This document shows positions 1 through 64,000 of a DNA stretch of 64,000 nt, piece after piece. Each line of letters starts with the position of its first letter. Positions within the stretch are counted from its first letter, which is position 1. Position numbers and translations under genes: made by a program. The DNA comes from Crocosphaera sp. UHCC 0190 (GTDB lineage: Bacteria; Cyanobacteriota; Cyanobacteriia; Cyanobacteriales; Microcystaceae). A model generated the notes under the pieces. The model ran no database searches, had not been told where the DNA came from, and saw only the letters and a list, made by a program, of their open reading frames with translations. The DNA lies in contig NZ_JAYGHP010000010.1 of the NCBI RefSeq assembly GCF_034932065.1, positions 1-64,000 on the forward strand. Direction: 5' to 3'.

Positions 1-412
1 GGTTGAGCCGACAGATATTTTAACCCGAAACCTAGGGGCGCATCGCGTGGGCCCAAATTGCGCTGATTCCCATTATATTGGATAAGGGCGAACGCGGTTG
101 AGCCGACAGATATTTTAACCCGAAACCTAGGGGCGCATCGCGTGGGCCCAAATTGCGCTGATTCCCATTATATTGGATAAGGGCGAACGCGGTTGAGCCG
201 ACAGATATTTTAACCCGAAACCTAGGGGCGCATCGCGTGGGCCCAAATTGCGCTGATTCCCATTATATTGGATAAGGGCGAACGCGGTTGAGCCGACAGA
301 TATTTTAACCCGAAACCGTAGGGGCGCAATTTGGGCCCAAATTGCGCTGATTCCCATTATATTGGATAAGGGCGAACGCAATTCGCCCCTACAGGATATT
401 TTAACCAAAACC
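1..412. repeat. 95-bp tandem repeat array (4 copies plus a partial fifth)
   Basis: Units begin at 1, 96, 191 and 286. The first three are practically identical. The fourth differs around its centre, where the GGGGCGCATCGCG stretch becomes GGGGCGCAATTTG. A shortened fifth copy (ACAGGATATTTTAACC) runs into the leader of the next gene. The left end is cut by the window, so the real copy number is unknown. The unit contains GC-rich segments related to the GGGCGAATTGC-type palindromes scattered through cyanobacterial intergenic DNA. The period is not a multiple of three, and the reading frame that crosses it on the minus strand looks like a by-product of the repeat, not a gene. Confidence 0.93.
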
Positions 413-435
413 CAAAAACCTTTAAATAAACAACT

Positions 436-1032
436 ATGAACCAATTACAAAATTCCATTATCACCTTTGATCCCAACTATAAATATGTTCTCCATGTCGG
501 TTGTGGGCCAAAAAGAATCGAAAAACTGCATTCAACCTTTCACGGCCAAGAATGGAAAGAATTACGAGTAGATCTCAACCCGGCGGTACAACCTGATCTT
601 ATTGCTAATATTATTTCTATGCCCCAAATTCCCGATAATGCCGTTGATGCGATCTGGACATCCCACAATATAGAACATCTCTATGCCCATGAAGTTCCGA
701 TTGCTTTTAAAGAATTTTTACGCATATTGAAACCAGGGGGGTTTGTGTTAGCTACCATGCCAGACTTACAAAAAGCCGCCGCTTACATTGCCCAAGGAAA
801 ATTAGAAGAACCCATTTATCAGTCTCCTGCGGGGCCAATTTCTGCCCTAGATATTTGCTTTGGGTTTGGGGCATCTATTGCCCGTGGTAACTATTTTATG
901 GCTCATAGAACAGGTTTTACTGTGGCCACCCTGCAACAGAAGTTCATTAATTGTGGATTTGAAAACGTTAAGGTAGAGAGCAAAAATTTAGACCTTTGGG
1001 CAGTAGCGCATAAACCCCAACCAATCGTTTAA
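436..1032 (+). CDS. class I SAM-dependent methyltransferase
   Basis: This 198-residue protein has the shape of a small Methyltransf_11-type enzyme. Motif I is seen as VLHVGCGPKRI (about residues 19-29) and is followed by an acidic residue after beta-2 (VDLNP). A SHNIEHL segment and the FLRILKPGGFVLATMPDL block are typical of enzymes that modify metabolites or glycans. The ATG follows an AT-rich leader without a clear Shine-Dalgarno sequence. Its substrate cannot be read from the sequence. It stands alone, next to the tandem repeat array and convergent with fabI. Confidence 0.85.
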   Translation: MNQLQNSIITFDPNYKYVLHVGCGPKRIEKLHSTFHGQEWKELRVDLNPAVQPDLIANIISMPQIPDNAVDAIWTSHNIEHLYAHEVPIAFKEFLRILKPGGFVLATMPDLQKAAAYIAQGKLEEPIYQSPAGPISALDICFGFGASIARGNYFMAHRTGFTVATLQQKFINCGFENVKVESKNLDLWAVAHKPQPIV

Positions 1033-1048
1033 TTATTATTAATTATCT

Positions 1049-1076
1049 GTAGGGGCAAAATTCCCTTTGCCCCTAC
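1049..1076. repeat. intergenic palindrome, GTAGGGG...CCCCTAC family
   Basis: A 28-bp inverted repeat with arms GTAGGGGCAAA and TTTGCCCCTAC lies between the convergent methyltransferase and fabI genes. It can fold as a hairpin and may act as a bidirectional terminator. It belongs to the same design of palindromes found elsewhere in this window. Confidence 0.75.
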
Positions 1077-1092
1077 ATAAAAATCAAGGCTT

Positions 1093-1869
1093 TTACATTC
1101 CCATAATTTCGTAACCTGCATCCACATAAATGATTTGTCCAGTGATCCCACTAGCCAATTCACTACACAAAAAAGCGGCGGTATTTCCTACTTCTAATTG
1201 AGTTACCGTGCGTTTCAAAGGGGCCACATTTTCCACATGACGCATCATATCTAAAATGCCCCCTACCGCAGAAGAAGCTAAAGTACGAATAGGGCCCGCA
1301 GAAATACCATTCACCCGAATATTATTAGGGCCTAATTCCGCCGCTAAATAGCGCACACTCATCTCTAAACCCGCTTTAGCCACTCCCATCAAATTATAAT
1401 TAGGGATGACCTTTACGCCCCCTACATAAGTCAAAGTGACAATACTGCCCCCTGAGCTCATCAAAGGTTTAGCATATTTAGCCATATTAGCCAAAGAAAA
1501 GGTACTAATTTCCAGAGACTGACTAAAAGCTTCACGGGAAACTCCACTAAAGTCGCCCCCTAACCCTTCCTTATCTGCAAAAGCCAAACAATGGATTAAA
1601 ATATCTAACTTTCCCCAAGTATCGGCCACTGCTTGGAAAGTTTCAGCCACCTGGGCCTCATCTTGGACATTACAAGGCACAAAAATCGAGGGGTTAAGGG
1701 GTTCAACCACATCTCTGACTTTCTTTTCAAAACGTCCTTTTTCATCGGGTAAATAGGTAACACCGAGGTTAGCCCCCGCTTTATGGAGTTGTTGAGCAAT
1801 TCCCCAAGCGATCGAGCGATTATTGGCAATTCCTGTAACGAGCGCGTTCTTTCCGGTTAAATCTAACAT
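1093..1869 (-). CDS. fabI: enoyl-[acyl-carrier-protein] reductase (NADH) FabI
   Basis: Reduces trans-2-enoyl-ACP in the last step of each fatty-acid elongation cycle, in the cytoplasm. The 258-residue length is normal for FabI. The N-terminus carries the FabI form of the Rossmann glycine motif (GIANNRSIAWGIAQ, about residues 13-26). The catalytic lysine lies in YNLMGVAKAGLE, and AGPIRTLAS follows as in FabI and not in ordinary ketoreductases. Transcribed divergently from ntcA; a palindrome closes its 3' side. Start ATG at 1869. Confidence 0.97.
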   Translation of the reverse strand: MLDLTGKNALVTGIANNRSIAWGIAQQLHKAGANLGVTYLPDEKGRFEKKVRDVVEPLNPSIFVPCNVQDEAQVAETFQAVADTWGKLDILIHCLAFADKEGLGGDFSGVSREAFSQSLEISTFSLANMAKYAKPLMSSGGSIVTLTYVGGVKVIPNYNLMGVAKAGLEMSVRYLAAELGPNNIRVNGISAGPIRTLASSAVGGILDMMRHVENVAPLKRTVTQLEVGNTAAFLCSELASGITGQIIYVDAGYEIMGM

Positions 1870-2120
1870 AGTCTTCTGGACAATTGGACAAGTTTTCTAA
1901 GCATTACGCCCCCATTATGGAAGATGGGTGGCTATAATCATTGACATAACGAGGGATCTATTATCCCAATAGGAACATTGTGAAGCAAAACGTAGCAAAA
2001 ACCCTTGAAGATACGTTAAAGTGTTGTTTCTATCATGAACTTATAGCGGTGTGCAGTTGGATGAGGTACCATATACAGGTTTTAAAACCATTAACTATAA
2101 AGGTTTTACTTCTGACTTCT

Positions 2121-2148
2121 GTACGGGCGCAAGGCCTTGCGTCCCTAC
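2121..2148. repeat. intergenic palindrome GTACGGGCGCAAGG/CCTTGCGTCCCTAC
   Basis: A 28-bp imperfect inverted repeat (two mismatches) sits in the 346-bp divergent region between fabI and ntcA. The same region has a weaker AAAACC/GGTTTT hairpin near 2080-2107. I looked for a GTA-N8-TAC autoregulatory NtcA site here and saw none on either strand. Confidence 0.8.
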
Positions 2149-2215
2149 GACTTCTGCCATATCACCCCTTGGTGTTTTCAAACCCCTTATTTTTCCGGTG
2201 TTATATTAAAGTGTG

Positions 2216-2893
2216 ATGGAAATATCTGTACCACAGGATAAACCTCTAGCAGCCGTTTTTCGCCGCATTGGTGGCGGCCCCTATCCCCCTGTCGTAGAAC
2301 CCTTTGAACGGGGGAAAACGATCTTTTTCCCTGGTGATCCCGCCGAGAGAGTTTACTTTTTGCTTAAAGGTGCGGTCAAACTCTCCCGTGTCTACGAAGC
2401 AGGGGAAGAAATTACCGTGGCCTTATTGAGAGAAAATAGTGTTTTTGGGGTACTTTCCCTAATTACCGGCCAACGCTCAGATCGCTTTTATCATGCAGTG
2501 GCCTTTACCCCGGTAGAATTATTGTCTGCCCCCATTGAACAAGTAGAGCAGGCCCTAAAAAATAATCCAGATTTATCGATTTTGATGCTTCAGGGGCTGT
2601 CTTCTCGGATTTTACAAACAGAAATGATGATTGAAACCCTCGCTCACCGTGATATGGGTTCCCGTTTGGTCAGTTTTCTGTTAATTTTATGTCGGGACTT
2701 TGGTGTACCGACTCCTGAAGGGATTCGTATTGACTTAAAATTGTCTCATCAAGCGATCGCTGAGGCCATTGGATCTACCCGTGTGACTGTCACTCGTTTG
2801 TTGGGAGATTTACGTCAGGAAGAAATGATTTCTATTCATAAGAAAAAAATCACCGTTCATAATCCTGTTGTCCTTAGTCAGCAATTTACCTAA
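2216..2893 (+). CDS. ntcA: global nitrogen regulator NtcA
   Basis: CRP/FNR-family transcription factor that senses 2-oxoglutarate and activates or represses nitrogen-assimilation genes at GTA-N8-TAC sites. The N-terminal signature [16 protein letters not shown] and the effector domain with [19 protein letters not shown] are diagnostic. The C-terminal helix-turn-helix is [21 protein letters not shown] (split here as [11 protein letters not shown] and [10 protein letters not shown], about residues 172-193). The length of 225 residues is standard. A GTG immediately before the ATG (2213) would add one residue; I prefer the ATG at 2216. A predicted target of this protein lies at 29305-29318 in this window. 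Confidence 0.97.
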
Positions 2894-2917
2894 CATTCTT
2901 CTCAATGTTAAAAGCGA

Positions 2918-4399
2918 ATGACCAGTGCTTATATCCTAATTGCGGCCGTTTTAATCTTAGGAGGCTTAATCGCGGCATTGGGCGATCGCTTAGGCACCAA
3001 AGTTGGCAAAGCTCGACTAACCATTGGTAATCTTCGTCCGAAACAAACGGCGATTGTTGTTACTGTCTTAACCGGAACCCTGATCGCCGCTTCTACCTTT
3101 GGGATTTTATTAACCTTTAGTAAATCTCTCAGAGAAGGATTATTTGAACTCGATGAAATTCAAAAACAATTACGGGTTGCTAAAGCTGATTTAGAACGGT
3201 TTGCCATTGATAAAAAGGATATTCAACAAAAATTACAACAAGCAAAAACGGAACAAAATACTGTCCAAAAAAAATTAAACTCAACTAACCAAAATTTTGC
3301 AAAAGCGAGAAAACAACTCAAATCTGTTTCAGATCAAGCCCTAAAATTACGGACAGATATTACAACTTTGCTTAAGGAAAAACAAGCCCTACAACAAAAT
3401 AAAATTGAACTCGATCAAGAAATTAAAAGCTTACAAGTAGAAGTCCGCAAACGAGATGAAGCACTCAAACAAGGAAAGTCTCAAATTGCTTCCCAAACCC
3501 GCATTTTAAATGAACGACAAACCCGCCTCAAAAATTTAGAAACCCGTCTCCAAAGTTTAGAGAAGCAACAAAGTACCCTCCAAACAGAAATTGATAACCG
3601 AGATACTAAAATTGTTGAACTTGATCAAGCTATTAATCAAAAAGATATTGTCCTCAAAAATAGAGAATCTCAATTAGAACAGTTAGAAAGAGAATCCGCT
3701 TATTTACAAAAACAAGTAGAAATCTTAGAACAATATTATCAAAATTATCAAGATTTAAGAGAAAGACAAATTGCCATTGTTCGTGGTCAAGTTTTAGCCA
3801 TTGGTGCAGTGCGTATTGTCGTCCCCAAAGCAGGTAATCAAGTGGTTGATGAACTCCTCAGACAAGCCAATAGAACGGCGATTCAATTAGTAGGAAAAGA
3901 GGAAATTAAACCCGATGAAAGAGTAGTCCAAATTACCCAAGCACAAGTAGAACAATTGATTAACCAATTACAAGATGGTAAAGAATATGTTGTGAGAATT
4001 ATTTCGGCGGGTAATTATGTTAAAGGGGAAAAAGAAGTGCGTGTCTTTGCTGATGTTGTTCTCAATCAAAAGATTTTTAGTGAAGGAGAAACTATTGCCA
4101 CTGTTTCCATAGATTCTTTAGCATTAACGGAAGAAAATGTGCAAAAAAGACTTGATTTATTGTTAGCTGCAACTCAATTTCGCGCTCGTCGTGCAGGAGT
4201 CATTGGTAATATTCAAGTAGGAGATGGTCGCTTAAAAACTGTTATTGATTTTATTGAAAGAATCAAACAATCTGAGGAAGGATTAGATGAACTAAAAGCA
4301 GTTACTATTGAGGATACCAAGACCCTCGGCCCTCTAAAAATAAGATTAATTGCCATTAAGAATGATGAAATTATGTTTGAAACTGAAAGTGAACCATGA
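2918..4399 (+). CDS. DUF3084 membrane-anchored coiled-coil protein
   Basis: A 493-residue conserved cyanobacterial protein of unknown function. Two hydrophobic segments (about residues 4-20 and 44-68) bracket a short basic stretch. A long coiled coil, about residues 75-285, is rich in K, Q, E and L heptads. A globular C-terminal domain (about 290-493) is the DUF3084 module. The layout suggests a membrane-tethered scaffold or structural protein. It overlaps the next gene by four bases (ATGA), so the two are translationally coupled. Confidence 0.88.
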   Translation: MTSAYILIAAVLILGGLIAALGDRLGTKVGKARLTIGNLRPKQTAIVVTVLTGTLIAASTFGILLTFSKSLREGLFELDEIQKQLRVAKADLERFAIDKKDIQQKLQQAKTEQNTVQKKLNSTNQNFAKARKQLKSVSDQALKLRTDITTLLKEKQALQQNKIELDQEIKSLQVEVRKRDEALKQGKSQIASQTRILNERQTRLKNLETRLQSLEKQQSTLQTEIDNRDTKIVELDQAINQKDIVLKNRESQLEQLERESAYLQKQVEILEQYYQNYQDLRERQIAIVRGQVLAIGAVRIVVPKAGNQVVDELLRQANRTAIQLVGKEEIKPDERVVQITQAQVEQLINQLQDGKEYVVRIISAGNYVKGEKEVRVFADVVLNQKIFSEGETIATVSIDSLALTEENVQKRLDLLLAATQFRARRAGVIGNIQVGDGRLKTVIDFIERIKQSEEGLDELKAVTIEDTKTLGPLKIRLIAIKNDEIMFETESEP

Positions 4400-4809
4400 A
4401 CAAGGAAAAATTATCAATAATCTTAGGATTTGATCCTGGCCGCGATAAATGTGGGATAGCAGTAACCGATAATCAAGGGAAACTTTATTATCATGAAGTT
4501 GTTGAATCTAACCAAGCGATGACAACTCTAAATTCTCTATCTCAACAGTTTCCCATTGAATTATTAGTTATGGGTAATCAAACCACATCTAAACATTGGA
4601 AAAAACAATTAGAACAGGAATTTTTACCCTCTATTCCGATTATTATGGTAGATGAACGCAACAGTACCCTAGAAGCCCGCGATCGCTACTGGGAAATGTA
4701 TCCCCCCAAAGGGTTAACAAGCTTAATTCCTAAAGGAATGCGGGTTCCCCCTCGTCCCGTTGATGATATTGTCGCTATTTTATTAATTGAACGATATTTA
4801 AGGAAATAA
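4396..4809 (+). CDS. RuvC/YqgF-like resolvase-fold protein
   Basis: A 137-residue protein with an RNase H-like fold of the RuvX/YqgF superfamily. The candidate catalytic acids are in ILGFDPGRDKCGIAV (Asp about residue 14), VDERNST (Glu) and PVDDIVAIL (Asp). YqgF proteins process the 5' end of pre-16S rRNA, but this is a divergent, cyanobacterial-type member always seen by me next to DUF3084 genes, so nuclease activity is inference. The start codon overlaps the DUF3084 stop codon. Confidence 0.75.
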   Translation: MNKEKLSIILGFDPGRDKCGIAVTDNQGKLYYHEVVESNQAMTTLNSLSQQFPIELLVMGNQTTSKHWKKQLEQEFLPSIPIIMVDERNSTLEARDRYWEMYPPKGLTSLIPKGMRVPPRPVDDIVAILLIERYLRK

Positions 4810-4904
4810 CTTAACACTTGTTGAGCAATTCCGCATAACTTCCCTTGAGTGACATCTATTAGTCAGTAGAAGCAAAAGACAAGACAAACTCAGAGGATAA
4901 ACCA

Positions 4905-5063
4905 ATGCAAACTAAACAAATTAAATGGAAAAAGCTGCTCTTATCTCTTCTTTTCTGGTTATTAACTGAAATCTTCCTCAACTTTATAGGTTTAGACAAC
5001 TTAGCTGACTATAGCGAATTTATTCATCACCAAAAATTCATCGCCGTTTGTAGTTTCAATTGA
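4905..5063 (+). CDS. small conserved membrane protein (52 aa)
   Basis: A short reading frame with a good ribosome-binding site (AGAGGA, 8-12 bases before the ATG). The translation starts MQTKQIKWKKLLLSLLFW and continues TEIFLNFIGLDNLADYSEF, giving a basic N-terminus, one transmembrane helix (about residues 11-30) and an acidic tail. It has the composition of a real single-span protein. I recall similar small cyanobacterial hypotheticals but cannot assign a function. Confidence 0.7.
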   Translation: MQTKQIKWKKLLLSLLFWLLTEIFLNFIGLDNLADYSEFIHHQKFIAVCSFN

Positions 5064-5170
5064 TAGTTATAAGTTTTAATTCCTTATTGTCTTTTGCTAT
5101 GATTATTAATTGCTATAATTGAACTAGGGTGTTCTTTCTCCGAAACCTAAATTAATGAGAGGTAAGAACC

Positions 5171-5371
5171 ATGAACGAAAAATGGTATTTAATGCTATCT
5201 GGTGTAATTTTTGCCTTAATTGGCTTGTTTCACCTAATCAGAATCCTCTTTCACTGGCCAGCAATTGTAGGAACCTCAAGCATTCCCTTTGCTATTTCAT
5301 TCATTGTTATTGTGGTAGCAGGGGTTTTAGCATTTTGGGCGTTCCGTCTCTCTCGAACAGTGATTTCGTAG
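5171..5371 (+). CDS. small two-helix membrane protein (66 aa)
   Basis: The ATG at 5171 is preceded by GAGAGG at a suitable distance. The protein has two hydrophobic helices (about residues 6-30 and 38-60) separated by a short loop with HWP and GTSS, and a short basic tail. Function unknown. It follows the other small membrane protein by about 110 bp and probably has its own leader. Confidence 0.75.
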   Translation: MNEKWYLMLSGVIFALIGLFHLIRILFHWPAIVGTSSIPFAISFIVIVVAGVLAFWAFRLSRTVIS

Positions 5372-5422
5372 CTTAACAAAAGGGGAGTTTAATACCACAA
5401 AACCTGATAACTCCCCTAATTT

Positions 5423-6166
5423 TCAATCTCTTGAAAAAATCGATTGCAAAAACTTAGTAATTTCTCCCCAAGCTAAATCTGTTGCTACCGGATCAAATCG
5501 ATAACCATCATCTCTCATAAAGGTATGATTCGCTTTATAGGTTATCACTTGATGAGAGACATTAGTTTGTTTGAGAGACTCTATAATTAATTGTCTTCCT
5601 TCTTCGGGAACATGGGGGTCTTCTGTGCCAAAAATCAATAGAACTTGCCCTTTAATTTCACTCATTTTTGCTAAAGAATTTGCTTTTTCTCGTCCCAATT
5701 TACCATTATGAATTCCGGTGGGATAAACACAGACACTTGCTTTTATTTCAGGATTAAATGCCGCCCGAAATGCCAAATGTCCCCCAATACAAAAGCCCAT
5801 CGTTCCAATTTTTTCAGAGATAACATTTTCCTGTTGACTGAGAAAATCAATCACAGCATTAGCATCTTGATCAAACTCTGATAATGCAGTTTTTCTAGCT
5901 GCTTCATTCCCTTGAATTCGTCCTAAATCATTAGGTTCAATAACTGTTCCTATTGGTAATAAACGATGGTAAATTTCAGGGACAGCTACTACATATCCAT
6001 ATCCCGCTAAATGATCCGCTAATCTGGTAATTGGAGTACCTAATTGATAGATATCTGAATAGAATAAAATCCCTGGATATTGACCCGTATTATCAGGACT
6101 GGCCATGTAGATTCTCATGGCGTTATCATCCACAATAATGCTAGTATTTTGTCGTTTTATCTGCAT
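5423..6166 (-). CDS. dienelactone hydrolase family protein
   Basis: An alpha/beta hydrolase of 247 residues. The nucleophile motif GFCIGGH (Cys about residue 126) has cysteine in place of serine, as in dienelactone hydrolases. The acid is in FGTEDPHVP and the histidine in KANHTFMRDD. The real substrate is unknown; in cyanobacteria these enzymes are not tied to chloroaromatic degradation. It lies only six bases downstream of the second dynamin gene and is probably co-transcribed with it. Confidence 0.88.
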   Translation of the reverse strand: MQIKRQNTSIIVDDNAMRIYMASPDNTGQYPGILFYSDIYQLGTPITRLADHLAGYGYVVAVPEIYHRLLPIGTVIEPNDLGRIQGNEAARKTALSEFDQDANAVIDFLSQQENVISEKIGTMGFCIGGHLAFRAAFNPEIKASVCVYPTGIHNGKLGREKANSLAKMSEIKGQVLLIFGTEDPHVPEEGRQLIIESLKQTNVSHQVITYKANHTFMRDDGYRFDPVATDLAWGEITKFLQSIFSRD

Positions 6167-6172
6167 AAAATT

Positions 6173-7825
6173 TTATTTTTCACTATTAAAATATGGTTGA
6201 TCAAGCATAGCCAAAACATCATTTAATAATTGTAATTGATGAGACAGTTGAGTCATTTCTACAGATTCTTTATTTTCAGTCAAGATCATAATTTTTTCTG
6301 CTTGCTGTTCATATTGACGTAAGCTTAAAAATGCTTGTTCACTAAAACGAGTTAAATACTCTTTTGCTATTTCATTATAACTTATTTTATCATGAGAATT
6401 CTGTTGAGATTCTTTTTGTTCTGTTTTAGTTGTTGTTTTATTCAATAAATAACTTGCACCCCCTAAAACTGCTGCCCCCACTGGCCCACCTAATACCCAA
6501 CCAATTCCTGTGGGGACACCAACGGCAGCAATATCATCAATATCTATAGATTTTTTTTGTACCTTTTCTATTGCTGGTGGTGACATTTTTGGCATTTCAG
6601 GAAAACTAATTATTAAAGGGTTTAAGGGTTGGTGTTCAAAAAATTCACAGGCTTTATCAACCCATTCCATAATCATAGTTTTATAAGCTAAAATCTTGCT
6701 TTCAAACTCATTCTGGTGCCACTGTTTAAAGTTTCTTTTTTCTAAAGCGAGGGACATTTCTGTTTGATAATTAGTTAATATTTTGGGTAAATATAGCCAA
6801 CTTTCAAACTCAGATAGACTACGTTGAAATCCTTGTTTAATAATTTTGATAGCTTTTTTTTGAATCTCTATTTTTTGCTGCTCTTTCTCTAATTTTTTAG
6901 TAAATATTTGTTGTTTATCTTCCGTTATGATCTTTAGTTGATTACGAATTTCTACAAGACGAGAAATGCGGAAAGATAAACTTTCTTTTTGAGTTGTGAC
7001 AATACTTTGTAAAGCTGATTCAAAAATTGATAATCCCGTAGTTTGTGCAGCAGAATTATCTCCTTTTAATCTTGCTCTTAAAGCAGGTAAAGCATCAACG
7101 CGATATAAATTACTGATTCCAGGGGGCAAATTTACGCGAAAATTTTCAGCCACAAAACGAAGACGATGATACACTTCTTTTTGGTCTTCAGACTCTAATA
7201 AATTGAGAAAATTAACAACTAAAACAACACTATTAATTCCTCTATTTAGTAACCAATCTCTAAAATTTTCTCTTTCTCCTAATGTCATTAATTTACGACC
7301 ATCAACCACTTGAATGATTAAATCTGCTGTTAATAGTTTATCTTTGACTAAATTATCTTGTTCTTCTCGATCATTTGTTCCAGGTAAATCTATAAATTCT
7401 ACCCCCATTTTTAATAAGGGATGCTCACAATAAACCTCAACAGACTTTACATCATCCCTCATATATCTTTGATCATTAAGAATGGCATATTTTTTGAGAA
7501 TGTCTGTACCTTCTTCACAGATTATTGTGCCATCTATTAAGGTTATTTTTGTTGATAATTTTTCCCCATATTTAACATAAATTGCTGCTCCCGTAGTAGG
7601 AATTAAATCAATGGGTAAAGTTTTATTCCCTAATAAAGCATTCAGTAAGGTGGATTTTCCATAATTAAATGGGCCAAAAACAGCGATACGAAATGTGGGA
7701 TTTTCTAGATAATTACACAAAGATATAATATCTTTTTTTAGCTGAGAAGTTTCTTCAATCTCTAAAATATCCAGGGCTTTTTTAAAGGCATTACTAACTT
7801 GTAGAAAATTTTTAGATTGTTCCAT
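6173..7825 (-). CDS. dynamin-family GTPase
   Basis: A 550-residue large GTPase. The P-loop is FGPFNYGKSTLLNALLG (about residues 50-66), switch II is DLPGTND, and a lysine-rich coiled coil follows at about 290-360. A glycine-rich hydrophobic hairpin (VPTGIGWVLGGPVGAAVLG, about 442-462) could insert into membrane as the paddle does in bacterial dynamins. It is shorter than the upstream BDLP and only distantly similar, so a paralogous partner is likely. Role in membrane fusion, fission or maintenance is inferred from the family. Confidence 0.85.
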   Translation of the reverse strand: MEQSKNFLQVSNAFKKALDILEIEETSQLKKDIISLCNYLENPTFRIAVFGPFNYGKSTLLNALLGNKTLPIDLIPTTGAAIYVKYGEKLSTKITLIDGTIICEEGTDILKKYAILNDQRYMRDDVKSVEVYCEHPLLKMGVEFIDLPGTNDREEQDNLVKDKLLTADLIIQVVDGRKLMTLGERENFRDWLLNRGINSVVLVVNFLNLLESEDQKEVYHRLRFVAENFRVNLPPGISNLYRVDALPALRARLKGDNSAAQTTGLSIFESALQSIVTTQKESLSFRISRLVEIRNQLKIITEDKQQIFTKKLEKEQQKIEIQKKAIKIIKQGFQRSLSEFESWLYLPKILTNYQTEMSLALEKRNFKQWHQNEFESKILAYKTMIMEWVDKACEFFEHQPLNPLIISFPEMPKMSPPAIEKVQKKSIDIDDIAAVGVPTGIGWVLGGPVGAAVLGGASYLLNKTTTKTEQKESQQNSHDKISYNEIAKEYLTRFSEQAFLSLRQYEQQAEKIMILTENKESVEMTQLSHQLQLLNDVLAMLDQPYFNSEK

Positions 7826-7844
7826 TTTTATTACTCATAATCCT

Positions 7845-7869
7845 GTAGGGTGGGCATTGCCCACCTTAC
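7845..7869. repeat. intergenic palindrome, GGTGGGCATTGCCCACC family
   Basis: A 25-bp palindrome with arms GTAGGGTGGGCA and TGCCCACCTTAC lies in the 55-bp gap between the two dynamin genes. Related copies occur at 12015-12039, 14501-14524 and 23235-23258. Confidence 0.88.
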
Positions 7870-7880
7870 GTTTATTATCA

Positions 7881-9959
7881 CTAAGAAACCGTTGTTAAAA
7901 AGTTTTGATAAACTATCTCAATACTTTGAGATTCGCCCTTAACTTCTTGTTCTAATTGTGTCAATCTTTCGATTTCCTTTTCTTGATTAATTTCATGGGA
8001 TTCCTTTTGTTTGACTAAATTGTCTAACTCAGACTTGCGAGATTGAATGTCATCATTCATCCTTTCAGTAATCTGTTTTTCATAGCCATCAAAACACTCT
8101 TTAATTGCATCATACACCCTTGGAGACTGTTCTTGAGCAATTTTAGGTAAATGTTTAATTAACTCTTTCTTAGCCACTTTTACTAATTCTTTACGAGCTT
8201 GATCTGCTTGTAACATTCCCACGCCAAACCCTAAGAAAGCTAAACTAATTGGCCCTAAAATTATCCCAGTTAAGGCAGTAATAATTGCACCTACACCGAA
8301 TACAGTAATAAAGTTAAGAATGATGTTTTTCCAATCAAAACCTGCACCGGCCATGGCCACTCCTGCAATATTTCCTCTCGCTAAAGAAAAGATTCCTGCC
8401 GCCCATTTTGCCCAACTAGGTGAGTGATCACCTTGAGAAGAATCAGAGATATTTGGTAAGGTAGTTCCTGTTAATTTTTCTGTAATTCTATCCGTAACTT
8501 TGGTATAAGAATCGCCGTAACTTGTGGCAATGTTAGAAAGTTGTAAAAAAGCAGAATCCATTTCTTTTTCAGCCGTTTTACTCCAATCAGCTATCCGATC
8601 ACTAATATATTTTTCAAAGGCTTGTCTTAATTCTTGTTCAAAGGCTTCTCGTTTTCCACTGGATAAGAAATCAAGGAAATTTAGGTTAGGTTGATAATGG
8701 GTAAAATCAGACTCAAAGGTATTTCCTAGATTCAATACATAGTCACGAAAAGAATCAGCAATAATTCTGGCTTTTTCATCTCTAATTTCTCTAATTTCTC
8801 CTTTAAATTGCTCCTGAATTTGATTCAAAATTTTAAATTCAGGTTCGACTGAATTAATTTGTATTTTTAATTCTTCCACATCTTTTTGTAATAGGGGAAT
8901 ACGACGTTCAACCGCTTCCCTCACATGACTAGATGCTTGTCTTGCTAAGGTTAATGCTTGTCGAAATTCAGCGATCGCTCTTTCTTTCGTCAAAAAAGTA
9001 TTAAGAGCCATTAAAAAAGCAGAAAATCCCGTATCTTTAAGGGGAGCATCAGGATTTTTTAAACGTTGTCTTAAGGCAGTTAAAGCGGAAATTTCAAAGA
9101 CTCGCTCATCATAGAGATTATAACCATCAATCTGACAATATTCTGCGAGGTTAGCATGAAAAACTTTTCTTAATTTTCCCTCAGCTTCGGCTAACTCGTC
9201 GGGGTCATCTGGATCAATTAAACTTTCCTTAACTTGATCCCAAGCATTAATTAAAAAGAAAATACTTAACCCTCGATCTTTAATATAATTTTCGAGATAA
9301 CGACGCTCTCCTAAGGTACAAGGTTGAGAAGCTCTCATCACAAACAAAATGGCATGACAATTATTAATATATCCTAAAGATAATTCATTGCGGGCTTCTG
9401 TATCATTAAGTCCAGGACTATCGACAATTTCAATCCCTTTTTCTAATAAGGGTAAGGGATATTCAACCACCGCATAATCTACAGTGGGAAAGGCTTGTTT
9501 TTTTTCCCTTTCTAATTGTTTTGCTTCTGAGGGATCGATGGTATAACGGTCTTTAAAGGTCTTATAATCAATCTTTTGGGGGGATGTTCCATCATTAAAG
9601 TAAACTGTTACCTGCTTCTCTTTTCCATAGCGAACAATAGTTAATAAAGCGGTACAAGGATTAACATCACTTGGCAATAAATTTTCCCCAATTAACGCAT
9701 TTAAAAAGGTACTTTTTCCCCGCTTCATATCTCCTAAAACTAACAGACGGAACACACATTCCCGTAAATTTTTACTGACTTTACTGAGATCTTCAATATC
9801 TCGATGAAGTTCTAATTTACCTGATAGATTTTCTCCGAGAGATTCCCCTTTTTCTAAGGTATCGGCAATTTGAGTTAAATGAGAAGAAATCTTAGAACGA
9901 ACCTGACTAACCCGTTCGAGATCTTGGAGTAAAATAGTTGTTTCAGTGTGAGTCGTCAT
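7881..9959 (-). CDS. bacterial dynamin-like protein (BDLP)
   Basis: A 692-residue GTPase that closely matches the Nostoc punctiforme BDLP of known structure, as I recall that sequence, over its whole length (693 aa there). Visible blocks are the P-loop VLGDMKRGKSTFLNALIG (about 73-90), ENLLPSDVNPCTALLT (switch I), DSPGLNDTEARNELS (switch II) and the RASQPCTLGERRYLE region. Long stalk helices follow, then a hydrophobic paddle (FGVGAIITALTGIILGPISL, about 553-572). Family members bind lipid and tubulate membranes on nucleotide binding. It is followed by a second dynamin gene and preceded by a small membrane protein gene, all on the minus strand. Confidence 0.95.
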   Translation of the reverse strand: MTTHTETTILLQDLERVSQVRSKISSHLTQIADTLEKGESLGENLSGKLELHRDIEDLSKVSKNLRECVFRLLVLGDMKRGKSTFLNALIGENLLPSDVNPCTALLTIVRYGKEKQVTVYFNDGTSPQKIDYKTFKDRYTIDPSEAKQLEREKKQAFPTVDYAVVEYPLPLLEKGIEIVDSPGLNDTEARNELSLGYINNCHAILFVMRASQPCTLGERRYLENYIKDRGLSIFFLINAWDQVKESLIDPDDPDELAEAEGKLRKVFHANLAEYCQIDGYNLYDERVFEISALTALRQRLKNPDAPLKDTGFSAFLMALNTFLTKERAIAEFRQALTLARQASSHVREAVERRIPLLQKDVEELKIQINSVEPEFKILNQIQEQFKGEIREIRDEKARIIADSFRDYVLNLGNTFESDFTHYQPNLNFLDFLSSGKREAFEQELRQAFEKYISDRIADWSKTAEKEMDSAFLQLSNIATSYGDSYTKVTDRITEKLTGTTLPNISDSSQGDHSPSWAKWAAGIFSLARGNIAGVAMAGAGFDWKNIILNFITVFGVGAIITALTGIILGPISLAFLGFGVGMLQADQARKELVKVAKKELIKHLPKIAQEQSPRVYDAIKECFDGYEKQITERMNDDIQSRKSELDNLVKQKESHEINQEKEIERLTQLEQEVKGESQSIEIVYQNFLTTVS

Positions 9960-9998
9960 AAAAAAAGCCTAATCAATGAATAAGAACAAAAATAATCT

Positions 9999-10337
9999 TT
10001 ATTTGGCGGAGTTATCGCCTTCTATAAAGAGCTTATAAGAAGCCCAAGAAATAGCCCCAATCATGATCCCCAAAGCTAACCAAGAGGCAATTCTAATGGC
10101 GACAAAAACCGTTACCATTAGGACAAAACACTTGGCAATTAGGATTATTTTTCTTGGCCAAGCTTTTCCTTTTTTGGCCGTTGGCTCATTTTTTTGGGTT
10201 TGATAAAGGGGTGGTTCTTGCGCTTGACTTTCTCGAAAAATTTCCATTTCTAACTCTCGCAAGCGCAATTCTTGTTCCTTTTCAAACAGTATTTTTTCTC
10301 GCTGATCTAAATCTGGATTATTTTCGCTATCTATCAT
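9999..10337 (-). CDS. small membrane protein with N-terminal coiled coil
   Basis: A 112-residue protein. The first half is highly charged and likely helical (QREKILFEKEQELRLRELEM). The second half has two hydrophobic segments (about residues 65-80 and 82-100). It sits 39 bases upstream of BDLP in the same direction, so it may be the first gene of the dynamin operon and could be an adaptor. I recognise no family. Confidence 0.65.
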   Translation of the reverse strand: MIDSENNPDLDQREKILFEKEQELRLRELEMEIFRESQAQEPPLYQTQKNEPTAKKGKAWPRKIILIAKCFVLMVTVFVAIRIASWLALGIMIGAISWASYKLFIEGDNSAK

Positions 10338-10441
10338 TAGAGATGAGGAACCCTATAATTTTTAACTTTGACAAACTTAGGGTTCCCAAAAATTACGGAT
10401 AAATAACACCAACCCTCAAACAACTTAATGATTGATTATTC

Positions 10442-11071
10442 TTAACCCTTAACGGCTTCAGATTTCGTAACAATTTCCAGAATTTGCTTATGAGCCTCTG
10501 AATTAAATAGAGAATCTACGCAAACCTGGGCCACTTTTTGTCGAGGAATACTGCCCTCAAACAGCGTATCCTCGGATGACATCAAAATCGGCTCTGAGTT
10601 ATCTTGATTCTTAAGGCCACCAGGTCGGACAATTGTGTAATTTAAGCCACTGTTTTGAAGGTAAGTTTCTGCCTGTTTTTTCCAAAATAAAACCAACCAA
10701 AAAAGATTTAAGGGATGAAAAAATTGAGAAACACAGAGAGAAGAAACTAACACAAACTGTTCAATTCCTTGCGTTTTAGCGACGTTGACCAAGTTTTTTG
10801 TACCTTCATAGTCCACCTGATAGGGGCCGCTAGGATTAAGACTCGGCCTGGCACCAGTAGCACAGAGTAAAACAGTGCAGTCTGCGATCGCCTTTGTGAG
10901 ACTGTCGGAGTTAAGAACATCACCCACCACTAACTCCGCTTCCGGGGGCAAAATTTGTTTCCCTAAGTCTAGATCACGGACTAAGGCCTTGACAGGAATC
11001 TGACGCTTAACTAATTCCTGTACAATGCGCCTTCCCGTTTCTCCTGTGGCTCCTGCGACCAATGCCTTCAT
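10442..11071 (-). CDS. NmrA-like atypical SDR, NAD(P)-binding
   Basis: A single-domain Rossmann protein of about 209 residues. It starts KALVAGATGETGRRIVQEL with the GxxGxxG pattern of atypical short-chain dehydrogenases and has VVGDVLN and VLVSSLCVS as strand ends. There is no classic YxxxK pair, which fits NmrA/Ycf39/Tic62-like sensors or assembly factors more than an ordinary dehydrogenase. The GTG at 11077 would add two residues; the ATG at 11071 gives the canonical start next to the first strand. Confidence 0.82.
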   Translation of the reverse strand: MKALVAGATGETGRRIVQELVKRQIPVKALVRDLDLGKQILPPEAELVVGDVLNSDSLTKAIADCTVLLCATGARPSLNPSGPYQVDYEGTKNLVNVAKTQGIEQFVLVSSLCVSQFFHPLNLFWLVLFWKKQAETYLQNSGLNYTIVRPGGLKNQDNSEPILMSSEDTLFEGSIPRQKVAQVCVDSLFNSEAHKQILEIVTKSEAVKG

Positions 11072-11219
11072 CGTCACACTCCTGATAGTTGATTTAGAAT
11101 CGATAATGTAACATTTCTTTATTGTATAAAGTTATATTACTTCCGTCAGCGTTCAGGAGTTTGATCCACCTACTATCACACCCACAGTCAACCGTAAACT
11201 AAACTTTCAGGGAATCGTT

Positions 11220-11963
11220 ATGCAGTGTCAATGGCTCAATAATTATCCAAATGACCTTTCTGATGAGTCTTTAGAGCAGATCTCAGGGAAAAACAGTTCG
11301 GAACAACTCGAAGGGACTCCGGTTCATTTTCAAACCCGGTTTATGGGATATATGGAGATGTACAGCGATGCTTCAACGGTGGCCGACTATCTCAATGCTC
11401 ATCAGGGTTGGTTTTGTCGTTGTGCTGCCCCGATGAAAACCCAAGCCATTGGCAATAACGGTTATATTTTAACGGTGGGACGATTTGGTTCTTTTGGTTA
11501 TGACCTTGAACCTAAAATGGCCGTTGTCTTGGAACCCCCAGAAAATGGGGTTTATTTGATGCACAGTATTCCTATTCCTGATGAACCCAATTTAGGCTAT
11601 GAAGTGGATTATCAAGCATCTATGATAATTAGAGAAATTCCCTCTGACTTCAGACAGTTTGAGTTAGAAAAAGCCTTTAAAAAACACAATATTGCTCAAC
11701 TACCGGAAAAAATTACCAAAGTTGAATGGCAGTTAGAAATGGATGTGGCGGTTCAATTTCCCAAATTTATTCAGAAGCTACCTTTATCGATGATTCAAAA
11801 AACGGGCGATCGCTTATTAACTCAAATTGTCCGTCAAATTTCTCCCCGTCTGACTCATAAGGTACAGCAAGATTTTCATGTAGGACAAAATCTTCCCATT
11901 CCCCCAAAAAACAGCCGTCATTTGGAAAAGATTGAGACAATGGAGGAAGAAATGGCAGCATAA
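11220..11963 (+). CDS. DUF1997 family protein
   Basis: A 247-residue protein of the DUF1997 family, found in cyanobacteria and chloroplasts. The segments VHFQTRFMGYMEMYSD, YLNAHQGWFCRCAAPM and GYILTVGRFGSFGYDLEP match the pattern I know for this family, whose fold resembles a lipid-binding SRPBCC-like domain. The C-terminal 50 residues are basic and likely disordered. No function is established. Monocistronic by spacing. Confidence 0.85.
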   Translation: MQCQWLNNYPNDLSDESLEQISGKNSSEQLEGTPVHFQTRFMGYMEMYSDASTVADYLNAHQGWFCRCAAPMKTQAIGNNGYILTVGRFGSFGYDLEPKMAVVLEPPENGVYLMHSIPIPDEPNLGYEVDYQASMIIREIPSDFRQFELEKAFKKHNIAQLPEKITKVEWQLEMDVAVQFPKFIQKLPLSMIQKTGDRLLTQIVRQISPRLTHKVQQDFHVGQNLPIPPKNSRHLEKIETMEEEMAA

Positions 11964-12014
11964 TATACTAAAACCTATTTCCAATGCGTTTTAAGTAGAT
12001 GGTTATAAGTAAAA

Positions 12015-12039
12015 GTAGGGTGGGCATTGCCCACCCTAC
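12015..12039. repeat. intergenic palindrome, GGTGGGCATTGCCCACC family
   Basis: A perfect 25-bp palindrome with arms GTAGGGTGGGCA and TGCCCACCCTAC lies between the DUF1997 gene and the helicase gene. It is the most symmetrical of the four copies in the window. Confidence 0.9.
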
Positions 12040-12093
12040 ACTTTTGTTCGCTACACTAAAAGAACTAATCTTGACCCTTCAATAACGATTACC

Positions 12094-14451
12094 TTGAACG
12101 ATCAAATAATAACGGAAGAAGATTATCAACTGAAGAAACTGCGAGATAATTTACGTCCTGGACAACAACAATTAGCTGACTGGGAAGGGGGTAAAGTGGC
12201 GGTTTCTGCGGTACCTGGGGCGGGAAAATCCCATAGTCTTTCTGTCGCTGCTGCTATGGCGATCGCACGTTATCAACTTCATCCCAGAAAACAGTTAATT
12301 ATTGTTACTTATACCCGTTCCGCAGCAGCAGGAATTAAAGCCAAAATCAAGGAACGTCTCAAAGAATTAAAACGCCCCCAAACGGGGTTTATGGTACAAA
12401 CTTTACACGGTTTAGCCCTCAATATTGCCAGTCGTCATTCTGACTTATCTCAACTCAATTTAGAGACATCAACGGTTATTATTCCTACCCCAAGTCATCG
12501 GGTAATTAGAACTTGTGTCGAAAAGTGGATTAATCTTAATCCTCGTCGCTATCAAATCTTATTAGAAGGGTTTGAATTTGATGGAGAAGAAACGGAAAGA
12601 TTACGCCGTCAATCTGTGTTAAGAACAGAAGTTTTACCCCAGCTTGCCCATACCATTATTCGAGAGGCTAAAAGTTCAGGACTGACGGCGGAACAAGTGT
12701 GGAAATTAAGTCATTTTACCCCAGATAATTATGACATTTTAGCTATTGCTGCGGGGTTATATGAACAATATCAAATTGTCATGCGATCGCTGGATTTTAT
12801 TGATTATGATGACATGATTTTGGGGGCGTTAAATGTCTTAGATAATACCCAGATTCGTCAAATGTGGCAACAACAAGTCTTTGCTGTTTTTGAAGATGAA
12901 GCACAGGATTCTAGTCCCTTACAAGAACGATTAGTTTCGATTTTAGCTGCTCAGGAAAACAACTTAAATAATGAACCTAATTTAATTCGGGTAGGTGATC
13001 CTAATCAGGCGATTAATTCAACCTTTACCCCTGCTGATCCTGTCTATTTTAATTGGTTCTGTGAAACCTGCAAAAACCAAGATAAATTGGCGGTTATGAA
13101 CCAAGCAGGGCGTAGTAGTCTGATTATTATTGAGGCGGCTAATTTTGTATTACAATGGGTTAATAAACAATGGGAAATTGAAGCCTCAAAACTCAAAGAA
13201 AAGCGTTTAGAAGAAAGAACTCAAGAAGAAAAAAAAGAGGTTATTCCTTTTCGTTTACAAAATATAGATCCTGTCGATGAAAATGATCCTCAACCTGATG
13301 CAAATCCTGATCCAGTTGGAGAAGGATTAGAACTTTATCAACCGGATGATATTTATCACACTGTTGAATTAATTCGTCAAAGAGTCATCGAATTATTAAG
13401 CAAAAATCCTGAGCATAATGCGGCTATTTTAGTCAGAGAAAACCGTCAAGGTCGTTTCATCGCAGAAAGTTTAAAAGAACTGCCAAAATCCCATAATATT
13501 AGGGTTTATGAAGTGGGAGAATCAGAAAGATTTTCACAAATTCCCCAAGAAATTTTAAAGTTACTGCAATTTATTGATCGCCCCCATTCTCCCGATTATT
13601 TAAAAAGTGCTTTAGAAATTTTAGAAAAACGGGGTTTAATTGCTGCCCAAGATTTGAATGCTTTATCTACTTATCCCGAAAATTTTCTTTATCCTACGCC
13701 CCTAATTCCCGAACAAAAAAAACAAGTTTTAGAAGCTCGTAAATACTGTTGTAATCTACTACAAGCAAAATTAGAATTGCCCGATTATCAAGTGATTCCC
13801 TTTTTAGGAATGACCTTAAAATATACAGGGGCAGAATTAGCCACAGTCCAAAAACTTTCTGAGAGAATTGCTCAAGAATTAATCGGCAAAAATTCCCTAA
13901 GAAACATTATTAATACTCTCACAAATATTGTTAATTCAGAACAGTTTGAAGGAGTGGAAGAAGATAATGATGATCGCTATACAAGGGCCAATCAAGTTAC
14001 AATTATTACGATGCACAAATCCAAAGGATTAGATTGGGATTATGTCTTTCTTCCCTTCCTTCATGAAGATGTTTTACCTGGTAAACCTTGGGTTCCCGTT
14101 TCCTCTCAATTTTTAGGGAATTTTACCTTAGCAGAAGTGTCTCGCGCTCAAATTCGTGCTGCTGTTCATAGTCAATATATTAACCCAGAAGAAACCCCGA
14201 ATATTCCCCAAGCTTTAGACGCATGGGAAGAAGCACAACAACTAAAAAAAGCAGAAGAATTTCGTCTTCTTTATGTCGCAATGACCAGAGCAAAACGTCT
14301 TTTGTGGATGTCTGCGGCCAAGCAAGGGCCTTTTCGTTGGAGTGTTTTTAAAGGAGATGGAACAGTAAATTTACAAGCTAAAATTCCTTGTCCTATTTTA
14401 CCAATATTAATGGAAAGATTTCCGCAATCAGTTATAGAATATTTATTCTGA
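12094..14451 (+). CDS. UvrD/Rep-family ATP-dependent DNA helicase
   Basis: A 785-residue superfamily 1A helicase. Seen in order are a Q-like region (RPGQQQLADW), Walker A AVPGAGKSHSL (about residues 39-49), motif Ia (VTYTRSAAAGIKAKI), Walker B FEDEAQDSSPLQE, motif III-like VGDPNQAIN and the C-terminal motifs TIITMHKSKGLDWDYVF and LLYVAMTRAKRLL. An acidic insert around 390-410 (DPVDENDPQPDANPDP) is unusual. The start is TTG at 12094, because the next in-frame Met lies after Walker A. Likely a repair or replication-restart helicase specific to cyanobacteria; no nuclease domain is seen. Confidence 0.92.
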   Translation: MNDQIITEEDYQLKKLRDNLRPGQQQLADWEGGKVAVSAVPGAGKSHSLSVAAAMAIARYQLHPRKQLIIVTYTRSAAAGIKAKIKERLKELKRPQTGFMVQTLHGLALNIASRHSDLSQLNLETSTVIIPTPSHRVIRTCVEKWINLNPRRYQILLEGFEFDGEETERLRRQSVLRTEVLPQLAHTIIREAKSSGLTAEQVWKLSHFTPDNYDILAIAAGLYEQYQIVMRSLDFIDYDDMILGALNVLDNTQIRQMWQQQVFAVFEDEAQDSSPLQERLVSILAAQENNLNNEPNLIRVGDPNQAINSTFTPADPVYFNWFCETCKNQDKLAVMNQAGRSSLIIIEAANFVLQWVNKQWEIEASKLKEKRLEERTQEEKKEVIPFRLQNIDPVDENDPQPDANPDPVGEGLELYQPDDIYHTVELIRQRVIELLSKNPEHNAAILVRENRQGRFIAESLKELPKSHNIRVYEVGESERFSQIPQEILKLLQFIDRPHSPDYLKSALEILEKRGLIAAQDLNALSTYPENFLYPTPLIPEQKKQVLEARKYCCNLLQAKLELPDYQVIPFLGMTLKYTGAELATVQKLSERIAQELIGKNSLRNIINTLTNIVNSEQFEGVEEDNDDRYTRANQVTIITMHKSKGLDWDYVFLPFLHEDVLPGKPWVPVSSQFLGNFTLAEVSRAQIRAAVHSQYINPEETPNIPQALDAWEEAQQLKKAEEFRLLYVAMTRAKRLLWMSAAKQGPFRWSVFKGDGTVNLQAKIPCPILPILMERFPQSVIEYLF

Positions 14452-14500
14452 GAAAAATGATTTAGGATTGTTATAGTTAAAAATTAAGTTTTATTGAGAT

Positions 14501-14524
14501 AAGGTGGGCAATGCCCACCCTACG
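14501..14524. repeat. intergenic palindrome, GGTGGGCAATGCCCACC family
   Basis: A 24-bp near-perfect palindrome (AAGGTGGGCAATGCCCACCC then TACG) lies between the convergent helicase and hemF genes and probably forms the shared hairpin of both transcripts. Confidence 0.88.
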
Positions 14525-14525
14525 T

Positions 14526-15557
14526 TTAAGCTTGCCAATTTGCCCAATCTTGCGGTTTTAAGAATACCTCATATAATTCAGATTCTGGGGTATTGGGTTC
14601 AGGAGAATAACTGTATTCCCAACGAACTAAGGGAGGTAAAGACATTAAAATTGACTCAGTGCGTCCATTAGTTTGTAAGCCAAAAATAGTACCGCGATCG
14701 TATACTAAATTAAACTCAACATAACGGCCCCGTCGATATAATTGAAATTGACGTTCTCTGTCTCCATATTCAAGATTACGGCGTTTTTCAACAATAGGAA
14801 GATAGGCCGGTAAAAATGACCGTCCACAGTCATTAACAAAGGCAAATAAATCTTCCCAAGTACGGGGTTCTGAAGCCGGAAGTTGATTACTATAGATAGC
14901 AGCTTCTTGATCAGGATGAGGGCCACGATATAAGGGGTCATTACCATCTTGATAATCAAAGAAAATACCGCCAACCCCACGCATTTCTTGACGATGTTTC
15001 AGATAGAAATATTCATCACACCAAGGTTTAAATACAGGATAATACTGAGGATGATGTTTGTCACAAGCTTGCTTGAGGGTTTGATGAAAATGGGCCGCAT
15101 CTTCAGCAAAGGGGTAATAGGGAGTTAAATCAATACCTCCCCCAAACCACCAAACCGGCCCCGCTTCAAAATAGCGATAATTGAGGTGAACAGTGGGAAT
15201 ATAGGGGTTACGGGGATGGAGTACCATAGATGTTCCCGTCGCATAGAAACCATGGCCCGCAGCTTCAGGACGCTGTTTTAAAATCGAAGGAGGTAATTCT
15301 TGTCCCCAAACCTCAGAGAAATTTACCCCACCTTGTTCTAACAAATTACCGTCTCTGAGAACGCGAGAACGGCCGCCGCCCCCTTCTTCCCGTTCCCAAC
15401 TATCTTCTTGAAATTTATTACCTCCATCTGCTGCTTCTAAACCGTTGCAGATTTCATCCTGGAGGGTTTTCATAAACTGACTCACCCGTGTTTTTGCATC
15501 AGCAGGGGGGACAGAAGCGGTCTGAGGGGTAGTAAGATCGGTTGTTAAAGGGGTCAT
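14526..15557 (-). CDS. hemF: oxygen-dependent coproporphyrinogen III oxidase
   Basis: Converts coproporphyrinogen III to protoporphyrinogen IX in heme and chlorophyll synthesis. The 343-residue length is normal. Signature blocks are [60 protein letters not shown] and [16 protein letters not shown], which match HemF and not the radical-SAM HemN. It stands alone on the minus strand; hemA, the first committed step, lies at 26.4 kb. Confidence 0.97.
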
Positions 15558-15717
15558 AATCTCGATGTAAGTCTGGTAAATAGAACCATACAGTGACCAG
15601 TCACAAAGTTCTCTTTAATCAATCTACGGCTTGCTTGAGTCTTTAAGCTAGACTTCAAAATGTATCTTAATATTCCAAGACTCCCCAGGGGATGGTCGAT
15701 CCTTTACAATAATAAAC

Positions 15718-16227
15718 TTGCCGGAGCATTCTTGCGGGAGGCAGATTGTGATCCTCAATTTTTCGTTAAAGTTAATTTTTGCTAAAGGTAAATTGTTATG
15801 CAGTTTTTCCCTTTATAAGCGATATCGCGCCATGAGTACGGCACCTGCGGACGTACTTTGGCACAAATTGATCGATTTAGCAGATGTTTCTTGGCATCCT
15901 TTATTCTCCAAAACCAATGTTCCCTTGGGACTCATTGCTAAACCGGGATTAATTTATCAAGTTGTGACCCGTTTAACCCCTATTCCCATTCGTTTGTTTG
16001 TGGAAAATGTCCGTCCTGGAGAGTTATTAAGTCTTCGGGTGTTGACTATTCCTGGGATGGAACAAAAGATTACTTATCACGTAGAATCGACTCTATGCGG
16101 TACTTATATCTCTTACTCTGTGACCCTGAGAGGGTGGTTATCTCCGGTCATTTGGTGGCTAATTAAACCCTATTCTGCCCGTGTTGCGACTGAATTGGCC
16201 AATGCAGCAGAACGTTTATTGGCTTAG
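15718..16227 (+). CDS. SRPBCC-fold protein (polyketide cyclase-like)
   Basis: Up to 169 residues. The core, from about residue 30 onward (STAPADVLWHKLIDLADVS), has the pattern of a START-like ligand-binding domain: an alpha-1 helix after the first strand, PFPxxL-like loops and a long C-terminal helix (LIKPYSARVATELANAAERL). The start is uncertain. TTG at 15718, a GTG near 15748, a TTG near 15792 and ATG at 15831 are all in frame. Since the strand CSFSLYKRYRA before the ATG seems to belong to the fold, one of the upstream starts is preferred. Function unknown. Confidence 0.75.
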   Translation: MPEHSCGRQIVILNFSLKLIFAKGKLLCSFSLYKRYRAMSTAPADVLWHKLIDLADVSWHPLFSKTNVPLGLIAKPGLIYQVVTRLTPIPIRLFVENVRPGELLSLRVLTIPGMEQKITYHVESTLCGTYISYSVTLRGWLSPVIWWLIKPYSARVATELANAAERLLA

Positions 16228-16652
16228 TTTTCGTCTTCTTGGTCTTTGAGTCGTTCTCGTAAGCGATGTAAATGCTTGGTACTGTCAACAGGAAATCTAG
16301 GAGATGGTAGTTCGTTGTTGGGCCAACCTGATAAGTCAAAACAGGTACAAACAGAGTCAATGACACCAGCAACGGCCATAGGAATGGGTAAATCACATCT
16401 GGGACAGTCGATAATATCCCAAGCGGGACTTAATAATTCTTGAATGGTTTGTTGTGTCCCTTCTAAATAGCAGTCAGCATCTGTGAAAAGAATTTTTTGC
16501 CAACATTGTTCAAATTCTGCGGAATAATTATTTCCGGCAAAAATCTTCTTCGGACACAGGGTTTCTCGTCGTTTCGGGAATTTTACTCCTTTACCCAATT
16601 GAAACCAATGGGCCAGATATTTTTTAACTTGTTCTTGGGATGCCATACTCAT
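16224..16652 (-). CDS. conserved cyanobacterial protein with Cys pairs
   Basis: A protein of about 142 residues that I cannot name. It contains a CPRCDLPIP motif about residue 95 and a CTCFDLSGW motif about 20 residues further, which together could bind one zinc. The N-terminal half is helical. I choose the ATG at 16652; a TTG at 16673 would add seven residues. Its stop overlaps the end of the convergent SRPBCC gene by four bases. Confidence 0.7.
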   Translation of the reverse strand: MSMASQEQVKKYLAHWFQLGKGVKFPKRRETLCPKKIFAGNNYSAEFEQCWQKILFTDADCYLEGTQQTIQELLSPAWDIIDCPRCDLPIPMAVAGVIDSVCTCFDLSGWPNNELPSPRFPVDSTKHLHRLRERLKDQEDEN

Positions 16653-16744
16653 AAAATTTTCCGGATCACTCAACTGATCCCATGCTAAGTTTTACTCTTA
16701 CCTTGTCATAGGTGGATTATTGATCATTGAGAATTCAGGATGTT

Positions 16745-17323
16745 TTAATATCCTTCTGCTCCTACCTTCTTTAAAGGTTGCCCCAAAACACTCAAATTTA
16801 AGGCGTGTCCCCCGACTACTAAATAAACTGTATCAGCTAAGGTTCCTAATTGACGGGTTAAATGACCCAAGCGATCGCGGAATTGTCGTCCCAAGGGATA
16901 AGCAGGAACTACTCCCCACCCTGTTTCTTCCGCCACAAAAATCAGATCCACAGATGCTTGTTGTACACTGTTAAGTAATTGGATGGTCGTCTCTTGCCAA
17001 GTGGCCTCATCTGCTTCTAACCCATTAGCAACCCAGGTTCCCAAAGAATCAATTAATAAACACTGAGGGGAAACCCCTTGCTCAATGGTGGCAGCAAGGG
17101 CATAAGGCACAGAAAGGGTCTGCCATTCAGGGGGCCGACGACGGCGATGATTTTCCAGACGAGTTTGCCATTCGGGATCATCGGGATTTTCTAAGGCCGT
17201 CGCCACATAAATAATGGGTTTGTCCAACTTTCTAGCGAGGGTTTCGGCCCATTCACTTTTACCCGAACGAGCAGCCCCGGTGACTAGAATAAGGTGTTGA
17301 GGAGAAACTCTTTGCTGAATCAT
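16745..17323 (-). CDS. cobU: adenosylcobinamide kinase / GTP:adenosylcobinamide-phosphate guanylyltransferase
   Basis: Bifunctional CobU/CobP enzyme of the late cobalamin pathway. It phosphorylates adenosylcobinamide and then adds GMP. The 192-residue protein starts with LILVTGAARSGKSEWAE, the CobU P-loop, followed by YVATALENPDDPEWQTRLE and HRRRRPPEW (the family guanylate-site region with a histidine) and a late EETGWGVVP block. No other cobalamin gene lies in the window. Confidence 0.95.
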   Translation of the reverse strand: MIQQRVSPQHLILVTGAARSGKSEWAETLARKLDKPIIYVATALENPDDPEWQTRLENHRRRRPPEWQTLSVPYALAATIEQGVSPQCLLIDSLGTWVANGLEADEATWQETTIQLLNSVQQASVDLIFVAEETGWGVVPAYPLGRQFRDRLGHLTRQLGTLADTVYLVVGGHALNLSVLGQPLKKVGAEGY

Positions 17324-17437
17324 TACAATTTATTAATATAATGGAGCAGTGGGCAACCCTGTCCAGTTTTGTCTTTCTTGTCGATGATGTCCTTTACTGC
17401 TTGACATCCATATTAACCCTTAACTCCCTCTGTGCGA

Positions 17438-18388
17438 ATGTCTACAATGACTGCTAAAATACCCGTTTCAGTCCTCATTCCTGCTAAAAATGAACAGCTT
17501 AATTTACCCGCTTGTTTAGACAGTGTGGCCAGGGCTGATGAAATTTTTGTGGTAGATTCTCAAAGCAGCGATCGCTCGGTTGAAATTTGTCAACAGTACG
17601 GCGCAACTGTGGTTCAATTCTACTTTAACGGACGTTGGCCTAAAAAGAAAAATTGGTCCCTAGAAAATCTTCCCTTTCGTAATGATTGGATTTTAATTGT
17701 TGACTGTGATGAACGCATTACCCCTGAATTATGGGACGAGATTGCAGAAGCAATTCAAAACCCTAATTATAATGGATATTACCTCAATCGTAAGGTGTTT
17801 TTCTTAGGAAAATGGATTCGTTACGGCGGAAAGTATCCTGATTGGAATTTACGTCTCTTTCGTCATCAATGTGGACGCTACGAGAATCTTCATACGGAAG
17901 ATATTCCCAACACAGGAGATAATGAAGTTCACGAACACGTCATTTTAAAAGGTAATGTGGGCTATCTAAAACAAGATATGCTCCATATTGATTTTCGAGA
18001 TATTTTTCATTGGTTAGAAAGACATAATCGTTATTCTAATTGGGAAGCACGAGTATATTATAATATTTTAACCGGACAGAATGACAGCGGCACGATTGGC
18101 TCTAATTTGTTTGGTGATGCTGTTCAACGAAAGCGGTTTCTTAAGAAAATTTGGGTCAAATTACCCTTTAAACCTTTATTGCGGTTTATTTTATTCTATT
18201 TTATTCGTTTAGGCTTTTTAGATGGTCAGGCCGGTTATATTTATGGCCGGTTACTCAGTCAATATGAATATCAAATTGGGGTAAAACTCTATGAATTACG
18301 CAATTTTGGGGGGCAATTAAATGTTTCGACTGATCCTGAACCTACTCCCCCAAAATCCTTACCTGAACCTGTTAATTTAAGCTCTTAA
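17438..18388 (+). CDS. glycosyltransferase family 2 (WaaE/KdtX-like)
   Basis: A 316-residue inverting GT-A enzyme. The nucleotide-binding strand VSVLIPAKNEQLNLPACLDS, the FVVDSQSSDRS loop and the metal-binding IVDCDERI (in place of DADE) place it with the WaaE/KdtX glucosyltransferase subgroup. The C-terminal third has an amphipathic or membrane-associated segment (FKPLLRFILFYFIRLGFLDG). The ATG at 17438 is chosen over GTG at 17432; another ATG is at 17447. The acetyltransferase gene follows after 17 bp, so both probably act on the same glycan. Confidence 0.88.
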   Translation: MSTMTAKIPVSVLIPAKNEQLNLPACLDSVARADEIFVVDSQSSDRSVEICQQYGATVVQFYFNGRWPKKKNWSLENLPFRNDWILIVDCDERITPELWDEIAEAIQNPNYNGYYLNRKVFFLGKWIRYGGKYPDWNLRLFRHQCGRYENLHTEDIPNTGDNEVHEHVILKGNVGYLKQDMLHIDFRDIFHWLERHNRYSNWEARVYYNILTGQNDSGTIGSNLFGDAVQRKRFLKKIWVKLPFKPLLRFILFYFIRLGFLDGQAGYIYGRLLSQYEYQIGVKLYELRNFGGQLNVSTDPEPTPPKSLPEPVNLSS

Positions 18389-18405
18389 GTTTTCCTGGTA
18401 AATCA

Positions 18406-18996
18406 ATGGAATCCGATCCAAAGTTTTCTCCGATTCTTGATGCTAACCCCTGGGTAGATTTGCGTCAATATGATCAGTCTTGGTTTGAGCGGGGTCGTCC
18501 TAGCTGGTATATTCTGCTTTGGTGGTTTATACAATCTATCGCTTTCCCCTTAAGTTTACATAATGCCCATGGATTTCGTTGTTGGTTATTGCGCTGTTTT
18601 GGAGCAGTAATTGGTAAAGGGGTTGTGATTCGACCAACTGCCCGTTTTACCTATCCTTGGAAGGTGACTATTGGGGATTATAGTTGGATAGGGGATGAAG
18701 TTGTTTTTTATAGTTTAGATTCGATAGAAATTGGCTCACAATGCGTCATTTCTCAGGAATGTTATTTGTGTACGGGAAGTCATGATGTTCAAGATAGAGC
18801 CTTTAAATTAATCGTTAATCCGATTAAGATTGGTAATGGTGTTTGGGTAGCCACAGACTGTTTTATTGCTCCTGGGGTGCAAATTGGGGCTAATGCAGTG
18901 ATTGGGGCCCGTAGTAGTGTGTTTACTGATATTCCAACCGCACAGGTTGCCTGGGGAACTCCCTGTCGTCCCCATTATCCGAGAATAATGAATTAA
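18406..18996 (+). CDS. WcaF/HpsU-type polysaccharide acetyltransferase
   Basis: A 196-residue left-handed beta-helix acyltransferase. Hexapeptide repeats are seen from about residue 65 (GAVIGKGVVIRPTARF) through IGSQCVISQECYLCTGSHD (active-site His in TGSHDV) to IGNGVWVATDCFIAPGVQIG. The N-terminal hydrophobic part fits WcaF, the colanic-acid acetyltransferase, and HpsU, its relative in hormogonium polysaccharide clusters. It is paired with the preceding GT2 gene. Confidence 0.88.
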   Translation: MESDPKFSPILDANPWVDLRQYDQSWFERGRPSWYILLWWFIQSIAFPLSLHNAHGFRCWLLRCFGAVIGKGVVIRPTARFTYPWKVTIGDYSWIGDEVVFYSLDSIEIGSQCVISQECYLCTGSHDVQDRAFKLIVNPIKIGNGVWVATDCFIAPGVQIGANAVIGARSSVFTDIPTAQVAWGTPCRPHYPRIMN

Positions 18997-19174
18997 GGGA
19001 CTTGTTGCTAATTCTAAAGAATTGTTGAGAGAATTATTAAGAAGATAAAATCTAACTTAAAGATTATGGCTTTTCTTCTTTGATTGTGTCATAATAACAA
19101 GTAATAAAATTAGTGTAAGGCTTAATTTTTAGCAAACTTTATCACTGTTTAAATTAGAATTAACAGGCTTAAAA

Positions 19175-19858
19175 ATGATTAATTCTTCTCAGGAAAATAC
19201 CAATATTAACAATCTACTCCATCAGATTAAATTAGAGCAGACCAATAAAAGAAGCTCTCCAATTCAAGAATCTGACTTAGAGCATCAGTCAGCAGACAAT
19301 TTACTTAATCAACTTAAATCTGAGTTTCAAAGCCAAAAGGAACCACAAAAACCAACCCTTAAGTCTTCTCAAGAAAGTGAGCAAATTTTAGTTAATTTAA
19401 AACAACAATTCCAACAACAAACTAAGGTTAGACCTTCTCAAGAAAGTGAGCAAACTTTAGTTAATTTAAAACAACAATTCCAACAACAAACTAAGGTTAA
19501 GCCTTCTCAAGAAAGTGAGCAAACTTTAGTTGATTTAAAACAGCAATTCCAACAACAAACTAAGGTTAAGCCTTCTCAAGAAAGTGAACTAAGCTTAGTT
19601 GATTTAAAACAGCAATTTCAACAAACAAAAGAACAACAAAACCAACAAGTAACGAAACACAATCAAGAAGAAATACGCTATGCTGAACAGAGGAAACAAC
19701 AACAAGAAAAATTATTGAATCGCCAAGCACAAAAATGGTTGGATAACCTTGATAAATATTCCGATGAAGCCCTTTGGTTTGAAGAATTTGCTCGCAGTTA
19801 TTCTTCTCGTTTGGAGGCTGCAATTGAATATTTAGCTATCTTAAACACCCCTTGTTAG
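19175..19858 (+). CDS. glutamine-rich repeat protein upstream of terD genes (Slr1339-like)
   Basis: A 227-residue hydrophilic protein. Residues 65-150 hold four 23-residue repeats of the form SQESEQTLVNLKQQFQQQTK, and two degenerate earlier versions (NNLLHQIKLEQ, DNLLNQLKSEFQ) suggest the whole N-terminal part grew by duplication. The C-terminal 55 residues (KWLDNLDKYSDEALWFEEFA then YSSRLEAAIEYL) form a conserved domain that I recall from Slr1339-type salt-stress proteins. It precedes three terD genes in the same direction by 49 bp. Confidence 0.75.
   Translation: MINSSQENTNINNLLHQIKLEQTNKRSSPIQESDLEHQSADNLLNQLKSEFQSQKEPQKPTLKSSQESEQILVNLKQQFQQQTKVRPSQESEQTLVNLKQQFQQQTKVKPSQESEQTLVDLKQQFQQQTKVKPSQESELSLVDLKQQFQQTKEQQNQQVTKHNQEEIRYAEQRKQQQEKLLNRQAQKWLDNLDKYSDEALWFEEFARSYSSRLEAAIEYLAILNTPC
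19367..19624 (+). repeat. 69-bp coding tandem repeats (four copies)
   Basis: Four 69-bp direct repeats inside the preceding gene, each encoding 23 residues. Copies two and three differ by only a few bases, which suggests recent expansion by slippage or unequal crossing-over. The last copy is more diverged and shortened. Confidence 0.9.
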
Positions 19859-19907
19859 TAAACTCAAAAAAAGACAATCTTAGCTACGAATTGTAAGGAA
19901 ATAAATT

Positions 19908-20486
19908 ATGGCAATTTCACTCAATAAAGGTCAACGGATTTCATTAGATAAAGCACATCCTGGGTTAAAAGCTGCCTTTGTTGGGTTAGGATGGGATGTC
20001 AAACAAGTTGATACAGGAAAGGATTTTGATTTAGATGTTTCTGTGTTTATGTTAGGAGCAAATGAGAAATTAATTTCTGATGAACACTTAATATTTTATA
20101 ACAACTTAAAAAGTCCCGATTCTGACCATTCAGTGGAACACATGGGGGACAATTTAACGGGAGCAGGAGAAGGGGATGACGAAGTTGTCTTAGTCAATTT
20201 TACCAAGATTCCTGCTGATGTTCAAAAATTAGTTTTTGTCGTTACAATTCATGAAGCTGACCAACGAGGACAGAACTTTGGACAAGTTGAAAATGCCTTT
20301 GTGCGCTTAGTCGATGTGCAAACCAAAGAAGAAGTGCTACGCTATGATTTAACTGAAACCTATTCAATTGAAACAGCACTTATTATCACAGAAATTTATC
20401 GAAAAGATGGGGAATGGCGCATGAGTGCTATTGGTTCCGGTTATCAAGGGGGTTTACAAGCCATTCTCAATCGCTACTATAACTAG
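19908..20486 (+). CDS. TerD-family protein 1
   Basis: A 192-residue TerD domain protein (tellurium-resistance/calcium-binding fold). The N-terminal KGQRISLDKAHPGLKAAFVG, the VGLGWD and DFDLDVSVF motifs and GDNLTGAGEGDDEVV, where the acidic loop binds Ca2+, are typical. Members are cytoplasmic stress proteins; in some bacteria they are linked to phage defence or tellurite resistance. It is nearly identical in pattern to the third copy (21116-21694). Confidence 0.93.
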   Translation: MAISLNKGQRISLDKAHPGLKAAFVGLGWDVKQVDTGKDFDLDVSVFMLGANEKLISDEHLIFYNNLKSPDSDHSVEHMGDNLTGAGEGDDEVVLVNFTKIPADVQKLVFVVTIHEADQRGQNFGQVENAFVRLVDVQTKEEVLRYDLTETYSIETALIITEIYRKDGEWRMSAIGSGYQGGLQAILNRYYN

Positions 20487-20495
20487 GATAAAAAC

Positions 20496-21089
20496 ATGGC
20501 AATTAATCTTAAAAAAGGACAGCGCATTTCTCTCAAAAAAGAAGCCCCAGGATTAACCAATTTAATGTGTGGTTTGGGTTGGGATGTAGCCCAAGGAGGC
20601 GGATTATTTGGAATTTTCAAAACAGCCGATTTTGATCTCGATGCCTCTCTATTATGCCTTGATTCTCATGATAAACTAGAGAGTAAATCCGATATTGTTT
20701 ACTTTGGGAATCTTCGTCATCCATCAGGGGCAATTACCCATTTAGGGGATAACTTAACTGGGGCAGGTTCGGGAGATGACGAGCAAATTTTAGTGGATTT
20801 ACCTAAGATTCCTGAACGCATTATTAAGCTTCTTTTTGTGGTAAATATTTATGAATGTATACAGCGACAACAAGACTTTGGAAAAGTGAGGAACGCCTTT
20901 GTTCGCTTGGTGGATTTAAGTAACAATAAAGAAATTGCGCGATATAGTTTATCAGGAGAAGAATATCAAGGAAAAACGGGGATGATTTTAGCAGAAGTCT
21001 ACCGAGATAATAACGAATGGAAAATGGCTGCAGTGGGAGAGGGAATTACTGTTAATGGGTTGCAGACCCTGACTAACAATTATTATTAA
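20496..21089 (+). CDS. TerD-family protein 2 (divergent copy)
   Basis: A 197-residue TerD domain protein starting nine bases after the first. It has a short insert after GLGWD (AQGGGLFGIFKTADFDLDAS) and SLLCLDSHDKLESK in place of the FMLGANEKL strand, so it belongs to a different TerD subgroup from its neighbours. The acidic GDNLTGAGSGDDEQI loop is kept, so calcium binding is expected. Confidence 0.93.
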   Translation: MAINLKKGQRISLKKEAPGLTNLMCGLGWDVAQGGGLFGIFKTADFDLDASLLCLDSHDKLESKSDIVYFGNLRHPSGAITHLGDNLTGAGSGDDEQILVDLPKIPERIIKLLFVVNIYECIQRQQDFGKVRNAFVRLVDLSNNKEIARYSLSGEEYQGKTGMILAEVYRDNNEWKMAAVGEGITVNGLQTLTNNYY

Positions 21090-21115
21090 ATCACATTAAA
21101 GAGGTGTAAATTATC

Positions 21116-21694
21116 ATGGCAATTAATCTGAAAAAAGGACAAAAAATTTCCCTAGAAAAAGCCTCCCCAGGGTTAGAAGCTGTTTTTGTTGGCTTAGGAT
21201 GGGATGTTAAAAAAGTTGACACAGGCAAAGACTTTGATATTGATGTCTCCGTCTTTTTATTAGGAGAAAATGAAAGATTGCTGTCTGATGAACATTTGAT
21301 TTTTTATAACAATAAAAAAAGTCCTGATTCCCATCATGCAGTAGAACACATGGGGGATAATTTAACGGGTGCAGGGGAAGGAGATGATGAGGTTGTTTTA
21401 GTTAATTTAACTAAGATACCTTCTGAGGTTCACAAATTAGTTTTTGTCGTAACCATTCATGAAGCTGACGCAAGAGGCCAGAACTTTGGACAAGTAGAAA
21501 ATGCCTTTGTGCGCCTCACAGATGTCAAAACAAAAAATGAAGTATTGCGCTATGATTTAAGCGAAGATTACTCTATTGAAACTGCTTTGATTATGGCAGA
21601 AATCTACAACAAAGATGGAGAATGGCGCATGAGTGCAGTGGGTTCTGGTTATCAAGGTGGGTTACAAGCTATCGTCAACCGTTATTATGGTTAG
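21116..21694 (+). CDS. TerD-family protein 3
   Basis: A 192-residue TerD protein that aligns without gaps to copy 1 (same DTGKDFD, HMGDNLTGAGEGDDEVVLVN and HEADARGQNFGQVENAFVR blocks). The two probably arose by duplication around the more divergent middle gene. GAGGTG precedes the ATG by a suitable distance. Confidence 0.93.
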   Translation: MAINLKKGQKISLEKASPGLEAVFVGLGWDVKKVDTGKDFDIDVSVFLLGENERLLSDEHLIFYNNKKSPDSHHAVEHMGDNLTGAGEGDDEVVLVNLTKIPSEVHKLVFVVTIHEADARGQNFGQVENAFVRLTDVKTKNEVLRYDLSEDYSIETALIMAEIYNKDGEWRMSAVGSGYQGGLQAIVNRYYG

Positions 21695-21881
21695 TTTTCC
21701 CGAACCTAGGATGTACAAAATTAAAAATGATAGACTTAAGCCCTTCTGGGTTTAAGCTATATAAACAAACCTTACCCCAAGCTTTTATTAGGCTGTTTAT
21801 ACAGCCTAAGTGCTTACATCATAAGGTAATAGCCGCCTATATAGTTGTTAATTTTAGTAAGAATTTCTCTTGAAAATTTTT

Positions 21882-22493
21882 ATGACCGAACAATTTTTTG
21901 AGCAAAAATCATCTTTTTTTGACCGTTGGGCCCCTAATTATGATGTTTTATTCACGACCATCTTTTATCAATCAATTCACAAAAGACTCCTATCTTATGT
22001 TAGTTTACCCCATCCCTATCAAGTCTTAGATTTAGGCTGTGGGACTGGTCGCCTTTTAAACCGTTTAGCTGCCCAATTTCCAGACTTACAAGGAACGGGA
22101 GTAGACTTATCACCTCAAATGTTAAAAGAAGCCCGTCAAAATAATCAACATCATCCTCGTTTAATTTACACTAAAGGAAATGCTGAGTCCCTTCCTTTTG
22201 CAAATAATCAATTTGATGCTGTTTTTAATACCATTAGTTTTCTCCATTATCCCAACCCACAACAAGTCTTCTCTGAAGTCAGTCGAATATTACGTCCCCA
22301 AGGACAATTTTACCTCGCTGATTCTACCCTAGGAAATGTCCGTTCTATTCCTTTTTCTCCTGGAGGTATTCGCTTTTATTCTCCCCAACAACGGGAAGAT
22401 TTTGCTCAAAATGTTGGGTTACAATGCAAGGGACACTATTATTTATTAGACAGAATTATTCTTAGTCTTTTTAAAAAACCTAATCTTGGTTAA
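21882..22493 (+). CDS. class I SAM-dependent methyltransferase
   Basis: A 203-residue Methyltransf_11/UbiE-like protein. Motif I is VLDLGCGTGRLLNRLA, the ribose-binding acid is in GVDLSPQML, and AESLPFANNQFDAVF is the motif II region. The ATG at 21882 is preferred to TTG at 21870. The substrate is unknown. It follows the terD cluster by about 190 bp and is not clearly part of it. Confidence 0.88.
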   Translation: MTEQFFEQKSSFFDRWAPNYDVLFTTIFYQSIHKRLLSYVSLPHPYQVLDLGCGTGRLLNRLAAQFPDLQGTGVDLSPQMLKEARQNNQHHPRLIYTKGNAESLPFANNQFDAVFNTISFLHYPNPQQVFSEVSRILRPQGQFYLADSTLGNVRSIPFSPGGIRFYSPQQREDFAQNVGLQCKGHYYLLDRIILSLFKKPNLG

Positions 22494-22574
22494 AAAAGAC
22501 TAGCCATCTTTTGCCCTTATATGTAACAATAGATTAAATTCAAGCATAAAACTTGACATCTTTGTGTTTTTTTG

Positions 22575-22595
22575 CATTCCTTGAGTCTAGGAATG
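22575..22595. promoter_or_regulatory. 7-bp inverted repeat in a leader (possible operator or hairpin)
   Basis: CATTCCT and AGGAATG flank a 7-base spacer, 50 bp before the next start codon and 20 bp after a TTGACA that could be a -35 box. It may be a protein-binding site or a small RNA hairpin; the sequence does not tell which. Confidence 0.4.
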
Positions 22596-22646
22596 TACCC
22601 TTTGTAGTAAAGTAATACGAGTTAAGCTCGTGTTTGTGCGTTGTCT

Positions 22647-23225
22647 ATGGCTATCGTGACACAATTAACCCTTACTTCTCTTTACCTGGGGGCGTTTTTG
22701 CCCATTGATAGTATCTTTTCCACCCAAGGCATCATGGTGATGCTTTTGGCAGCCTACGGGTTAGCGATGTGGATGTTTTTGACCAGTGCGCCGAAAGTTT
22801 ATACCGTCATGGTATCAGATTTGGAGGTTGCACGACAATTTTATGAAGGTTTATTGGAATTGAATGTGGCTGATGTTCCCCTACATTACTATTACAATTA
22901 TGAACAAACTTTAGGCACAGCAGGTATTGACCCCTTGTATATGTCTGCCACCCCAACGGTGACGGCAACCACTAATTTAGGTGCAAGAGAGGGGCTTTGG
23001 TATCAGCTAAAGAAAAATACTCAACTACATATTATTACAGGGGCAAGTCATGGTTATAAAAATCGTCAACGCCATGTTTGTTTTGATAGTGAATGTTTAG
23101 AAGAACTGTTATTAAGAGTAGAATCAAGACGGCTAAAATATAAAGTACGTCGTAAAAAACCGCTTAATTTTTTAGTCAAGGATCTTGATGACAGAATTAT
23201 TGAAATGGTAGAAGTTAAAAATTAG
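22647..23225 (+). CDS. glyoxalase-like (VOC fold) protein with N-terminal hydrophobic segments
   Basis: A 192-residue protein. Two hydrophobic stretches (about residues 8-22 and 28-48) precede a vicinal-oxygen-chelate type domain that begins KVYTVMVSDLEVARQFYEGL, the standard VOC opening strand and helix. The C-terminal NFLVKDLDDRIIEMVEV is the typical last strand with a metal-site-like Glu. Only part of the usual metal ligands is evident, so catalysis is uncertain. The ATG at 22647 is chosen over TTG at 22641. Confidence 0.78.
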   Translation: MAIVTQLTLTSLYLGAFLPIDSIFSTQGIMVMLLAAYGLAMWMFLTSAPKVYTVMVSDLEVARQFYEGLLELNVADVPLHYYYNYEQTLGTAGIDPLYMSATPTVTATTNLGAREGLWYQLKKNTQLHIITGASHGYKNRQRHVCFDSECLEELLLRVESRRLKYKVRRKKPLNFLVKDLDDRIIEMVEVKN

Positions 23226-23234
23226 ATAACCTGG

Positions 23235-23258
23235 TAAGGTGGGCAATGCCCACCCTAA
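23235..23258. repeat. intergenic palindrome, GGTGGGCAATGCCCACC family
   Basis: A 24-bp palindrome (TAAGGTGGGCA and TGCCCACCCTAA arms) lies between the glyoxalase-like gene and the epimerase gene. It is the fourth copy of the family in the window. Confidence 0.88.
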
Positions 23259-23289
23259 GCGACAATTTTAATGGGGTTTAATTACTTTA

Positions 23290-24363
23290 ATGCGCCTAAC
23301 CATTCAAGCTTTTACTGTTCATAAACGTTTCCCTTTAACGATTAGTCGGGGAACTACTGCCCAAACCACTAATTTATGGTTAAAAATAGAATCAGATGGC
23401 ATAGAAGGATGGGGAGAATCTTCGCCCTTTTCTGTGATTAAAGAAACTAGCACAAATTCCGAAATATTACAACAAGAGTTAACACAAATTATTCCTATTT
23501 TAGAAAAATTTAGCCCCTTAGATCGGGAAGAAATAGAGAAGATTTTAATTGAAAGTAACCTTAATTCTTCTCTCCGCGCTGCTATTGATACTGCTTTATA
23601 TGATTGGTTAGGAAAAAAGGTTAATTTACCTTTATGGAAACTATGGGGATTAAACCTTAATTCCATTGTTCCCACTTCTGTAACTATTGGTATTAGTTCC
23701 CCCGAAAAAGCCGTAGAAAGAGTGAGAAACTGGCTTAATTTTATGGATGCTAAAGTATTAAAAATTAAGTTGGGTTCCCCTGATGGAATAGAAGCAGATA
23801 AGGCGATGATTTTGGCAATTCGTAAAGAAAGTCCTCATATTCCTTTAACGGTTGATGCTAATGGGGGATGGAATTTAAAAGATGCTATTTATATGAGTGA
23901 TTGGTTAGTAACTCAAAATGTCAAATATATTGAACAACCTTTAGACGTGGGAGATGAAGGAAACTTACCCCAATTATATGAGCGATCGCCTTTACCTATT
24001 TTTGCCGATGAAAGTTGTTTTAATAGTGAAGATATTATCAAACTTTCTCCCTATATTCATGGCATTAATATTAAACTAATGAAGGCCGGAGGATTAACAG
24101 AAGTAATGCGAATGATTGCTATAGCTAAAGCTTGTAAATTACAAGTTATGTATGGTTGTTATTCTGATAGTAGTTTAGCGAATACTGCTATGTGTCATCT
24201 CGCACCTTATGCTGATTATTTAGACTTAGATAGTCATTTAAACTTGATTGATGATCCTTTTGAGGGTGTTACTTTACAAGCAGGAAAGTTAATGTTGAAT
24301 AATTTACCAGGATTAGGGGTAAAATTGAGCAATGGAAATGATAACCAAAATCTATCCTTTTAA
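23290..24363 (+). CDS. enolase-superfamily dipeptide epimerase / N-acetyl-D-glutamate racemase-like
   Basis: A 357-residue muconate-lactonising-enzyme subgroup protein. The catalytic lysines are K160 in VLKIKLG and K262 in NIKLMKAGG, and the Mg2+ ligands are D189 (TVDANGGW), E215 (YIEQPL) and D240 (FADESCF), so it should be active. Known activities in the subgroup are L-Ala-D/L-Glu epimerase and DgcA, an N-acetyl-D-glutamate racemase. The next intact gene encodes a DUF1611 protein, the family of DgcN, which favours a D-amino-acid role. That link is inference. Confidence 0.88.
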   Translation: MRLTIQAFTVHKRFPLTISRGTTAQTTNLWLKIESDGIEGWGESSPFSVIKETSTNSEILQQELTQIIPILEKFSPLDREEIEKILIESNLNSSLRAAIDTALYDWLGKKVNLPLWKLWGLNLNSIVPTSVTIGISSPEKAVERVRNWLNFMDAKVLKIKLGSPDGIEADKAMILAIRKESPHIPLTVDANGGWNLKDAIYMSDWLVTQNVKYIEQPLDVGDEGNLPQLYERSPLPIFADESCFNSEDIIKLSPYIHGINIKLMKAGGLTEVMRMIAIAKACKLQVMYGCYSDSSLANTAMCHLAPYADYLDLDSHLNLIDDPFEGVTLQAGKLMLNNLPGLGVKLSNGNDNQNLSF

Positions 24364-24382
24364 GATTAGGATATCACAAAAA

Positions 24383-24408
24383 TAGGGGTCAACAGCCCTT
24401 GACTCCTA
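24383..24408 (+). terminator. hairpin after the epimerase gene
   Basis: TAGGGGTCAA and TTGACTCCTA form a 10-bp stem with one mismatch, 20 bp after the stop codon. No T-run follows, so it may be a palindrome of the GTAGGGG family used as an RNA 3' end instead of a classic terminator. The rest of 24409-24672 holds nothing I recognise. Confidence 0.5.
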
Positions 24409-24672
24409 CCATAACCTGAATGTTTATTGCTGACAGGAATGAAATATTAGGTGTACCTCATGAGTCCGAGAAACGCTATAATATTCTTGCCAAGACCAGA
24501 AATATTGATTTTTGTCATAAAACTTTACATATAATCCTACTGCACCGCCGATCTTGTCAATTGGGTTGAGGTAAAGAATAAATCTTATTCTAACGAAGAA
24601 GGAAATATAGGGTTTATCTATATATTTTAATCTTAAAGATTCTGTTAAAACATAATCTGTTGTGTAAACTGA

Positions 24673-24861
24673 TTATCCATAAAGTTCTTGATCAATATTT
24701 TTAGCCAAAGAACCATGAAAAACCGCCCCAATAAACTTAGATAAAGGATCATTGTCGCCGTCAGACTGATTTATCTTACCTTCTTCAGATTCTAGTGTCT
24801 GAATTGATAAATCATTCAAAAAACGCAAAACTTCCTGAAGTTGAGAATCAGGTAAATCATT
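24673..24861 (-). pseudogene. truncated cyanobacterial type II antitoxin
   Basis: Sixty-three open codons on the minus strand end in a stop at 24673. They read [18 protein letters not shown] at the upstream end and FIGAVFHGSLAKNIDQELYG at the stop. This HGSLAxNIDxELYG tail is what I know from VapB-like antitoxins of cyanobacteria. The start codon and the first ten to twenty residues are gone, and no toxin gene follows to the left. The break falls exactly where the Uma2 fragment begins on the other strand. Confidence 0.65.
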
Positions 24862-25167
24862 AACGATGATAATAATGATCCAAACGCTTATGAAATTGAT
24901 TTTCCAAAAGTTATTGTTGAAGTTTTATCAGAATCAACTGAAAAATTTGATCGGGGTCAAAAATTCCAACTTTATCGCACTATTCCCAGTTTACAAGAAT
25001 ATATCTTAGTCAGTTCTCAACAATATTTAGTGGAATGTTTTCGACGTACAGCTAATAATTTATGGCTGTTAGAAACATACGAGAATTTAGAGGTGATCGC
25101 TCATATTGAAAGTTTAGATATTGAGGCTCCTCTCTCAGTTATTTATGCCACGCTTGAGCTTAGTTAA
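24862..25167 (+). pseudogene. 3' fragment of a Uma2-family (PD-(D/E)XK) gene
   Basis: About 101 codons on the plus strand without a start. They encode [38 protein letters not shown] and [16 protein letters not shown], the C-terminal half of a Uma2 endonuclease-like protein, including the IVEVLSEST strand. The N-terminal half is missing. Uma2 genes are numerous and often decayed in cyanobacteria. In 25168-25311 there is only AT-rich DNA and the leader of the next gene. Confidence 0.75.
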
Positions 25168-25311
25168 ATGAAAAAAATCAAAAAATTTTTCCTAAAAAGA
25201 ACATTAATATTTACCTAAGTTATCTGAGATAAATATTACAATAAACTTGAGATATAAATTAAGAAAAAATCAGTAATTTTTATCTAAAAACTAGATAAGG
25301 AGTAAACTATT

Positions 25312-26343
25312 GTGCATTTGACAGCTAATCATCGCGTCGCTATCTTACTTCATGAAGGAATCAAAGGCACTCATGGGAAAACAGGATTAGCTTATTTACG
25401 TTACGGACAAGCTTCAATAGTTGCTGTCATTGATGCACAATGTGCGGGTGAATCCTTAAAAGAGGTAGCAGGTATCCCCAAAGATATTCCTATTGTCTCC
25501 AGTGTACAAGCAGCCTTAGCTTATGATCCTGATGTATTATTAATCGGGATTGCGCCTTCTGGGGGGATTTTACCCGATGCTTGGCTAGAAGAAGTCAAAC
25601 AGGGAGTTACCACAGGGTTATCCGTTGCCAATGGGTTACATACCCCTTTAAAGCCCTATTTTGATAGTTTACAACCTCAACAATGGATCTGGGATATTCG
25701 CAAAGAACCATCGGGGTTAGGTATCGGGTTAGCTAAAGCGCGATCGCTTGCTTGTCATCGCATTTTAACCGTTGGTACTGATATGTCCGTTGGAAAAATG
25801 TCTACTAGCTTAGAATGCCATGCTGCTGCCCAAAAACAGGGAATTAAGTCTAAATTCCTGGGAACGGGACAGGGAGGAATCATGATTTCTGGGGAAGGTA
25901 TTGCCCTAGATGCAATTCGCGTGGATTTTGCGGCCGGGGCCGTGGAAAAGATGGTATTAGAAGCAGGAAATGACTATGATGTGTTGTGGATAGAAGGACA
26001 GGGTTCTTTATTGCATCCAGGTTCAACCGCTACCTTACCCTTAATTAGAGGCAGTCAACCTACAGGATTAATATTAGTCCATCGAGCCGGACAAACCCAC
26101 ATTAGACAAGATTCTCATGTTGCTATTCCCCCCTTACCAGAAGTAATATCACTTTATGACAGTGTTGCTAGTGTTGCGGGTGCGACAGATAAAGTTAAAG
26201 TGAAAGCGATCGCCCTTAATACTTTTCATTTAGACACAACTGCGGCACAAAATGCCATAGAAACTGTTAAAGATATGACAGGACTTCCTTGTACGGATGT
26301 GGTTAGGTTTGGGGGAGATTATTTGTTAGATTATCTTTTTTGA
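25312..26343 (+). CDS. DUF1611 protein (DgcN-like)
   Basis: A 343-residue protein of the DUF1611 family. The N-terminal domain is Rossmann-like (HRVAILLHEGIKGTHGKTG). The C-terminal P-loop-type domain has VGTDMSVGKMSTSLE (about residues 157-171) and VLWIEGQGSLLHPGS. DgcN, a family member from marine bacteria, is reported as a D-glutamate N-acetyltransferase that works with the racemase DgcA. The upstream epimerase-like gene makes a similar pathway plausible here. The start is GTG at 25312 with AAGGAG upstream. Confidence 0.85.
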   Translation: MHLTANHRVAILLHEGIKGTHGKTGLAYLRYGQASIVAVIDAQCAGESLKEVAGIPKDIPIVSSVQAALAYDPDVLLIGIAPSGGILPDAWLEEVKQGVTTGLSVANGLHTPLKPYFDSLQPQQWIWDIRKEPSGLGIGLAKARSLACHRILTVGTDMSVGKMSTSLECHAAAQKQGIKSKFLGTGQGGIMISGEGIALDAIRVDFAAGAVEKMVLEAGNDYDVLWIEGQGSLLHPGSTATLPLIRGSQPTGLILVHRAGQTHIRQDSHVAIPPLPEVISLYDSVASVAGATDKVKVKAIALNTFHLDTTAAQNAIETVKDMTGLPCTDVVRFGGDYLLDYLF

Positions 26344-26349
26344 CTCTCT

Positions 26350-26376
26350 GTAGGGGTAATTGATGAATTACCCCTA
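26350..26376. repeat. intergenic palindrome GTAGGGGTAATT/AATTACCCCTAC
   Basis: A 27-bp inverted repeat lies between the convergent DUF1611 and hemA genes, only a few bases from each stop codon. It is well placed to terminate both transcripts. A relative with TAATTCATGAATTA in its centre is at 32619-32648. Confidence 0.85.
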
Positions 26377-26386
26377 CTTGTACTAA

Positions 26387-27673
26387 TTAACCAAATTGTT
26401 CTTCAATATCAAGATCAAACAACATTTGTAGAGATTGTAAACATCGCTGTCGCGCTTCAATATCCTGTTGCGCTCGTAATTGTACCATTGGTTCATGAAG
26501 AATCTTATTCACAATACCTCTGGTTAAGGCTTCAATTACCTCTTGATGTTTCTCAGCAAACTCTGTTCCTAAGCGAGATAAGGCCTTTTCTAATTCCTGT
26601 TCCCGGATACTTTCTACCTTCGTCCGTAAACAACTAATCGTCGGAACCGTTTCTAGGGAACGCCACCACAATTCAAAGGCTTCCACTTCCTCCTCTAATA
26701 ACCCTTCCGCTTCTTGGGCCATTTGACGACGAGTGGCATGATTTTGGGCTACAACTGCCTTTAAATCATCCACATTATATGCCTGCACCGTATCCATGTC
26801 TTTAACATCTGTTGCCACATTACGAGGAACAGAAATATCAAACAACATTAACCCCTGTTCCACAGATACAACCCCGCTAAGGTTTTCCCGGTGTAAAATG
26901 GGTTCTGTCGCCCCTGTACTGGTAAAAAGGAGGTGAGAGGTAGCCACCACGGTCATCATGTCTTGAAGGGTGGCTAAATGTAGCTGTGCTTGGGGAAACT
27001 GACTGGCTAATTCCTCAGCACGACGTTGAGAACGGTTAACAATGGTGATAGAAGTTGCGCCCTTGGCCAAGAGATGTTGTACCAAGAGGCGGGCCATTTT
27101 TCCTGCCCCAATAATACTAATATTGCGGGTAGCAAACCCCTCAACTTTCGTTTGTGCTAATTCTACTGCCGCAGAACTAATAGAAACGGCACCCGTTCCA
27201 ATATTCGTCTCACTCCGTACTCTTTTCCCGGCAGTAATAGCCTGTTTAAAGAGGCGATCTAGGAGTCGTCCGATCCCTTTATATTTTTGGCCTAATTTGT
27301 GGGTAGTTTTAACCTGGGCGAGAATTTGCCCTTCTCCTAAAACTAAACTTTCCAAACCAGCAGACACCCGCATCAGATGACGTACCGCGTCTTGATGGAG
27401 GAGAGTAAATAAATAGCGTCGCAGATAATTTAAAGAAATATGTCCCGTTTCCGAGAGAAATTGGGTAATTTCTACTACCCCTTTTTCCGTATCGCTGACG
27501 ACGGCGTAAATCTCTAAACGATTACAAGTGCTAATAATAGCCACTTCTTCAATATGGGGATAACCCCGTAAATGGGCTAAAGCTTCTTCAAGTCTCGCCT
27601 CTTGGATACTCAATTTTTCTCGGACTTCAACTGGGGCGGTTTTATGGCTTAGGCCCACCACTGCAATGTTCAT
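26387..27673 (-). CDS. hemA: glutamyl-tRNA reductase
   Basis: Reduces glutamyl-tRNA(Glu) to glutamate-1-semialdehyde, the first committed step toward heme, chlorophyll and bilins. The 428-residue protein shows [17 protein letters not shown], the catalytic Cys in [12 protein letters not shown] (about residue 50), [11 protein letters not shown], and the NADP site [18 protein letters not shown]. The C-terminal dimerisation helix is complete. Single gene on the minus strand. Confidence 0.98.
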
Positions 27674-27903
27674 AGGTTCTCCTACAAGGGTTTAATCTTG
27701 CGTTGCTCGAAAAAATGGACAAATGGAATAAGTGCTACTGTCTCTAATTTTTGCAATTTAGACCCAACTTGCCCCAATCACAAATACTTTGAAAACAAAC
27801 TTTATAAAACTTAAAAAAAAGAACTAAAAAAGGGAGTATTAAGACTAGCTAATGGTTATCCCTAGTCTCACATCCCTAATTCTAAATCATCTGTTGAGCC
27901 AAA

Positions 27904-27940
27904 ACCTTAAGAGATCAGGATTTTCCCCTGAATCATTAAG
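27904..27940 (-). terminator. hairpin downstream of glpX
   Basis: CCTTAAGAGATCAGG and CCTGAATCATTAAGG pair with one internal loop around a T-rich turn. The hairpin lies 60 bp past the glpX stop codon and before the hemA leader, in a 325-bp intergenic stretch that otherwise shows only AT-rich sequence and a poly-A/GGGAG patch. Confidence 0.55.
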
Positions 27941-27998
27941 GTGTAATGTCAGGGTGAAGGCCATTCGCCCCGGCCAAGATTTGCTGATGGTGAAAGCC

Positions 27999-29036
27999 TT
28001 ATTTCAGGTTGATATACTTAGGCTGTTCCTGGATGTGAATGGTATCCACAAAACGAGCAGTTTTGGACTGACTGGAGATAACCAAACTCTGGGTTCTGGC
28101 TCCGCCATGGAAGAAGCGCACCCCTTCCATTAAGGTTCCAGGGGTAATACCACAAGCCGCAAATAATACGGTTTCCCCATTGGCTAATTCATCGTCACTG
28201 TAAACGCGATCGGGGTCGGTGATGCCCATTTCGGTAAGACGGGCCAGGTTTCCTTCTCGGCTTTCCCCAATTAAACCTGTTTTGACCACTTCGGGATCAT
28301 AGATTAATTGTCCTTGGAAGTGACCGCCTAAGCAACGCATAGCAGCAGCAGAGATGACTCCTTCAGGAGCAGCACCAATACCCATTAAGGCGTGAATGTT
28401 GGTTCCGGCAAATCCACAAGAGATGGCAGCAGAAACGTCACCATCACTGATGAGGCGCACTCTGGCCCCAGCTTGACGAATTTCTTGGATTAATTCTTTG
28501 TGACGGGGACGATCCATCACCACCACCACTAATTCTGCCACATCCCGTTCTAGGCATTCCCCTAAAATTTTCAGGTTTTCGGTAGCAGATTTGTTAATAT
28601 CAACATGACCTTTGGCAGCCGGGGGAGCCGCTAACTTTCTCATGTAGAAGTCAGGAGCCGCAAATAAACCACCTTTTTCGGAGATGGCCAGAACTGCCAT
28701 GGAACCGTTTTGTCCGTAAGCGACTAAGTTGGTACCTTCGCAGGGGTCAACGGCGATGTCAATTTCTACTAATTCATCAGGGTTACAGTAGGCATGAGCA
28801 TCTTCACGGGTGCAAATTCCTACTTCTTCGCCAATATAGAGCATGGGAGCTTCATCCCGTTCCCCTTCTCCAATGACGATACGACCACGCATATGAATTT
28901 TATTCATTCTTTCGCGCATGGCTTCTACCGCAACATGATCAGCGGTATTTTTTTCGCCTTTACCCATCCATTTTGCCGAGGCGATCGCCGCTTGTTCGAC
29001 AACTTCGATAATTTCTAAACCCAGTGTGCTTTCCAA
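27999..29036 (-). CDS. glpX: class II fructose-1,6-bisphosphatase / sedoheptulose-1,7-bisphosphatase
   Basis: Cyanobacterial bifunctional FBPase/SBPase of the Calvin cycle and gluconeogenesis, 345 residues. Metal and substrate sites are seen in [32 protein letters not shown] and the [13 protein letters not shown] segment; [20 protein letters not shown] is the conserved core of the GlpX family. Li+-sensitive phosphatase superfamily fold. Transcribed alone with its own terminator hairpin. Confidence 0.97.
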
Positions 29037-29304
29037 GGTATATCCTCCCTATCTGCTTATCTTATTTCCCTGGCGTGGTCTTTTAACCGTCAGTCAAAAG
29101 TCTATCAGAGTCGGGGATCTCATTGAAATCTTGGCTAGAAGTGGTTGGGTAAATTTTTCGATCATTTTGCCCAATTTTGCCATTTTATACCCCAAAAATC
29201 CCGATTAAATCTTTTCTTAATTATTTTTAAGGGCTTGTTAATTCTCCCAAAATTTATCAGCAAACATCTTAAGTTATATTTCCTTGACATTTATCGATAA
29301 AACG

Positions 29305-29318
29305 GTAACAATAGATAC
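29305..29318 (+). promoter_or_regulatory. perfect NtcA box, probably repressing
   Basis: The sequence GTAACAATAGATAC fits GTA-N8-TAC exactly. A TTGACA at 29284-29289 would serve as a -35 element, which places the box over the -10 and start region instead of at -41. That position suggests repression by NtcA under nitrogen starvation, the arrangement known for the gif genes of Synechocystis. Transcription would begin about 29315-29325, just before the riboswitch. Confidence 0.75.
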
Positions 29319-29329
29319 AGAAACTAAAT

Positions 29330-29403
29330 CGTTCATCTTTCAAGTTTTCCTGTCTGGGAGGTTGAAGGACGGAAGTAGGGAACTTTCCCGAAGGAACGCG
29401 CCT
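29330..29403 (+). promoter_or_regulatory. glutamine riboswitch (glnA RNA motif)
   Basis: The aptamer shows P1 CGTTC (29330-29334) pairing with GAACG (29394-29398). A second helix is built from CTTTCAAG...TTGAAGG, with an inner CCT/AGG pairing. P3 is GGGAA/TTCCC (29378-29388). The conserved junction strings GGACGGAAGTAGGG and CCCGAAGGAACGCGCC match the glnA motif as I remember it. The ribosome-binding site GGAGG (29431) follows 28 bases later. CCTAC at 29401-29405 could pair with GTAGG in the aptamer and may be part of the switch. The ligand is glutamine by family knowledge. Confidence 0.88.
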
Positions 29404-29443
29404 ACCGATCACCATCACAGTCCATTACTCGGAGGCAAGAACG

Positions 29444-29746
29444 ATGAAACTTAATTATCGTGGTGTCGAATACGAATACAATCCCCCTAGGGTAGAATTT
29501 TCTCCCATCGATATCAATAGTCAAGAACTTGATTGGCGGTTCCGTAATCAAAATACATCGGTTGCACACCAACCGAAGGTTAATTTGACTTGGCGGGGTG
29601 TTAAATACGACAATAACCCTACTACTGAAGGCAATGTTAAACAAAAGTCTCGCTGGTTGATGTTGCGTCGTCAACAAAAACAATTTGATCGCGCTGGTTC
29701 AATGCACATTCGTTTAGCTAATGAAATTGGTCTAACGCAAGCTTAA
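29444..29746 (+). CDS. DUF4278 repeat protein with IF7/IF17-like C-terminus; candidate glutamine synthetase inactivating factor
   Basis: A 100-residue basic protein. It has two DUF4278 motifs, KLNYRGVEYEYNPP (residues 2-15) and NLTWRGVKYDNNP (about 47-59). The last 30 residues, RWLMLRRQQKQFDRAGSMHI then RLANEIGL, resemble the helical GS-binding part of IF7/IF17 as I recall it (RxLMxR...SMxxRxAxEIG). The regulatory region is an NtcA box plus a glutamine riboswitch, as known for gifB. I therefore propose a gifB-type inhibitor of GlnA. A strong GGAGG lies before the ATG. Certainty about DUF4278 is high, about the inhibitor role moderate. Confidence 0.8.
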   Translation: MKLNYRGVEYEYNPPRVEFSPIDINSQELDWRFRNQNTSVAHQPKVNLTWRGVKYDNNPTTEGNVKQKSRWLMLRRQQKQFDRAGSMHIRLANEIGLTQA

Positions 29747-29769
29747 TGTCAACAACAACTATATATTGT

Positions 29770-29822
29770 TGCCAGAGCGGGGGAAGTTTAGCAGAAGTCT
29801 AGCTTCCCCATTGGCATTTTTT
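29770..29822 (+). terminator. intrinsic terminator of the gifB-like gene
   Basis: Outer TGCCA/TGGCA and inner GGGGAAG/CTTCCCC pairings, with a TAG/CTA step between, form a strong stem followed by TTTTTT. It lies 24 bp past the stop codon, so the riboswitch-controlled transcript is probably monocistronic. Confidence 0.75.
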
Positions 29823-29894
29823 AACAAGAAATATCAAGAAACTTAAGAATACACTTATGCTAATATTTCGGAACGAGAATTAGGTAAGTTAGCT

Positions 29895-30260
29895 ATGAAA
29901 TTCGCTCTAGTTAGTCAAGATTTCCAAACAATTACCGGAAAAACTGGCCGCGCCAGGAAATTTTTGGTATATGAAGCGAGTCAAGAAACCCAACCAACCC
30001 TGATTGAAAAGTTAGAAATTCCTGACACTCAACCCACTTTTCATGATCTGCATGATGATGATATCACACCTCATCCTTTGGATCATAGTATTTTAATTAC
30101 AGGAGAGGCTGGAGAGGGTTTAACTGAACGTTTGAGTCGTCGCGGCATCACTCTTTATATTACCACTGAAACTGACCCTTTGATCGCCATTAATGGTGTA
30201 ATAAAAGGCAATATTTCTACGATAGCACCCACACCCCATAAAGATGATGGTAGTTGTTAA
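29895..30260 (+). CDS. NifX/NafY-like dinitrogenase cofactor-binding fold protein
   Basis: A 121-residue protein resembling the Nitro_FeMo-Co domain. It begins with strand KFALVSQDFQTITGKTGRAR and ends with ITGEAGEGLTERLSRRGITL and DPLIAINGVIKGNI, where the domain's typical G-x-G-x-x-x-L-x-x-x-G-I pattern is seen. The family includes NifX and NifB C-terminal domains, but stand-alone members also exist in organisms without nitrogenase. HDLHDDD and TPHPLDH could bind metal. It follows the riboswitch gene but is separated by a terminator. Confidence 0.7.
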   Translation: MKFALVSQDFQTITGKTGRARKFLVYEASQETQPTLIEKLEIPDTQPTFHDLHDDDITPHPLDHSILITGEAGEGLTERLSRRGITLYITTETDPLIAINGVIKGNISTIAPTPHKDDGSC

Positions 30261-30292
30261 ATTGGGAGAATAATTTATAGTTCAGAACGAAA

Positions 30293-30410
30293 TAACACAG
30301 CTAATTTGAGGCTTTCAAATACCAGTCTGTAGTTAAATCTCAATAGCCTATTTTTAGGGGCGCGAGATTTGACTACAAACTCGATTTATGGCTTTATCTT
30401 AGCTGTGTTA
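30293..30410. mobile_element. MITE-like element with perfect 12-bp inverted ends
   Basis: TAACACAGCTAA (30293-30304) and TTAGCTGTGTTA (30399-30410) are exact inverted repeats. Inner arms GTAGTTAAATCTC (30329-30341) and GAGATTTGACTAC (30364-30376) pair with one mismatch, so nearly the entire 118 bp folds back on itself. If TA is the target duplication, the element is ACACAG...CTGTGT, as expected for non-autonomous IS630/mariner-type elements. It has no reading frame and lies between two convergent genes. Confidence 0.65.
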
Positions 30411-30450
30411 ATCAAGTAAGGTTAAGGTAACAGATTATCCTAAACTAAGT

Positions 30451-31218
30451 CTAAATTTTACCACTTTCGTTGATTTTTGTCACTAATTCGGATACTTGTT
30501 CAGGAGCCATGACAGGGGTTTCTGGTGCATTGACAGAAGGCCATGCTGTCTTTAATTTTTGTAATGTAGTAGTAATGACTTCATTTTTCTCAGGATATTT
30601 TTGACTCATGGCTTCAGCAATTGATTGATATAATTGTTCTGCATAAAGCATAAATCCCATAGAGTCCTGATATTCAATTACTTCGACAATTTTACCATTA
30701 GCGATCGCTGCTTCATATTCAGCATTTGCTGTCTTTAATAGCCCATTAATCACAAGTAAAATTGTTTCAGGAGATTGTAATTTATCCGCAGGAACTGCTG
30801 AGATCGCCTGATCAATTGCCGCTATTGAGCTATCATATTGTCCTTTAATTTTATCAGATTTTGGATTAGTTTTTATACCATCATTTAGTTGATTTAAGGT
30901 TCCTTTAAAATCCGCTACCTTGCGTTTAGTTAATTGTCCCTCAATATCCCCATATAATTCTTCTACAGGATGACCAATATGGGGTTCTGCTTCTGCATAT
31001 TTTCCTTGGTCGATTAATTGTTTCGCAATGAGCAAATGACCTTTCATTAACCCTAATGTAGTTAAATATTCTTGATCGGTATCTTTGGCTTCAGTTTTGG
31101 TCATTTCTTGATGAGAATGTTGGGTAGTCTCTTGAGTTTGTTCGGGTTGACTACAACTGGTTATCGTCATAGCAAAGGGAACTAAAAGTAGGGAAGATAG
31201 ATAACGAAAATTAATCAT
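30451..31218 (-). CDS. lipoprotein of the iron cluster, function unknown
   Basis: A 255-residue protein with a lipoprotein signal (lipobox ITSC, Cys about residue 22) followed by a low-complexity TQETTQHSHQEMTKTEAKD linker with His residues. The rest is helical, with repeated patterns such as AKQLIDQGKYAEAEPHIGHP. It is the last gene after the multicopper oxidase and has AAGGAG before its ATG. It may be a periplasmic metal-binding partner of the oxidase; the family is not known to me. Confidence 0.7.
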   Translation of the reverse strand: MINFRYLSSLLLVPFAMTITSCSQPEQTQETTQHSHQEMTKTEAKDTDQEYLTTLGLMKGHLLIAKQLIDQGKYAEAEPHIGHPVEELYGDIEGQLTKRKVADFKGTLNQLNDGIKTNPKSDKIKGQYDSSIAAIDQAISAVPADKLQSPETILLVINGLLKTANAEYEAAIANGKIVEVIEYQDSMGFMLYAEQLYQSIAEAMSQKYPEKNEVITTTLQKLKTAWPSVNAPETPVMAPEQVSELVTKINESGKI

Positions 31219-31271
31219 ATTTGATGCTCCTTATTAGTCATTAATTCAAACTTATTGTTATTGTAAATCAG

Positions 31272-32282
31272 TTAAGTATCTAGAACATTAAAAATTCCTA
31301 AGCATCCATATTCTGCCATAGTATCTTGATGAGGATGAAACATAAATGTTCCAGGATAGTCATAGGAAAACTCTAAAATATGGCGTTCGGCAGTTCCCAT
31401 TGTAATCATATCTGTTTCCTCATCAGGGGTTAAACTCCTCCCGGTACGATAAACTTTGAACATATTGCCATGAATATGAAAAGTTGCGACAGAATCAAAC
31501 TCAATCATATTGAGAATATAGAGCCTAATCAACTGATTTTTGTAGATAGAAATGGGATGATCTCTATAATAATTAGGAATGCCATTAAAAGCATATAAAT
31601 CATTTTTACGAGCATTATTAATATCATAACCACCTAATACCATAACCATCTCATCTGCGGGGAGACGAGGTTGAGGTGGATCGACAATAAACATTCCATA
31701 TAAACCCTTACTGATATGACGAGTTACGGGGGCAACATGACAATGATAAAGATGCACTCCGAATGGTTTTGCTTCAAACTCATAGACAGCAGTTTTACCG
31801 TGACGAATAGGTTTAACGCCGTCCATTTCTGAAGGATGATTGCCATGAAAATGTAAACTATGGGAATGGCCATCTTCATTCTCAAAAATAATCCTAACTT
31901 TATCCCCTTCTCTTGCTCTTAAAGTCGGGCCAGGAACACGATTATTGAGATTCCAACTAACAAAAGAAATGTTACCATTGAGATGTAATAAACTGCTGTT
32001 AGCTACCACTTTAAACTCTCGAATAACTCGCCCATTTTCTCGTTTAATAGTCCCATAATCAAACTCCCTTAAAATCATCATAGGATTAAAAGGATTATCA
32101 AGGATTTGGTTATCATCTTGAGTAATATCAGGAATTTTTACCCCATAATTACTGCGAGAAATCAGATGACGTAAACCTATGGTTCCTCCTGCTAAACCTA
32201 ATCCTAACAATGTGAGTGAACCTTGAATAAATTGGCGACGATTCCAACTATTAAGTGGCGAATTTGTTGAAAATTGTGACAT
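31272..32282 (-). CDS. Tat-exported two-domain multicopper oxidase
   Basis: A 336-residue protein with a twin-arginine signal (NRRQFIQGSLTLLGLGLAGG). Copper ligands are seen as LHFHGNHP (about 155), YHCHVAPVTRH (about 190, type 1 Cys), FHIHGNMF (about 268) and MFHPHQD (about 312). Only two cupredoxin domains are present, so a trimeric small-laccase or NirK-like assembly is expected. In this iron gene context a ferroxidase role is plausible. It begins 14 bp after the feoA-like gene. Confidence 0.88.
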   Translation of the reverse strand: MSQFSTNSPLNSWNRRQFIQGSLTLLGLGLAGGTIGLRHLISRSNYGVKIPDITQDDNQILDNPFNPMMILREFDYGTIKRENGRVIREFKVVANSSLLHLNGNISFVSWNLNNRVPGPTLRAREGDKVRIIFENEDGHSHSLHFHGNHPSEMDGVKPIRHGKTAVYEFEAKPFGVHLYHCHVAPVTRHISKGLYGMFIVDPPQPRLPADEMVMVLGGYDINNARKNDLYAFNGIPNYYRDHPISIYKNQLIRLYILNMIEFDSVATFHIHGNMFKVYRTGRSLTPDEETDMITMGTAERHILEFSYDYPGTFMFHPHQDTMAEYGCLGIFNVLDT

Positions 32283-32296
32283 AATTTAACCTTCGA

Positions 32297-32551
32297 TTAA
32301 GATTCATTTTCTTCAATACATAAAGCATCAGCTTCTGGTTTTTGTAATTTAAGTAAATTACCTTTAACTTCAATCATCATCGGCCAATCAATTGACGCTT
32401 GTCTGACTAAAATAAATTCTGTTCCTGGGGTTAACCCCATAGACAATAATTTGCCTTGATAACCCCTAAAAATTTTGTCATATCCAACAATATAACCCTT
32501 CGCTCCTATGGGGAGTTCTCGCAGATAACTTGTTCTGGTTTGTTGCATCAT
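32297..32551 (-). CDS. FeoA-domain protein
   Basis: An 84-residue SH3-like FeoA domain: LRELPIGAKGYIVGYD, GYQGKLLSMGLTPGTEF and NLLKLQKPEADAL match the family. FeoA normally supports the ferrous iron permease FeoB, yet no feoB lies next to it; the neighbour is a multicopper oxidase. It may be an unlinked FeoB partner or a regulator adapted to this cluster. Confidence 0.9.
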   Translation of the reverse strand: MMQQTRTSYLRELPIGAKGYIVGYDKIFRGYQGKLLSMGLTPGTEFILVRQASIDWPMMIEVKGNLLKLQKPEADALCIEENES

Positions 32552-32618
32552 TTGTCAAGTAAAAAAATACAGTGATTGATAAATTAATTGTCAGATTGTC
32601 TTGGGAACTGTTTTTGCT

Positions 32619-32648
32619 CCTAGGGATAATTCATGAATTATCCCTAGG
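32619..32648. repeat. intergenic palindrome CCTAGGGATAATT/AATTATCCCTAGG
   Basis: A 30-bp perfect palindrome with ATTCATGAAT at its centre lies between the porin gene and the feoA-like gene. It is of the same family as 26350-26376 and may reduce read-through from porin into feoA. Confidence 0.9.
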
Positions 32649-32723
32649 GTCTAATTTTCTGTGTAAATTGTGATTTAATTAAGAAGAATTCATCAGTTAT
32701 ATATCTCCTAGAATTACCAAGGT

Positions 32724-34628
32724 TTAGAAACTAAATGTGGTACGAATTGTCCCAATAACTAAAGCATCATTTTTGTCATCATAATCAGGGGAAGTAATTA
32801 CAATAATGCCAGGGGTAATTGAGATGTTGTCATTAATGGGATATTGATAAAAAGCCTCAATATGATAAGAACTATCTCGATCATTATTTCGTAACCCATC
32901 AGGTAAAGCAAGTGTAGACTTAGAAACCCAAGGCTGCATCCCAATAATAATAGCCGCCGTGTCTCCTTCTACAAAAGCATCAGGAAAGCCTAAAGTTACC
33001 GCCCAATTCCAAACATCTATATTCCCCTTTTCAATGGTAAATAATTCCTCAGTTGGCATTGTTTCAGTAAAAATTTCTTCCGTTGGCATTTCCTCCATTG
33101 GGATATCTCCCCTTGGTAAATCTTGCGTTGGCATTTCATCAATGGTCAATTGTCTCACAATGTTAATAGCATTTTGAGTTCTAGAGGTAGTAAAACCGGC
33201 CCAACCACCGAAGATAAATTTAGGGGCAATACGCCAAGAAAATTCCATCCCATAAGAGTTATTAACCGTGTTAACATCTGTTTCAAAATCTTCTTCAATA
33301 AAGGTTTGAAAATTAGAGCGACGACTGCCCGTTCCTGTGTCAAGATTGTTATACCCATGCACATAAGTAAACGCCACCTCAAAACTATCACTAGGTTGAT
33401 AACTAATTTGACCGATCGCACCATAAGGGCCATTAAACATCCCTTCTCCTAAGTCGGGACTGTTACCATCTGTCGCTAAATAACCTGCACTCCATTGAAA
33501 GACTTCAAACAGAGTTCCTTTAAAGCCAATTCCTGGCCCTTCAGCCATATAATAAAGAGGATTGCGAGTCCCAAAGGCTGATAACGCCCCCGCAGCCCCA
33601 TCACCATCAAGGAAGTTGATCGTAGGGGTAAAGTCATCAAACGCACCGCCCACGGGTTCAACAAACATCCGCAAGTTTTCCGCCAAGGCAAACTCATAAA
33701 TAATCAGTTCTACGGCTAAATCACTATCATCAGGTTGTGAAAAGCCAAAATCCCCTTCGAACGTCCCCGCAATGGCAGAATAGGAGGGTACCGTCCCTGT
33801 TGCGAGACGGACATAGAGTGAATCATCCCCATCAAAGCTAGTATTTAATTCCAGTCGTCCCCGATACCCCAGGTTATTCACTCTGGGAATATCTTCAGTC
33901 CCCTCATTTTTCTCCCCATTGGTAATACCCGTTAACCCCACAACTATCTCACCTGTAAGGATAGTTGTGGTAGAAAATTGATGATCTTCAAGATAGGCTG
34001 TCCTTTCCTCTAAATTGCCCACTCTGGCCCCTAAAGCCATCAATTCTCCCTCAAATTCCTTGGCTAACCGTTTCAACTTGTCAATGTCTTCTCGCAATAC
34101 GGCAACATTTTCCTGTAAAAGTCGTTCTATGGTATTAAGACAGGCGTTTAAACCAGCCGCAAATTCATGACGGGATAAAGCGCGGTTCCCTCGAAAGGTG
34201 CGATCAGGATAGCCCACAACACAACCATACCTTTCTACTAAACCCCGTAATGCTTCATAGGCCCACTCAGTCGGGGCAATATCTTGTAATTCCGAAACAT
34301 TGGTTACTTGAGACATCGATCCCCTATTTTGACGGGTGGGGTTCAAAACACCATCACGGGACTGTTTTAGTTGAGAATTTCGATCCGGCCTTGGCAAGAA
34401 TTGAGTAGGGGTCGTATTTTGTAACTCTGAAACATTGATCATTTGAGACATTGACTCTTGATTTGGCCTCCCAGAGTTCAAAAAGCCATCACGAGACTGT
34501 TTTAGTTGAGAATTTCGATCACCTGAGTTCGATAAAGGGACAGCTTCAGAACCGGTCGAAATCAACATCATGATTCCTAAAATCAAACTGGGGACTTGAA
34601 ACAGCGATCGCATCGTTAACATCATCAA
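32724..34628 (-). CDS. SLH-domain porin (iron uptake porin, Slr1908-like)
   Basis: A 634-residue outer-membrane protein. After the signal peptide there are two copies of a 60-residue segment (DRNSQLKQSRDG...SMSQ...NVSELQ), then an S-layer homology domain (ELQDIAPTEWAYEALRGLVE then YGCVVGYPDRTFRGNRALSR, about 107-160), a short coiled coil, and an OprB-like beta barrel to the C-terminal aromatic residue (IRTTFSF). A loop near 515-545 has repeated MPTEE and EELFT elements. Slr1908-type relatives are implicated in iron transport. Downstream of FutA in the same direction. Confidence 0.9.
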   Translation of the reverse strand: MMMLTMRSLFQVPSLILGIMMLISTGSEAVPLSNSGDRNSQLKQSRDGFLNSGRPNQESMSQMINVSELQNTTPTQFLPRPDRNSQLKQSRDGVLNPTRQNRGSMSQVTNVSELQDIAPTEWAYEALRGLVERYGCVVGYPDRTFRGNRALSRHEFAAGLNACLNTIERLLQENVAVLREDIDKLKRLAKEFEGELMALGARVGNLEERTAYLEDHQFSTTTILTGEIVVGLTGITNGEKNEGTEDIPRVNNLGYRGRLELNTSFDGDDSLYVRLATGTVPSYSAIAGTFEGDFGFSQPDDSDLAVELIIYEFALAENLRMFVEPVGGAFDDFTPTINFLDGDGAAGALSAFGTRNPLYYMAEGPGIGFKGTLFEVFQWSAGYLATDGNSPDLGEGMFNGPYGAIGQISYQPSDSFEVAFTYVHGYNNLDTGTGSRRSNFQTFIEEDFETDVNTVNNSYGMEFSWRIAPKFIFGGWAGFTTSRTQNAINIVRQLTIDEMPTQDLPRGDIPMEEMPTEEIFTETMPTEELFTIEKGNIDVWNWAVTLGFPDAFVEGDTAAIIIGMQPWVSKSTLALPDGLRNNDRDSSYHIEAFYQYPINDNISITPGIIVITSPDYDDKNDALVIGTIRTTFSF

Positions 34629-34737
34629 ACTTACTTACTCACACTCTTTAATCAAGCTAAAAGGATAGTTGAGATAAAAAGTAAAAAGCAAAAGACAAGA
34701 GGTAAAAGGTCAAATTTCCTCCCCTTTCTCCCTCTCC

Positions 34738-35877
34738 CTACTTCCACCCCGCCCGATCCATAATTTTGACCGCAGCCGCTAAATTAGGTCCAAAAGCAGC
34801 TATATCCGTCTCATCGGCTTTAAATGTGCCGAAACTGGCTAAAACCGGATCAAGGGGGACTCCTGCCACAACCGGATATTCATCATTGCCCTTCGCAAAG
34901 AATTCTTGGGCCGTGTCACTGGTTAAATATTCCAAGAATTTAACCGCATTTTCTTTGTGGGGCGCATTTTTAATTACCCCGGCCCCACTAATATTAACGT
35001 GGGCCCCTCTACCGTCTTGGTTGGGGAAGAAGACCCCAATTTTGGCAAAAACTTCTTTTTTCGCTGGTTCTTCTGACTTGGCAAAACGGGTTAAATAGTA
35101 AGTATTGGCCAAAGTTAGATCCCCTACTCCTGCGGCCACATCTTCAATTTGTTTCATGTCATTACCCTGGGGAGGGCGGGCAAAATTCGCCACGAAACCC
35201 CGACACCATTCTTCCGTTTTGGCTTCCCCATTGGCTTGAATTAACGATGCTACTAAGGATTGGTTATAAGTATTACTAGAAGGGCGCATCACTATCTTCC
35301 CTTTCCATTTAGGATCAGCTAACGCCCCATAAGTCGATAATTCTTCCGGTTTCACCTTTTCTTTGTTATACATGATCACCCGCGCCCGTTTGGTAAACCC
35401 AAACCAATATCCTTGGGGATCACGCAAGGATGGGGGAATTTTTTGCTCTAAAATAGGAGAGGTGATGGGGACAAAAATACCTGCTTCTTGGGCCCGCCAC
35501 AACTTGGCTACGTCAACGGTGATTAAAAGATCCGCTTGGGTATTTTCTCCTTCGCTTTGGATTCGTTCGATCAGTTCATCCGCACTCCCTTCCACCAGAT
35601 TAACTTTAACCCCTGTCTCTTTGGTAAACCCTTCATACAACGCTGTATCTGTGTTGTAGTGACGGGAAGAATAAAGGTTTAACTCCCCTGTCACTCCTGT
35701 CACTGATGCACTTGGACTAGGGGCCGGGGTGTTATTGCTGTTTTTTTGTCCACAGCTTGTCATTAGTTGACTCATACCAATAACTGCTGTCGCCGTACTT
35801 CCACTCAGGAATAGTCGTCTCGATAATTTACTCACGGTTAACTTTGTCCCACTCCTTGACACTTGATTGCGTGTCAT
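34738..35877 (-). CDS. Fe(III) ABC transporter substrate-binding protein (FutA-type)
   Basis: A 379-residue periplasmic binding protein with a twin-arginine lipoprotein signal (KLSRRLFLSGSTATAVIG, lipobox LMTSCG). GELNLYSSRHYNTDTALYEG is the FutA opening, and SSNTYNQSLVASLIQ, NTYYLTRFAKSEEP and GRGAHVNISGAGVI hold the Tyr residues that coordinate iron in this family. The ATG at 35877 is chosen; a TTG at 35949 would add 24 residues. The FutB and FutC genes are not in the window. The 210-bp leader shared with comF has an AT-rich TTGAGAATAGTTAATAATTA that loosely recalls a Fur site. Confidence 0.92.
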   Translation of the reverse strand: MTRNQVSRSGTKLTVSKLSRRLFLSGSTATAVIGMSQLMTSCGQKNSNNTPAPSPSASVTGVTGELNLYSSRHYNTDTALYEGFTKETGVKVNLVEGSADELIERIQSEGENTQADLLITVDVAKLWRAQEAGIFVPITSPILEQKIPPSLRDPQGYWFGFTKRARVIMYNKEKVKPEELSTYGALADPKWKGKIVMRPSSNTYNQSLVASLIQANGEAKTEEWCRGFVANFARPPQGNDMKQIEDVAAGVGDLTLANTYYLTRFAKSEEPAKKEVFAKIGVFFPNQDGRGAHVNISGAGVIKNAPHKENAVKFLEYLTSDTAQEFFAKGNDEYPVVAGVPLDPVLASFGTFKADETDIAAFGPNLAAAVKIMDRAGWK

Positions 35878-36161
35878 TCTCGATATTGTCTGACGTATTG
35901 TAGCACTATTGCTAATAATTCCTGATAATTTTTGGAATTTTTTTCCCAAAGCCCAATAAAATCTGAGCTTGATTCAGGGATAAAATACTTACAACCCTTA
36001 TAGAAAGCTCATTTTACGATTTTATGAGAGTCTGCTCTGTTTCGTTAGCAAGTCTTGACAAATAGACTCAATCAATTTTGTTTTGCTGAATTTTGTCAAC
36101 AAGTAAAAATAATTGAGAATAGTTAATAATTAAATGTACCAGGATTTACAAACAAATAATT

Positions 36162-36821
36162 ATGTTAAAGAATATTTTATCGATCTTTCTTAAAGAGAAT
36201 TGTCCCCTGTGTCAACGTTCCACAGAGGAAGAAATTTGTTATGATTGTCAACGACAATTAAAAAGCTGTCAATTAAAACATTCTAAACAATTGTGGCAGG
36301 GAGAATTTCCCTTATTTGCTTGGGGTAAATATGACGGCAAATTAAAACAGGCGATCGCGGCTTTAAAATATGATAAGAAGCCCCAAATAGGAGAATTTTT
36401 GGGATTTTGGCTCGGAGAAAGTTGGCAAAAATATAGTTTAATAAAAACCCAGAAAACACCGACAATTATTCCCATTCCCTTGCATTTAACGAAGGAAAAA
36501 GCAAGGGGATTTAATCAATCAGAAATGATAGCCAAGGGATTCTGTCAAATCACCAACTATCCCTTAAAAACTAAAGGTTTAATGCGAATTCGTCAAACAG
36601 AAGCCATGTTTGGGTTGACACCAGAACAACGAAAAGCTAACATTAAGCAAGCATTTTCATTAGGAAAGTCCCTACAAAATCATCCTTTATCAAAGCCAAT
36701 TCTGTTAATTGATGATATTTATACCACAGGAACAACCGCCAAAGAAGCGGCGAAAGTTTTAAGTGATCAAGGATTCAATGTGTTAGGTATTATTGCGGTT
36801 TCTACACCATCTCAAGAATAA
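36162..36821 (+). CDS. ComF-family phosphoribosyltransferase-like protein
   Basis: A 219-residue protein. A four-Cys zinc module (CPLCQRSTEEEICYDC, about 15-30) is followed by a PRTase domain with IPIPLHLTKEKARGFNQ and the PRPP motif ILLIDDIYTTGTTAKEA. ComF members take part in DNA uptake in naturally competent bacteria. Single gene, divergent from futA. Confidence 0.92.
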   Translation: MLKNILSIFLKENCPLCQRSTEEEICYDCQRQLKSCQLKHSKQLWQGEFPLFAWGKYDGKLKQAIAALKYDKKPQIGEFLGFWLGESWQKYSLIKTQKTPTIIPIPLHLTKEKARGFNQSEMIAKGFCQITNYPLKTKGLMRIRQTEAMFGLTPEQRKANIKQAFSLGKSLQNHPLSKPILLIDDIYTTGTTAKEAAKVLSDQGFNVLGIIAVSTPSQE

Positions 36822-36903
36822 GAGCGTTATAGGCAACTATTAAAAGAGTGCTAATTTTAGAGAGAAGCCTTTAAAACTGCCACTACAATCACTACAATGT
36901 CCT

Positions 36904-36927
36904 TAGGTACTTAAGTTTTTGTACCTA
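36904..36927. promoter_or_regulatory. inverted repeat TAGGTAC/GTACCTA in a leader
   Basis: A 7-bp inverted repeat with a 10-base spacer, flanked by two TACTTAA half-sites, lies about 60 bp before the L,D-transpeptidase start. It could be an operator or simply a short hairpin. Confidence 0.3.
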
Positions 36928-36988
36928 CTTAACTTACTCCTCACTAAATTGTACAATTATTCACGATTTGTATTGGGATTTCAGAACA

Positions 36989-37543
36989 ATGTCTTTAAAT
37001 CGTTTATTACTGGGACTGACACTCATTGGCGGGAGTTTACTATTACCGATTTCAGGAATGCAGCTACAGGCGATCGCCGATGAAGTGACCCCAGAAATGA
37101 CTGCCCCTGCTAGTCAACCAGAGGCCATGGCCACACCTCCTGAAACCGACAAAGTTTTAGCCACCCGTCTTGTCCTTAACTTAAAAGAACGTCGCGTTTA
37201 TGCCTATCAAGAGAATAAGGTTTTAGCCAGTTATCCTGTGGCGATCGGTAAAAAAGGATGGGAAACCCCCAAAGGTAACTTTACCGTCATGCAGATGATT
37301 GAGAACCCGAAATGGAAAAACCCCTGGAATGGCAGAGTAAGCGCACCAGGGCCCAATAGTCCTTTAGGGGAACGCTGGATTGGTTTCTGGACAAATGGCA
37401 AAAATTACATCGGGTTTCATGGAACCCCTGGAGAACACGTCATGGGTCAAGCGGTGTCTCATGGATGCGTTCGCATGAGAAATCGAGATGTTAAAGCCTT
37501 GTATGAATTAGTTAAAACTGGAATTCCGGTAATTGTTCAATGA
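36989..37543 (+). CDS. L,D-transpeptidase (YkuD domain)
   Basis: A 184-residue secreted protein with a signal peptide (LLLGLTLIGGSLLLPISG, cleavage after about residue 30). The YkuD domain starts at TRLVLNLKERRVYAYQENKV and carries IGFHGTPGEHVMGQ and the catalytic SHGCVRMRNRDV. It would crosslink peptidoglycan or attach a protein in the periplasm. The ATG at 36989 starts the signal peptide better than TTG at 36968. Confidence 0.95.
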   Translation: MSLNRLLLGLTLIGGSLLLPISGMQLQAIADEVTPEMTAPASQPEAMATPPETDKVLATRLVLNLKERRVYAYQENKVLASYPVAIGKKGWETPKGNFTVMQMIENPKWKNPWNGRVSAPGPNSPLGERWIGFWTNGKNYIGFHGTPGEHVMGQAVSHGCVRMRNRDVKALYELVKTGIPVIVQ

Positions 37544-37574
37544 AATAACACAAGCTTGTAACTTGTGAATTATT
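37544..37574 (+). terminator. hairpin after the L,D-transpeptidase gene
   Basis: AATAACACAAG and CTTGTGAATTATT pair across a short loop immediately after the stop codon, followed by TCGATT but no long T-run. Confidence 0.5.
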
Positions 37575-37669
37575 TCGATTAGCGGCAGAGAAAAGCTAAG
37601 ATCAAGAGTAGGGGGACAAAAACCAATCGTCTCCCCATCTCACCCGAAGCGTTTGATATTAAGACAATT

Positions 37670-38368
37670 ATGGCTAGTGTTACACAATACGCCTATACAA
37701 CCGAGCAAATTTCCGCGTGGTTACGAGGTTTACTGACCATTGCTTGGTGCGACGGGGACTATGACCCCCAAGAACAACAATTAATTGCTGAATTAACCCA
37801 AGACTTAGCCCTTGATGACCAAGAATCCGTCCTATTCCAATCTATTACCCCTGAAGAACTAGCTGAGGCTTTAGGGCATGACCCCAAAATCGGAGAAAAC
37901 TTCTTAAGAACGGCTGTTTTGGTAGCGATCGCCGATGGGATTTATTCTGCCCCGGAAGGGAAACTATTACATGAATTTAGTGAAGCATTAGGATTAAAAG
38001 TCGAGGCTTTAGAAAGTTTAGAACACACCCTTTGTGAACCCCTAGAAGAACATTCTGAAGCCTTAGCACTAGGTCAAACCAGTGGTTTAATCAGTCCCCC
38101 TCATCCTCATCCCGATCTTTTACATCCTCTCAAAGACTGGTTAGATGGGATGGATATTCATGATCCCCGTTTGGCCCGTTTTATCTGTAAAATGGTTCCC
38201 CCTCAATGTCCTTTTGAGCGAGATATTAAATTATTCGGCCATAAAATTGTTCATATTCCCCCTTTATGTAAATTAAACCCCCTTTATGAACAATTAGTCG
38301 GGTTAAGATTCCGCGCTTTATCTTATCTAGTAGATGACTGTGAGGAGGATATTTCGGAATATACTTAA
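37670..38368 (+). CDS. TerB-like protein with Mo-dependent nitrogenase C-terminus domain
   Basis: A 232-residue two-part protein. Residues 8-125 form a TerB-like helical domain (WLRGLLTIAWCDGDYDPQEQ; VLVAIADGIYSAPEGKLLHE) with the paired acidic loops of that fold. Residues 150-232 match the Mo-dependent nitrogenase C-terminus family (LLHPLKDWLDGMDIHDPRLA; MVPPQCPFERDI; IPPLCKLNPLYEQLVGLRFR), with conserved Cys residues. The domain was named in cyanobacteria; its biochemical role is not known. Confidence 0.88.
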   Translation: MASVTQYAYTTEQISAWLRGLLTIAWCDGDYDPQEQQLIAELTQDLALDDQESVLFQSITPEELAEALGHDPKIGENFLRTAVLVAIADGIYSAPEGKLLHEFSEALGLKVEALESLEHTLCEPLEEHSEALALGQTSGLISPPHPHPDLLHPLKDWLDGMDIHDPRLARFICKMVPPQCPFERDIKLFGHKIVHIPPLCKLNPLYEQLVGLRFRALSYLVDDCEEDISEYT

Positions 38369-38378
38369 TTTTTTTTGA

Positions 38379-38415
38379 GGGGCGATCGCTTTATTTTTCA
38401 TCGGCGATCGCTCCC
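38379..38415. terminator. hairpin built from two GCGATCGC (HIP1) octamers
   Basis: GGGGCGATCGC and GCGATCGCTCCCC face each other across a TTTATTTTTCATCG loop, so two self-complementary HIP1 octamers form the stem. It follows the TerB-like gene by a few bases and probably ends that transcript. Confidence 0.6.
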
Positions 38416-38444
38416 CAATTATTGACTATTCTGATATTCCTCCA

Positions 38445-38681
38445 TTGGCCAAAGAAAAGTATATTACAGATGCTCAAGGTAAACGGGTTGCTGTTGTATT
38501 AGACATCAAAGAATATCAGAATCTTTTGGAACAACTAGAAGAATTAGACGCGATTCGAGCCTATGATAATGCTATGTTATTAGATGAGGAGGAGATACCT
38601 TTTGAAGACGCGATCGCTGAGATTGAAAAGCATCGTCAATTAATCAGCAAATTCAAACTAGGAAATATCAAGATGATTTAG
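38445..38681 (+). CDS. orphan type II antitoxin-like protein
   Basis: A 78-residue protein reading EKYITDAQGKRVAVVLDIKE then YQNLLEQLEELDAIRAYDNA, typical of Phd/RelB-like antitoxins of cyanobacteria that pair with RelE toxins. No toxin gene follows: obg starts 100 bp later. The ending LISKFKLGNIKMI looks unlike the family. A different frame over the last bases reads QIQTRKYQDDLAVIKEETS, which suggests a small frameshift. The start is TTG at 38445, so expression is uncertain. Confidence 0.6.
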   Translation: MAKEKYITDAQGKRVAVVLDIKEYQNLLEQLEELDAIRAYDNAMLLDEEEIPFEDAIAEIEKHRQLISKFKLGNIKMI

Positions 38682-38742
38682 CCGTGATTAAAGAAGAAAC
38701 CTCATAATATACTAGCGATCGCTATTTGAGAGCAAACTCTAA

Positions 38743-38748
38743 TATAAT
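38743..38748 (+). promoter_or_regulatory. candidate -10 box (TATAAT) for obg
   Basis: An exact TATAAT lies 33 bp before the obg start. No good TTGACA is found 17 bp upstream, so it may be an extended or activator-dependent promoter. Confidence 0.35.
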
Positions 38749-38780
38749 GTTATACCCATTGAGAAGTTAGAAGAATTAGA

Positions 38781-39782
38781 ATGCAGTTTATTGATCGCGC
38801 TGAAATTGAAGTAGAAGCTGGTAAAGGAGGAGATGGTATAGTCGCCTTCCGACGGGAAAAATATGTCCCTGCGGGGGGTCCTGCGGGGGGAAATGGGGGA
38901 AAAGGTGGCTCAGTAATTTTAAAAGCCGTAAACAACCTGCAAACCCTCTTAGACTTCCGTTATGCGCGTCTTTTTAAAGCAGATAATGGCCAACGTGGCG
39001 GCCCCAATAATCGTACGGGAGCCATGGGTAAAGATATTATTATTGAGGTTCCTTGTGGTACGGTAATCTATGATCTAGAAACCGATGAAATATTAGGGGA
39101 TTTGATTGAAAATGGACAGATTCTTTGTGTGGCCCAAGGAGGAAAAGGGGGACTAGGAAATAAATACTTTTTAAGTAACCAAAACCGCGCCCCAGAATAT
39201 GCTTTACCCGGTTTGGAAGGGGAACATAGAAACCTCAGATTAGAGTTGAAATTGTTAGCTGAAGTGGGAATTATTGGTTTACCTAATGCGGGAAAATCCA
39301 CCTTAATTTCTTCTCTTTCCTCTGCTCGTCCTAAGATTGCAGATTATCCATTTACTACTTTAATTCCTAACTTGGGTGTTGTGAGAAAACCGACGGGAGA
39401 TGGAACGGTTTTTGCTGATATTCCTGGGTTAATTGAAGGGGCCCACGAAGGGATAGGATTAGGTCATGAATTTTTACGACATATTGAACGAACTCGCCTA
39501 TTATTGCATTTAGTTGATATTACTTCGGATGATCCCATTAAAGATTATCAAGTGATTCAACAAGAGTTAAAAGCCTATGGCCGGGGATTAAGCGATCGCC
39601 CGCAAATTCTTGCTTTTAATAAAATTGATGCGGCAGATCAAGAAACTCTGGAATTAATGATAAAAGAACTACAAAAGTTAAGTGATTCTCCGATTTTTAC
39701 TATTTCAGCCGTGACGAGAACTGGATTAGATGAACTTTTACAAACTGTTTGGAAAATGTTAGATGAAGCGGAAGTATTATGA
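38781..39782 (+). CDS. obg: Obg/CgtA GTPase
   Basis: Ribosome-associated GTPase of 333 residues. The glycine-rich Obg fold is seen in [20 protein letters not shown] and [18 protein letters not shown]1 is [12 protein letters not shown] (about 165-176), G2/G3 are [11 protein letters not shown] and [12 protein letters not shown], and G4 is NKID. It lacks the C-terminal OCT extension of longer Obg proteins, as usual in cyanobacteria. It functions in large-subunit assembly and stringent-response control. Confidence 0.97.
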
Positions 39783-39811
39783 TTGAAGATAGGTTAAAAA
39801 TATTAACTTAT

Positions 39812-41950
39812 TTATTTTTTGCTGCCACCATCTCTTAATAACCAAACAGCCAATTTACCTTGTTCTGGAATTTCAATTTCTCCCATGCTAGAAAACTTGT
39901 AGAAATCTTGTAAAGGTTCATAGACATTTTGACTCACTAAAATAGAATTAGGTTTTCCCTCCACTGAATTAACAATCATTAAAAATCGCGCAATTTTAGC
40001 AGTGTTTCCCAACAAATTATAAATTAATTTAGTCTTACCTAACAATCCTCCAATCACTGTCCCTGAATAAATACCAATACGAATTTCAAAATCTAGGTGA
40101 CTTTCTTGACTAAACCCTCGGACAATTCTTAGCATTTCTAAAGCTAATTCTATAGCCCCTTTATCTCGATCTAAACGTGGTAAAAATAAGCCACTGGCCG
40201 CTAAATAAGAAGTGCCTACGGTACTAATTTTTTCGACATCATGTCTTTCTGCTGCATCATCAAAAGCACTAACAATATCATTTAAAAGGCCCACAGCTTC
40301 TTCGGCAGTCATCAGATCGCATTGTTCATCAAATCCGACAATATTAGCGGAAAGAACCGTAACATGAGGAAATTTATCAGCAATCTTCTGTTCTCCTCGT
40401 TTAAGACGTTTAACAATGGGTGCTGGCAAAGTTTTTAATAAGAGAGAATCATTCTTTCTGATTTGTTTTTCTAGGGCTTCTTTTTCTTCATCAATGGTTC
40501 TAGCCATTTTATTAAAAGCTTGTGCTAAGTGACAAAATTCATCATCTGATGGCACATCAACAACAACATTAGTAGCCCCTGATGTAATTTTTTTTGCCCC
40601 CGAAATTAATCGATAAATTGGTATCACTAAACGACGGGAAAGAAAGAGAGATAAAAGAGTAACTAAAGGAACTAAAATTGCGGTTGTTACTAATACTCTT
40701 TTACCAAAAAGTTGTATGGGAGCAAAAGCTTCACTGACATAAATTTTAGCAATAATAACCCAATCTAAGCGGTCAGCTAATTTTAAAGGGGCATAGGAAA
40801 TTAAAGAAGGAATACCTCGATAATCATTTAAAATAGCCAGTCCTTCTTGCCCATTAATGGCTCGTTTAATCGAATCACTCCGAATTTCTTGTAGTAAAAT
40901 TGGGCTATTGTTGGCACGAATTTTTTGAATGATTTTATCAGGAATACGCTGTTTATTGAGTTCTGAAAAATAATTATCGGGGTCTTCAACTAAAAACCGA
41001 GATTGAGAACGCATTAAATAATCTAATCCCACTAAAATCGTTTCCCCTGTTTGGCCAAGTCCGTCTTTTTTCCATTGATAATTACCTGTCATAATCCGAT
41101 TGATTTCATCAACAGGTAATTGCAATAAAAGAATACCAATTAAATTGGATTGTTGGAAAATTGGACTCCCAATAAAAGCAACCGGTTGAGCATAATTAGG
41201 ACGAAAAGGAGCAAAATCAACCATTTCAAAAGCACCTCTCTCTCGATTATTTTGTAGGGTTTCTAATAGGTTTGCTGCTCCACTATAAGCATAAGGGCCA
41301 TCATGTAAACTGGTAGCAAATCCGGTTCCTTTGTTAACAGTATAGACAATATTTCCTGTTTTACTATCAACAAGTGCTAAGTTATTGTAGTTAAAACGAG
41401 TAGCAATATCTCGAAAAAAAACATGGTATTTTTCATGAATTGTGCTATACTCACTGCCATCTTTTGCCTTGTTTAAATAACTTTTATCCTCTACAGGATA
41501 AGGATTATTTGCAATATAATGATATTGAAGATAACGAGTCGCTGCTTTTTTCGGAAAATAGGTAATTACAGAGGGAATACCATCAACATTAACTTTGAGT
41601 CTAGGGATAAATTCTTTTTCATAAAAAAGCCAAAGTTCAGAAATCCAATCTGAAGGAATTTCTTGCTCTTCTAATTGATTAAACGTATCACGAAACGAAC
41701 CCATTGCATCAACAACTGTCGGATCTTCTGCTAAAGTAATTGCTTGATTTCTGACATAATTAAAGTAGGATTGAACTTGTCTGGCCCTAGAGTTCCTTAT
41801 CTCCGTCATTTGATAATAAATATTATTAAGTAAGGCTTCTTTCCCACTGGTATAACCGACATAACTAATCACTAAAATAGAGGCGATGCTGACGGCAAGT
41901 AGCATCAACATTATTTTTGATTGAATGCTGAGTCGGCTGAAAATTTTCAT
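39812..41950 (-). CDS. Cache-HAMP receptor with degenerate class III cyclase domain
   Basis: A 712-residue membrane receptor. TM1 is about residues 12-34; a large extracytoplasmic dCache-type sensor (to about 400, with VDSKTGNIVYTVNKGTGFAT) is followed by TM2 (about 415-435), a HAMP helix pair (YRLISGAKKITSGATNVVVD) and a cyclase-homology domain from about 525. The first metal Asp is replaced in VLSANIVGF (Asn) and the second in ISTVGTSYLAASG (Thr in place of Asp). The N-x3-R transition-state pair is also incomplete. The domain is probably catalytically silent or does something else. Confidence 0.85.
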   Translation of the reverse strand: MKIFSRLSIQSKIMLMLLAVSIASILVISYVGYTSGKEALLNNIYYQMTEIRNSRARQVQSYFNYVRNQAITLAEDPTVVDAMGSFRDTFNQLEEQEIPSDWISELWLFYEKEFIPRLKVNVDGIPSVITYFPKKAATRYLQYHYIANNPYPVEDKSYLNKAKDGSEYSTIHEKYHVFFRDIATRFNYNNLALVDSKTGNIVYTVNKGTGFATSLHDGPYAYSGAANLLETLQNNRERGAFEMVDFAPFRPNYAQPVAFIGSPIFQQSNLIGILLLQLPVDEINRIMTGNYQWKKDGLGQTGETILVGLDYLMRSQSRFLVEDPDNYFSELNKQRIPDKIIQKIRANNSPILLQEIRSDSIKRAINGQEGLAILNDYRGIPSLISYAPLKLADRLDWVIIAKIYVSEAFAPIQLFGKRVLVTTAILVPLVTLLSLFLSRRLVIPIYRLISGAKKITSGATNVVVDVPSDDEFCHLAQAFNKMARTIDEEKEALEKQIRKNDSLLLKTLPAPIVKRLKRGEQKIADKFPHVTVLSANIVGFDEQCDLMTAEEAVGLLNDIVSAFDDAAERHDVEKISTVGTSYLAASGLFLPRLDRDKGAIELALEMLRIVRGFSQESHLDFEIRIGIYSGTVIGGLLGKTKLIYNLLGNTAKIARFLMIVNSVEGKPNSILVSQNVYEPLQDFYKFSSMGEIEIPEQGKLAVWLLRDGGSKK

Positions 41951-42157
41951 GAAGTTCTGTTATTAATTTTTGGGTCTACCTTTTAGATTAGTTCAAGAAT
42001 TGACGCTCCCCCTCAAAGCTTTGGTGAAACTTTATTTTTATTGGTATACTGACTTAAAATTAAATAATTCTAGAATTAAGGTGATAATCAAGCCTAATTT
42101 CGGTAGAATAGTAAGTTAATATTGTATCGCAGTCATTTGGGGAAGGAAGGTTAAACA

Positions 42158-43030
42158 GTGTCAATTAATTTTCAGGAAATAATTGCCAAATTACACGAAT
42201 TTTGGAGCGATCGCGGCTGTTTAATTGCCCAACCCTATGATACCGAAAAAGGGGCAGGAACCATGAGTCCCCATACCTTCCTCAGAGCGATTGGCCCGGA
42301 ACCTTGGTCGGTGGCCTATGTAGAACCCTGTCGTCGTCCTACGGATGGCCGTTATGGAGAAAATCCTAACCGTTTTCAACATTATTTTCAATATCAAGTC
42401 TTAATTAAACCCTCACCTAATAATATTCAAGAAATCTATTTAGACTCCCTCAGAGCATTAGGAATTAAACCCGAAGATCATGATATTCGCTTTGTGGAAG
42501 ATAACTGGGAGTCCCCGACTTTAGGTGCTTGGGGTGTGGGTTGGGAAGTGTGGTTAGATGGCATGGAAATTACCCAATTTACTTATTTTCAACAATGTGG
42601 AGGTATTGATTGTCGTCCTGTTTCTATTGAAATAACCTATGGGTTAGAACGGTTAGCCATGTATCTGCAAGGGGTAGAAGCCATGACCAAGATACAATGG
42701 AATGACAAGATCAATTATGGGGATATTTTCCTACAAAGTGAAGTAGAACAATGTACCTACAATTTTGAAGCTTCTGATCCAGATTTACTGTTTAAATTGT
42801 TTAGTTTATACGAACAAGAAGCCAAACAATTAATTGACAGGGGGTTAGTATTACCCAGTTTGGATTATGTCTTAAAATGCTCCCATTCCTTTAATTTATT
42901 GGATGCTAGAGGTGTAATTGCAGTTGCGGAAAGAACCCGTTATATTGGTCGTATTCGTAACTTAGCGAGAGAAGTGGCTAACTTATATTTTCAGCAACGA
43001 GAAAGATTAAATTTTCCTTTGCAGAAATAG
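42158..43030 (+). CDS. glyQ: glycine--tRNA ligase alpha subunit
   Basis: A 290-residue alpha subunit of the heterotetrameric glycyl-tRNA synthetase. Family hallmarks are [39 protein letters not shown] and [20 protein letters not shown]. The start is GTG with GGAAGGAAGG upstream. The beta subunit glyS is not in the window, so the two genes are unlinked, as is common in cyanobacteria. Confidence 0.97.
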
Positions 43031-43056
43031 TTAGTGGCACAACAGGGGAGGGTTAT

Positions 43057-44118
43057 TTAAATTCTCAAACCCAGTAATTCTTCCAACAACATTTCGAGCA
43101 TTTCTTCAGGATCTTCTTTGGTTTTCGGAGTCAGGGAAGTTGGCCCTTTTAAAAAGTCTTTAATCGTTATTTTTTTATCCCGAAAATTCCGTACAAAATC
43201 ACGTATTTCTTCAACAGTTTTGACTTGAGCTTCCATTTCTGATAGCATTTCACCAACAGCATCAAGCCCTTCTTTTTGACAAGCACGATAGTCTTTCACC
43301 ATTTCCCCTTCAGGGGTATTTCGAGCAATTCTCAGTTCTTCTTTGAGGGTTTCGTATTGAGTTTTGAGGAGTTGGTTATCTCTTTCTCTTTGTTGACATT
43401 GCCTTTCTATCTCACTACTTGTGGCGTTATTAATATCAATATCCTCAGCAAGATGATGTTGTCGTTCAATTTCCAGGAGTCGAGCGAGATCACCTTCTTG
43501 ATAAGCGCGGTTAACCTCCTTCATAATCTCATTATGGTGCATTTGGGTTTCGCTGTCTGTAACCCTATCAGGGTGAAACAGGGAAGCTAATTTGATAAAA
43601 GTTTGTCGAATGTGTCGAGATGCTGAAGATTTAATCGGGTTTTCTCTATCAGTTTCCTCAGACTGTTCTTGATGGGAGTTTTGGTTAAAGAAGTTTTCTG
43701 CTTGCTCATCATTAAAGTTATCTTCTGATGAATCATTGAAAACATCATCATCGTCATCATCATCAAATTTGGGGCTGAGGACTCCCATGAATTGCAGGGA
43801 ATGATATACGCTGATGATATCTTTTTGACTTTTTTTCCCTAATTTTCGCCCTGTTAAAATCTCATCAAACAGACCATGAATTTCCGTGTCAAGTTCGATA
43901 AGTTGTTGATAGAGAGGGTTTCCTCTCTGAAAAATTTCTGTTGCAATAGAACGCATTTGGTCAAGAAATTTTTTTAGTTCATTGCGTTTACGTTTAATTT
44001 GTTTGAGCAGCCATTCATGTTCTTCTTCGAGAACTTGACGACGTAGATGAAAAGAAGAAGGAGCTAAAGTAGTAGGGGATGAGGGGGTTGATGGTTGCTT
44101 GGCTGAGGGTCGAGGCAT
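43057..44118 (-). CDS. J-domain protein with flanking coiled coils
   Basis: A 353-residue protein. A helical N-terminal region (about 25-80) is followed by a very acidic linker with eight consecutive Asp (FDDDDDDDVFND, about 118-129). A J domain at about 165-225 keeps HPD in LASLFHPDRVTDSE, so it could stimulate an Hsp70. A long coiled coil and helical C-terminus (EEMLEMLLEELLGLRI) complete it. The central J domain is unlike DnaJ; a specialised co-chaperone is likely. Confidence 0.8.
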   Translation of the reverse strand: MPRPSAKQPSTPSSPTTLAPSSFHLRRQVLEEEHEWLLKQIKRKRNELKKFLDQMRSIATEIFQRGNPLYQQLIELDTEIHGLFDEILTGRKLGKKSQKDIISVYHSLQFMGVLSPKFDDDDDDDVFNDSSEDNFNDEQAENFFNQNSHQEQSEETDRENPIKSSASRHIRQTFIKLASLFHPDRVTDSETQMHHNEIMKEVNRAYQEGDLARLLEIERQHHLAEDIDINNATSSEIERQCQQRERDNQLLKTQYETLKEELRIARNTPEGEMVKDYRACQKEGLDAVGEMLSEMEAQVKTVEEIRDFVRNFRDKKITIKDFLKGPTSLTPKTKEDPEEMLEMLLEELLGLRI

Positions 44119-44187
44119 AAAAATAAAAGTGGTTCTATTTCGTTCATTGTAAAAGAAAAATGTCTCATTAATGACTCAAATTTAATT

Positions 44188-44817
44188 TTAATCTTTCCCC
44201 TCTAACCTAGGTTTACGAGACTCCAACCAAATTGTTACCCCAACCCACCCAATCACTAAAATAAGAGCTAATACGCTAAATTGAGCTATCCAGTGAATTA
44301 ATTGATGTAAGGGAACTATTCGTCCCACAAAAAAAGAAAGCGTTACCATAATTGAAGCCCAAACCGTTGCCCCGCCTAAATTGCACAATAAAAACTGAGC
44401 ATAGGGCATTTGAGCAATACCAGCCATCGGCCCCGCAAAAATTCTTAATAAAGCGACGAAACGCCCAAAAAATACGGCTCTAGCCGCATTTTTACTAAAC
44501 TGTTCCTTAACATCTTCGAGTTGTCGTGGAGAAATTTTAAATAGACTGCCTACCTTAACTAAAAATTCCCAACCCCCGAATCTTCCGATCCAATAACCAA
44601 AATTATCACCGATGACAGCACCAGCGATCGCAGTTCCTAAAACCAGCCAATAACCTAATTCTCCGCTTCCTGCCAGAAACCCGCCGACAATGGTGATAGT
44701 TTCCCCAGGAATAGGAATTCCGGTATTTTCTAAGGCAATGCCAATAAACACTGCCCAGTAGCCGTATTGATGGGCGATTTCTTGAATGTTGTCTAGTGAT
44801 AGAAGCTCTACTGACAT
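44188..44817 (-). CDS. DedA-family membrane protein
   Basis: A 209-residue VTT/DedA protein with about five membrane helices. GIPIPGETITIVGGFLAG, GDNFGYWIGRFGGW and AVFFGRFVALLRIFAGPMAG are the conserved DedA blocks, including the two re-entrant segments and the functional Glu and Arg. The family includes phospholipid scramblases and flippases and supports membrane homeostasis. Monocistronic. Confidence 0.93.
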   Translation of the reverse strand: MSVELLSLDNIQEIAHQYGYWAVFIGIALENTGIPIPGETITIVGGFLAGSGELGYWLVLGTAIAGAVIGDNFGYWIGRFGGWEFLVKVGSLFKISPRQLEDVKEQFSKNAARAVFFGRFVALLRIFAGPMAGIAQMPYAQFLLCNLGGATVWASIMVTLSFFVGRIVPLHQLIHWIAQFSVLALILVIGWVGVTIWLESRKPRLEGKD

Positions 44818-45039
44818 TTAGCCCAAGCTTTACAAAGGTTTACGTTATATATATCTTGACTTATATCAAGGAGAAGTGTCAATGAATCCAGACAAAGCTT
44901 TTCCTCTAGGGGTCAACCTTGGTTAAGCCCTACAACATTGATAATAATAGCTAATAGTGTTATACATGGGTTAAAAATTTTCCACTATTTTCTTAGTATA
45001 GATTTTTTTGTTTTTGCACAAAATGGAGATTAAACAAAA

Positions 45040-46128
45040 ATGTTAGAAAAATACGCAAATCGTTTTAATATTCCTGGGTGTTTTTTTATTGCCTTAGTAT
45101 TTCCTTTGGTTGTCCTGAACGTTTGGGTTTTTGTTTTTGTTTTTAATGCTTTTCAAGGAATTTTTTCTTCTTTTATTATTGCTGGATTTTTTGCATTATT
45201 GCTTAATCATCCCATTCATTTTCTAAACAGGCGATTAAATTTAAGTCGAGGCAATTCAATTTTAATGGTCTTTTTAAGCTTTATTGTGATTTTTGCCTTA
45301 ATCGCTATTATACTTGTACCCGCTATTGTGATTCGATTTTCTGAATTAGTGCATATATTGCCAGATTGGATTCAATCCGCTACTCTCAAAGCCGATAGTT
45401 TAAGTAATTGGACTAACAATAGCAAAATTGTTGACAATGATAGGATTTTTACGAACTTAAGTGAAAACTTCCAAAATCAACTACAAGGTTTTCTTGAAGG
45501 AATTCCTGATTTTATTTTTGGAACAATTGGTAATATCCTAAATATTTTCTTTATTTTTGTCTTAACTATCTTTTTTCTATCCTATGGTAATTCACTGTTA
45601 AGAAACTGCCTCCAATCTTGGTTTTCTCCTAACCTGGGAGTAATGATTCAAAAAACCCTTTATCGCAATTTCAATAGTTATATTCTTAATCAATTAATAT
45701 TAGCAACTGTCTTAACTGTGACGATGATTCCTACTTTATTCATCTTAAAAGCCCCCTTTCCCTTACTATTTGGCTTAGCCATTGGCATCGCTGGATTTAT
45801 ACCATTTGGGGCAGTTGTTACCATATTAGGTATTAGTTTTATCTTGTTATTAGCAGATTTTTGGACAGGATTAAGGGTTTTAGTGGTTGTGCTTTTATTG
45901 GATCAAATCATTGAGAATACCTTACCTCCTCGTTTGTTAGGAAAATTAACCGGACTTAATCCCATTGTTATTTTATTTTCCGTTATGGTAGGGGCGACTT
46001 TGGGAGACTTTATCGGGTTAATTACAGCAGTTCCCATTGCTGCAACAATTAAGAGTCTAATGCTTACATTGAATCAAGCAGAAACTGAAGAATTAGACAA
46101 AATCCCTTCAGAGCTACCAAATCGTTAG
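45040..46128 (+). CDS. AI-2E family transporter (PerM/YdiK-like)
   Basis: A 362-residue polytopic permease with about eight hydrophobic helices. The family pattern includes FIIAGFFALLLNHPIHFLNR, IAGFIPFGAVVTILGI and a Pro-rich GKLTGLNPIVILFSVMVG. Substrates vary (AI-2, Na+/H+, small solutes) and none is proven here. The last six to seven residues (SELPNR) are encoded by sequence that reads, on the other strand, as part of an IS605 tnpB fragment; the original C-terminus was probably replaced. Confidence 0.9.
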   Translation: MLEKYANRFNIPGCFFIALVFPLVVLNVWVFVFVFNAFQGIFSSFIIAGFFALLLNHPIHFLNRRLNLSRGNSILMVFLSFIVIFALIAIILVPAIVIRFSELVHILPDWIQSATLKADSLSNWTNNSKIVDNDRIFTNLSENFQNQLQGFLEGIPDFIFGTIGNILNIFFIFVLTIFFLSYGNSLLRNCLQSWFSPNLGVMIQKTLYRNFNSYILNQLILATVLTVTMIPTLFILKAPFPLLFGLAIGIAGFIPFGAVVTILGISFILLLADFWTGLRVLVVVLLLDQIIENTLPPRLLGKLTGLNPIVILFSVMVGATLGDFIGLITAVPIAATIKSLMLTLNQAETEELDKIPSELPNR

Positions 46129-46291
46129 ATTGGATTACGCAACGGGCAAGTCTCTTAGCGTGTTCTTCACGTTGCCTACTTATTTTGAGGTGTTTACGTC
46201 CAAGTTGATTAATGGCTTTTTTACGGTTGGTTGAGTCTTTCTTTTTACGAGAAACACGACGTTGATGAAACTTAGGAGTTTCGCATTGACA
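46109..46291 (-). pseudogene. tnpB fragment (IS200/IS605 family)
   Basis: Sixty-one open codons on the minus strand read ETPKFHQRRVSRKKKDSTNR, KKAINQLGRKHLKISRQREE and HAKRLARCVIQSNDLVAL. This is the helical core of a TnpB protein just before the RuvC-like VAYEDL motif; start, catalytic acids and zinc finger are all missing. The fragment overlaps the 3' end of the AI-2E gene. The rest of 46292-46609 holds a short open frame ending at 46422 (FLDALLAIAKFRKRRKFVTKS) that I cannot place, and a GAGTTT/AAACTC inverted repeat. Confidence 0.8.
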
Positions 46292-46609
46292 GAAAACCAG
46301 AAATATGCAGTCAAATCAAAAAGCATCAAGAGATACAAAATTCTGGCTCACTCTGGTTTTTAGATGCTTTATTAGCGATCGCTAAATTTCGCAAACGACG
46401 GAAATTCGTTACTAAATCATAGTAATTTTGTACGAGGCAAAACTCCTAAAACTTTAGTCGTTTTTCTCCTTGACGATTTCTATCTCTCGTTTATTATAGT
46501 AACATTAAGTCTTCTGGGGGTTCAAGAGTTCTAGATCTCACAGTCACGTTAAAATGAATATGAGCAAGCTATTTATTCGATTTCTGTATTTTAGAATTGA
46601 CTTAAGCTA

Positions 46610-47620
46610 ATGTTAAATGTAACAAAAATATTAGTGACTGGGGGGGCGGGATATCTAGGCTCTCATACGGTACAACAATTAACCCACTACGGATATGAGG
46701 TGATTATTCTTGATAATCTAAGTAACGGTCATGAGGATATTGTCAAGAATGTGTTAAAAGTTCCTTTAATTAAGGGAGATATTCGTGATTCTAAACTATT
46801 AGAACAAATTTTAAGAGATCACAGCATTGATGCAGTCATTCATTTTGCGGCCGATGCCTATGTGGGAGAATCTACCGAAAATCCCGCAAAATACTACAAT
46901 AACAATGTAGGGGGAACGTTAACTATTTTAGAGGCCATGAAAAAGTCGGAGGTCGATAAATTTGTTTTTTCTTCGACTTGTGCAACCTATGGGATACCAC
47001 AAGAACTTCCTATCAACGAAAGTCATCCGCAAAATCCGATTAATCCCTACGGTGCGAGTAAAAAAATGGTTGAACAGATATTGGCAGATTTTGATCGAGC
47101 CTATGGGCTAAAATATGTCTGTTTTCGCTTTTTTAATGCCGCAGGGGCTGATCCGAATGGAGAATTAGGGGAAGACCACCAACCCGAACCTCACTTAATT
47201 CCCTTAGTTTTTTATACCGCTTTAGGAAAACGATCATCGATTTCAATTTTTGGTAGTGATTATCCAACCCAAGATGGCACTTGTGTTAGAGACTATATTC
47301 ATGTCCTAGATTTAGCGCAGGCCCATTTATTGGGATTGAAATATTTACTGAATGGAGGTGAGAGTGAAATTTTCAATTTAGGAAATGGAGAAGGATTTTC
47401 TGTCAAGGAAGTGATTGATATTGCTCGTGAAGTCACAGGCAAAACTATTAAAGTTGAAAAAAGTGATCGCAGAGCGGGAGATCCGGCTATTTTAGTCAGT
47501 AGCAGCCAAAAAGCCTCACAAATACTTGGATGGCAACCCCAATACCCCAACCTTAAAACCATTATGACTCATGCTTGGCAATGGCATCTCAAGCGTCATG
47601 GAGATTTAACAGGAAGATAA
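46610..47620 (+). CDS. galE: UDP-glucose 4-epimerase
   Basis: A 336-residue extended SDR. The NAD+ site is LVTGGAGYLGSHTVQQL, the catalytic pair lies in NPYGASKKMVEQIL (YxxxK), and SSTCATYG carries the Ser/Thr. It interconverts UDP-Glc and UDP-Gal and could feed the downstream glycosyltransferases and the UGM-like protein with UDP-galactose. First gene of a long plus-strand glycan cluster. Confidence 0.95.
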   Translation: MLNVTKILVTGGAGYLGSHTVQQLTHYGYEVIILDNLSNGHEDIVKNVLKVPLIKGDIRDSKLLEQILRDHSIDAVIHFAADAYVGESTENPAKYYNNNVGGTLTILEAMKKSEVDKFVFSSTCATYGIPQELPINESHPQNPINPYGASKKMVEQILADFDRAYGLKYVCFRFFNAAGADPNGELGEDHQPEPHLIPLVFYTALGKRSSISIFGSDYPTQDGTCVRDYIHVLDLAQAHLLGLKYLLNGGESEIFNLGNGEGFSVKEVIDIAREVTGKTIKVEKSDRRAGDPAILVSSSQKASQILGWQPQYPNLKTIMTHAWQWHLKRHGDLTGR

Positions 47621-47622
47621 AT

Positions 47623-48933
47623 ATGGACAAAACTCGCGTTCAAACCCTTGCCCTTGTCCCTTGGGGAAACGTCATCGAAGATTACTTAGACAGTATCAAT
47701 ATTTCTCTTGAAACCTTCTGTACTGAAATGACAGGGGGTTGGTTATTTGGTTATATTGAAGCCTTAAAATGCGTCGGGATTCAAAGCATTTTAATCTGTA
47801 TTTCTGTTGAAGTGACTGAACCGATACGCCGACTTCATCCTCCTACTGGCGCAATTATTTATCTCTTACCTGTTGGTAATATTTATCGACACTTTCGTCA
47901 TCGGATGACCTATGCTTATGGTTCTTCTGTTAAAGAGACATTTGGCACAATTCCTAGACTTCATTATCGCTTCTATGCCATTTTACGGCAATTATCCCCC
48001 TATCTTGCCACCCCTTTCAACCAACTGGTACACTGTCTTAAACAGGAAAAATGTCAAGGCATTATCTGTCAAGAATATGAATATCCTCGCTTTGATACTT
48101 GTACGTTATTGGGAAAGTTGCTAAAAATTCCTGTTTTTGCGAGTTTTCAAGGGGGAAATTTTCAAATTTGGCAAATTGAAGGGTGGATTCGTCCCCATAC
48201 GCTCCGTCATTGTGCAGGTTTAATCGTTGCTTCTCAGACAGAGATTGAACGAGTAAAAAAACAGTATCATATTCCTGATCATAAAATCGCTCAGATTTTC
48301 AACCCTTTAGACCTAAAAGACTGGGAAAAAGGCAATCGTGACCAAACGCGCCTTGATTTAGGGATAGGGTCTAATAGTCCTGTAGTGGTTTATCATGGAC
48401 GAATTGAACGCTATCGTAAGGGATTAGATATCCTTCTGGAAGTATGGTCAAAAATTTCCCAAAATTACCCTAATTGCTATTTATTACTCATTGGAATGGG
48501 GAATGATGGTCAGTGGTTAAGAGAAGCGATCGCAGAAAGAAAATTGTCAAATATTATCTGGATTGACCAATTTATCTTAGATCGTCAGAAAATGGCCGAT
48601 TATCTCTCAGCTTCAGATATTTACTGCTTGCCATCCCGTCATGAGGGGTTTCCCGTTGCGCCACTAGAAGCAATGGCAGTGGGTTTACCGATTGTCGCTA
48701 CGGATGTTCCTGGTATAGCGGATATCTTAGTGAGAGGAGAAGCGTCAGGGGGAAGGATAGTTCCCAGAGAAAATTCAACCGCTTTAGGGCAAGCAATAGA
48801 ATATTTATTAGATAATCCACTTTTATGGCCAAAATGGGGACAATGCGCTCGCCAGCGAGTTAAAACTGCGTTTTCTGTAGAAGCAGTTGGACAACAATTA
48901 CAACAGTTTTTTGCTCTGTCAGAAACGTGTTAG
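47623..48933 (+). CDS. glycosyltransferase family 4
   Basis: A 436-residue GT-B retaining enzyme, starting two bases after galE. The C-terminal nucleotide-sugar domain has VVYHGRIERYRKGLDILLEV, the LLIGMGNDGQWL strand and the EX7E region HEGFPVAPLEAMAVGLPIVA. The N-terminal domain has a conserved opening LALVPWGNVIEDYLDSI that I have seen in cyanobacterial exopolysaccharide clusters. The ATG at 47623 replaces an in-frame TTG inside galE. Confidence 0.92.
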   Translation: MDKTRVQTLALVPWGNVIEDYLDSINISLETFCTEMTGGWLFGYIEALKCVGIQSILICISVEVTEPIRRLHPPTGAIIYLLPVGNIYRHFRHRMTYAYGSSVKETFGTIPRLHYRFYAILRQLSPYLATPFNQLVHCLKQEKCQGIICQEYEYPRFDTCTLLGKLLKIPVFASFQGGNFQIWQIEGWIRPHTLRHCAGLIVASQTEIERVKKQYHIPDHKIAQIFNPLDLKDWEKGNRDQTRLDLGIGSNSPVVVYHGRIERYRKGLDILLEVWSKISQNYPNCYLLLIGMGNDGQWLREAIAERKLSNIIWIDQFILDRQKMADYLSASDIYCLPSRHEGFPVAPLEAMAVGLPIVATDVPGIADILVRGEASGGRIVPRENSTALGQAIEYLLDNPLLWPKWGQCARQRVKTAFSVEAVGQQLQQFFALSETC

Positions 48934-48989
48934 AATATTATATCTTTAGTGAGCATTTATTCTTAAATTCTAATTCTATCAGAAATCTA

Positions 48990-50066
48990 ATGAATCCTAG
49001 CAATAACCCCTTAGTATCTGTCATTATTCCTGCTTATAATGCTGAAGAGTTTATTGTAAAAACGCTTCAGTCTGTTGTTAATCAAACCTATCAAAACCTT
49101 GAAATTATCGTTATAGATGATGGTTCGCAAGATGGCACAAAAACACAGGTTGATTTATTTATAAAAAAAGATGAACGTATTAAATACTTATATCAAATTA
49201 ACGCAGGAGTAGCGGCGGCGAGAAATTTAGGAATTGAAACGGCAACAGGAGAATTTATTGCACCGATTGATGCCGATGATATTTGGTATCCTCAGAATAT
49301 TGAAAAACAGGTTAAAGCTATGATATCAGGGGGCAATCAAGTCGGATTAGTTTATTCTTGGTCAGTAGATATTGATGAAAATGATAGATTGACAGGGGCA
49401 TTTCGAGCAACAGAAATTGAAGGTTCTGTTTACCCTACCCTAGTGAGTCACAATTTTTTAGGCAATGCAAGTTGTTCGATGATACGCCGTTCTATTGTTC
49501 AATCATTAGGGGGATATAATCGGTCTTTAAAACAACAAAATGCCCAAGGATGTGAAGATTGGGATTTCTATTTAAAAATTGCTGAATCCTATCAGATTAA
49601 AGTGGTTAAAGAGTTTTTAGTGGGATATCGGAAATTACCCGAAAGTATGTCCCGTAATTATGAAACAATGGCAAGATCCCATGCTTTAATTATGGAAAAA
49701 GTCCAAGTTCATCATAGAGAAATTCCTGGGTTTTTCTATCGTTTATCTAAAAGTAATTTATATATGTATTTTGCTCATCAAAGTTCTTTTGTAAAAGATT
49801 ATTCTTCGACATTATATTGGTTAAAAGAAGCGATTAAAGCAGAACCTTTTACCCCTTTTATTCGACCCGGACTATATTTGTTACTAATGTCAAGTTTTTT
49901 TAATCAGAGGTATGCTGATTCAGATCAAAGTGATAAACTTCAGCAACAGCAACAGACTTTCACTGCCAAAACGCCAGAACAGCAAAAACTCAAGTTACAA
50001 TTAATGTTAGGGGTAGAAAATATTTTTCATTCTCTAGTCATGTTTTATGCCAGAGCAAATAAATAG
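48990..50066 (+). CDS. glycosyltransferase family 2
   Basis: A 358-residue GT-A enzyme. VSVIIPAYNAEEFIVKTLQS, IVIDDGSQDGTK and the DXD metal site IAPIDADDIWYPQN are all present. The C-terminal part has a Q-rich stretch (DKLQQQQQTFTAKTPEQQ). The ATG at 48990 is taken; the frame is open from a GTG at 48927 that overlaps the GT4 stop. Acceptor and sugar unknown. Confidence 0.92.
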   Translation: MNPSNNPLVSVIIPAYNAEEFIVKTLQSVVNQTYQNLEIIVIDDGSQDGTKTQVDLFIKKDERIKYLYQINAGVAAARNLGIETATGEFIAPIDADDIWYPQNIEKQVKAMISGGNQVGLVYSWSVDIDENDRLTGAFRATEIEGSVYPTLVSHNFLGNASCSMIRRSIVQSLGGYNRSLKQQNAQGCEDWDFYLKIAESYQIKVVKEFLVGYRKLPESMSRNYETMARSHALIMEKVQVHHREIPGFFYRLSKSNLYMYFAHQSSFVKDYSSTLYWLKEAIKAEPFTPFIRPGLYLLLMSSFFNQRYADSDQSDKLQQQQQTFTAKTPEQQKLKLQLMLGVENIFHSLVMFYARANK

Positions 50067-50086
50067 CGAATTTTTAATAAAAATCA

Positions 50087-51880
50087 ATGAAAGAAATCAA
50101 ATCTATTAAAAAATTAATTCCTTTATTTAATTACCATCCTTGGTCAATTCCCGCTATTTTGACTTTAGGAATTCTATCTTCCCTATCAGAAGGAATTGGA
50201 ATTACTTTAATTATTCCTTTTTTACAAAGTTTAGATACTCAAGAAAATCATCTCACTTCTCAAAATACCTTAATTCAATGGCTTAATAATTTTTTTAGTT
50301 CTTTTACGGTATCACAAAGAATTATTTATATTCCTTTGATTATTGGTTTTTGTATTTTGATTAAAAATGCGTTGGTTTATGCTAATTTATCCCTTTTGTC
50401 TTGGTTAAATTCTCGTATTAGTCATCGGTTACGCTCTGATATTTTTCATCAACTCTTAACGGTAAGTTATCGCTTTTTAGATACTCAAGAATCAGGTAGG
50501 CTTCTCAATACATTGGCGACGGAAACATGGCGAACTAATGATGCCCTAGGAATTTTAGTGAAATTGAGTATTAATCTTTGCACTGCCCTTGTTTATATTA
50601 TTTTACTCTTTTTAATCTCTTGGCGACTTACTTTACTGGTTACTTTTATTCTCTTTTTAACTTCACTGCTTACTCGTTGGGTTACCCGTCAATCAAGTGC
50701 TTTTAGTGAATTAGCTGTCGAGGCTAATTCCCAATTGGGAATTCGGATGTATGAAGGTTTTACCGGAATGAAAACCATTCGTGCTTTTGCTAGGGAAAAC
50801 TATGAACAAAAACGGTTTAATCAAGCTTCAAAGCAAGTGAGAGATCGCTTTTTAAAATTAGATTTAATTAGCAATATTGTTAATCCATTATATGAAGTTT
50901 TTTCTGCTTTTTTGGTTTTAGGAATTCTGGTTATTGCCTTAATTCATGATCGCACTGCTCTCCCGTCTTTATTAACTTTTCTCTTCATTTTATATCGTCT
51001 GCAACCGCAAATTCAACAATTGGATAGTAGTCGAGTAGCTCTTCTTACGTTAAGCTATTCGATTGATGATGTTATCTCCTTTTTAGAACGCCATAATAAA
51101 TCCTATATACTGTCAGGTTCAATCCCCTTTCAAGAATTAGAATCAGGTATCACCTTAGAATCCGTTACTTTTCGTTATTCCCCTCACGAAAAACCCGCTT
51201 TAGAAAATATTTCCCTTCATATCCCTAAAGGCAAAACCACCGCTTTTGTCGGTACATCTGGTGCAGGTAAATCTACTTTAATTCACTTAATTTGTCGTTT
51301 TTATGAGGTGACAGAAGGAGAAATCTTAATCGATCATGCCCCATTAAATCAGTTAAACATAGCTGATTGGCGATCGCATATTGCTATTGTTAGTCAAGAT
51401 GTTCATATTTTTAGTGCGACCATAGGAGAAAACATTGCTTATGGACGTTTGGAGGCAACAGAAGCAGAAATCATCGATGCTGCCAAGCAAGCTCACGCTC
51501 ATGAGTTTATCTCTAAAATGGCGCAAGGATATGATAGTAAAGTTGGCGATCGCGGTGTTAGACTTTCAGGAGGACAACGACAAAGAATTGCCTTAGCTAG
51601 AGCTATTATAAGAGATCCAGCAATTTTAATTCTAGATGAAGCAACAAACGCCCTAGACACCATTTCTGAGCAAATGATTCAAGAAACCCTAGAGACATTA
51701 GGACAGAATCGGACGGTGATTGTGATTGCTCATCGTCTTTCAACAATACAACAGGCAGATCAAATTATCGTCTTAGATGAGGGTAAACTGGTTGAAAAAG
51801 GCAATTTGAAGCAATTATTGGCGAATGATGGTTTATTTGCCGATCTGTATCGCATTGCGGTTAATATCAAGAAAATGTAG
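50087..51880 (+). CDS. ABC exporter (MsbA/PglK-like, fused TMD-NBD)
   Basis: A 597-residue half-transporter. Six membrane helices lie in residues 20-320. The ATPase domain has Walker A FVGTSGAGKSTLI, Q-loop IAIVSQDVHIF, signature LSGGQRQRIALARA, Walker B ILILDEATNALD and a switch His in IVIAHRLST, so it is complete. Its place among glycosyltransferases suggests export or flipping of a lipid-linked glycan, though MsbA-type lipid transport is also possible. Confidence 0.92.
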   Translation: MKEIKSIKKLIPLFNYHPWSIPAILTLGILSSLSEGIGITLIIPFLQSLDTQENHLTSQNTLIQWLNNFFSSFTVSQRIIYIPLIIGFCILIKNALVYANLSLLSWLNSRISHRLRSDIFHQLLTVSYRFLDTQESGRLLNTLATETWRTNDALGILVKLSINLCTALVYIILLFLISWRLTLLVTFILFLTSLLTRWVTRQSSAFSELAVEANSQLGIRMYEGFTGMKTIRAFARENYEQKRFNQASKQVRDRFLKLDLISNIVNPLYEVFSAFLVLGILVIALIHDRTALPSLLTFLFILYRLQPQIQQLDSSRVALLTLSYSIDDVISFLERHNKSYILSGSIPFQELESGITLESVTFRYSPHEKPALENISLHIPKGKTTAFVGTSGAGKSTLIHLICRFYEVTEGEILIDHAPLNQLNIADWRSHIAIVSQDVHIFSATIGENIAYGRLEATEAEIIDAAKQAHAHEFISKMAQGYDSKVGDRGVRLSGGQRQRIALARAIIRDPAILILDEATNALDTISEQMIQETLETLGQNRTVIVIAHRLSTIQQADQIIVLDEGKLVEKGNLKQLLANDGLFADLYRIAVNIKKM

Positions 51881-51900
51881 TATCTTTTTGTGATTCTCTT

Positions 51901-53136
51901 ATGTCTTACTCAATTATTCAACTAGAAGTTACCCAACCCTTACCCAATATTCAAACCTCCGCAGACGAAACAGGGGTCGCACTGGTGATTCGCTGCCAAG
52001 ATCGCCCGATTGGGTTTATTATGCAGGAATTATCGCCAAATTCGCTATTAAACCCAGAAGATTTACAGGAGATGTTAAGTCGAGAAATGGCAGAAAACCT
52101 TTTAAAAGCCAAAATACAAGAAGATTTAAGCCAAAAATCTAAGTTTATGGAATTTCCGAGTTTAACCGTCGCAATGTGTACCAAAGATCGCCCTGATAAT
52201 GTTGCTCGTTGTTTAAATTCCTTACAAAACCTGAAAAAGCCTGATAATTTAGGATATTTTGAGATTTTAATCATTGATAATGCCCCTAGTGATGATCAAA
52301 CCCAAAAATTAGTCTCGACTTTCCCAGACGTGCGTTATGTACGGGAATTAAACGTTGGGTTGGATTTTGCCCGTAATCGTGCAATTAAAGAAGCAAAAGG
52401 GGATATACTGGCATTTTTAGATGATGATATTGTTGTAGATACCCAATGGTTACTGGGACTCATTGAAGCATGGACAGAAAATCCTGATGCCGGAGCATTT
52501 ACGGGGATGGTGTTACCCTTTGAATTAGAAACCCCTGCACAAATATTATTTGAGCGTCGCGGCGGATTTGGGAGAGGATTCAAAAAAATCCGTTATGGAC
52601 AGGTTTTAGACAAAAATCCCCTTTATCCCTGTGGAGCAGGAATTTTTGGGGCAGGTTGTAATATGGCGTTTAAACGGGCGTTATTGCTCGAATTAGGGGG
52701 CTTTGACGAAGCCTTAGATACGGGATCTCCTTTACCGGGGGGAGGGGATTTAGACATCTTTTATCGGGTAATTCGGGCAGGATATCCCCTCATTTATGAA
52801 CCCTCTTACCTTATTTATCATCAACATCGCCGAGAAATGAAAAAACTACGCCGTCAATATTGGAGTTGGGGCTTAGGATTTATGGCTTTTGTGGTTAAAT
52901 CTTATCAAAATGATCCTTCTCAACAAGGTAAATTTATCGCTTTAATCAAATGGTGGTTTCAAGAACAATGCTTACAACTACTTAAAAGTCTATTAGGTCG
53001 TCAAATTTTACCCCCTGAGATGATTTTGGCGGAATTGTGGGGGGGAATTCAAGGATTATTTGGCTCTTATGAACGCTCACAGCAGAGAAGTGCTAAAATA
53101 CGGCAATCAACAACCGATTACTCCTTACCCGTGTAA
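51901..53136 (+). CDS. glycosyltransferase family 2 with N-terminal extension
   Basis: A 411-residue protein. Residues 1-80 form a separate small domain (IIQLEVTQPLPNIQTSADET; CQDRPIGFIMQELSPNSLL), also found in the gene at 55075. The GT-A domain begins at LTVAMCTKDRPDNVARCLNS and carries FLDDDIVVDTQWL (DDD metal site) and the GAGCNMAFKRALLLELGGFD acceptor loop. GGGDLDIFYR provides the usual ED-like catalytic region. The sugar donor is unknown. Confidence 0.9.
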   Translation: MSYSIIQLEVTQPLPNIQTSADETGVALVIRCQDRPIGFIMQELSPNSLLNPEDLQEMLSREMAENLLKAKIQEDLSQKSKFMEFPSLTVAMCTKDRPDNVARCLNSLQNLKKPDNLGYFEILIIDNAPSDDQTQKLVSTFPDVRYVRELNVGLDFARNRAIKEAKGDILAFLDDDIVVDTQWLLGLIEAWTENPDAGAFTGMVLPFELETPAQILFERRGGFGRGFKKIRYGQVLDKNPLYPCGAGIFGAGCNMAFKRALLLELGGFDEALDTGSPLPGGGDLDIFYRVIRAGYPLIYEPSYLIYHQHRREMKKLRRQYWSWGLGFMAFVVKSYQNDPSQQGKFIALIKWWFQEQCLQLLKSLLGRQILPPEMILAELWGGIQGLFGSYERSQQRSAKIRQSTTDYSLPV

Positions 53137-53161
53137 TTTAAAAAATTTCAGCTAAATCAAC

Positions 53162-54049
53162 ATGAATGCTTTATTTAAAAAACTATCAAAAAAGCTGACA
53201 TCTAGACAAAAAGACCAACTTAAGCAGATTAAATCAAGCTTAATGCCTAATCCCTTTAATAAGCCTTGGGTTGCTTATGAACCGACTTTGATTCCCCCTT
53301 TAGCCTTGATGCAAGAAGAAGGGATTGATGTCTTAGAGGAATGGTTTCGTTGGGCGGAAGAATGGAGTCTGTTACTGCGGATTTATGGACAAATTCAGTC
53401 TGATAGTCACGTTTTAGAAATTGGTTGTGGCTTAGGTCGTATTGCCTTTCCTTTACGATATATTCTGTCCTCAGACGGCTCTTATGATGGTTTTGATATC
53501 TGTGGGAATAAAATTCAGTTTCTCCATCAGAATTTTACCCCTGTTTATCCTCATTTTCGCTTTCAATTAGCTGATATCGCCAATACTTTTTATAATCCTT
53601 CGGGTAAAATTGCCCCTAGTTCCTATTCCTTTCCCTATACCGAAAATTCTTTTGATATCATTTTTGCCTCTTCGGTTTTTACCCATACTTTACCTGATGT
53701 CACCGAAAACTATTTTAAGGAATCGGCGCGGGTTTTAAAGCCTAATGGCCGTTGTTTATTTAGTTTTTTCTTATTAGACTATTATAAGCCCCAACAGCCT
53801 AGACCCCTTGGTTTTGCTCGTCCTGTCTTTAATTTTGATCATTCTTATCAAGATTATGGCACAGATTTTGCGATCGCTGATGTGAGCAATCCTGAAACCA
53901 TGACGGCTTATCGCTTAAATATGATTGAAACATTTGCCCAAAAAGCAGGATTAATCTTAGAACAAGAGCCTATACAGGGATTATGGTCTGGTACACCCAA
54001 AAACTGGGTGGGATCACAAGATTTATTGATTTTTAAGCATTTATCTTGA
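53162..54049 (+). CDS. SAM-dependent methyltransferase (glycan cluster)
   Basis: A 295-residue class I methyltransferase. VLEIGCGLGRIAFPLRYIL (about 81-99) is motif I, GFDICGNKI follows, and SFDIIFASSVFTHTLP is the post-I region. The basic N-terminal helix (KKLSKKLTSRQKDQLKQIK) may bind membrane or polymer. It probably O-methylates a sugar made by the neighbouring enzymes. The next gene begins 20 bases later. Confidence 0.87.
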   Translation: MNALFKKLSKKLTSRQKDQLKQIKSSLMPNPFNKPWVAYEPTLIPPLALMQEEGIDVLEEWFRWAEEWSLLLRIYGQIQSDSHVLEIGCGLGRIAFPLRYILSSDGSYDGFDICGNKIQFLHQNFTPVYPHFRFQLADIANTFYNPSGKIAPSSYSFPYTENSFDIIFASSVFTHTLPDVTENYFKESARVLKPNGRCLFSFFLLDYYKPQQPRPLGFARPVFNFDHSYQDYGTDFAIADVSNPETMTAYRLNMIETFAQKAGLILEQEPIQGLWSGTPKNWVGSQDLLIFKHLS

Positions 54050-54069
54050 TATTTAGTGACTTTGCTTCA

Positions 54070-55041
54070 ATGGAAAACCTATCGCTGGATTTAGTTATTT
54101 GTACTTATAACAATGCCCTTTTGCTGGATCGAGTTTTAGGGGCGATCAGAGAACAAGTGGTTTCCCCTAAGATTAAATGGGGGGTTCTCGTTGTTAATAA
54201 TAACTGCACCGACGAAACGGTTGAAATTGTCGAAAAATATCAAAAAACAGCAAAATTTACTTTAAGAATGGTAATAGAACTGATTCAAGGACTAACACCA
54301 GCGCGATTGTGTGGCGTAAAAAATACATCAGGAGAGTGGATTGCGTTTGTTGATGATGACTGTCTTCTTGCTCCTGATTGGGTAGAACAAGCGGCGATTT
54401 TTGCTAAATCTCAGCCTAAATGTGGAGGATTTGGGGGAAAAGTGATATTAGACTGGCAAATTCAACCTTCTGATGAAATTATCAAGTTTGGATACTGCTA
54501 TGCTGAACAAAATCACGGGGAGGAAGTGCAGACAGTACCCTGTATTGTTGGTGCGGGAATGGTTATCCGTCGCACTGCGTTAGAAGATGTGGGATGGATA
54601 GATAAACAGTTATTAGCTGATAGAGTCGGTAAAAAGCTGATTTCTGGCGGAGACGTAGAAATAGGGCTAAGATTAGCCTCAAAATATGACCTATGGTACA
54701 ATCCAGCTTGTCAATTACAGCATCTTATCCCTGAATATCGGATTTCTCTAGATTATTTGCATAAAATGAATATTGGATTAGGTGGTAGTAAATTATTCGG
54801 CGATTCTCTGCTCTGGGGAAAATCCTATCCCCTTTGGTTAATGACTTCAATCGCTTATGGGATACGAGAGGGATTAAAATTAATAACTTGGACGTTACAC
54901 AACCTAAGATGGGGAAAATCCTTGACGGAAGTGAGTCTTTACGGTAGTTTCCTCAAGGGGTGGTGGCTAGGTCTCTGGCAACTCTTTTGGTTAAATCCTC
55001 AAGAACGACAAGCTTTACTAGGATGCGCTAAAGTTAGTTAA
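54070..55041 (+). CDS. glycosyltransferase family 2
   Basis: A 323-residue GT-A enzyme without the N-terminal extension of its neighbours. LDLVICTYNNALLLDRVLGA, VVNNNCTDETV and IAFVDDDCLLAPDW (DDD site) define it. A hydrophobic stretch near the C-terminus (WWLGLWQLFWLN) may anchor it. The ATG at 54070 is preferred to TTG at 54046, which overlaps the methyltransferase gene. Confidence 0.9.
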   Translation: MENLSLDLVICTYNNALLLDRVLGAIREQVVSPKIKWGVLVVNNNCTDETVEIVEKYQKTAKFTLRMVIELIQGLTPARLCGVKNTSGEWIAFVDDDCLLAPDWVEQAAIFAKSQPKCGGFGGKVILDWQIQPSDEIIKFGYCYAEQNHGEEVQTVPCIVGAGMVIRRTALEDVGWIDKQLLADRVGKKLISGGDVEIGLRLASKYDLWYNPACQLQHLIPEYRISLDYLHKMNIGLGGSKLFGDSLLWGKSYPLWLMTSIAYGIREGLKLITWTLHNLRWGKSLTEVSLYGSFLKGWWLGLWQLFWLNPQERQALLGCAKVS

Positions 55042-55074
55042 ATTAAGGTTTTACGAAAAAATACTAATTATATT

Positions 55075-56370
55075 ATGGTTCTTCCTTGGAAAATTTTACA
55101 AATTGATTTAAGTCAGGGAATTTCAGCGATTTCGACGGTATCAGAAGCCGAAAAAATTTACCTCGTTTTTTGGTGGAAAACCATTCCCCTTGGGCATCAA
55201 GCAATTCTCGCCGAACAATTACCCCTATCAGCAATAGCTATTGTTAACTTGGCTATTCAAGCAATTACGCCTACTATCGGCTATTATCTCTTTCCTAATG
55301 GTTTCCGAGAATCCCTTGTTTCCTTCAATGATTCCTATCTCTTATCCTGTAAAACGGAATCCGTAGATTGGACAACATTGGTTAAGCTAGAAAAATCTTT
55401 AGCAGAATTAGAGCAAAAAATCGCAGAAATTGATACAAAACCTTTTAATAAAAACATTTCCTTAATTATTTGTACCCGTAATCGTCCTGAATCCTTAACA
55501 AGATGCTTAGAATCCCTGCAAAAACTGTCCCATTTTCCTAAAGAAATAATTATTGTTGATAATGCTTCAATTTCCTCTGATAAAGTTAAACAAATGACTG
55601 AATTGTGGGGAATGCGCTATATCCATGAACCCCGAAAAGGGTTAAGTATTGCTCGTAATACGGGAATTCGTCAGGCGACTGGGGAGATTATTGCCTTTAC
55701 TGATGATGATGTGGTAGTGCATCCTGATTGGATATTCCGCTTAGGACAAACCTTTAGTGATCCTAACCTAATGGCGGTTACAGGACAAGTGCTACCTGCT
55801 GAATTAGAAACCGAGTCTCAACAGATATTTGAAGTCGAATTAGGCAGTTTTGGCTGGGGATATCGCCCAAAAACCTTTGATCATGGCTTTTTTGACTATA
55901 ATCTCCCTTGGGGCGTTCCCGTTTGGCGCATTGGTGCAGGGGCAAATATGGCGTTTCGGCGACAAATTTTGGACAAAGTTGGCAATTTTGATGAGAGATT
56001 AGGAGCAGGGGCATCAGGATGTAGTGAAGATTCTGAAATGTGGTATCGTATCCTTGCGGAAGGGGGAATTTGTCTTTATGAACCCACTGCCGTTGTTTTT
56101 CACTATCATCGTCGAGAAATGACTGATTTAAACCAGCAAATGTATGCTTATATGAAAGGTCATGTCACAGCTTTACTGATTCAATATGAGCATTATCATC
56201 ATAAAGGGAATCTGTATCGAGTTTTTGTTGATTTACCGAAACATTATTTAGGGGTTCTAATGGCAGGATTCTTTTATGGATTTGGTTTGAAACAAAAAAC
56301 CTTACTTTCTGAAGTTTTGGGATGTATCGCAGGACTTTTTTATTATTTACGTCATCGTTATCAAAAATAA
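55075..56370 (+). CDS. glycosyltransferase family 2 with N-terminal extension
   Basis: A 431-residue paralogue of the protein at 51901. Residues 1-110 form the extra domain (KILQIDLSQGISAISTVSEA and HQAILAEQLPLSAIAI). The GT-A part starts ISLIICTRNRPESLTRCLES and has IAFTDDDVVVHPDW, GAGANMAFRRQILDKVGNFD and CSEDSEMWYRIL (ED base). A C-terminal hydrophobic segment follows (YLGVLMAGFFYGFG). Tandem paralogues suggest sequential addition of related sugars. Confidence 0.9.
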   Translation: MVLPWKILQIDLSQGISAISTVSEAEKIYLVFWWKTIPLGHQAILAEQLPLSAIAIVNLAIQAITPTIGYYLFPNGFRESLVSFNDSYLLSCKTESVDWTTLVKLEKSLAELEQKIAEIDTKPFNKNISLIICTRNRPESLTRCLESLQKLSHFPKEIIIVDNASISSDKVKQMTELWGMRYIHEPRKGLSIARNTGIRQATGEIIAFTDDDVVVHPDWIFRLGQTFSDPNLMAVTGQVLPAELETESQQIFEVELGSFGWGYRPKTFDHGFFDYNLPWGVPVWRIGAGANMAFRRQILDKVGNFDERLGAGASGCSEDSEMWYRILAEGGICLYEPTAVVFHYHRREMTDLNQQMYAYMKGHVTALLIQYEHYHHKGNLYRVFVDLPKHYLGVLMAGFFYGFGLKQKTLLSEVLGCIAGLFYYLRHRYQK

Positions 56371-56424
56371 AATCAATAAAATAATAAGCTTTATTCACTT
56401 AATGAACTCACATCCAAAATCAAT

Positions 56425-57171
56425 ATGACAATTTATAAATCTTCCTTATCAGAATTTCTCAGCCACAATCCCTTCCCCCATCCATTCACTCAAGGATTTT
56501 TTTATCGAGAAAAAATGCGGGCAATTTATCGAATTTCCCCCGATCAACCTTTTCAGAAGATTCTAGAAGTTGGCGGTGGACAAAGCGGGTTAACGTCTCT
56601 GCTGTATCCCCAGGCAGAAATCAGCAATTTAGATGTTAATCCCGACTTTGCTAATGCCCCTTGTAATCAAAAGAAAAATATCAATTTTGTTTGTGGAGAT
56701 GCTACCCAATTACCTTTTGAAAATGAATCCTTTGATGCAATAACAATGTTTGATGTTCTTGAACATATTCCCGATCATGAAAAAGCTATTTCTGAAGCAA
56801 AACGAGTCTTAAAACCCAAGGGATTTATCTTAATCAGTACCCCCAATGAAAATTGGCGATTTCCTTACTATAACTTTATGAAAGATTGGTGTCCCACTGC
56901 TCAAGATGTTATGCAAGAATGGGGTCATGTTAGACGAGGTTATACTTTCGATGAACTCAAAGCTTTAGTTGATTTGCCCTGTCACAAGACGGCAACTTTT
57001 ATTAATCCCGTAACAATCCTCTGCCATGATATAGCTTTTTCTTCTCTATCCCCTTTAACACGAGAAACTTTATGTCTAATGTTAAGTCCCATGACGTGGA
57101 CAAGTTATTGGCTTCATCAAGCTACGGATAAAGGAACAGAGACTGCTTCTGCTTGGGGTATTGCAACGTGA
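56425..57171 (+). CDS. class I SAM-dependent methyltransferase
   Basis: A 248-residue enzyme. Motif I is ILEVGGGQSGLTSLLYPQ, the acidic residue is in ISNLDVNPDF, and TMFDVLEHIPDHEKAISEAK then RVLKPKGFILISTPNEN are motifs II-III. GGG in place of GCG in motif I is a minor variant. It ends the first half of the glycan cluster, before a terminator hairpin. Confidence 0.88.
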   Translation: MTIYKSSLSEFLSHNPFPHPFTQGFFYREKMRAIYRISPDQPFQKILEVGGGQSGLTSLLYPQAEISNLDVNPDFANAPCNQKKNINFVCGDATQLPFENESFDAITMFDVLEHIPDHEKAISEAKRVLKPKGFILISTPNENWRFPYYNFMKDWCPTAQDVMQEWGHVRRGYTFDELKALVDLPCHKTATFINPVTILCHDIAFSSLSPLTRETLCLMLSPMTWTSYWLHQATDKGTETASAWGIAT

Positions 57172-57189
57172 AAAACAGCCACATCCATG

Positions 57190-57213
57190 AAACCCTTTCC
57201 TTGAAAGGGTTTT
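57190..57213 (+). terminator. rho-independent terminator
   Basis: AAACCCTTTC and GAAAGGGTTTT form a stem with a CTT loop just after the methyltransferase gene, followed by TTACCTCTTTTCT. It probably separates the two halves of the glycan cluster. Confidence 0.7.
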
Positions 57214-57328
57214 ACCTCTTTTCTGGCCAGTCATCTTTTTTAGTTTCTCCAAAGGGATTCAAGTCTTCTACCTTTTATCCATGTTTATTTTATTGATTTA
57301 TGTGTGCCTAAAGGATGGGTTTTAGGAA

Positions 57329-57370
57329 GTTATACATAAGTTATACATAAGTTATACATAAGTTATACAT
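57329..57370. repeat. 11-bp tandem repeat (three full copies and a partial)
   Basis: GTTATACATAA repeats at 57329, 57340, 57351 and 57362 (last copy nine bases). The TTATACATAA core is a near-palindrome with a mismatched centre. The spacing is about one helical turn, 75 bp before the next start codon. It could be a set of operator sites or a variable-number repeat that alters promoter strength. Confidence 0.93.
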
Positions 57371-57445
57371 TGCAACAACATAATAAACAGGAAACAAATA
57401 TATAATTTTGTAAATAAAGCCAATTAGGAGACGAAAAGTCAATCA

Positions 57446-58468
57446 ATGGTTGATAACAACTTCTCACTCTTATCCATTTCTGTGATTATCCCTGTTTATA
57501 AAGGAGGCAAAGCTTTTTCTAATTGCCTAGCAAGTTTGTCAAAAAGTTTACTGTCCCCTGCTGAGGTAATCGTTGTCGTGGACGGAGATGATAGTGAATC
57601 TTATCAAGTTGCCGAAGATTTTGGGGCAAAAGTTCTACAGCTAAAAACAAATCAAGGGCCAGCTAGAGCGAGAAATCGAGGGGCTGAAATAGCGAAAGGG
57701 GACATTTTATTTTTTATGGACGCTGATGTCACTATTCATCCCGATACCCTTGAAAAAATTGTTACTGTTTTTCAAAATGACCCAGATTTGGCTGCATTAA
57801 TGGGATCTTATGATGATCAACCAGGAGCATCTAATTTTCTCTCTCAGTATAAAAATCTATTTCACCATTACAACCATCAAATCGGTTCTGAAGAAGCCTC
57901 TACATTTTGGGGGGCCTGTGGTGGGATTAGACGGGATATTTTTGGGGAAATGGGAGGATTTGACGAAAGTTATCGCCGTCCTTGTATTGAAGATATTGAG
58001 TTAGGCTATCGTCTCAAGGCTAAAGGCTACCGGATTCGCTTGTGTAAAAACATCTATGTCAAACATCTTAAGCATTGGACACCCTACTCACTACTACGGG
58101 CCGATTTCTTCTATCGGGCTTTGCCTTGGACAGAATTGATTCACCGCGATCGCAATTTTGTCAATGATTTAAACTTGCAATTGTCTAGTCGTCTCAGTGT
58201 TATTTTTATTTATCTACTTTTAATAACGGCTGTGGCGAGTTTTTGGTTTCCGACCCTATTGTTATTCGGAGGGTTACTCATACTAGGACTAATTATACTT
58301 AATTGGCCAGTGTATCAATTTTTTCTGAAAAAACGGGGTTTACTCTTCACTTTACAGACCCTCCCTTGGCATTGGCTTTATTACTTCTATAGTGGGTTAG
58401 CCTTTGCCATTGGCACAGCGAAGTATCGGCTGAAAGGCGATCACCCAACCTTGTCTCGTCAGGCTTAA
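57446..58468 (+). CDS. glycosyltransferase family 2 with membrane helices
   Basis: A 340-residue protein. The GT-A domain has ISVIIPVYKGGKAFSNCLAS, IVVVDGDDSES, ILFFMDADVTIHPDT (DAD site) and RPCIEDIELGYRLK. Two or three C-terminal membrane helices (about 252-290 and 310-330) suggest action at the cytoplasmic membrane on a lipid-linked substrate. TTAGGAG lies before the ATG at 57446. Confidence 0.92.
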   Translation: MVDNNFSLLSISVIIPVYKGGKAFSNCLASLSKSLLSPAEVIVVVDGDDSESYQVAEDFGAKVLQLKTNQGPARARNRGAEIAKGDILFFMDADVTIHPDTLEKIVTVFQNDPDLAALMGSYDDQPGASNFLSQYKNLFHHYNHQIGSEEASTFWGACGGIRRDIFGEMGGFDESYRRPCIEDIELGYRLKAKGYRIRLCKNIYVKHLKHWTPYSLLRADFFYRALPWTELIHRDRNFVNDLNLQLSSRLSVIFIYLLLITAVASFWFPTLLLFGGLLILGLIILNWPVYQFFLKKRGLLFTLQTLPWHWLYYFYSGLAFAIGTAKYRLKGDHPTLSRQA

Positions 58469-58516
58469 TAACCGTTTAAATTTAACCAATTTATCAAGAA
58501 AAGGAGTCCATTATTC

Positions 58517-60028
58517 ATGCAAGCAACTACTACCAATAATCATCACACTCATCACCATAATAATTTTCCCTTAACGGTTGTTATTGGTGGGGGGCCTGCT
58601 GGGTTAACGGCTGCTTATCAATTAACCAAACATGGGTTACACTCTGTGGTTTTAGAAAAAGGTGATCGCGTTGGAGGAATTTCTCGGACTGAAACCTACA
58701 AAGACTATCGCTTCGATATTGGCGGCCACCGCTTTTTCACGAAAGTTCCCCAAGTACAACATCTCTGGAAAGAAGTATTAGGAGATGAATTCATCAAGGT
58801 TCCCCGTTTATCTCGTATCTATTACAAAGGCAAATTTTTTAGTTATCCTTTAGAACCCCTTAATGCCGTAAGTAATTTAGGAATTCTGCAGAGTTTATTA
58901 ATTCTGTATAGTTATTTTAAAGCGAAAGTTCGTCCCCTACCCGTAGAAGATAATTTTGAACAATGGGTAACAAACCGTTTTGGCGAACGTTTATATCAAA
59001 CATTCTTCAAAAGTTATACCGAAAAAGTTTGGGGCATTCCTTGTACTCAAATTAGGGCAGATTGGGCAGCACAGAGAATTAAGGGATTATCCCTGAAAAA
59101 AGCCGTGATCAATGCCTTTTTTGGTAGTAATGACACGAAAACCCTCATTAAAGAGTTTGATTATCCTCTTTTGGGGCCGGGGATGATGTGGGAACGATTT
59201 CAAGAGAAATTAGATGCTCAAGGTTCTCCTGTCTTATTAAATACGGAAGTCGTCAGAGTTGAGCGAGAAGGAAAGCGTATTACCCGTATTATTGCCAAAA
59301 AAGGGGATGAAACCTTTGAAATCAAGGGAGATCAGTTCATTAATACCATGCCTGTGACGGCCTTGATGCATCGTTTAGATCCTTTACCCCCAGATTATGT
59401 TCTTAAGGCTGCCCGTAGTCTGAAATATCGGGATTTCTTAATTGTTCCCATTGTTATCAACCAAGAACAGCTATTTCCTGACAATTGGATTTATATCCAC
59501 AGTCCAAAATTCAAAGTTGGCCGCATTCAGAACTTTAAAAATTGGAGTCCGGCCATGGTTCCTGACAACAATAAGACTTGTTTAGGAATGGAATATTTCT
59601 GTAGTGAAGGGGATGATTTATGGGAAATGGACAATCAAGATTTGATTCGACTCGCTAGTGAAGAGATTGTCAATCTAGGCTTAGTAGATGACATTCGCAA
59701 AGTAGAAGATGGCACAGTCATTCGCCAAAAGAAAGCCTATCCTGTGTATGACGGCGAATATAAGCAACATTTACAGGTGTTGCAAGACTATGTAGATTCT
59801 TTCGAGAATTTACAAACTGCTGGACGTAATGGAATGCACCGCTATAATAATCAGGATCATTCCATGCTATCAGCACTCTTAGCCGCAGAAAACATTATGG
59901 GTGCAAACCATGACCTGTGGAATGTCAATACGGAACGTTCTTACCATGAGGATTTTGTGACGGAGAACCAGAAAAAAAACACAGTTTCTTCCTCAAAACG
60001 ATCAATTGCCAAAAAAGTAATTGTTTAG
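58517..60028 (+). CDS. UDP-galactopyranose mutase-like FAD protein
   Basis: A 503-residue flavoprotein. After a His/Asn-rich leader (NNHHTHHHNN) comes the dinucleotide fold VVIGGGPAGLTAAYQL and the SRTETYKDYRFDIGGHRFFT segment, shared by UDP-galactopyranose mutases and related amine-oxidase-fold proteins. FKSYTEKVWGIPCTQIRADW and LEYFCSEGDD-like regions support the UGM subgroup. With galE in the same cluster it could supply UDP-galactofuranose, but the catalytic contacts were not verified, so related oxidoreductase activity remains possible. AAGGAG precedes the start. Confidence 0.82.
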   Translation: MQATTTNNHHTHHHNNFPLTVVIGGGPAGLTAAYQLTKHGLHSVVLEKGDRVGGISRTETYKDYRFDIGGHRFFTKVPQVQHLWKEVLGDEFIKVPRLSRIYYKGKFFSYPLEPLNAVSNLGILQSLLILYSYFKAKVRPLPVEDNFEQWVTNRFGERLYQTFFKSYTEKVWGIPCTQIRADWAAQRIKGLSLKKAVINAFFGSNDTKTLIKEFDYPLLGPGMMWERFQEKLDAQGSPVLLNTEVVRVEREGKRITRIIAKKGDETFEIKGDQFINTMPVTALMHRLDPLPPDYVLKAARSLKYRDFLIVPIVINQEQLFPDNWIYIHSPKFKVGRIQNFKNWSPAMVPDNNKTCLGMEYFCSEGDDLWEMDNQDLIRLASEEIVNLGLVDDIRKVEDGTVIRQKKAYPVYDGEYKQHLQVLQDYVDSFENLQTAGRNGMHRYNNQDHSMLSALLAAENIMGANHDLWNVNTERSYHEDFVTENQKKNTVSSSKRSIAKKVIV

Positions 60029-60173
60029 AAATATCGGTTTAGTTACCGATTATATTTTTTCTCTTCTTTGCTTTACTTTTTTCTTTTCTTTTTCTTGATT
60101 GGGGTTTCGCTTAATTGATGAATCTTGTCTATTCATTTAGACTTGATATTAATTAACTTTCAAATAAACTCTA

Positions 60174-61880
60174 ATGATTTATTTTTTATTAATTTGGGTA
60201 TTCTTGGGTTTTAGTAGTTATCTCCTAGGTATATTGATCCTACAAATCTGTTTTTCCCAAGGATTAAAGCGTATTGGAGATCGAGTCATTATAGCGGTCT
60301 GGTTAGGAGTCATTTTTCTGGCGAATCTCTTTCTAGCCACAGCCCTAATCATGCCCCTATCCTTTCCCACAGGAATGATCATCATTCTTAGTTGCAGCTT
60401 TTTGTGTCTTCTCTCACCCACTGTGCGCCAAGAAATCATAACTTTAAAGTCAAGACTCTCCTTAAATTTTCTCTTACCAATCTTAACCCTGACTTGGGGA
60501 GTTGCCTTGTTGACCACAACACAAGTCACTTGGTCAGAATCAGGTGCCTATCATTATTCAGCGATGCGCTGGTTATCCGAGTTTGGCGTTGTTCCGGGAC
60601 TTGTTTTAATTTTAAAAAATTTAGGGATCACTTCATCTTGGTTTGCTTTTATTGCACCCTTTAATGGAAGTATTGTAGCATTTCGGGCGGGTGCTGTAGC
60701 AAACAGTTTTCTGTTTTTAGTAATGCTAGGTCATCTATATTTGAGTTTCTGGCGAGGCATCAGAAGAAAAGCTCATTTGTGTGATGGGTTTGCCATTAGC
60801 TTTAATTCTCTACTGTTACTGTATCTCGCTTCATCTCAAGAAATGCAATCCATCCTGGTTTCTCTATCACCAGACTGGCCCATTGCTTTATCCATTGGAA
60901 TGACAGCATGGGCAATATTGCTAACAAGAGATTCCTCCGTGATTGTCATTAAACCTTCAATTCTCAAGCAACAACTATCTTTTCTTCCCTTGTTATTAGG
61001 GGTTGGTGCCGTAACTATTAAGTTATCAGCATTACCTTTGTTATTTATCACAGGAATTTTCTATGGATGGTACGAAAGAAAATCTATGGGGCGACTAATA
61101 GAAGGGATTCTGGTTGTTGTTATATTATTGCTTCCTATGATTTTAGTCGGTTTGTGGACATCCGGCTGTCCCCTTTATCCTTCTTCTTTATTATGTCTTG
61201 ATGTTCCTTGGTCACAATCTCTAGAAGAGACTCAAAATTTTGCCGCAGAAACTAGTAATTTAGAGAATTGGTTTGGACAACCATCTGCAGGGGAAAATCC
61301 CGTGTTATGGTTGATAACTCAATGGATAACTGCCCGTTTACTTAATCTAGTAATGATGATTCTTGCTGTCCTTAGTTTGGGTTGTTTGATTTGTTTGTCG
61401 AAGATGTTATGGAAACCCTCTTTGAAAGGGGGAATTTGGGTATCTGGTTTAGGGGTATTAGGTATAATGTTTATTTTCCTTCAAGGTCCTTTAATTCGTT
61501 TTGGTTTAGGCTATTTATTAATATTGCCAGCTTTATTATTAGCTATATTTTTAAAAAGACAATTTATTCTAAAAAATGATAAGCTAATCAAGTTAAGCAA
61601 GTCTAAGAAAAAGTGGAAATTTTTGGGGATTTTGGGGATATTTCTGGGTAGTATGATGATCATCGGATTAAACAAACCTAATTTTTTACTACCTTCACCT
61701 TTTCCTAATCAAGCTTTAATTAAAAAACAAGTCAATGATGTAATTTATTTTAAACCCTTAGATGGGGGTTGTTGGGCTTCTGTACTACCTTGTCGCCGAT
61801 CAAGATCCCCTATCAAACTTAGGAAACCTGCTCTTGGGATCAAAGGAGGTTTTGTCAATACTCAACAGACATCCCCATAA
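60174..61880 (+). CDS. polytopic membrane protein, LIC_10190-like
   Basis: A 568-residue protein with about twelve hydrophobic helices from residue 3 onward. The luminal motif VTWSESGAYHYSAMRWLSEF, the PFNGSIVAFRAGAVANS region and the SGCPLYPSS stretch are those of a bacterial membrane family I recall as LIC_10190, thought to be GT-C-like. The C-terminal LDGGCWASVLPC also fits it, so the frame is intact to the stop. It may transfer a sugar from a lipid carrier in the periplasm, by analogy only. A polypyrimidine-rich leader (60055-60100) precedes it. Confidence 0.72.
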   Translation: MIYFLLIWVFLGFSSYLLGILILQICFSQGLKRIGDRVIIAVWLGVIFLANLFLATALIMPLSFPTGMIIILSCSFLCLLSPTVRQEIITLKSRLSLNFLLPILTLTWGVALLTTTQVTWSESGAYHYSAMRWLSEFGVVPGLVLILKNLGITSSWFAFIAPFNGSIVAFRAGAVANSFLFLVMLGHLYLSFWRGIRRKAHLCDGFAISFNSLLLLYLASSQEMQSILVSLSPDWPIALSIGMTAWAILLTRDSSVIVIKPSILKQQLSFLPLLLGVGAVTIKLSALPLLFITGIFYGWYERKSMGRLIEGILVVVILLLPMILVGLWTSGCPLYPSSLLCLDVPWSQSLEETQNFAAETSNLENWFGQPSAGENPVLWLITQWITARLLNLVMMILAVLSLGCLICLSKMLWKPSLKGGIWVSGLGVLGIMFIFLQGPLIRFGLGYLLILPALLLAIFLKRQFILKNDKLIKLSKSKKKWKFLGILGIFLGSMMIIGLNKPNFLLPSPFPNQALIKKQVNDVIYFKPLDGGCWASVLPCRRSRSPIKLRKPALGIKGGFVNTQQTSP

Positions 61881-62004
61881 TACTAAAACACAGATTGTAA
61901 TGGAAGTTTGGGAATCGGTCTTAAAAGTAAGCACAAACTCAGTTTTGAGCAAGTGTCTAGGGTCTGCTTGAGACAGCCAGTAAGGATTAACGTCCTTCGA
62001 GAAT

Positions 62005-62040
62005 CCCCCGTTAAGCTCCTCTCGTCGCTGTAACGGTGGG
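62005..62040. other. hairpin resembling an IS200/IS605 right end
   Basis: CCCCCGTTA and TAACGGTGGG pair around a loop, with GAAT before and AGTCGTCAAT after. Cyanobacterial IS605-type ends commonly read GAATCCCC-stem-GGGGAGT...TCAA, which this resembles. The upstream frame (about 61965-62031) ends RQPVRINVLRESPVKLLSSL, which might be a decayed transposase tail. Nothing else of interest is seen in 61881-62060. Confidence 0.35.
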
Positions 62041-62060
62041 AGTCGTCAATATTTAGCTGA

Positions 62061-62309
62061 TTAAGTAGGAACAGCTTCACCAGGGCGTAATTTAATCCAT
62101 TTACCCCTTTCCTCTAAAAAGCTTTCACAACCAACCACATCCCACTCCATTTCGATATAATCATCTTTTGGGCGAATATTCACATTGATGGTGGGTTCTG
62201 TTGGTTCAAAGGTGGGACTATTGGTTAAATGGGGTTGTTGGTGCTGTTCTTCAACTGCATTGTAAGTTGTACAACGATCAACGTAGTGGCAATTGATACA
62301 AATACACAT
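62061..62309 (-). CDS. ycf34: Ycf34 family protein
   Basis: An 82-residue protein found in cyanobacteria and some plastids. MCICINCHYVDRCTTYNAVE carries four cysteines that bind an Fe-S cluster, as reported for Synechocystis Ycf34, and the end EWDVVGCESFLEERGKWIKL then RPGEAVP is the family signature. It is thought to affect photosynthetic electron transport. Confidence 0.95.
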   Translation of the reverse strand: MCICINCHYVDRCTTYNAVEEQHQQPHLTNSPTFEPTEPTINVNIRPKDDYIEMEWDVVGCESFLEERGKWIKLRPGEAVPT

Positions 62310-62398
62310 ACGTTTGTCCTCAATCCATCTTTATACTTTTTAATCTAACTCAAGTTAAGAAATTTTGCCCATATTTTATGGTTTATTTTTCATTGTAG

Positions 62399-63667
62399 AT
62401 GACTGAACAAAATCCCATTTTCAATTTATCAGTACAGACTTTACCTTTTTGTTTAGATTTATTACCCTCAGCAGCTTGTTTAGTCGGGGGTGCGGTACGA
62501 GATGCTTTGCTTAACTGTCAACGAGATTATTTAGATTTAGACTTTGTTTTACCCCAGTCAGCTATAGAAACTGCTCGAAAAATCGCCAACCACTACCATG
62601 CAGGTTTTGTGGTTTTAGATGCTACCAGAAATATTGCCAGAGTAGTTTTTAAAGAGGGAACCGTTGATTTTGCTCAACAAGAAGGAGAAAGTGTAGAAAA
62701 GGATTTACAGCGACGAGATTTTACTATTAATGCGATCGCCTACAATTTCCATCAACAAAAATTGCTAGATCCCTTAGAAGGATTAAAGGATTTACAGAGC
62801 AAAACCTTAAGAATGATCTCACGAAAAAATCTCCAAGATGATCCCTTAAGATTATTAAGAGCTTATCGACAAGCTGCCCAATTAAATTTTACCATTGAAC
62901 CCAAAACCAGGGAAACAATTCGAGATTTAGGGAGTTTAATTAATCATGTAGCTGCTGAGCGAGTTCAAGCTGAATTAAATTATTTATTGCTCAACCCAAG
63001 AGGGAGTTATTGGTTAACTGAGATTGGCAAAGATGGCTTATTAAAATATTGGTTCTCAATGATAAATGAAGATAATTATGAGCGATTAGAAAAAATCGAT
63101 CAAACAATTAAATTCTTAGAGAGTCATTTGCAAGCAGAAGAATTTAAGAACTTTTTAGATTTAAAAACTCAATCAAATATTTATGGTAGTCCCATTATTC
63201 AACGGGCAAAATTGGCGAGTTTAGTCTCTCATTTTCCTGAGCAAGCAGAAGCAGAATTACTCAATTTAAAATATTCTCGAAATGACATAAAAACTGTTGT
63301 CAATGTTGTTAAATTATTACCTTGGTTAAAGACAAATCAAGGAGAAATTGCTCTGAGACAACTCTACTTTTTCTTTTTAGAAATTGGGGATAGTTTTTCA
63401 GTTTTAGCTGTTTTAGCAATGGCTTTAAATCTCAATATTGATAATCTTTTGGGTTTAATTAAGCGTTATCTAGATCCACAAGATCAAGTTGCTCATCCTT
63501 CACCATTAGTCACCGGACATGATTTAATTAAACACTTAAATATGAAACCCAGTCCCCAACTAGGCAAGCTATTAACTGAAATTTCAATTGCTCGAATTGA
63601 AGGAAAAATATCAACCGTAAAAGAAGCGTTAGAATTTGCTAAAATCCATCATAATTTTCAAAATTAG
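62399..63667 (+). CDS. CCA tRNA nucleotidyltransferase
   Basis: A 422-residue class II nucleotidyltransferase that completes or repairs tRNA 3' ends. The head domain has CLVGGAVRDALL and the metal-binding DLDFVLP; RRDFTINAIAYNF and DPLRLLRAYRQAAQLNFTIE define the neck. Whether it adds CCA alone or only C or A cannot be read from the sequence, as cyanobacteria may have separate enzymes. It ends by a four-base overlap with the convergent kinase. Confidence 0.92.
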   Translation: MTEQNPIFNLSVQTLPFCLDLLPSAACLVGGAVRDALLNCQRDYLDLDFVLPQSAIETARKIANHYHAGFVVLDATRNIARVVFKEGTVDFAQQEGESVEKDLQRRDFTINAIAYNFHQQKLLDPLEGLKDLQSKTLRMISRKNLQDDPLRLLRAYRQAAQLNFTIEPKTRETIRDLGSLINHVAAERVQAELNYLLLNPRGSYWLTEIGKDGLLKYWFSMINEDNYERLEKIDQTIKFLESHLQAEEFKNFLDLKTQSNIYGSPIIQRAKLASLVSHFPEQAEAELLNLKYSRNDIKTVVNVVKLLPWLKTNQGEIALRQLYFFFLEIGDSFSVLAVLAMALNLNIDNLLGLIKRYLDPQDQVAHPSPLVTGHDLIKHLNMKPSPQLGKLLTEISIARIEGKISTVKEALEFAKIHHNFQN

Positions 63668-64000
63668 TAAGATTTTTTTATCTCAAGTATTGGAATAATT
63701 ACCTCAAAATAAGAACCTATTCCTATCTGACTTTCAACGGTAATTTTACCCCGATGATAATGAGCGATCGACTGAGCAATAGATAAACCTAAACCCGTCC
63801 CTCCACTGCGATGACGAACTTTATCTGCTCGCCAAAAACGATCAAAAATATGGGGTAAATCTTTTGAGTGAATACCAATTCCCGTGTCTTTTACAGACAC
63901 TTTAGCCCAACGATTATTTTGTAAAAGACGAATCATCACAAACCCTTCAGCCGGGGTATAATTAAGGGCATTATAAATAAGATTAGAAAAGAGACGTTTC
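63664..64000 (-). CDS. sensor histidine kinase, C-terminal part (cut by window)
   Basis: The reading frame is open to the window edge, so the N-terminal part is missing. Visible are the N-box NLIYNALNYTP, the G1 box VKDTGIGIH, the F box IFDRFWRADKV and the G2 box GGTGLGLSIAQSI, all intact. This is a HATPase_c domain of a two-component kinase (OmpR-type pairing is common for such sequences). The annotation cannot go further without the upstream DNA. Confidence 0.9.
   Translation of the reverse strand, partial: KRLFSNLIYNALNYTPAEGFVMIRLLQNNRWAKVSVKDTGIGIHSKDLPHIFDRFWRADKVRHRSGGTGLGLSIAQSIAHYHRGKITVESQIGIGSYFEVIIPILEIKKSY

What the first reader, a model, noticed from the sequence alone, without database searches (positions are those of the whole stretch)
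29284..29746. NtcA box plus glutamine riboswitch in front of a DUF4278 protein with an IF7/IF17-like tail
Seen in the sequence: TTGACA, a perfect GTA-N8-TAC, then the full glnA RNA motif (P1 CGTTC/GAACG, GGACGGAAGTAGGG, CCCGAAGGAACGCG), then a 100-aa protein with two DUF4278 motifs. Known: in Synechocystis the glutamine synthetase inactivating factor gene gifB is repressed by NtcA and carries a glutamine riboswitch. Inferred: this gene is the gifB-type factor here, formed by fusing DUF4278 repeats to an IF7-like helical tail (RWLMLRRQQ...SMHIRLANEIG). If right, DUF4278 would have a role in glutamine synthetase control.
Basis: partly seen in the sequence, partly recalled or inferred. Interest (0 to 1): 0.85.

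Follow-up and report, generated by a model that had tools for sequence, protein, structure and literature searches.

The report
Short-tailed glutamine-synthetase inhibitor gene (gifB type)
This is a cyanobacterial gene that senses glutamine through its own messenger RNA and makes a small protein that very probably switches off glutamine synthetase; the system is already known, but here the inhibitor keeps only the first half of the known inhibitor domain.

Summary
Window 29328-29402 is a type 1 glutamine riboswitch (Rfam RF01739, 52.7 bits). It lies behind a TTGACA-n17-AACAAT promoter with a perfect NtcA box over its -10, and leads a 100-aa protein with N-terminal DUF4278 and a C-terminal IF7-like helix. 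The tail matches the NCBIfam IF7 model (E=6e-5, below its curated cut-off) and an independent IF17-tail profile (24.3 bits; best of 4,909 shuffles 12.3). It keeps three arginines in the spacing of IF7's. What differs is the tail. It stops after the first half of IF7, and 41 of the 80 nearest homologues share this short form, so it is a stable architecture rather than a broken gene. It is best called a short-tailed gifB. The survey also turned up something I could not find in the held literature: the same riboswitch precedes DUF4278-PirA fusions (7 loci) and 'mini-IF' + pirA gene pairs (9 loci, one in this genome). Glutamine may therefore also set the level of PirA, the PII-binding regulator of arginine synthesis. 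GS inhibition by the short form is inferred, not shown.

The parts
29284..29312 (+). Predicted promoter: -35 TTGACA (29284-29289), 17-nt spacer, -10 AACAAT (29307-29312); predicted start of transcription about 29319
   Evidence: Consensus scan, 10 of 12 matches; same -35/-10 geometry in the closest homologue L154 although the spacer sequence differs
29305..29318 (.). NtcA box GTAACAATAGATAC overlapping the -10; centre about 7.5 nt before the predicted start, a repressor position
   Evidence: positional conservation 11 of 13 against 0.32 expected; Synechocystis gifB has its NtcA site at -7.5 (PMC6316151)
29328..29402 (+). Type 1 glutamine riboswitch aptamer (RF01739)
   Evidence: cmscan 52.7 bits, E=9.8e-9
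29400..29408 (+). Anti-Shine-Dalgarno GCCUACCGA next to the P1 3' strand (expression platform)
   Evidence: Pairs with UCGGAGGC in the fold and duplex, -13.2 kcal/mol; the helix is kept in L154
29429..29436 (+). Ribosome-binding site within UCGGAGGC
   Evidence: sequence
29444..29746 (+). CDS, 100 aa: short-tailed IF17/GifB-type protein
29444..29608 (+). DUF4278 domain (residues 1-55, with YRG and WRG repeats)
   Evidence: PF14105, 56.7 bits, E=3.1e-15
29636..29737 (+). IF7 first-half helix (residues 65-98), with R70, R83 and R90 at the IF7 arginine spacing
   Evidence: NF052599 E=6e-5; custom tail HMM; invariant R70, R83, R90; AF2 helix 65-95, pLDDT about 93 over residues 71-90
29769..29824 (+). 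Probable transcription terminator, TGCCA..GGGGAAG..CTTCCCC..TGGCATTTTTT (approximate limits)
   Evidence: Read by eye; not reported by the scan, whose loop limit is 8 nt

Best explanation
The locus is a short-tailed gifB gene, a glutamine-synthetase inactivating factor. When nitrogen is scarce, NtcA bound over the -10 blocks transcription. When nitrogen is plentiful NtcA leaves, the mRNA is made, and glutamine binding to the leader aptamer frees the ribosome-binding site from the GCCUACCGA/UCGGAGGC helix, so the protein is made only when glutamine is already high. The C-terminal arginine-rich helix then binds glutamine synthetase I and inactivates it, while the DUF4278 half stabilises the protein. 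Shown here: promoter/NtcA/aptamer/SD layout, domain homology, conserved arginines, presence of glnA and of a separate full-length gifA. Inferred from Synechocystis: NtcA repression, glutamine switching, GS binding, and the stabilising role of DUF4278. Inferred only: that the first half of IF7 is enough for inhibition.
For: Riboswitch. NtcA box at the same place as in other gifB-type genes and, by predicted start, at the -7.5 of Synechocystis gifB. DUF4278. IF7 model match; IF17/IF7-tail profile score 24.3 bits for the window tail against a maximum of 12.3 in 4,909 shuffles. R70, R83 and R90 are the only invariant arginines of the tail in 11 sequences, and R-x12-R-x6-R is present in 76 of 79 tails of the nearest homologues. 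Three arginines are essential in IF7 (PMC6316151). 41 of 80 homologues have the short tail, 77 an aptamer motif and 70 an NtcA box upstream. SD/anti-SD pairing is stronger than permuted pairings in 93 leaders, 0 of 5000 as good. The genome has glnA with an NtcA box and full gifA.
Against: The IF7 model match is far below its curated cut-off (23 against 70 bits) and covers only positions 3-36 of 66. IF17's K102, linked to high affinity, aligns with D82 here. The genome also has a full IF7 and a mini-IF, so this gene could be redundant or altered in function. No binding or expression data. How ligand binding at P1 opens the adjacent SD helix was not modelled.
Confidence: 0.78

Rival explanations
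1. The protein descends from IF17 but no longer inhibits GS effectively; having lost half of the IF domain it acts as a weak modulator or competitor, and gifA IF7 (with the riboswitch-led mini-IF) does the work.
For: Tail covers only model positions 3-36 of 66; K102 equivalent lost; 11 of 12 other genomes with this short form carry a full IF7 over the cut-off.
Against: The three arginines needed for GS binding are kept in 76 of 79 tails, NtcA box and riboswitch are kept, and half-length IF units recur on their own: mini-IFs and tandem short gifA-like ORFs in G127.
Confidence: 0.14
2. The tail binds another partner (for example PII or another nitrogen enzyme) rather than GS.
For: The same DUF4278 + riboswitch chassis carries a different effector, PirA, in seven loci, so the chassis alone does not prove the target.
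Against: This tail matches IF7 and not PirA in the family search, and the other short-form loci match the IF profile and not the PirA profile.
Confidence: 0.06
3. The IF7 resemblance is a chance likeness of an arginine-rich helix.
For: Low absolute scores; no PDB relative found.
Against: No shuffle comes near the real score; intermediate homologues bridge to full IF17, e.g. L165 at 57 bits over model positions 4-52.
Confidence: 0.02

Closest known systems
IF17 / GifB of Synechocystis sp. PCC 6803 (sll1515)
   Same: DUF4278 N-terminal half, IF7-like C-terminal half with three arginines, NtcA site over the core promoter, type 1 glutamine riboswitch in the 5'UTR (PMC6316151)
   Different: 100 aa instead of 149; tail ends after the first half of IF7, without the IQGK...YDRS part; no lysine at the K102 position; SD/anti-SD sequence is a variant (GCCUACCGA/UCGGAGGC instead of CGCCUC/GAGGCG)
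IF7 / GifA
   Same: First 36 residues of the model align, including the three arginines
   Different: IF7 is a full 65-aa protein without DUF4278 or riboswitch; this genome has its own copy at G000:C3:329690-329887 with a GTAACATTTGCTAC box
DUF4278 proteins behind glutamine riboswitches in marine picocyanobacteria (e.g. PMM1846)
   Same: DUF4278 and glutamine riboswitch control
   Different: Those carry no IF tail; type 2 riboswitches described there (PMC6316151)

Membership tests
Glutamine riboswitch, type 1 (RF01739) | Covariance-model score above the gathering threshold | tested here: met
   52.7 bits against 35
Glutamine riboswitch, type 1 (RF01739) | Glutamine-dependent control of a downstream gene | not testable with these tools
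   SD sequestration predicted; switching not measured
IF17/GifB | N-terminal DUF4278 moiety | tested here: met
   PF14105 56.7 bits against 25.3
IF17/GifB | C-terminal moiety homologous to IF7 over its full length | tested here: not met
   Only positions 3-36 of 66 match; profile positions 7-43 of 72; no remnant of the rest seen in the three frames after the stop
IF17/GifB | Three conserved arginines needed for GS interaction | tested here: met
   R70, R83, R90 invariant in 11 sequences; same spacing in 76 of 79 homologues
IF17/GifB | NtcA site over the core promoter in a repressing position | tested here: met
   Perfect box over the predicted -10, position conserved; binding not measured
IF17/GifB | Binds and inactivates glutamine synthetase I | not testable with these tools
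   glnA is present in the genome; no interaction data
NCBIfam IF7A equivalog (NF052599) | Score over the curated cut-off of 70 bits | tested here: not met
   23.2 bits; it is not an IF7 orthologue, and the genome's IF7 scores 126.7

The most novel reading that the evidence does not exclude
DUF4278 is a shared N-terminal carrier used with two unrelated small inhibitors, the IF7 half-helix (target GS) and PirA (target PII), and one glutamine riboswitch class controls both, either as DUF4278 fusions or as mini-IF + pirA gene pairs. Glutamine would then coordinately brake ammonium assimilation and interfere with PII-dependent activation of arginine synthesis. The roughly 36-residue first half of IF7 would be the minimal GS-inhibiting unit.
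Probability: 0.6. Interest if true: 0.62.

Novelty: new variant of a known kind. Interest (0 to 1): 0.42.

Why it matters
The window gene shows that roughly half of the nearest gifB-type genes (41 of 80) code for only the first half of the known GS-inhibiting domain, which points to a minimal inhibitor that can be tested with a short synthetic protein. The wider survey ties PirA to the glutamine riboswitch and offers an identity for the 'N-terminally extended PirA' proteins that the PirA discovery paper (PMC8092223) left as possible false annotations: they would be DUF4278-PirA fusions preceded by a glutamine riboswitch. I did not check the two strains named in that paper.

Tried and rejected
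Decoy-P1 switch: in the window the P1 5' strand AUCGUUC can pair with GAACGAU spanning the start codon (minimum-energy fold). The nearest homologue lacks this decoy and keeps only the SD/anti-SD helix, and it is not a feature of the other leaders, so I dropped it. | Truncation by frameshift or recent stop: rejected, because no IF7 second-half remnant follows the stop and 41 of 80 homologues share the short form. | Solved structures: no relative of the window protein or of IF7 in the PDB copy, so no structural test of GS binding. | Whole-leader fold energy is not unusual (z=-0.41), so evidence for the RNA rests on the covariance model and conservation. | The primary riboswitch paper (Klahn 2018) is not held; its content is taken from the review PMC6316151. 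| AF2 models the DUF4278 half with low confidence (pTM 0.33), so no fold search was run.

Full report
WHAT IS THERE. The window carries, on the + strand, TTGACA (29284) - 17 nt - AACAAT (29307) with the perfect NtcA box GTAACAATAGATAC at 29305-29318 over the -10, a glutamine riboswitch at 29328-29402 (RF01739, 52.7 bits, the only gathering-level RNA family in 64 kb), and an ATG at 29444 opening a 100-aa protein. Residues 1-55 are DUF4278 (E=3e-15). Residues 65-98 match NCBIfam GS_inact_IF7A over model positions 3-36 of 66 (E=6e-5, 23 bits, cut-off 70).

IS THE IF7 TAIL REAL. I built a profile from the C-terminal parts of 20 riboswitch-led full-length IF-type proteins plus this genome's own GifA, leaving the window out. 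It finds the window tail, and the tail scores 24.3 bits against at most 12.3 bits in 4,909 scored shuffles. In an alignment of eleven DUF4278-IF proteins the only invariant arginines of the tail are R70, R83 and R90, at the spacing of three arginines in GifA (positions 8, 21 and 28 by my count; that these are the mutated residues is from memory). Three conserved arginines are each essential in Synechocystis IF7 (PMC6316151). AlphaFold2 with 49 sequences gives one confident helix, residues 65-95, pLDDT about 93 over residues 71-90.

SHORT FORM. A scan of one genome per species gave 80 kept homologues, the closest at 61% identity in Cyanothece sp. BG0011. Of these, 41 have the short tail, 38 the full IF7-like tail and one no recognised tail; 77 have the aptamer motif upstream and 70 a perfect NtcA box; R-x12-R-x6-R is present in 76 of 79 tails. 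Rfam confirms the aptamer in all ten of these loci that I checked. The short form is therefore an established architecture. Eleven of the twelve other short-form genomes searched also have a complete IF7.

REGULATION. Across 101 riboswitch loci (the window, two more in this genome and 98 others), a perfect GTAN8TAC lies within 120 nt upstream of the aptamer in 13 of 20 full gifB, 11 of 13 short gifB, 7 of 7 DUF4278-PirA, 0 of 11 mini-IF and 1 of 17 membrane-protein loci; the shuffle expectation is about 0.01-0.03 per locus. In the leaders the P1 3' strand is followed by an anti-SD that pairs with the SD (mostly CGCCUC/GAGGCG). In 93 leaders the real pairings average -12.3 kcal/mol against -10.9 for permuted partners, and none of 5,000 permutations does as well. 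The window uses a variant helix, GCCUACCGA/UCGGAGGC, kept in its closest homologue. With Synechocystis gifB as the tested model (review PMC6316151), this reads as NtcA repression plus translational activation by glutamine. The switching itself was not shown here.

WHAT IS KNOWN ALREADY. [quoted passage not shown] A 2024 paper lists gifB homologues simply as DUF4278 genes.

WIDER CONTEXT. The genome has GifA (126.7 bits, C3), glnA with an NtcA box, and three glutamine riboswitches. The second riboswitch (C1:446382-446439) leads a 56-aa mini-IF without DUF4278 followed 13 nt later by PirA (78.9 bits, cut-off 50). The third (C25) leads a 74-aa membrane protein. In the survey, mini-IF is followed by pirA at 9 of 11 loci, all nine PirAs over the NCBIfam cut-off, and seven riboswitch-led DUF4278 proteins end in PirA, four over the cut-off. 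The PirA discovery paper mentions N-terminally extended PirA versions as possible misannotations and mentions the glutamine riboswitch only in its reference list. I found no held paper linking PirA to this riboswitch; subscription papers and preprints were not searchable. Co-transcription of mini-IF and pirA is inferred from distance and orientation only.

Noticed in passing
G000:C1:446382-446801 (L037:2483-2914): Glutamine riboswitch, 56-aa mini-IF without DUF4278, then PirA 13 nt downstream; the same order recurs in eight other genomes (L044, L050, L058, L060, L069, L071, L075, L103).
   Followed up: yes
L063, L085, L088, L089, L113, L117, L120: DUF4278-PirA fusions behind a glutamine riboswitch and an NtcA box: a likely identity for the N-terminally extended PirA proteins noted in PMC8092223.
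   Followed up: yes
G000:C1:447070-447732 (L037:3171-3833): A 60-aa DUF4278-only gene with the same GTAACAATAGATAC box but a leader without a recognisable aptamer, followed by a 141-aa PirA-like protein (43.7 bits, below cut-off).
   Followed up: partly
G000:C8:138059-138277 (L039:2560-2778): 72-aa protein made of two tandem IF7-first-half repeats; homologues in 28 of 120 genomes of the order, including three of genus g2, to which Synechocystis salina appears to belong. Target unknown.
   Followed up: partly
G000:C25:29642-29983 (L038) and 16 survey loci such as L096, L105, L119: A family of about 70-75-aa small membrane proteins led by glutamine riboswitches, nearly always without a perfect NtcA box; no significant Pfam or NCBIfam match for the members scanned.
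   Followed up: partly
L065, L087, L100, L121; L057, L083, L094, L095, L116; L068, L080: Further riboswitch-led small proteins of unknown family: about 40-50-aa single-helix '...SPxLCWVL...' proteins, 59-64-aa '...FDLWA...' proteins and about 94-aa proteins.
   Followed up: no
window 29895-30260: 121-aa NifX-like / dinitrogenase iron-molybdenum cofactor domain protein (PF02579, 24.4 bits, just under the cut-off) downstream on the same strand.
   Followed up: partly
L155:1032-1466: Two consecutive glutamine riboswitches, each in front of a DUF4278 gene; the first gene lacks an IF tail, the second is a short gifB.
   Followed up: partly
G127:C6:1876020-1877041: A full gifA followed by four short ORFs (53-66 aa) each matching only the first half of IF7, in tandem.
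   Followed up: no
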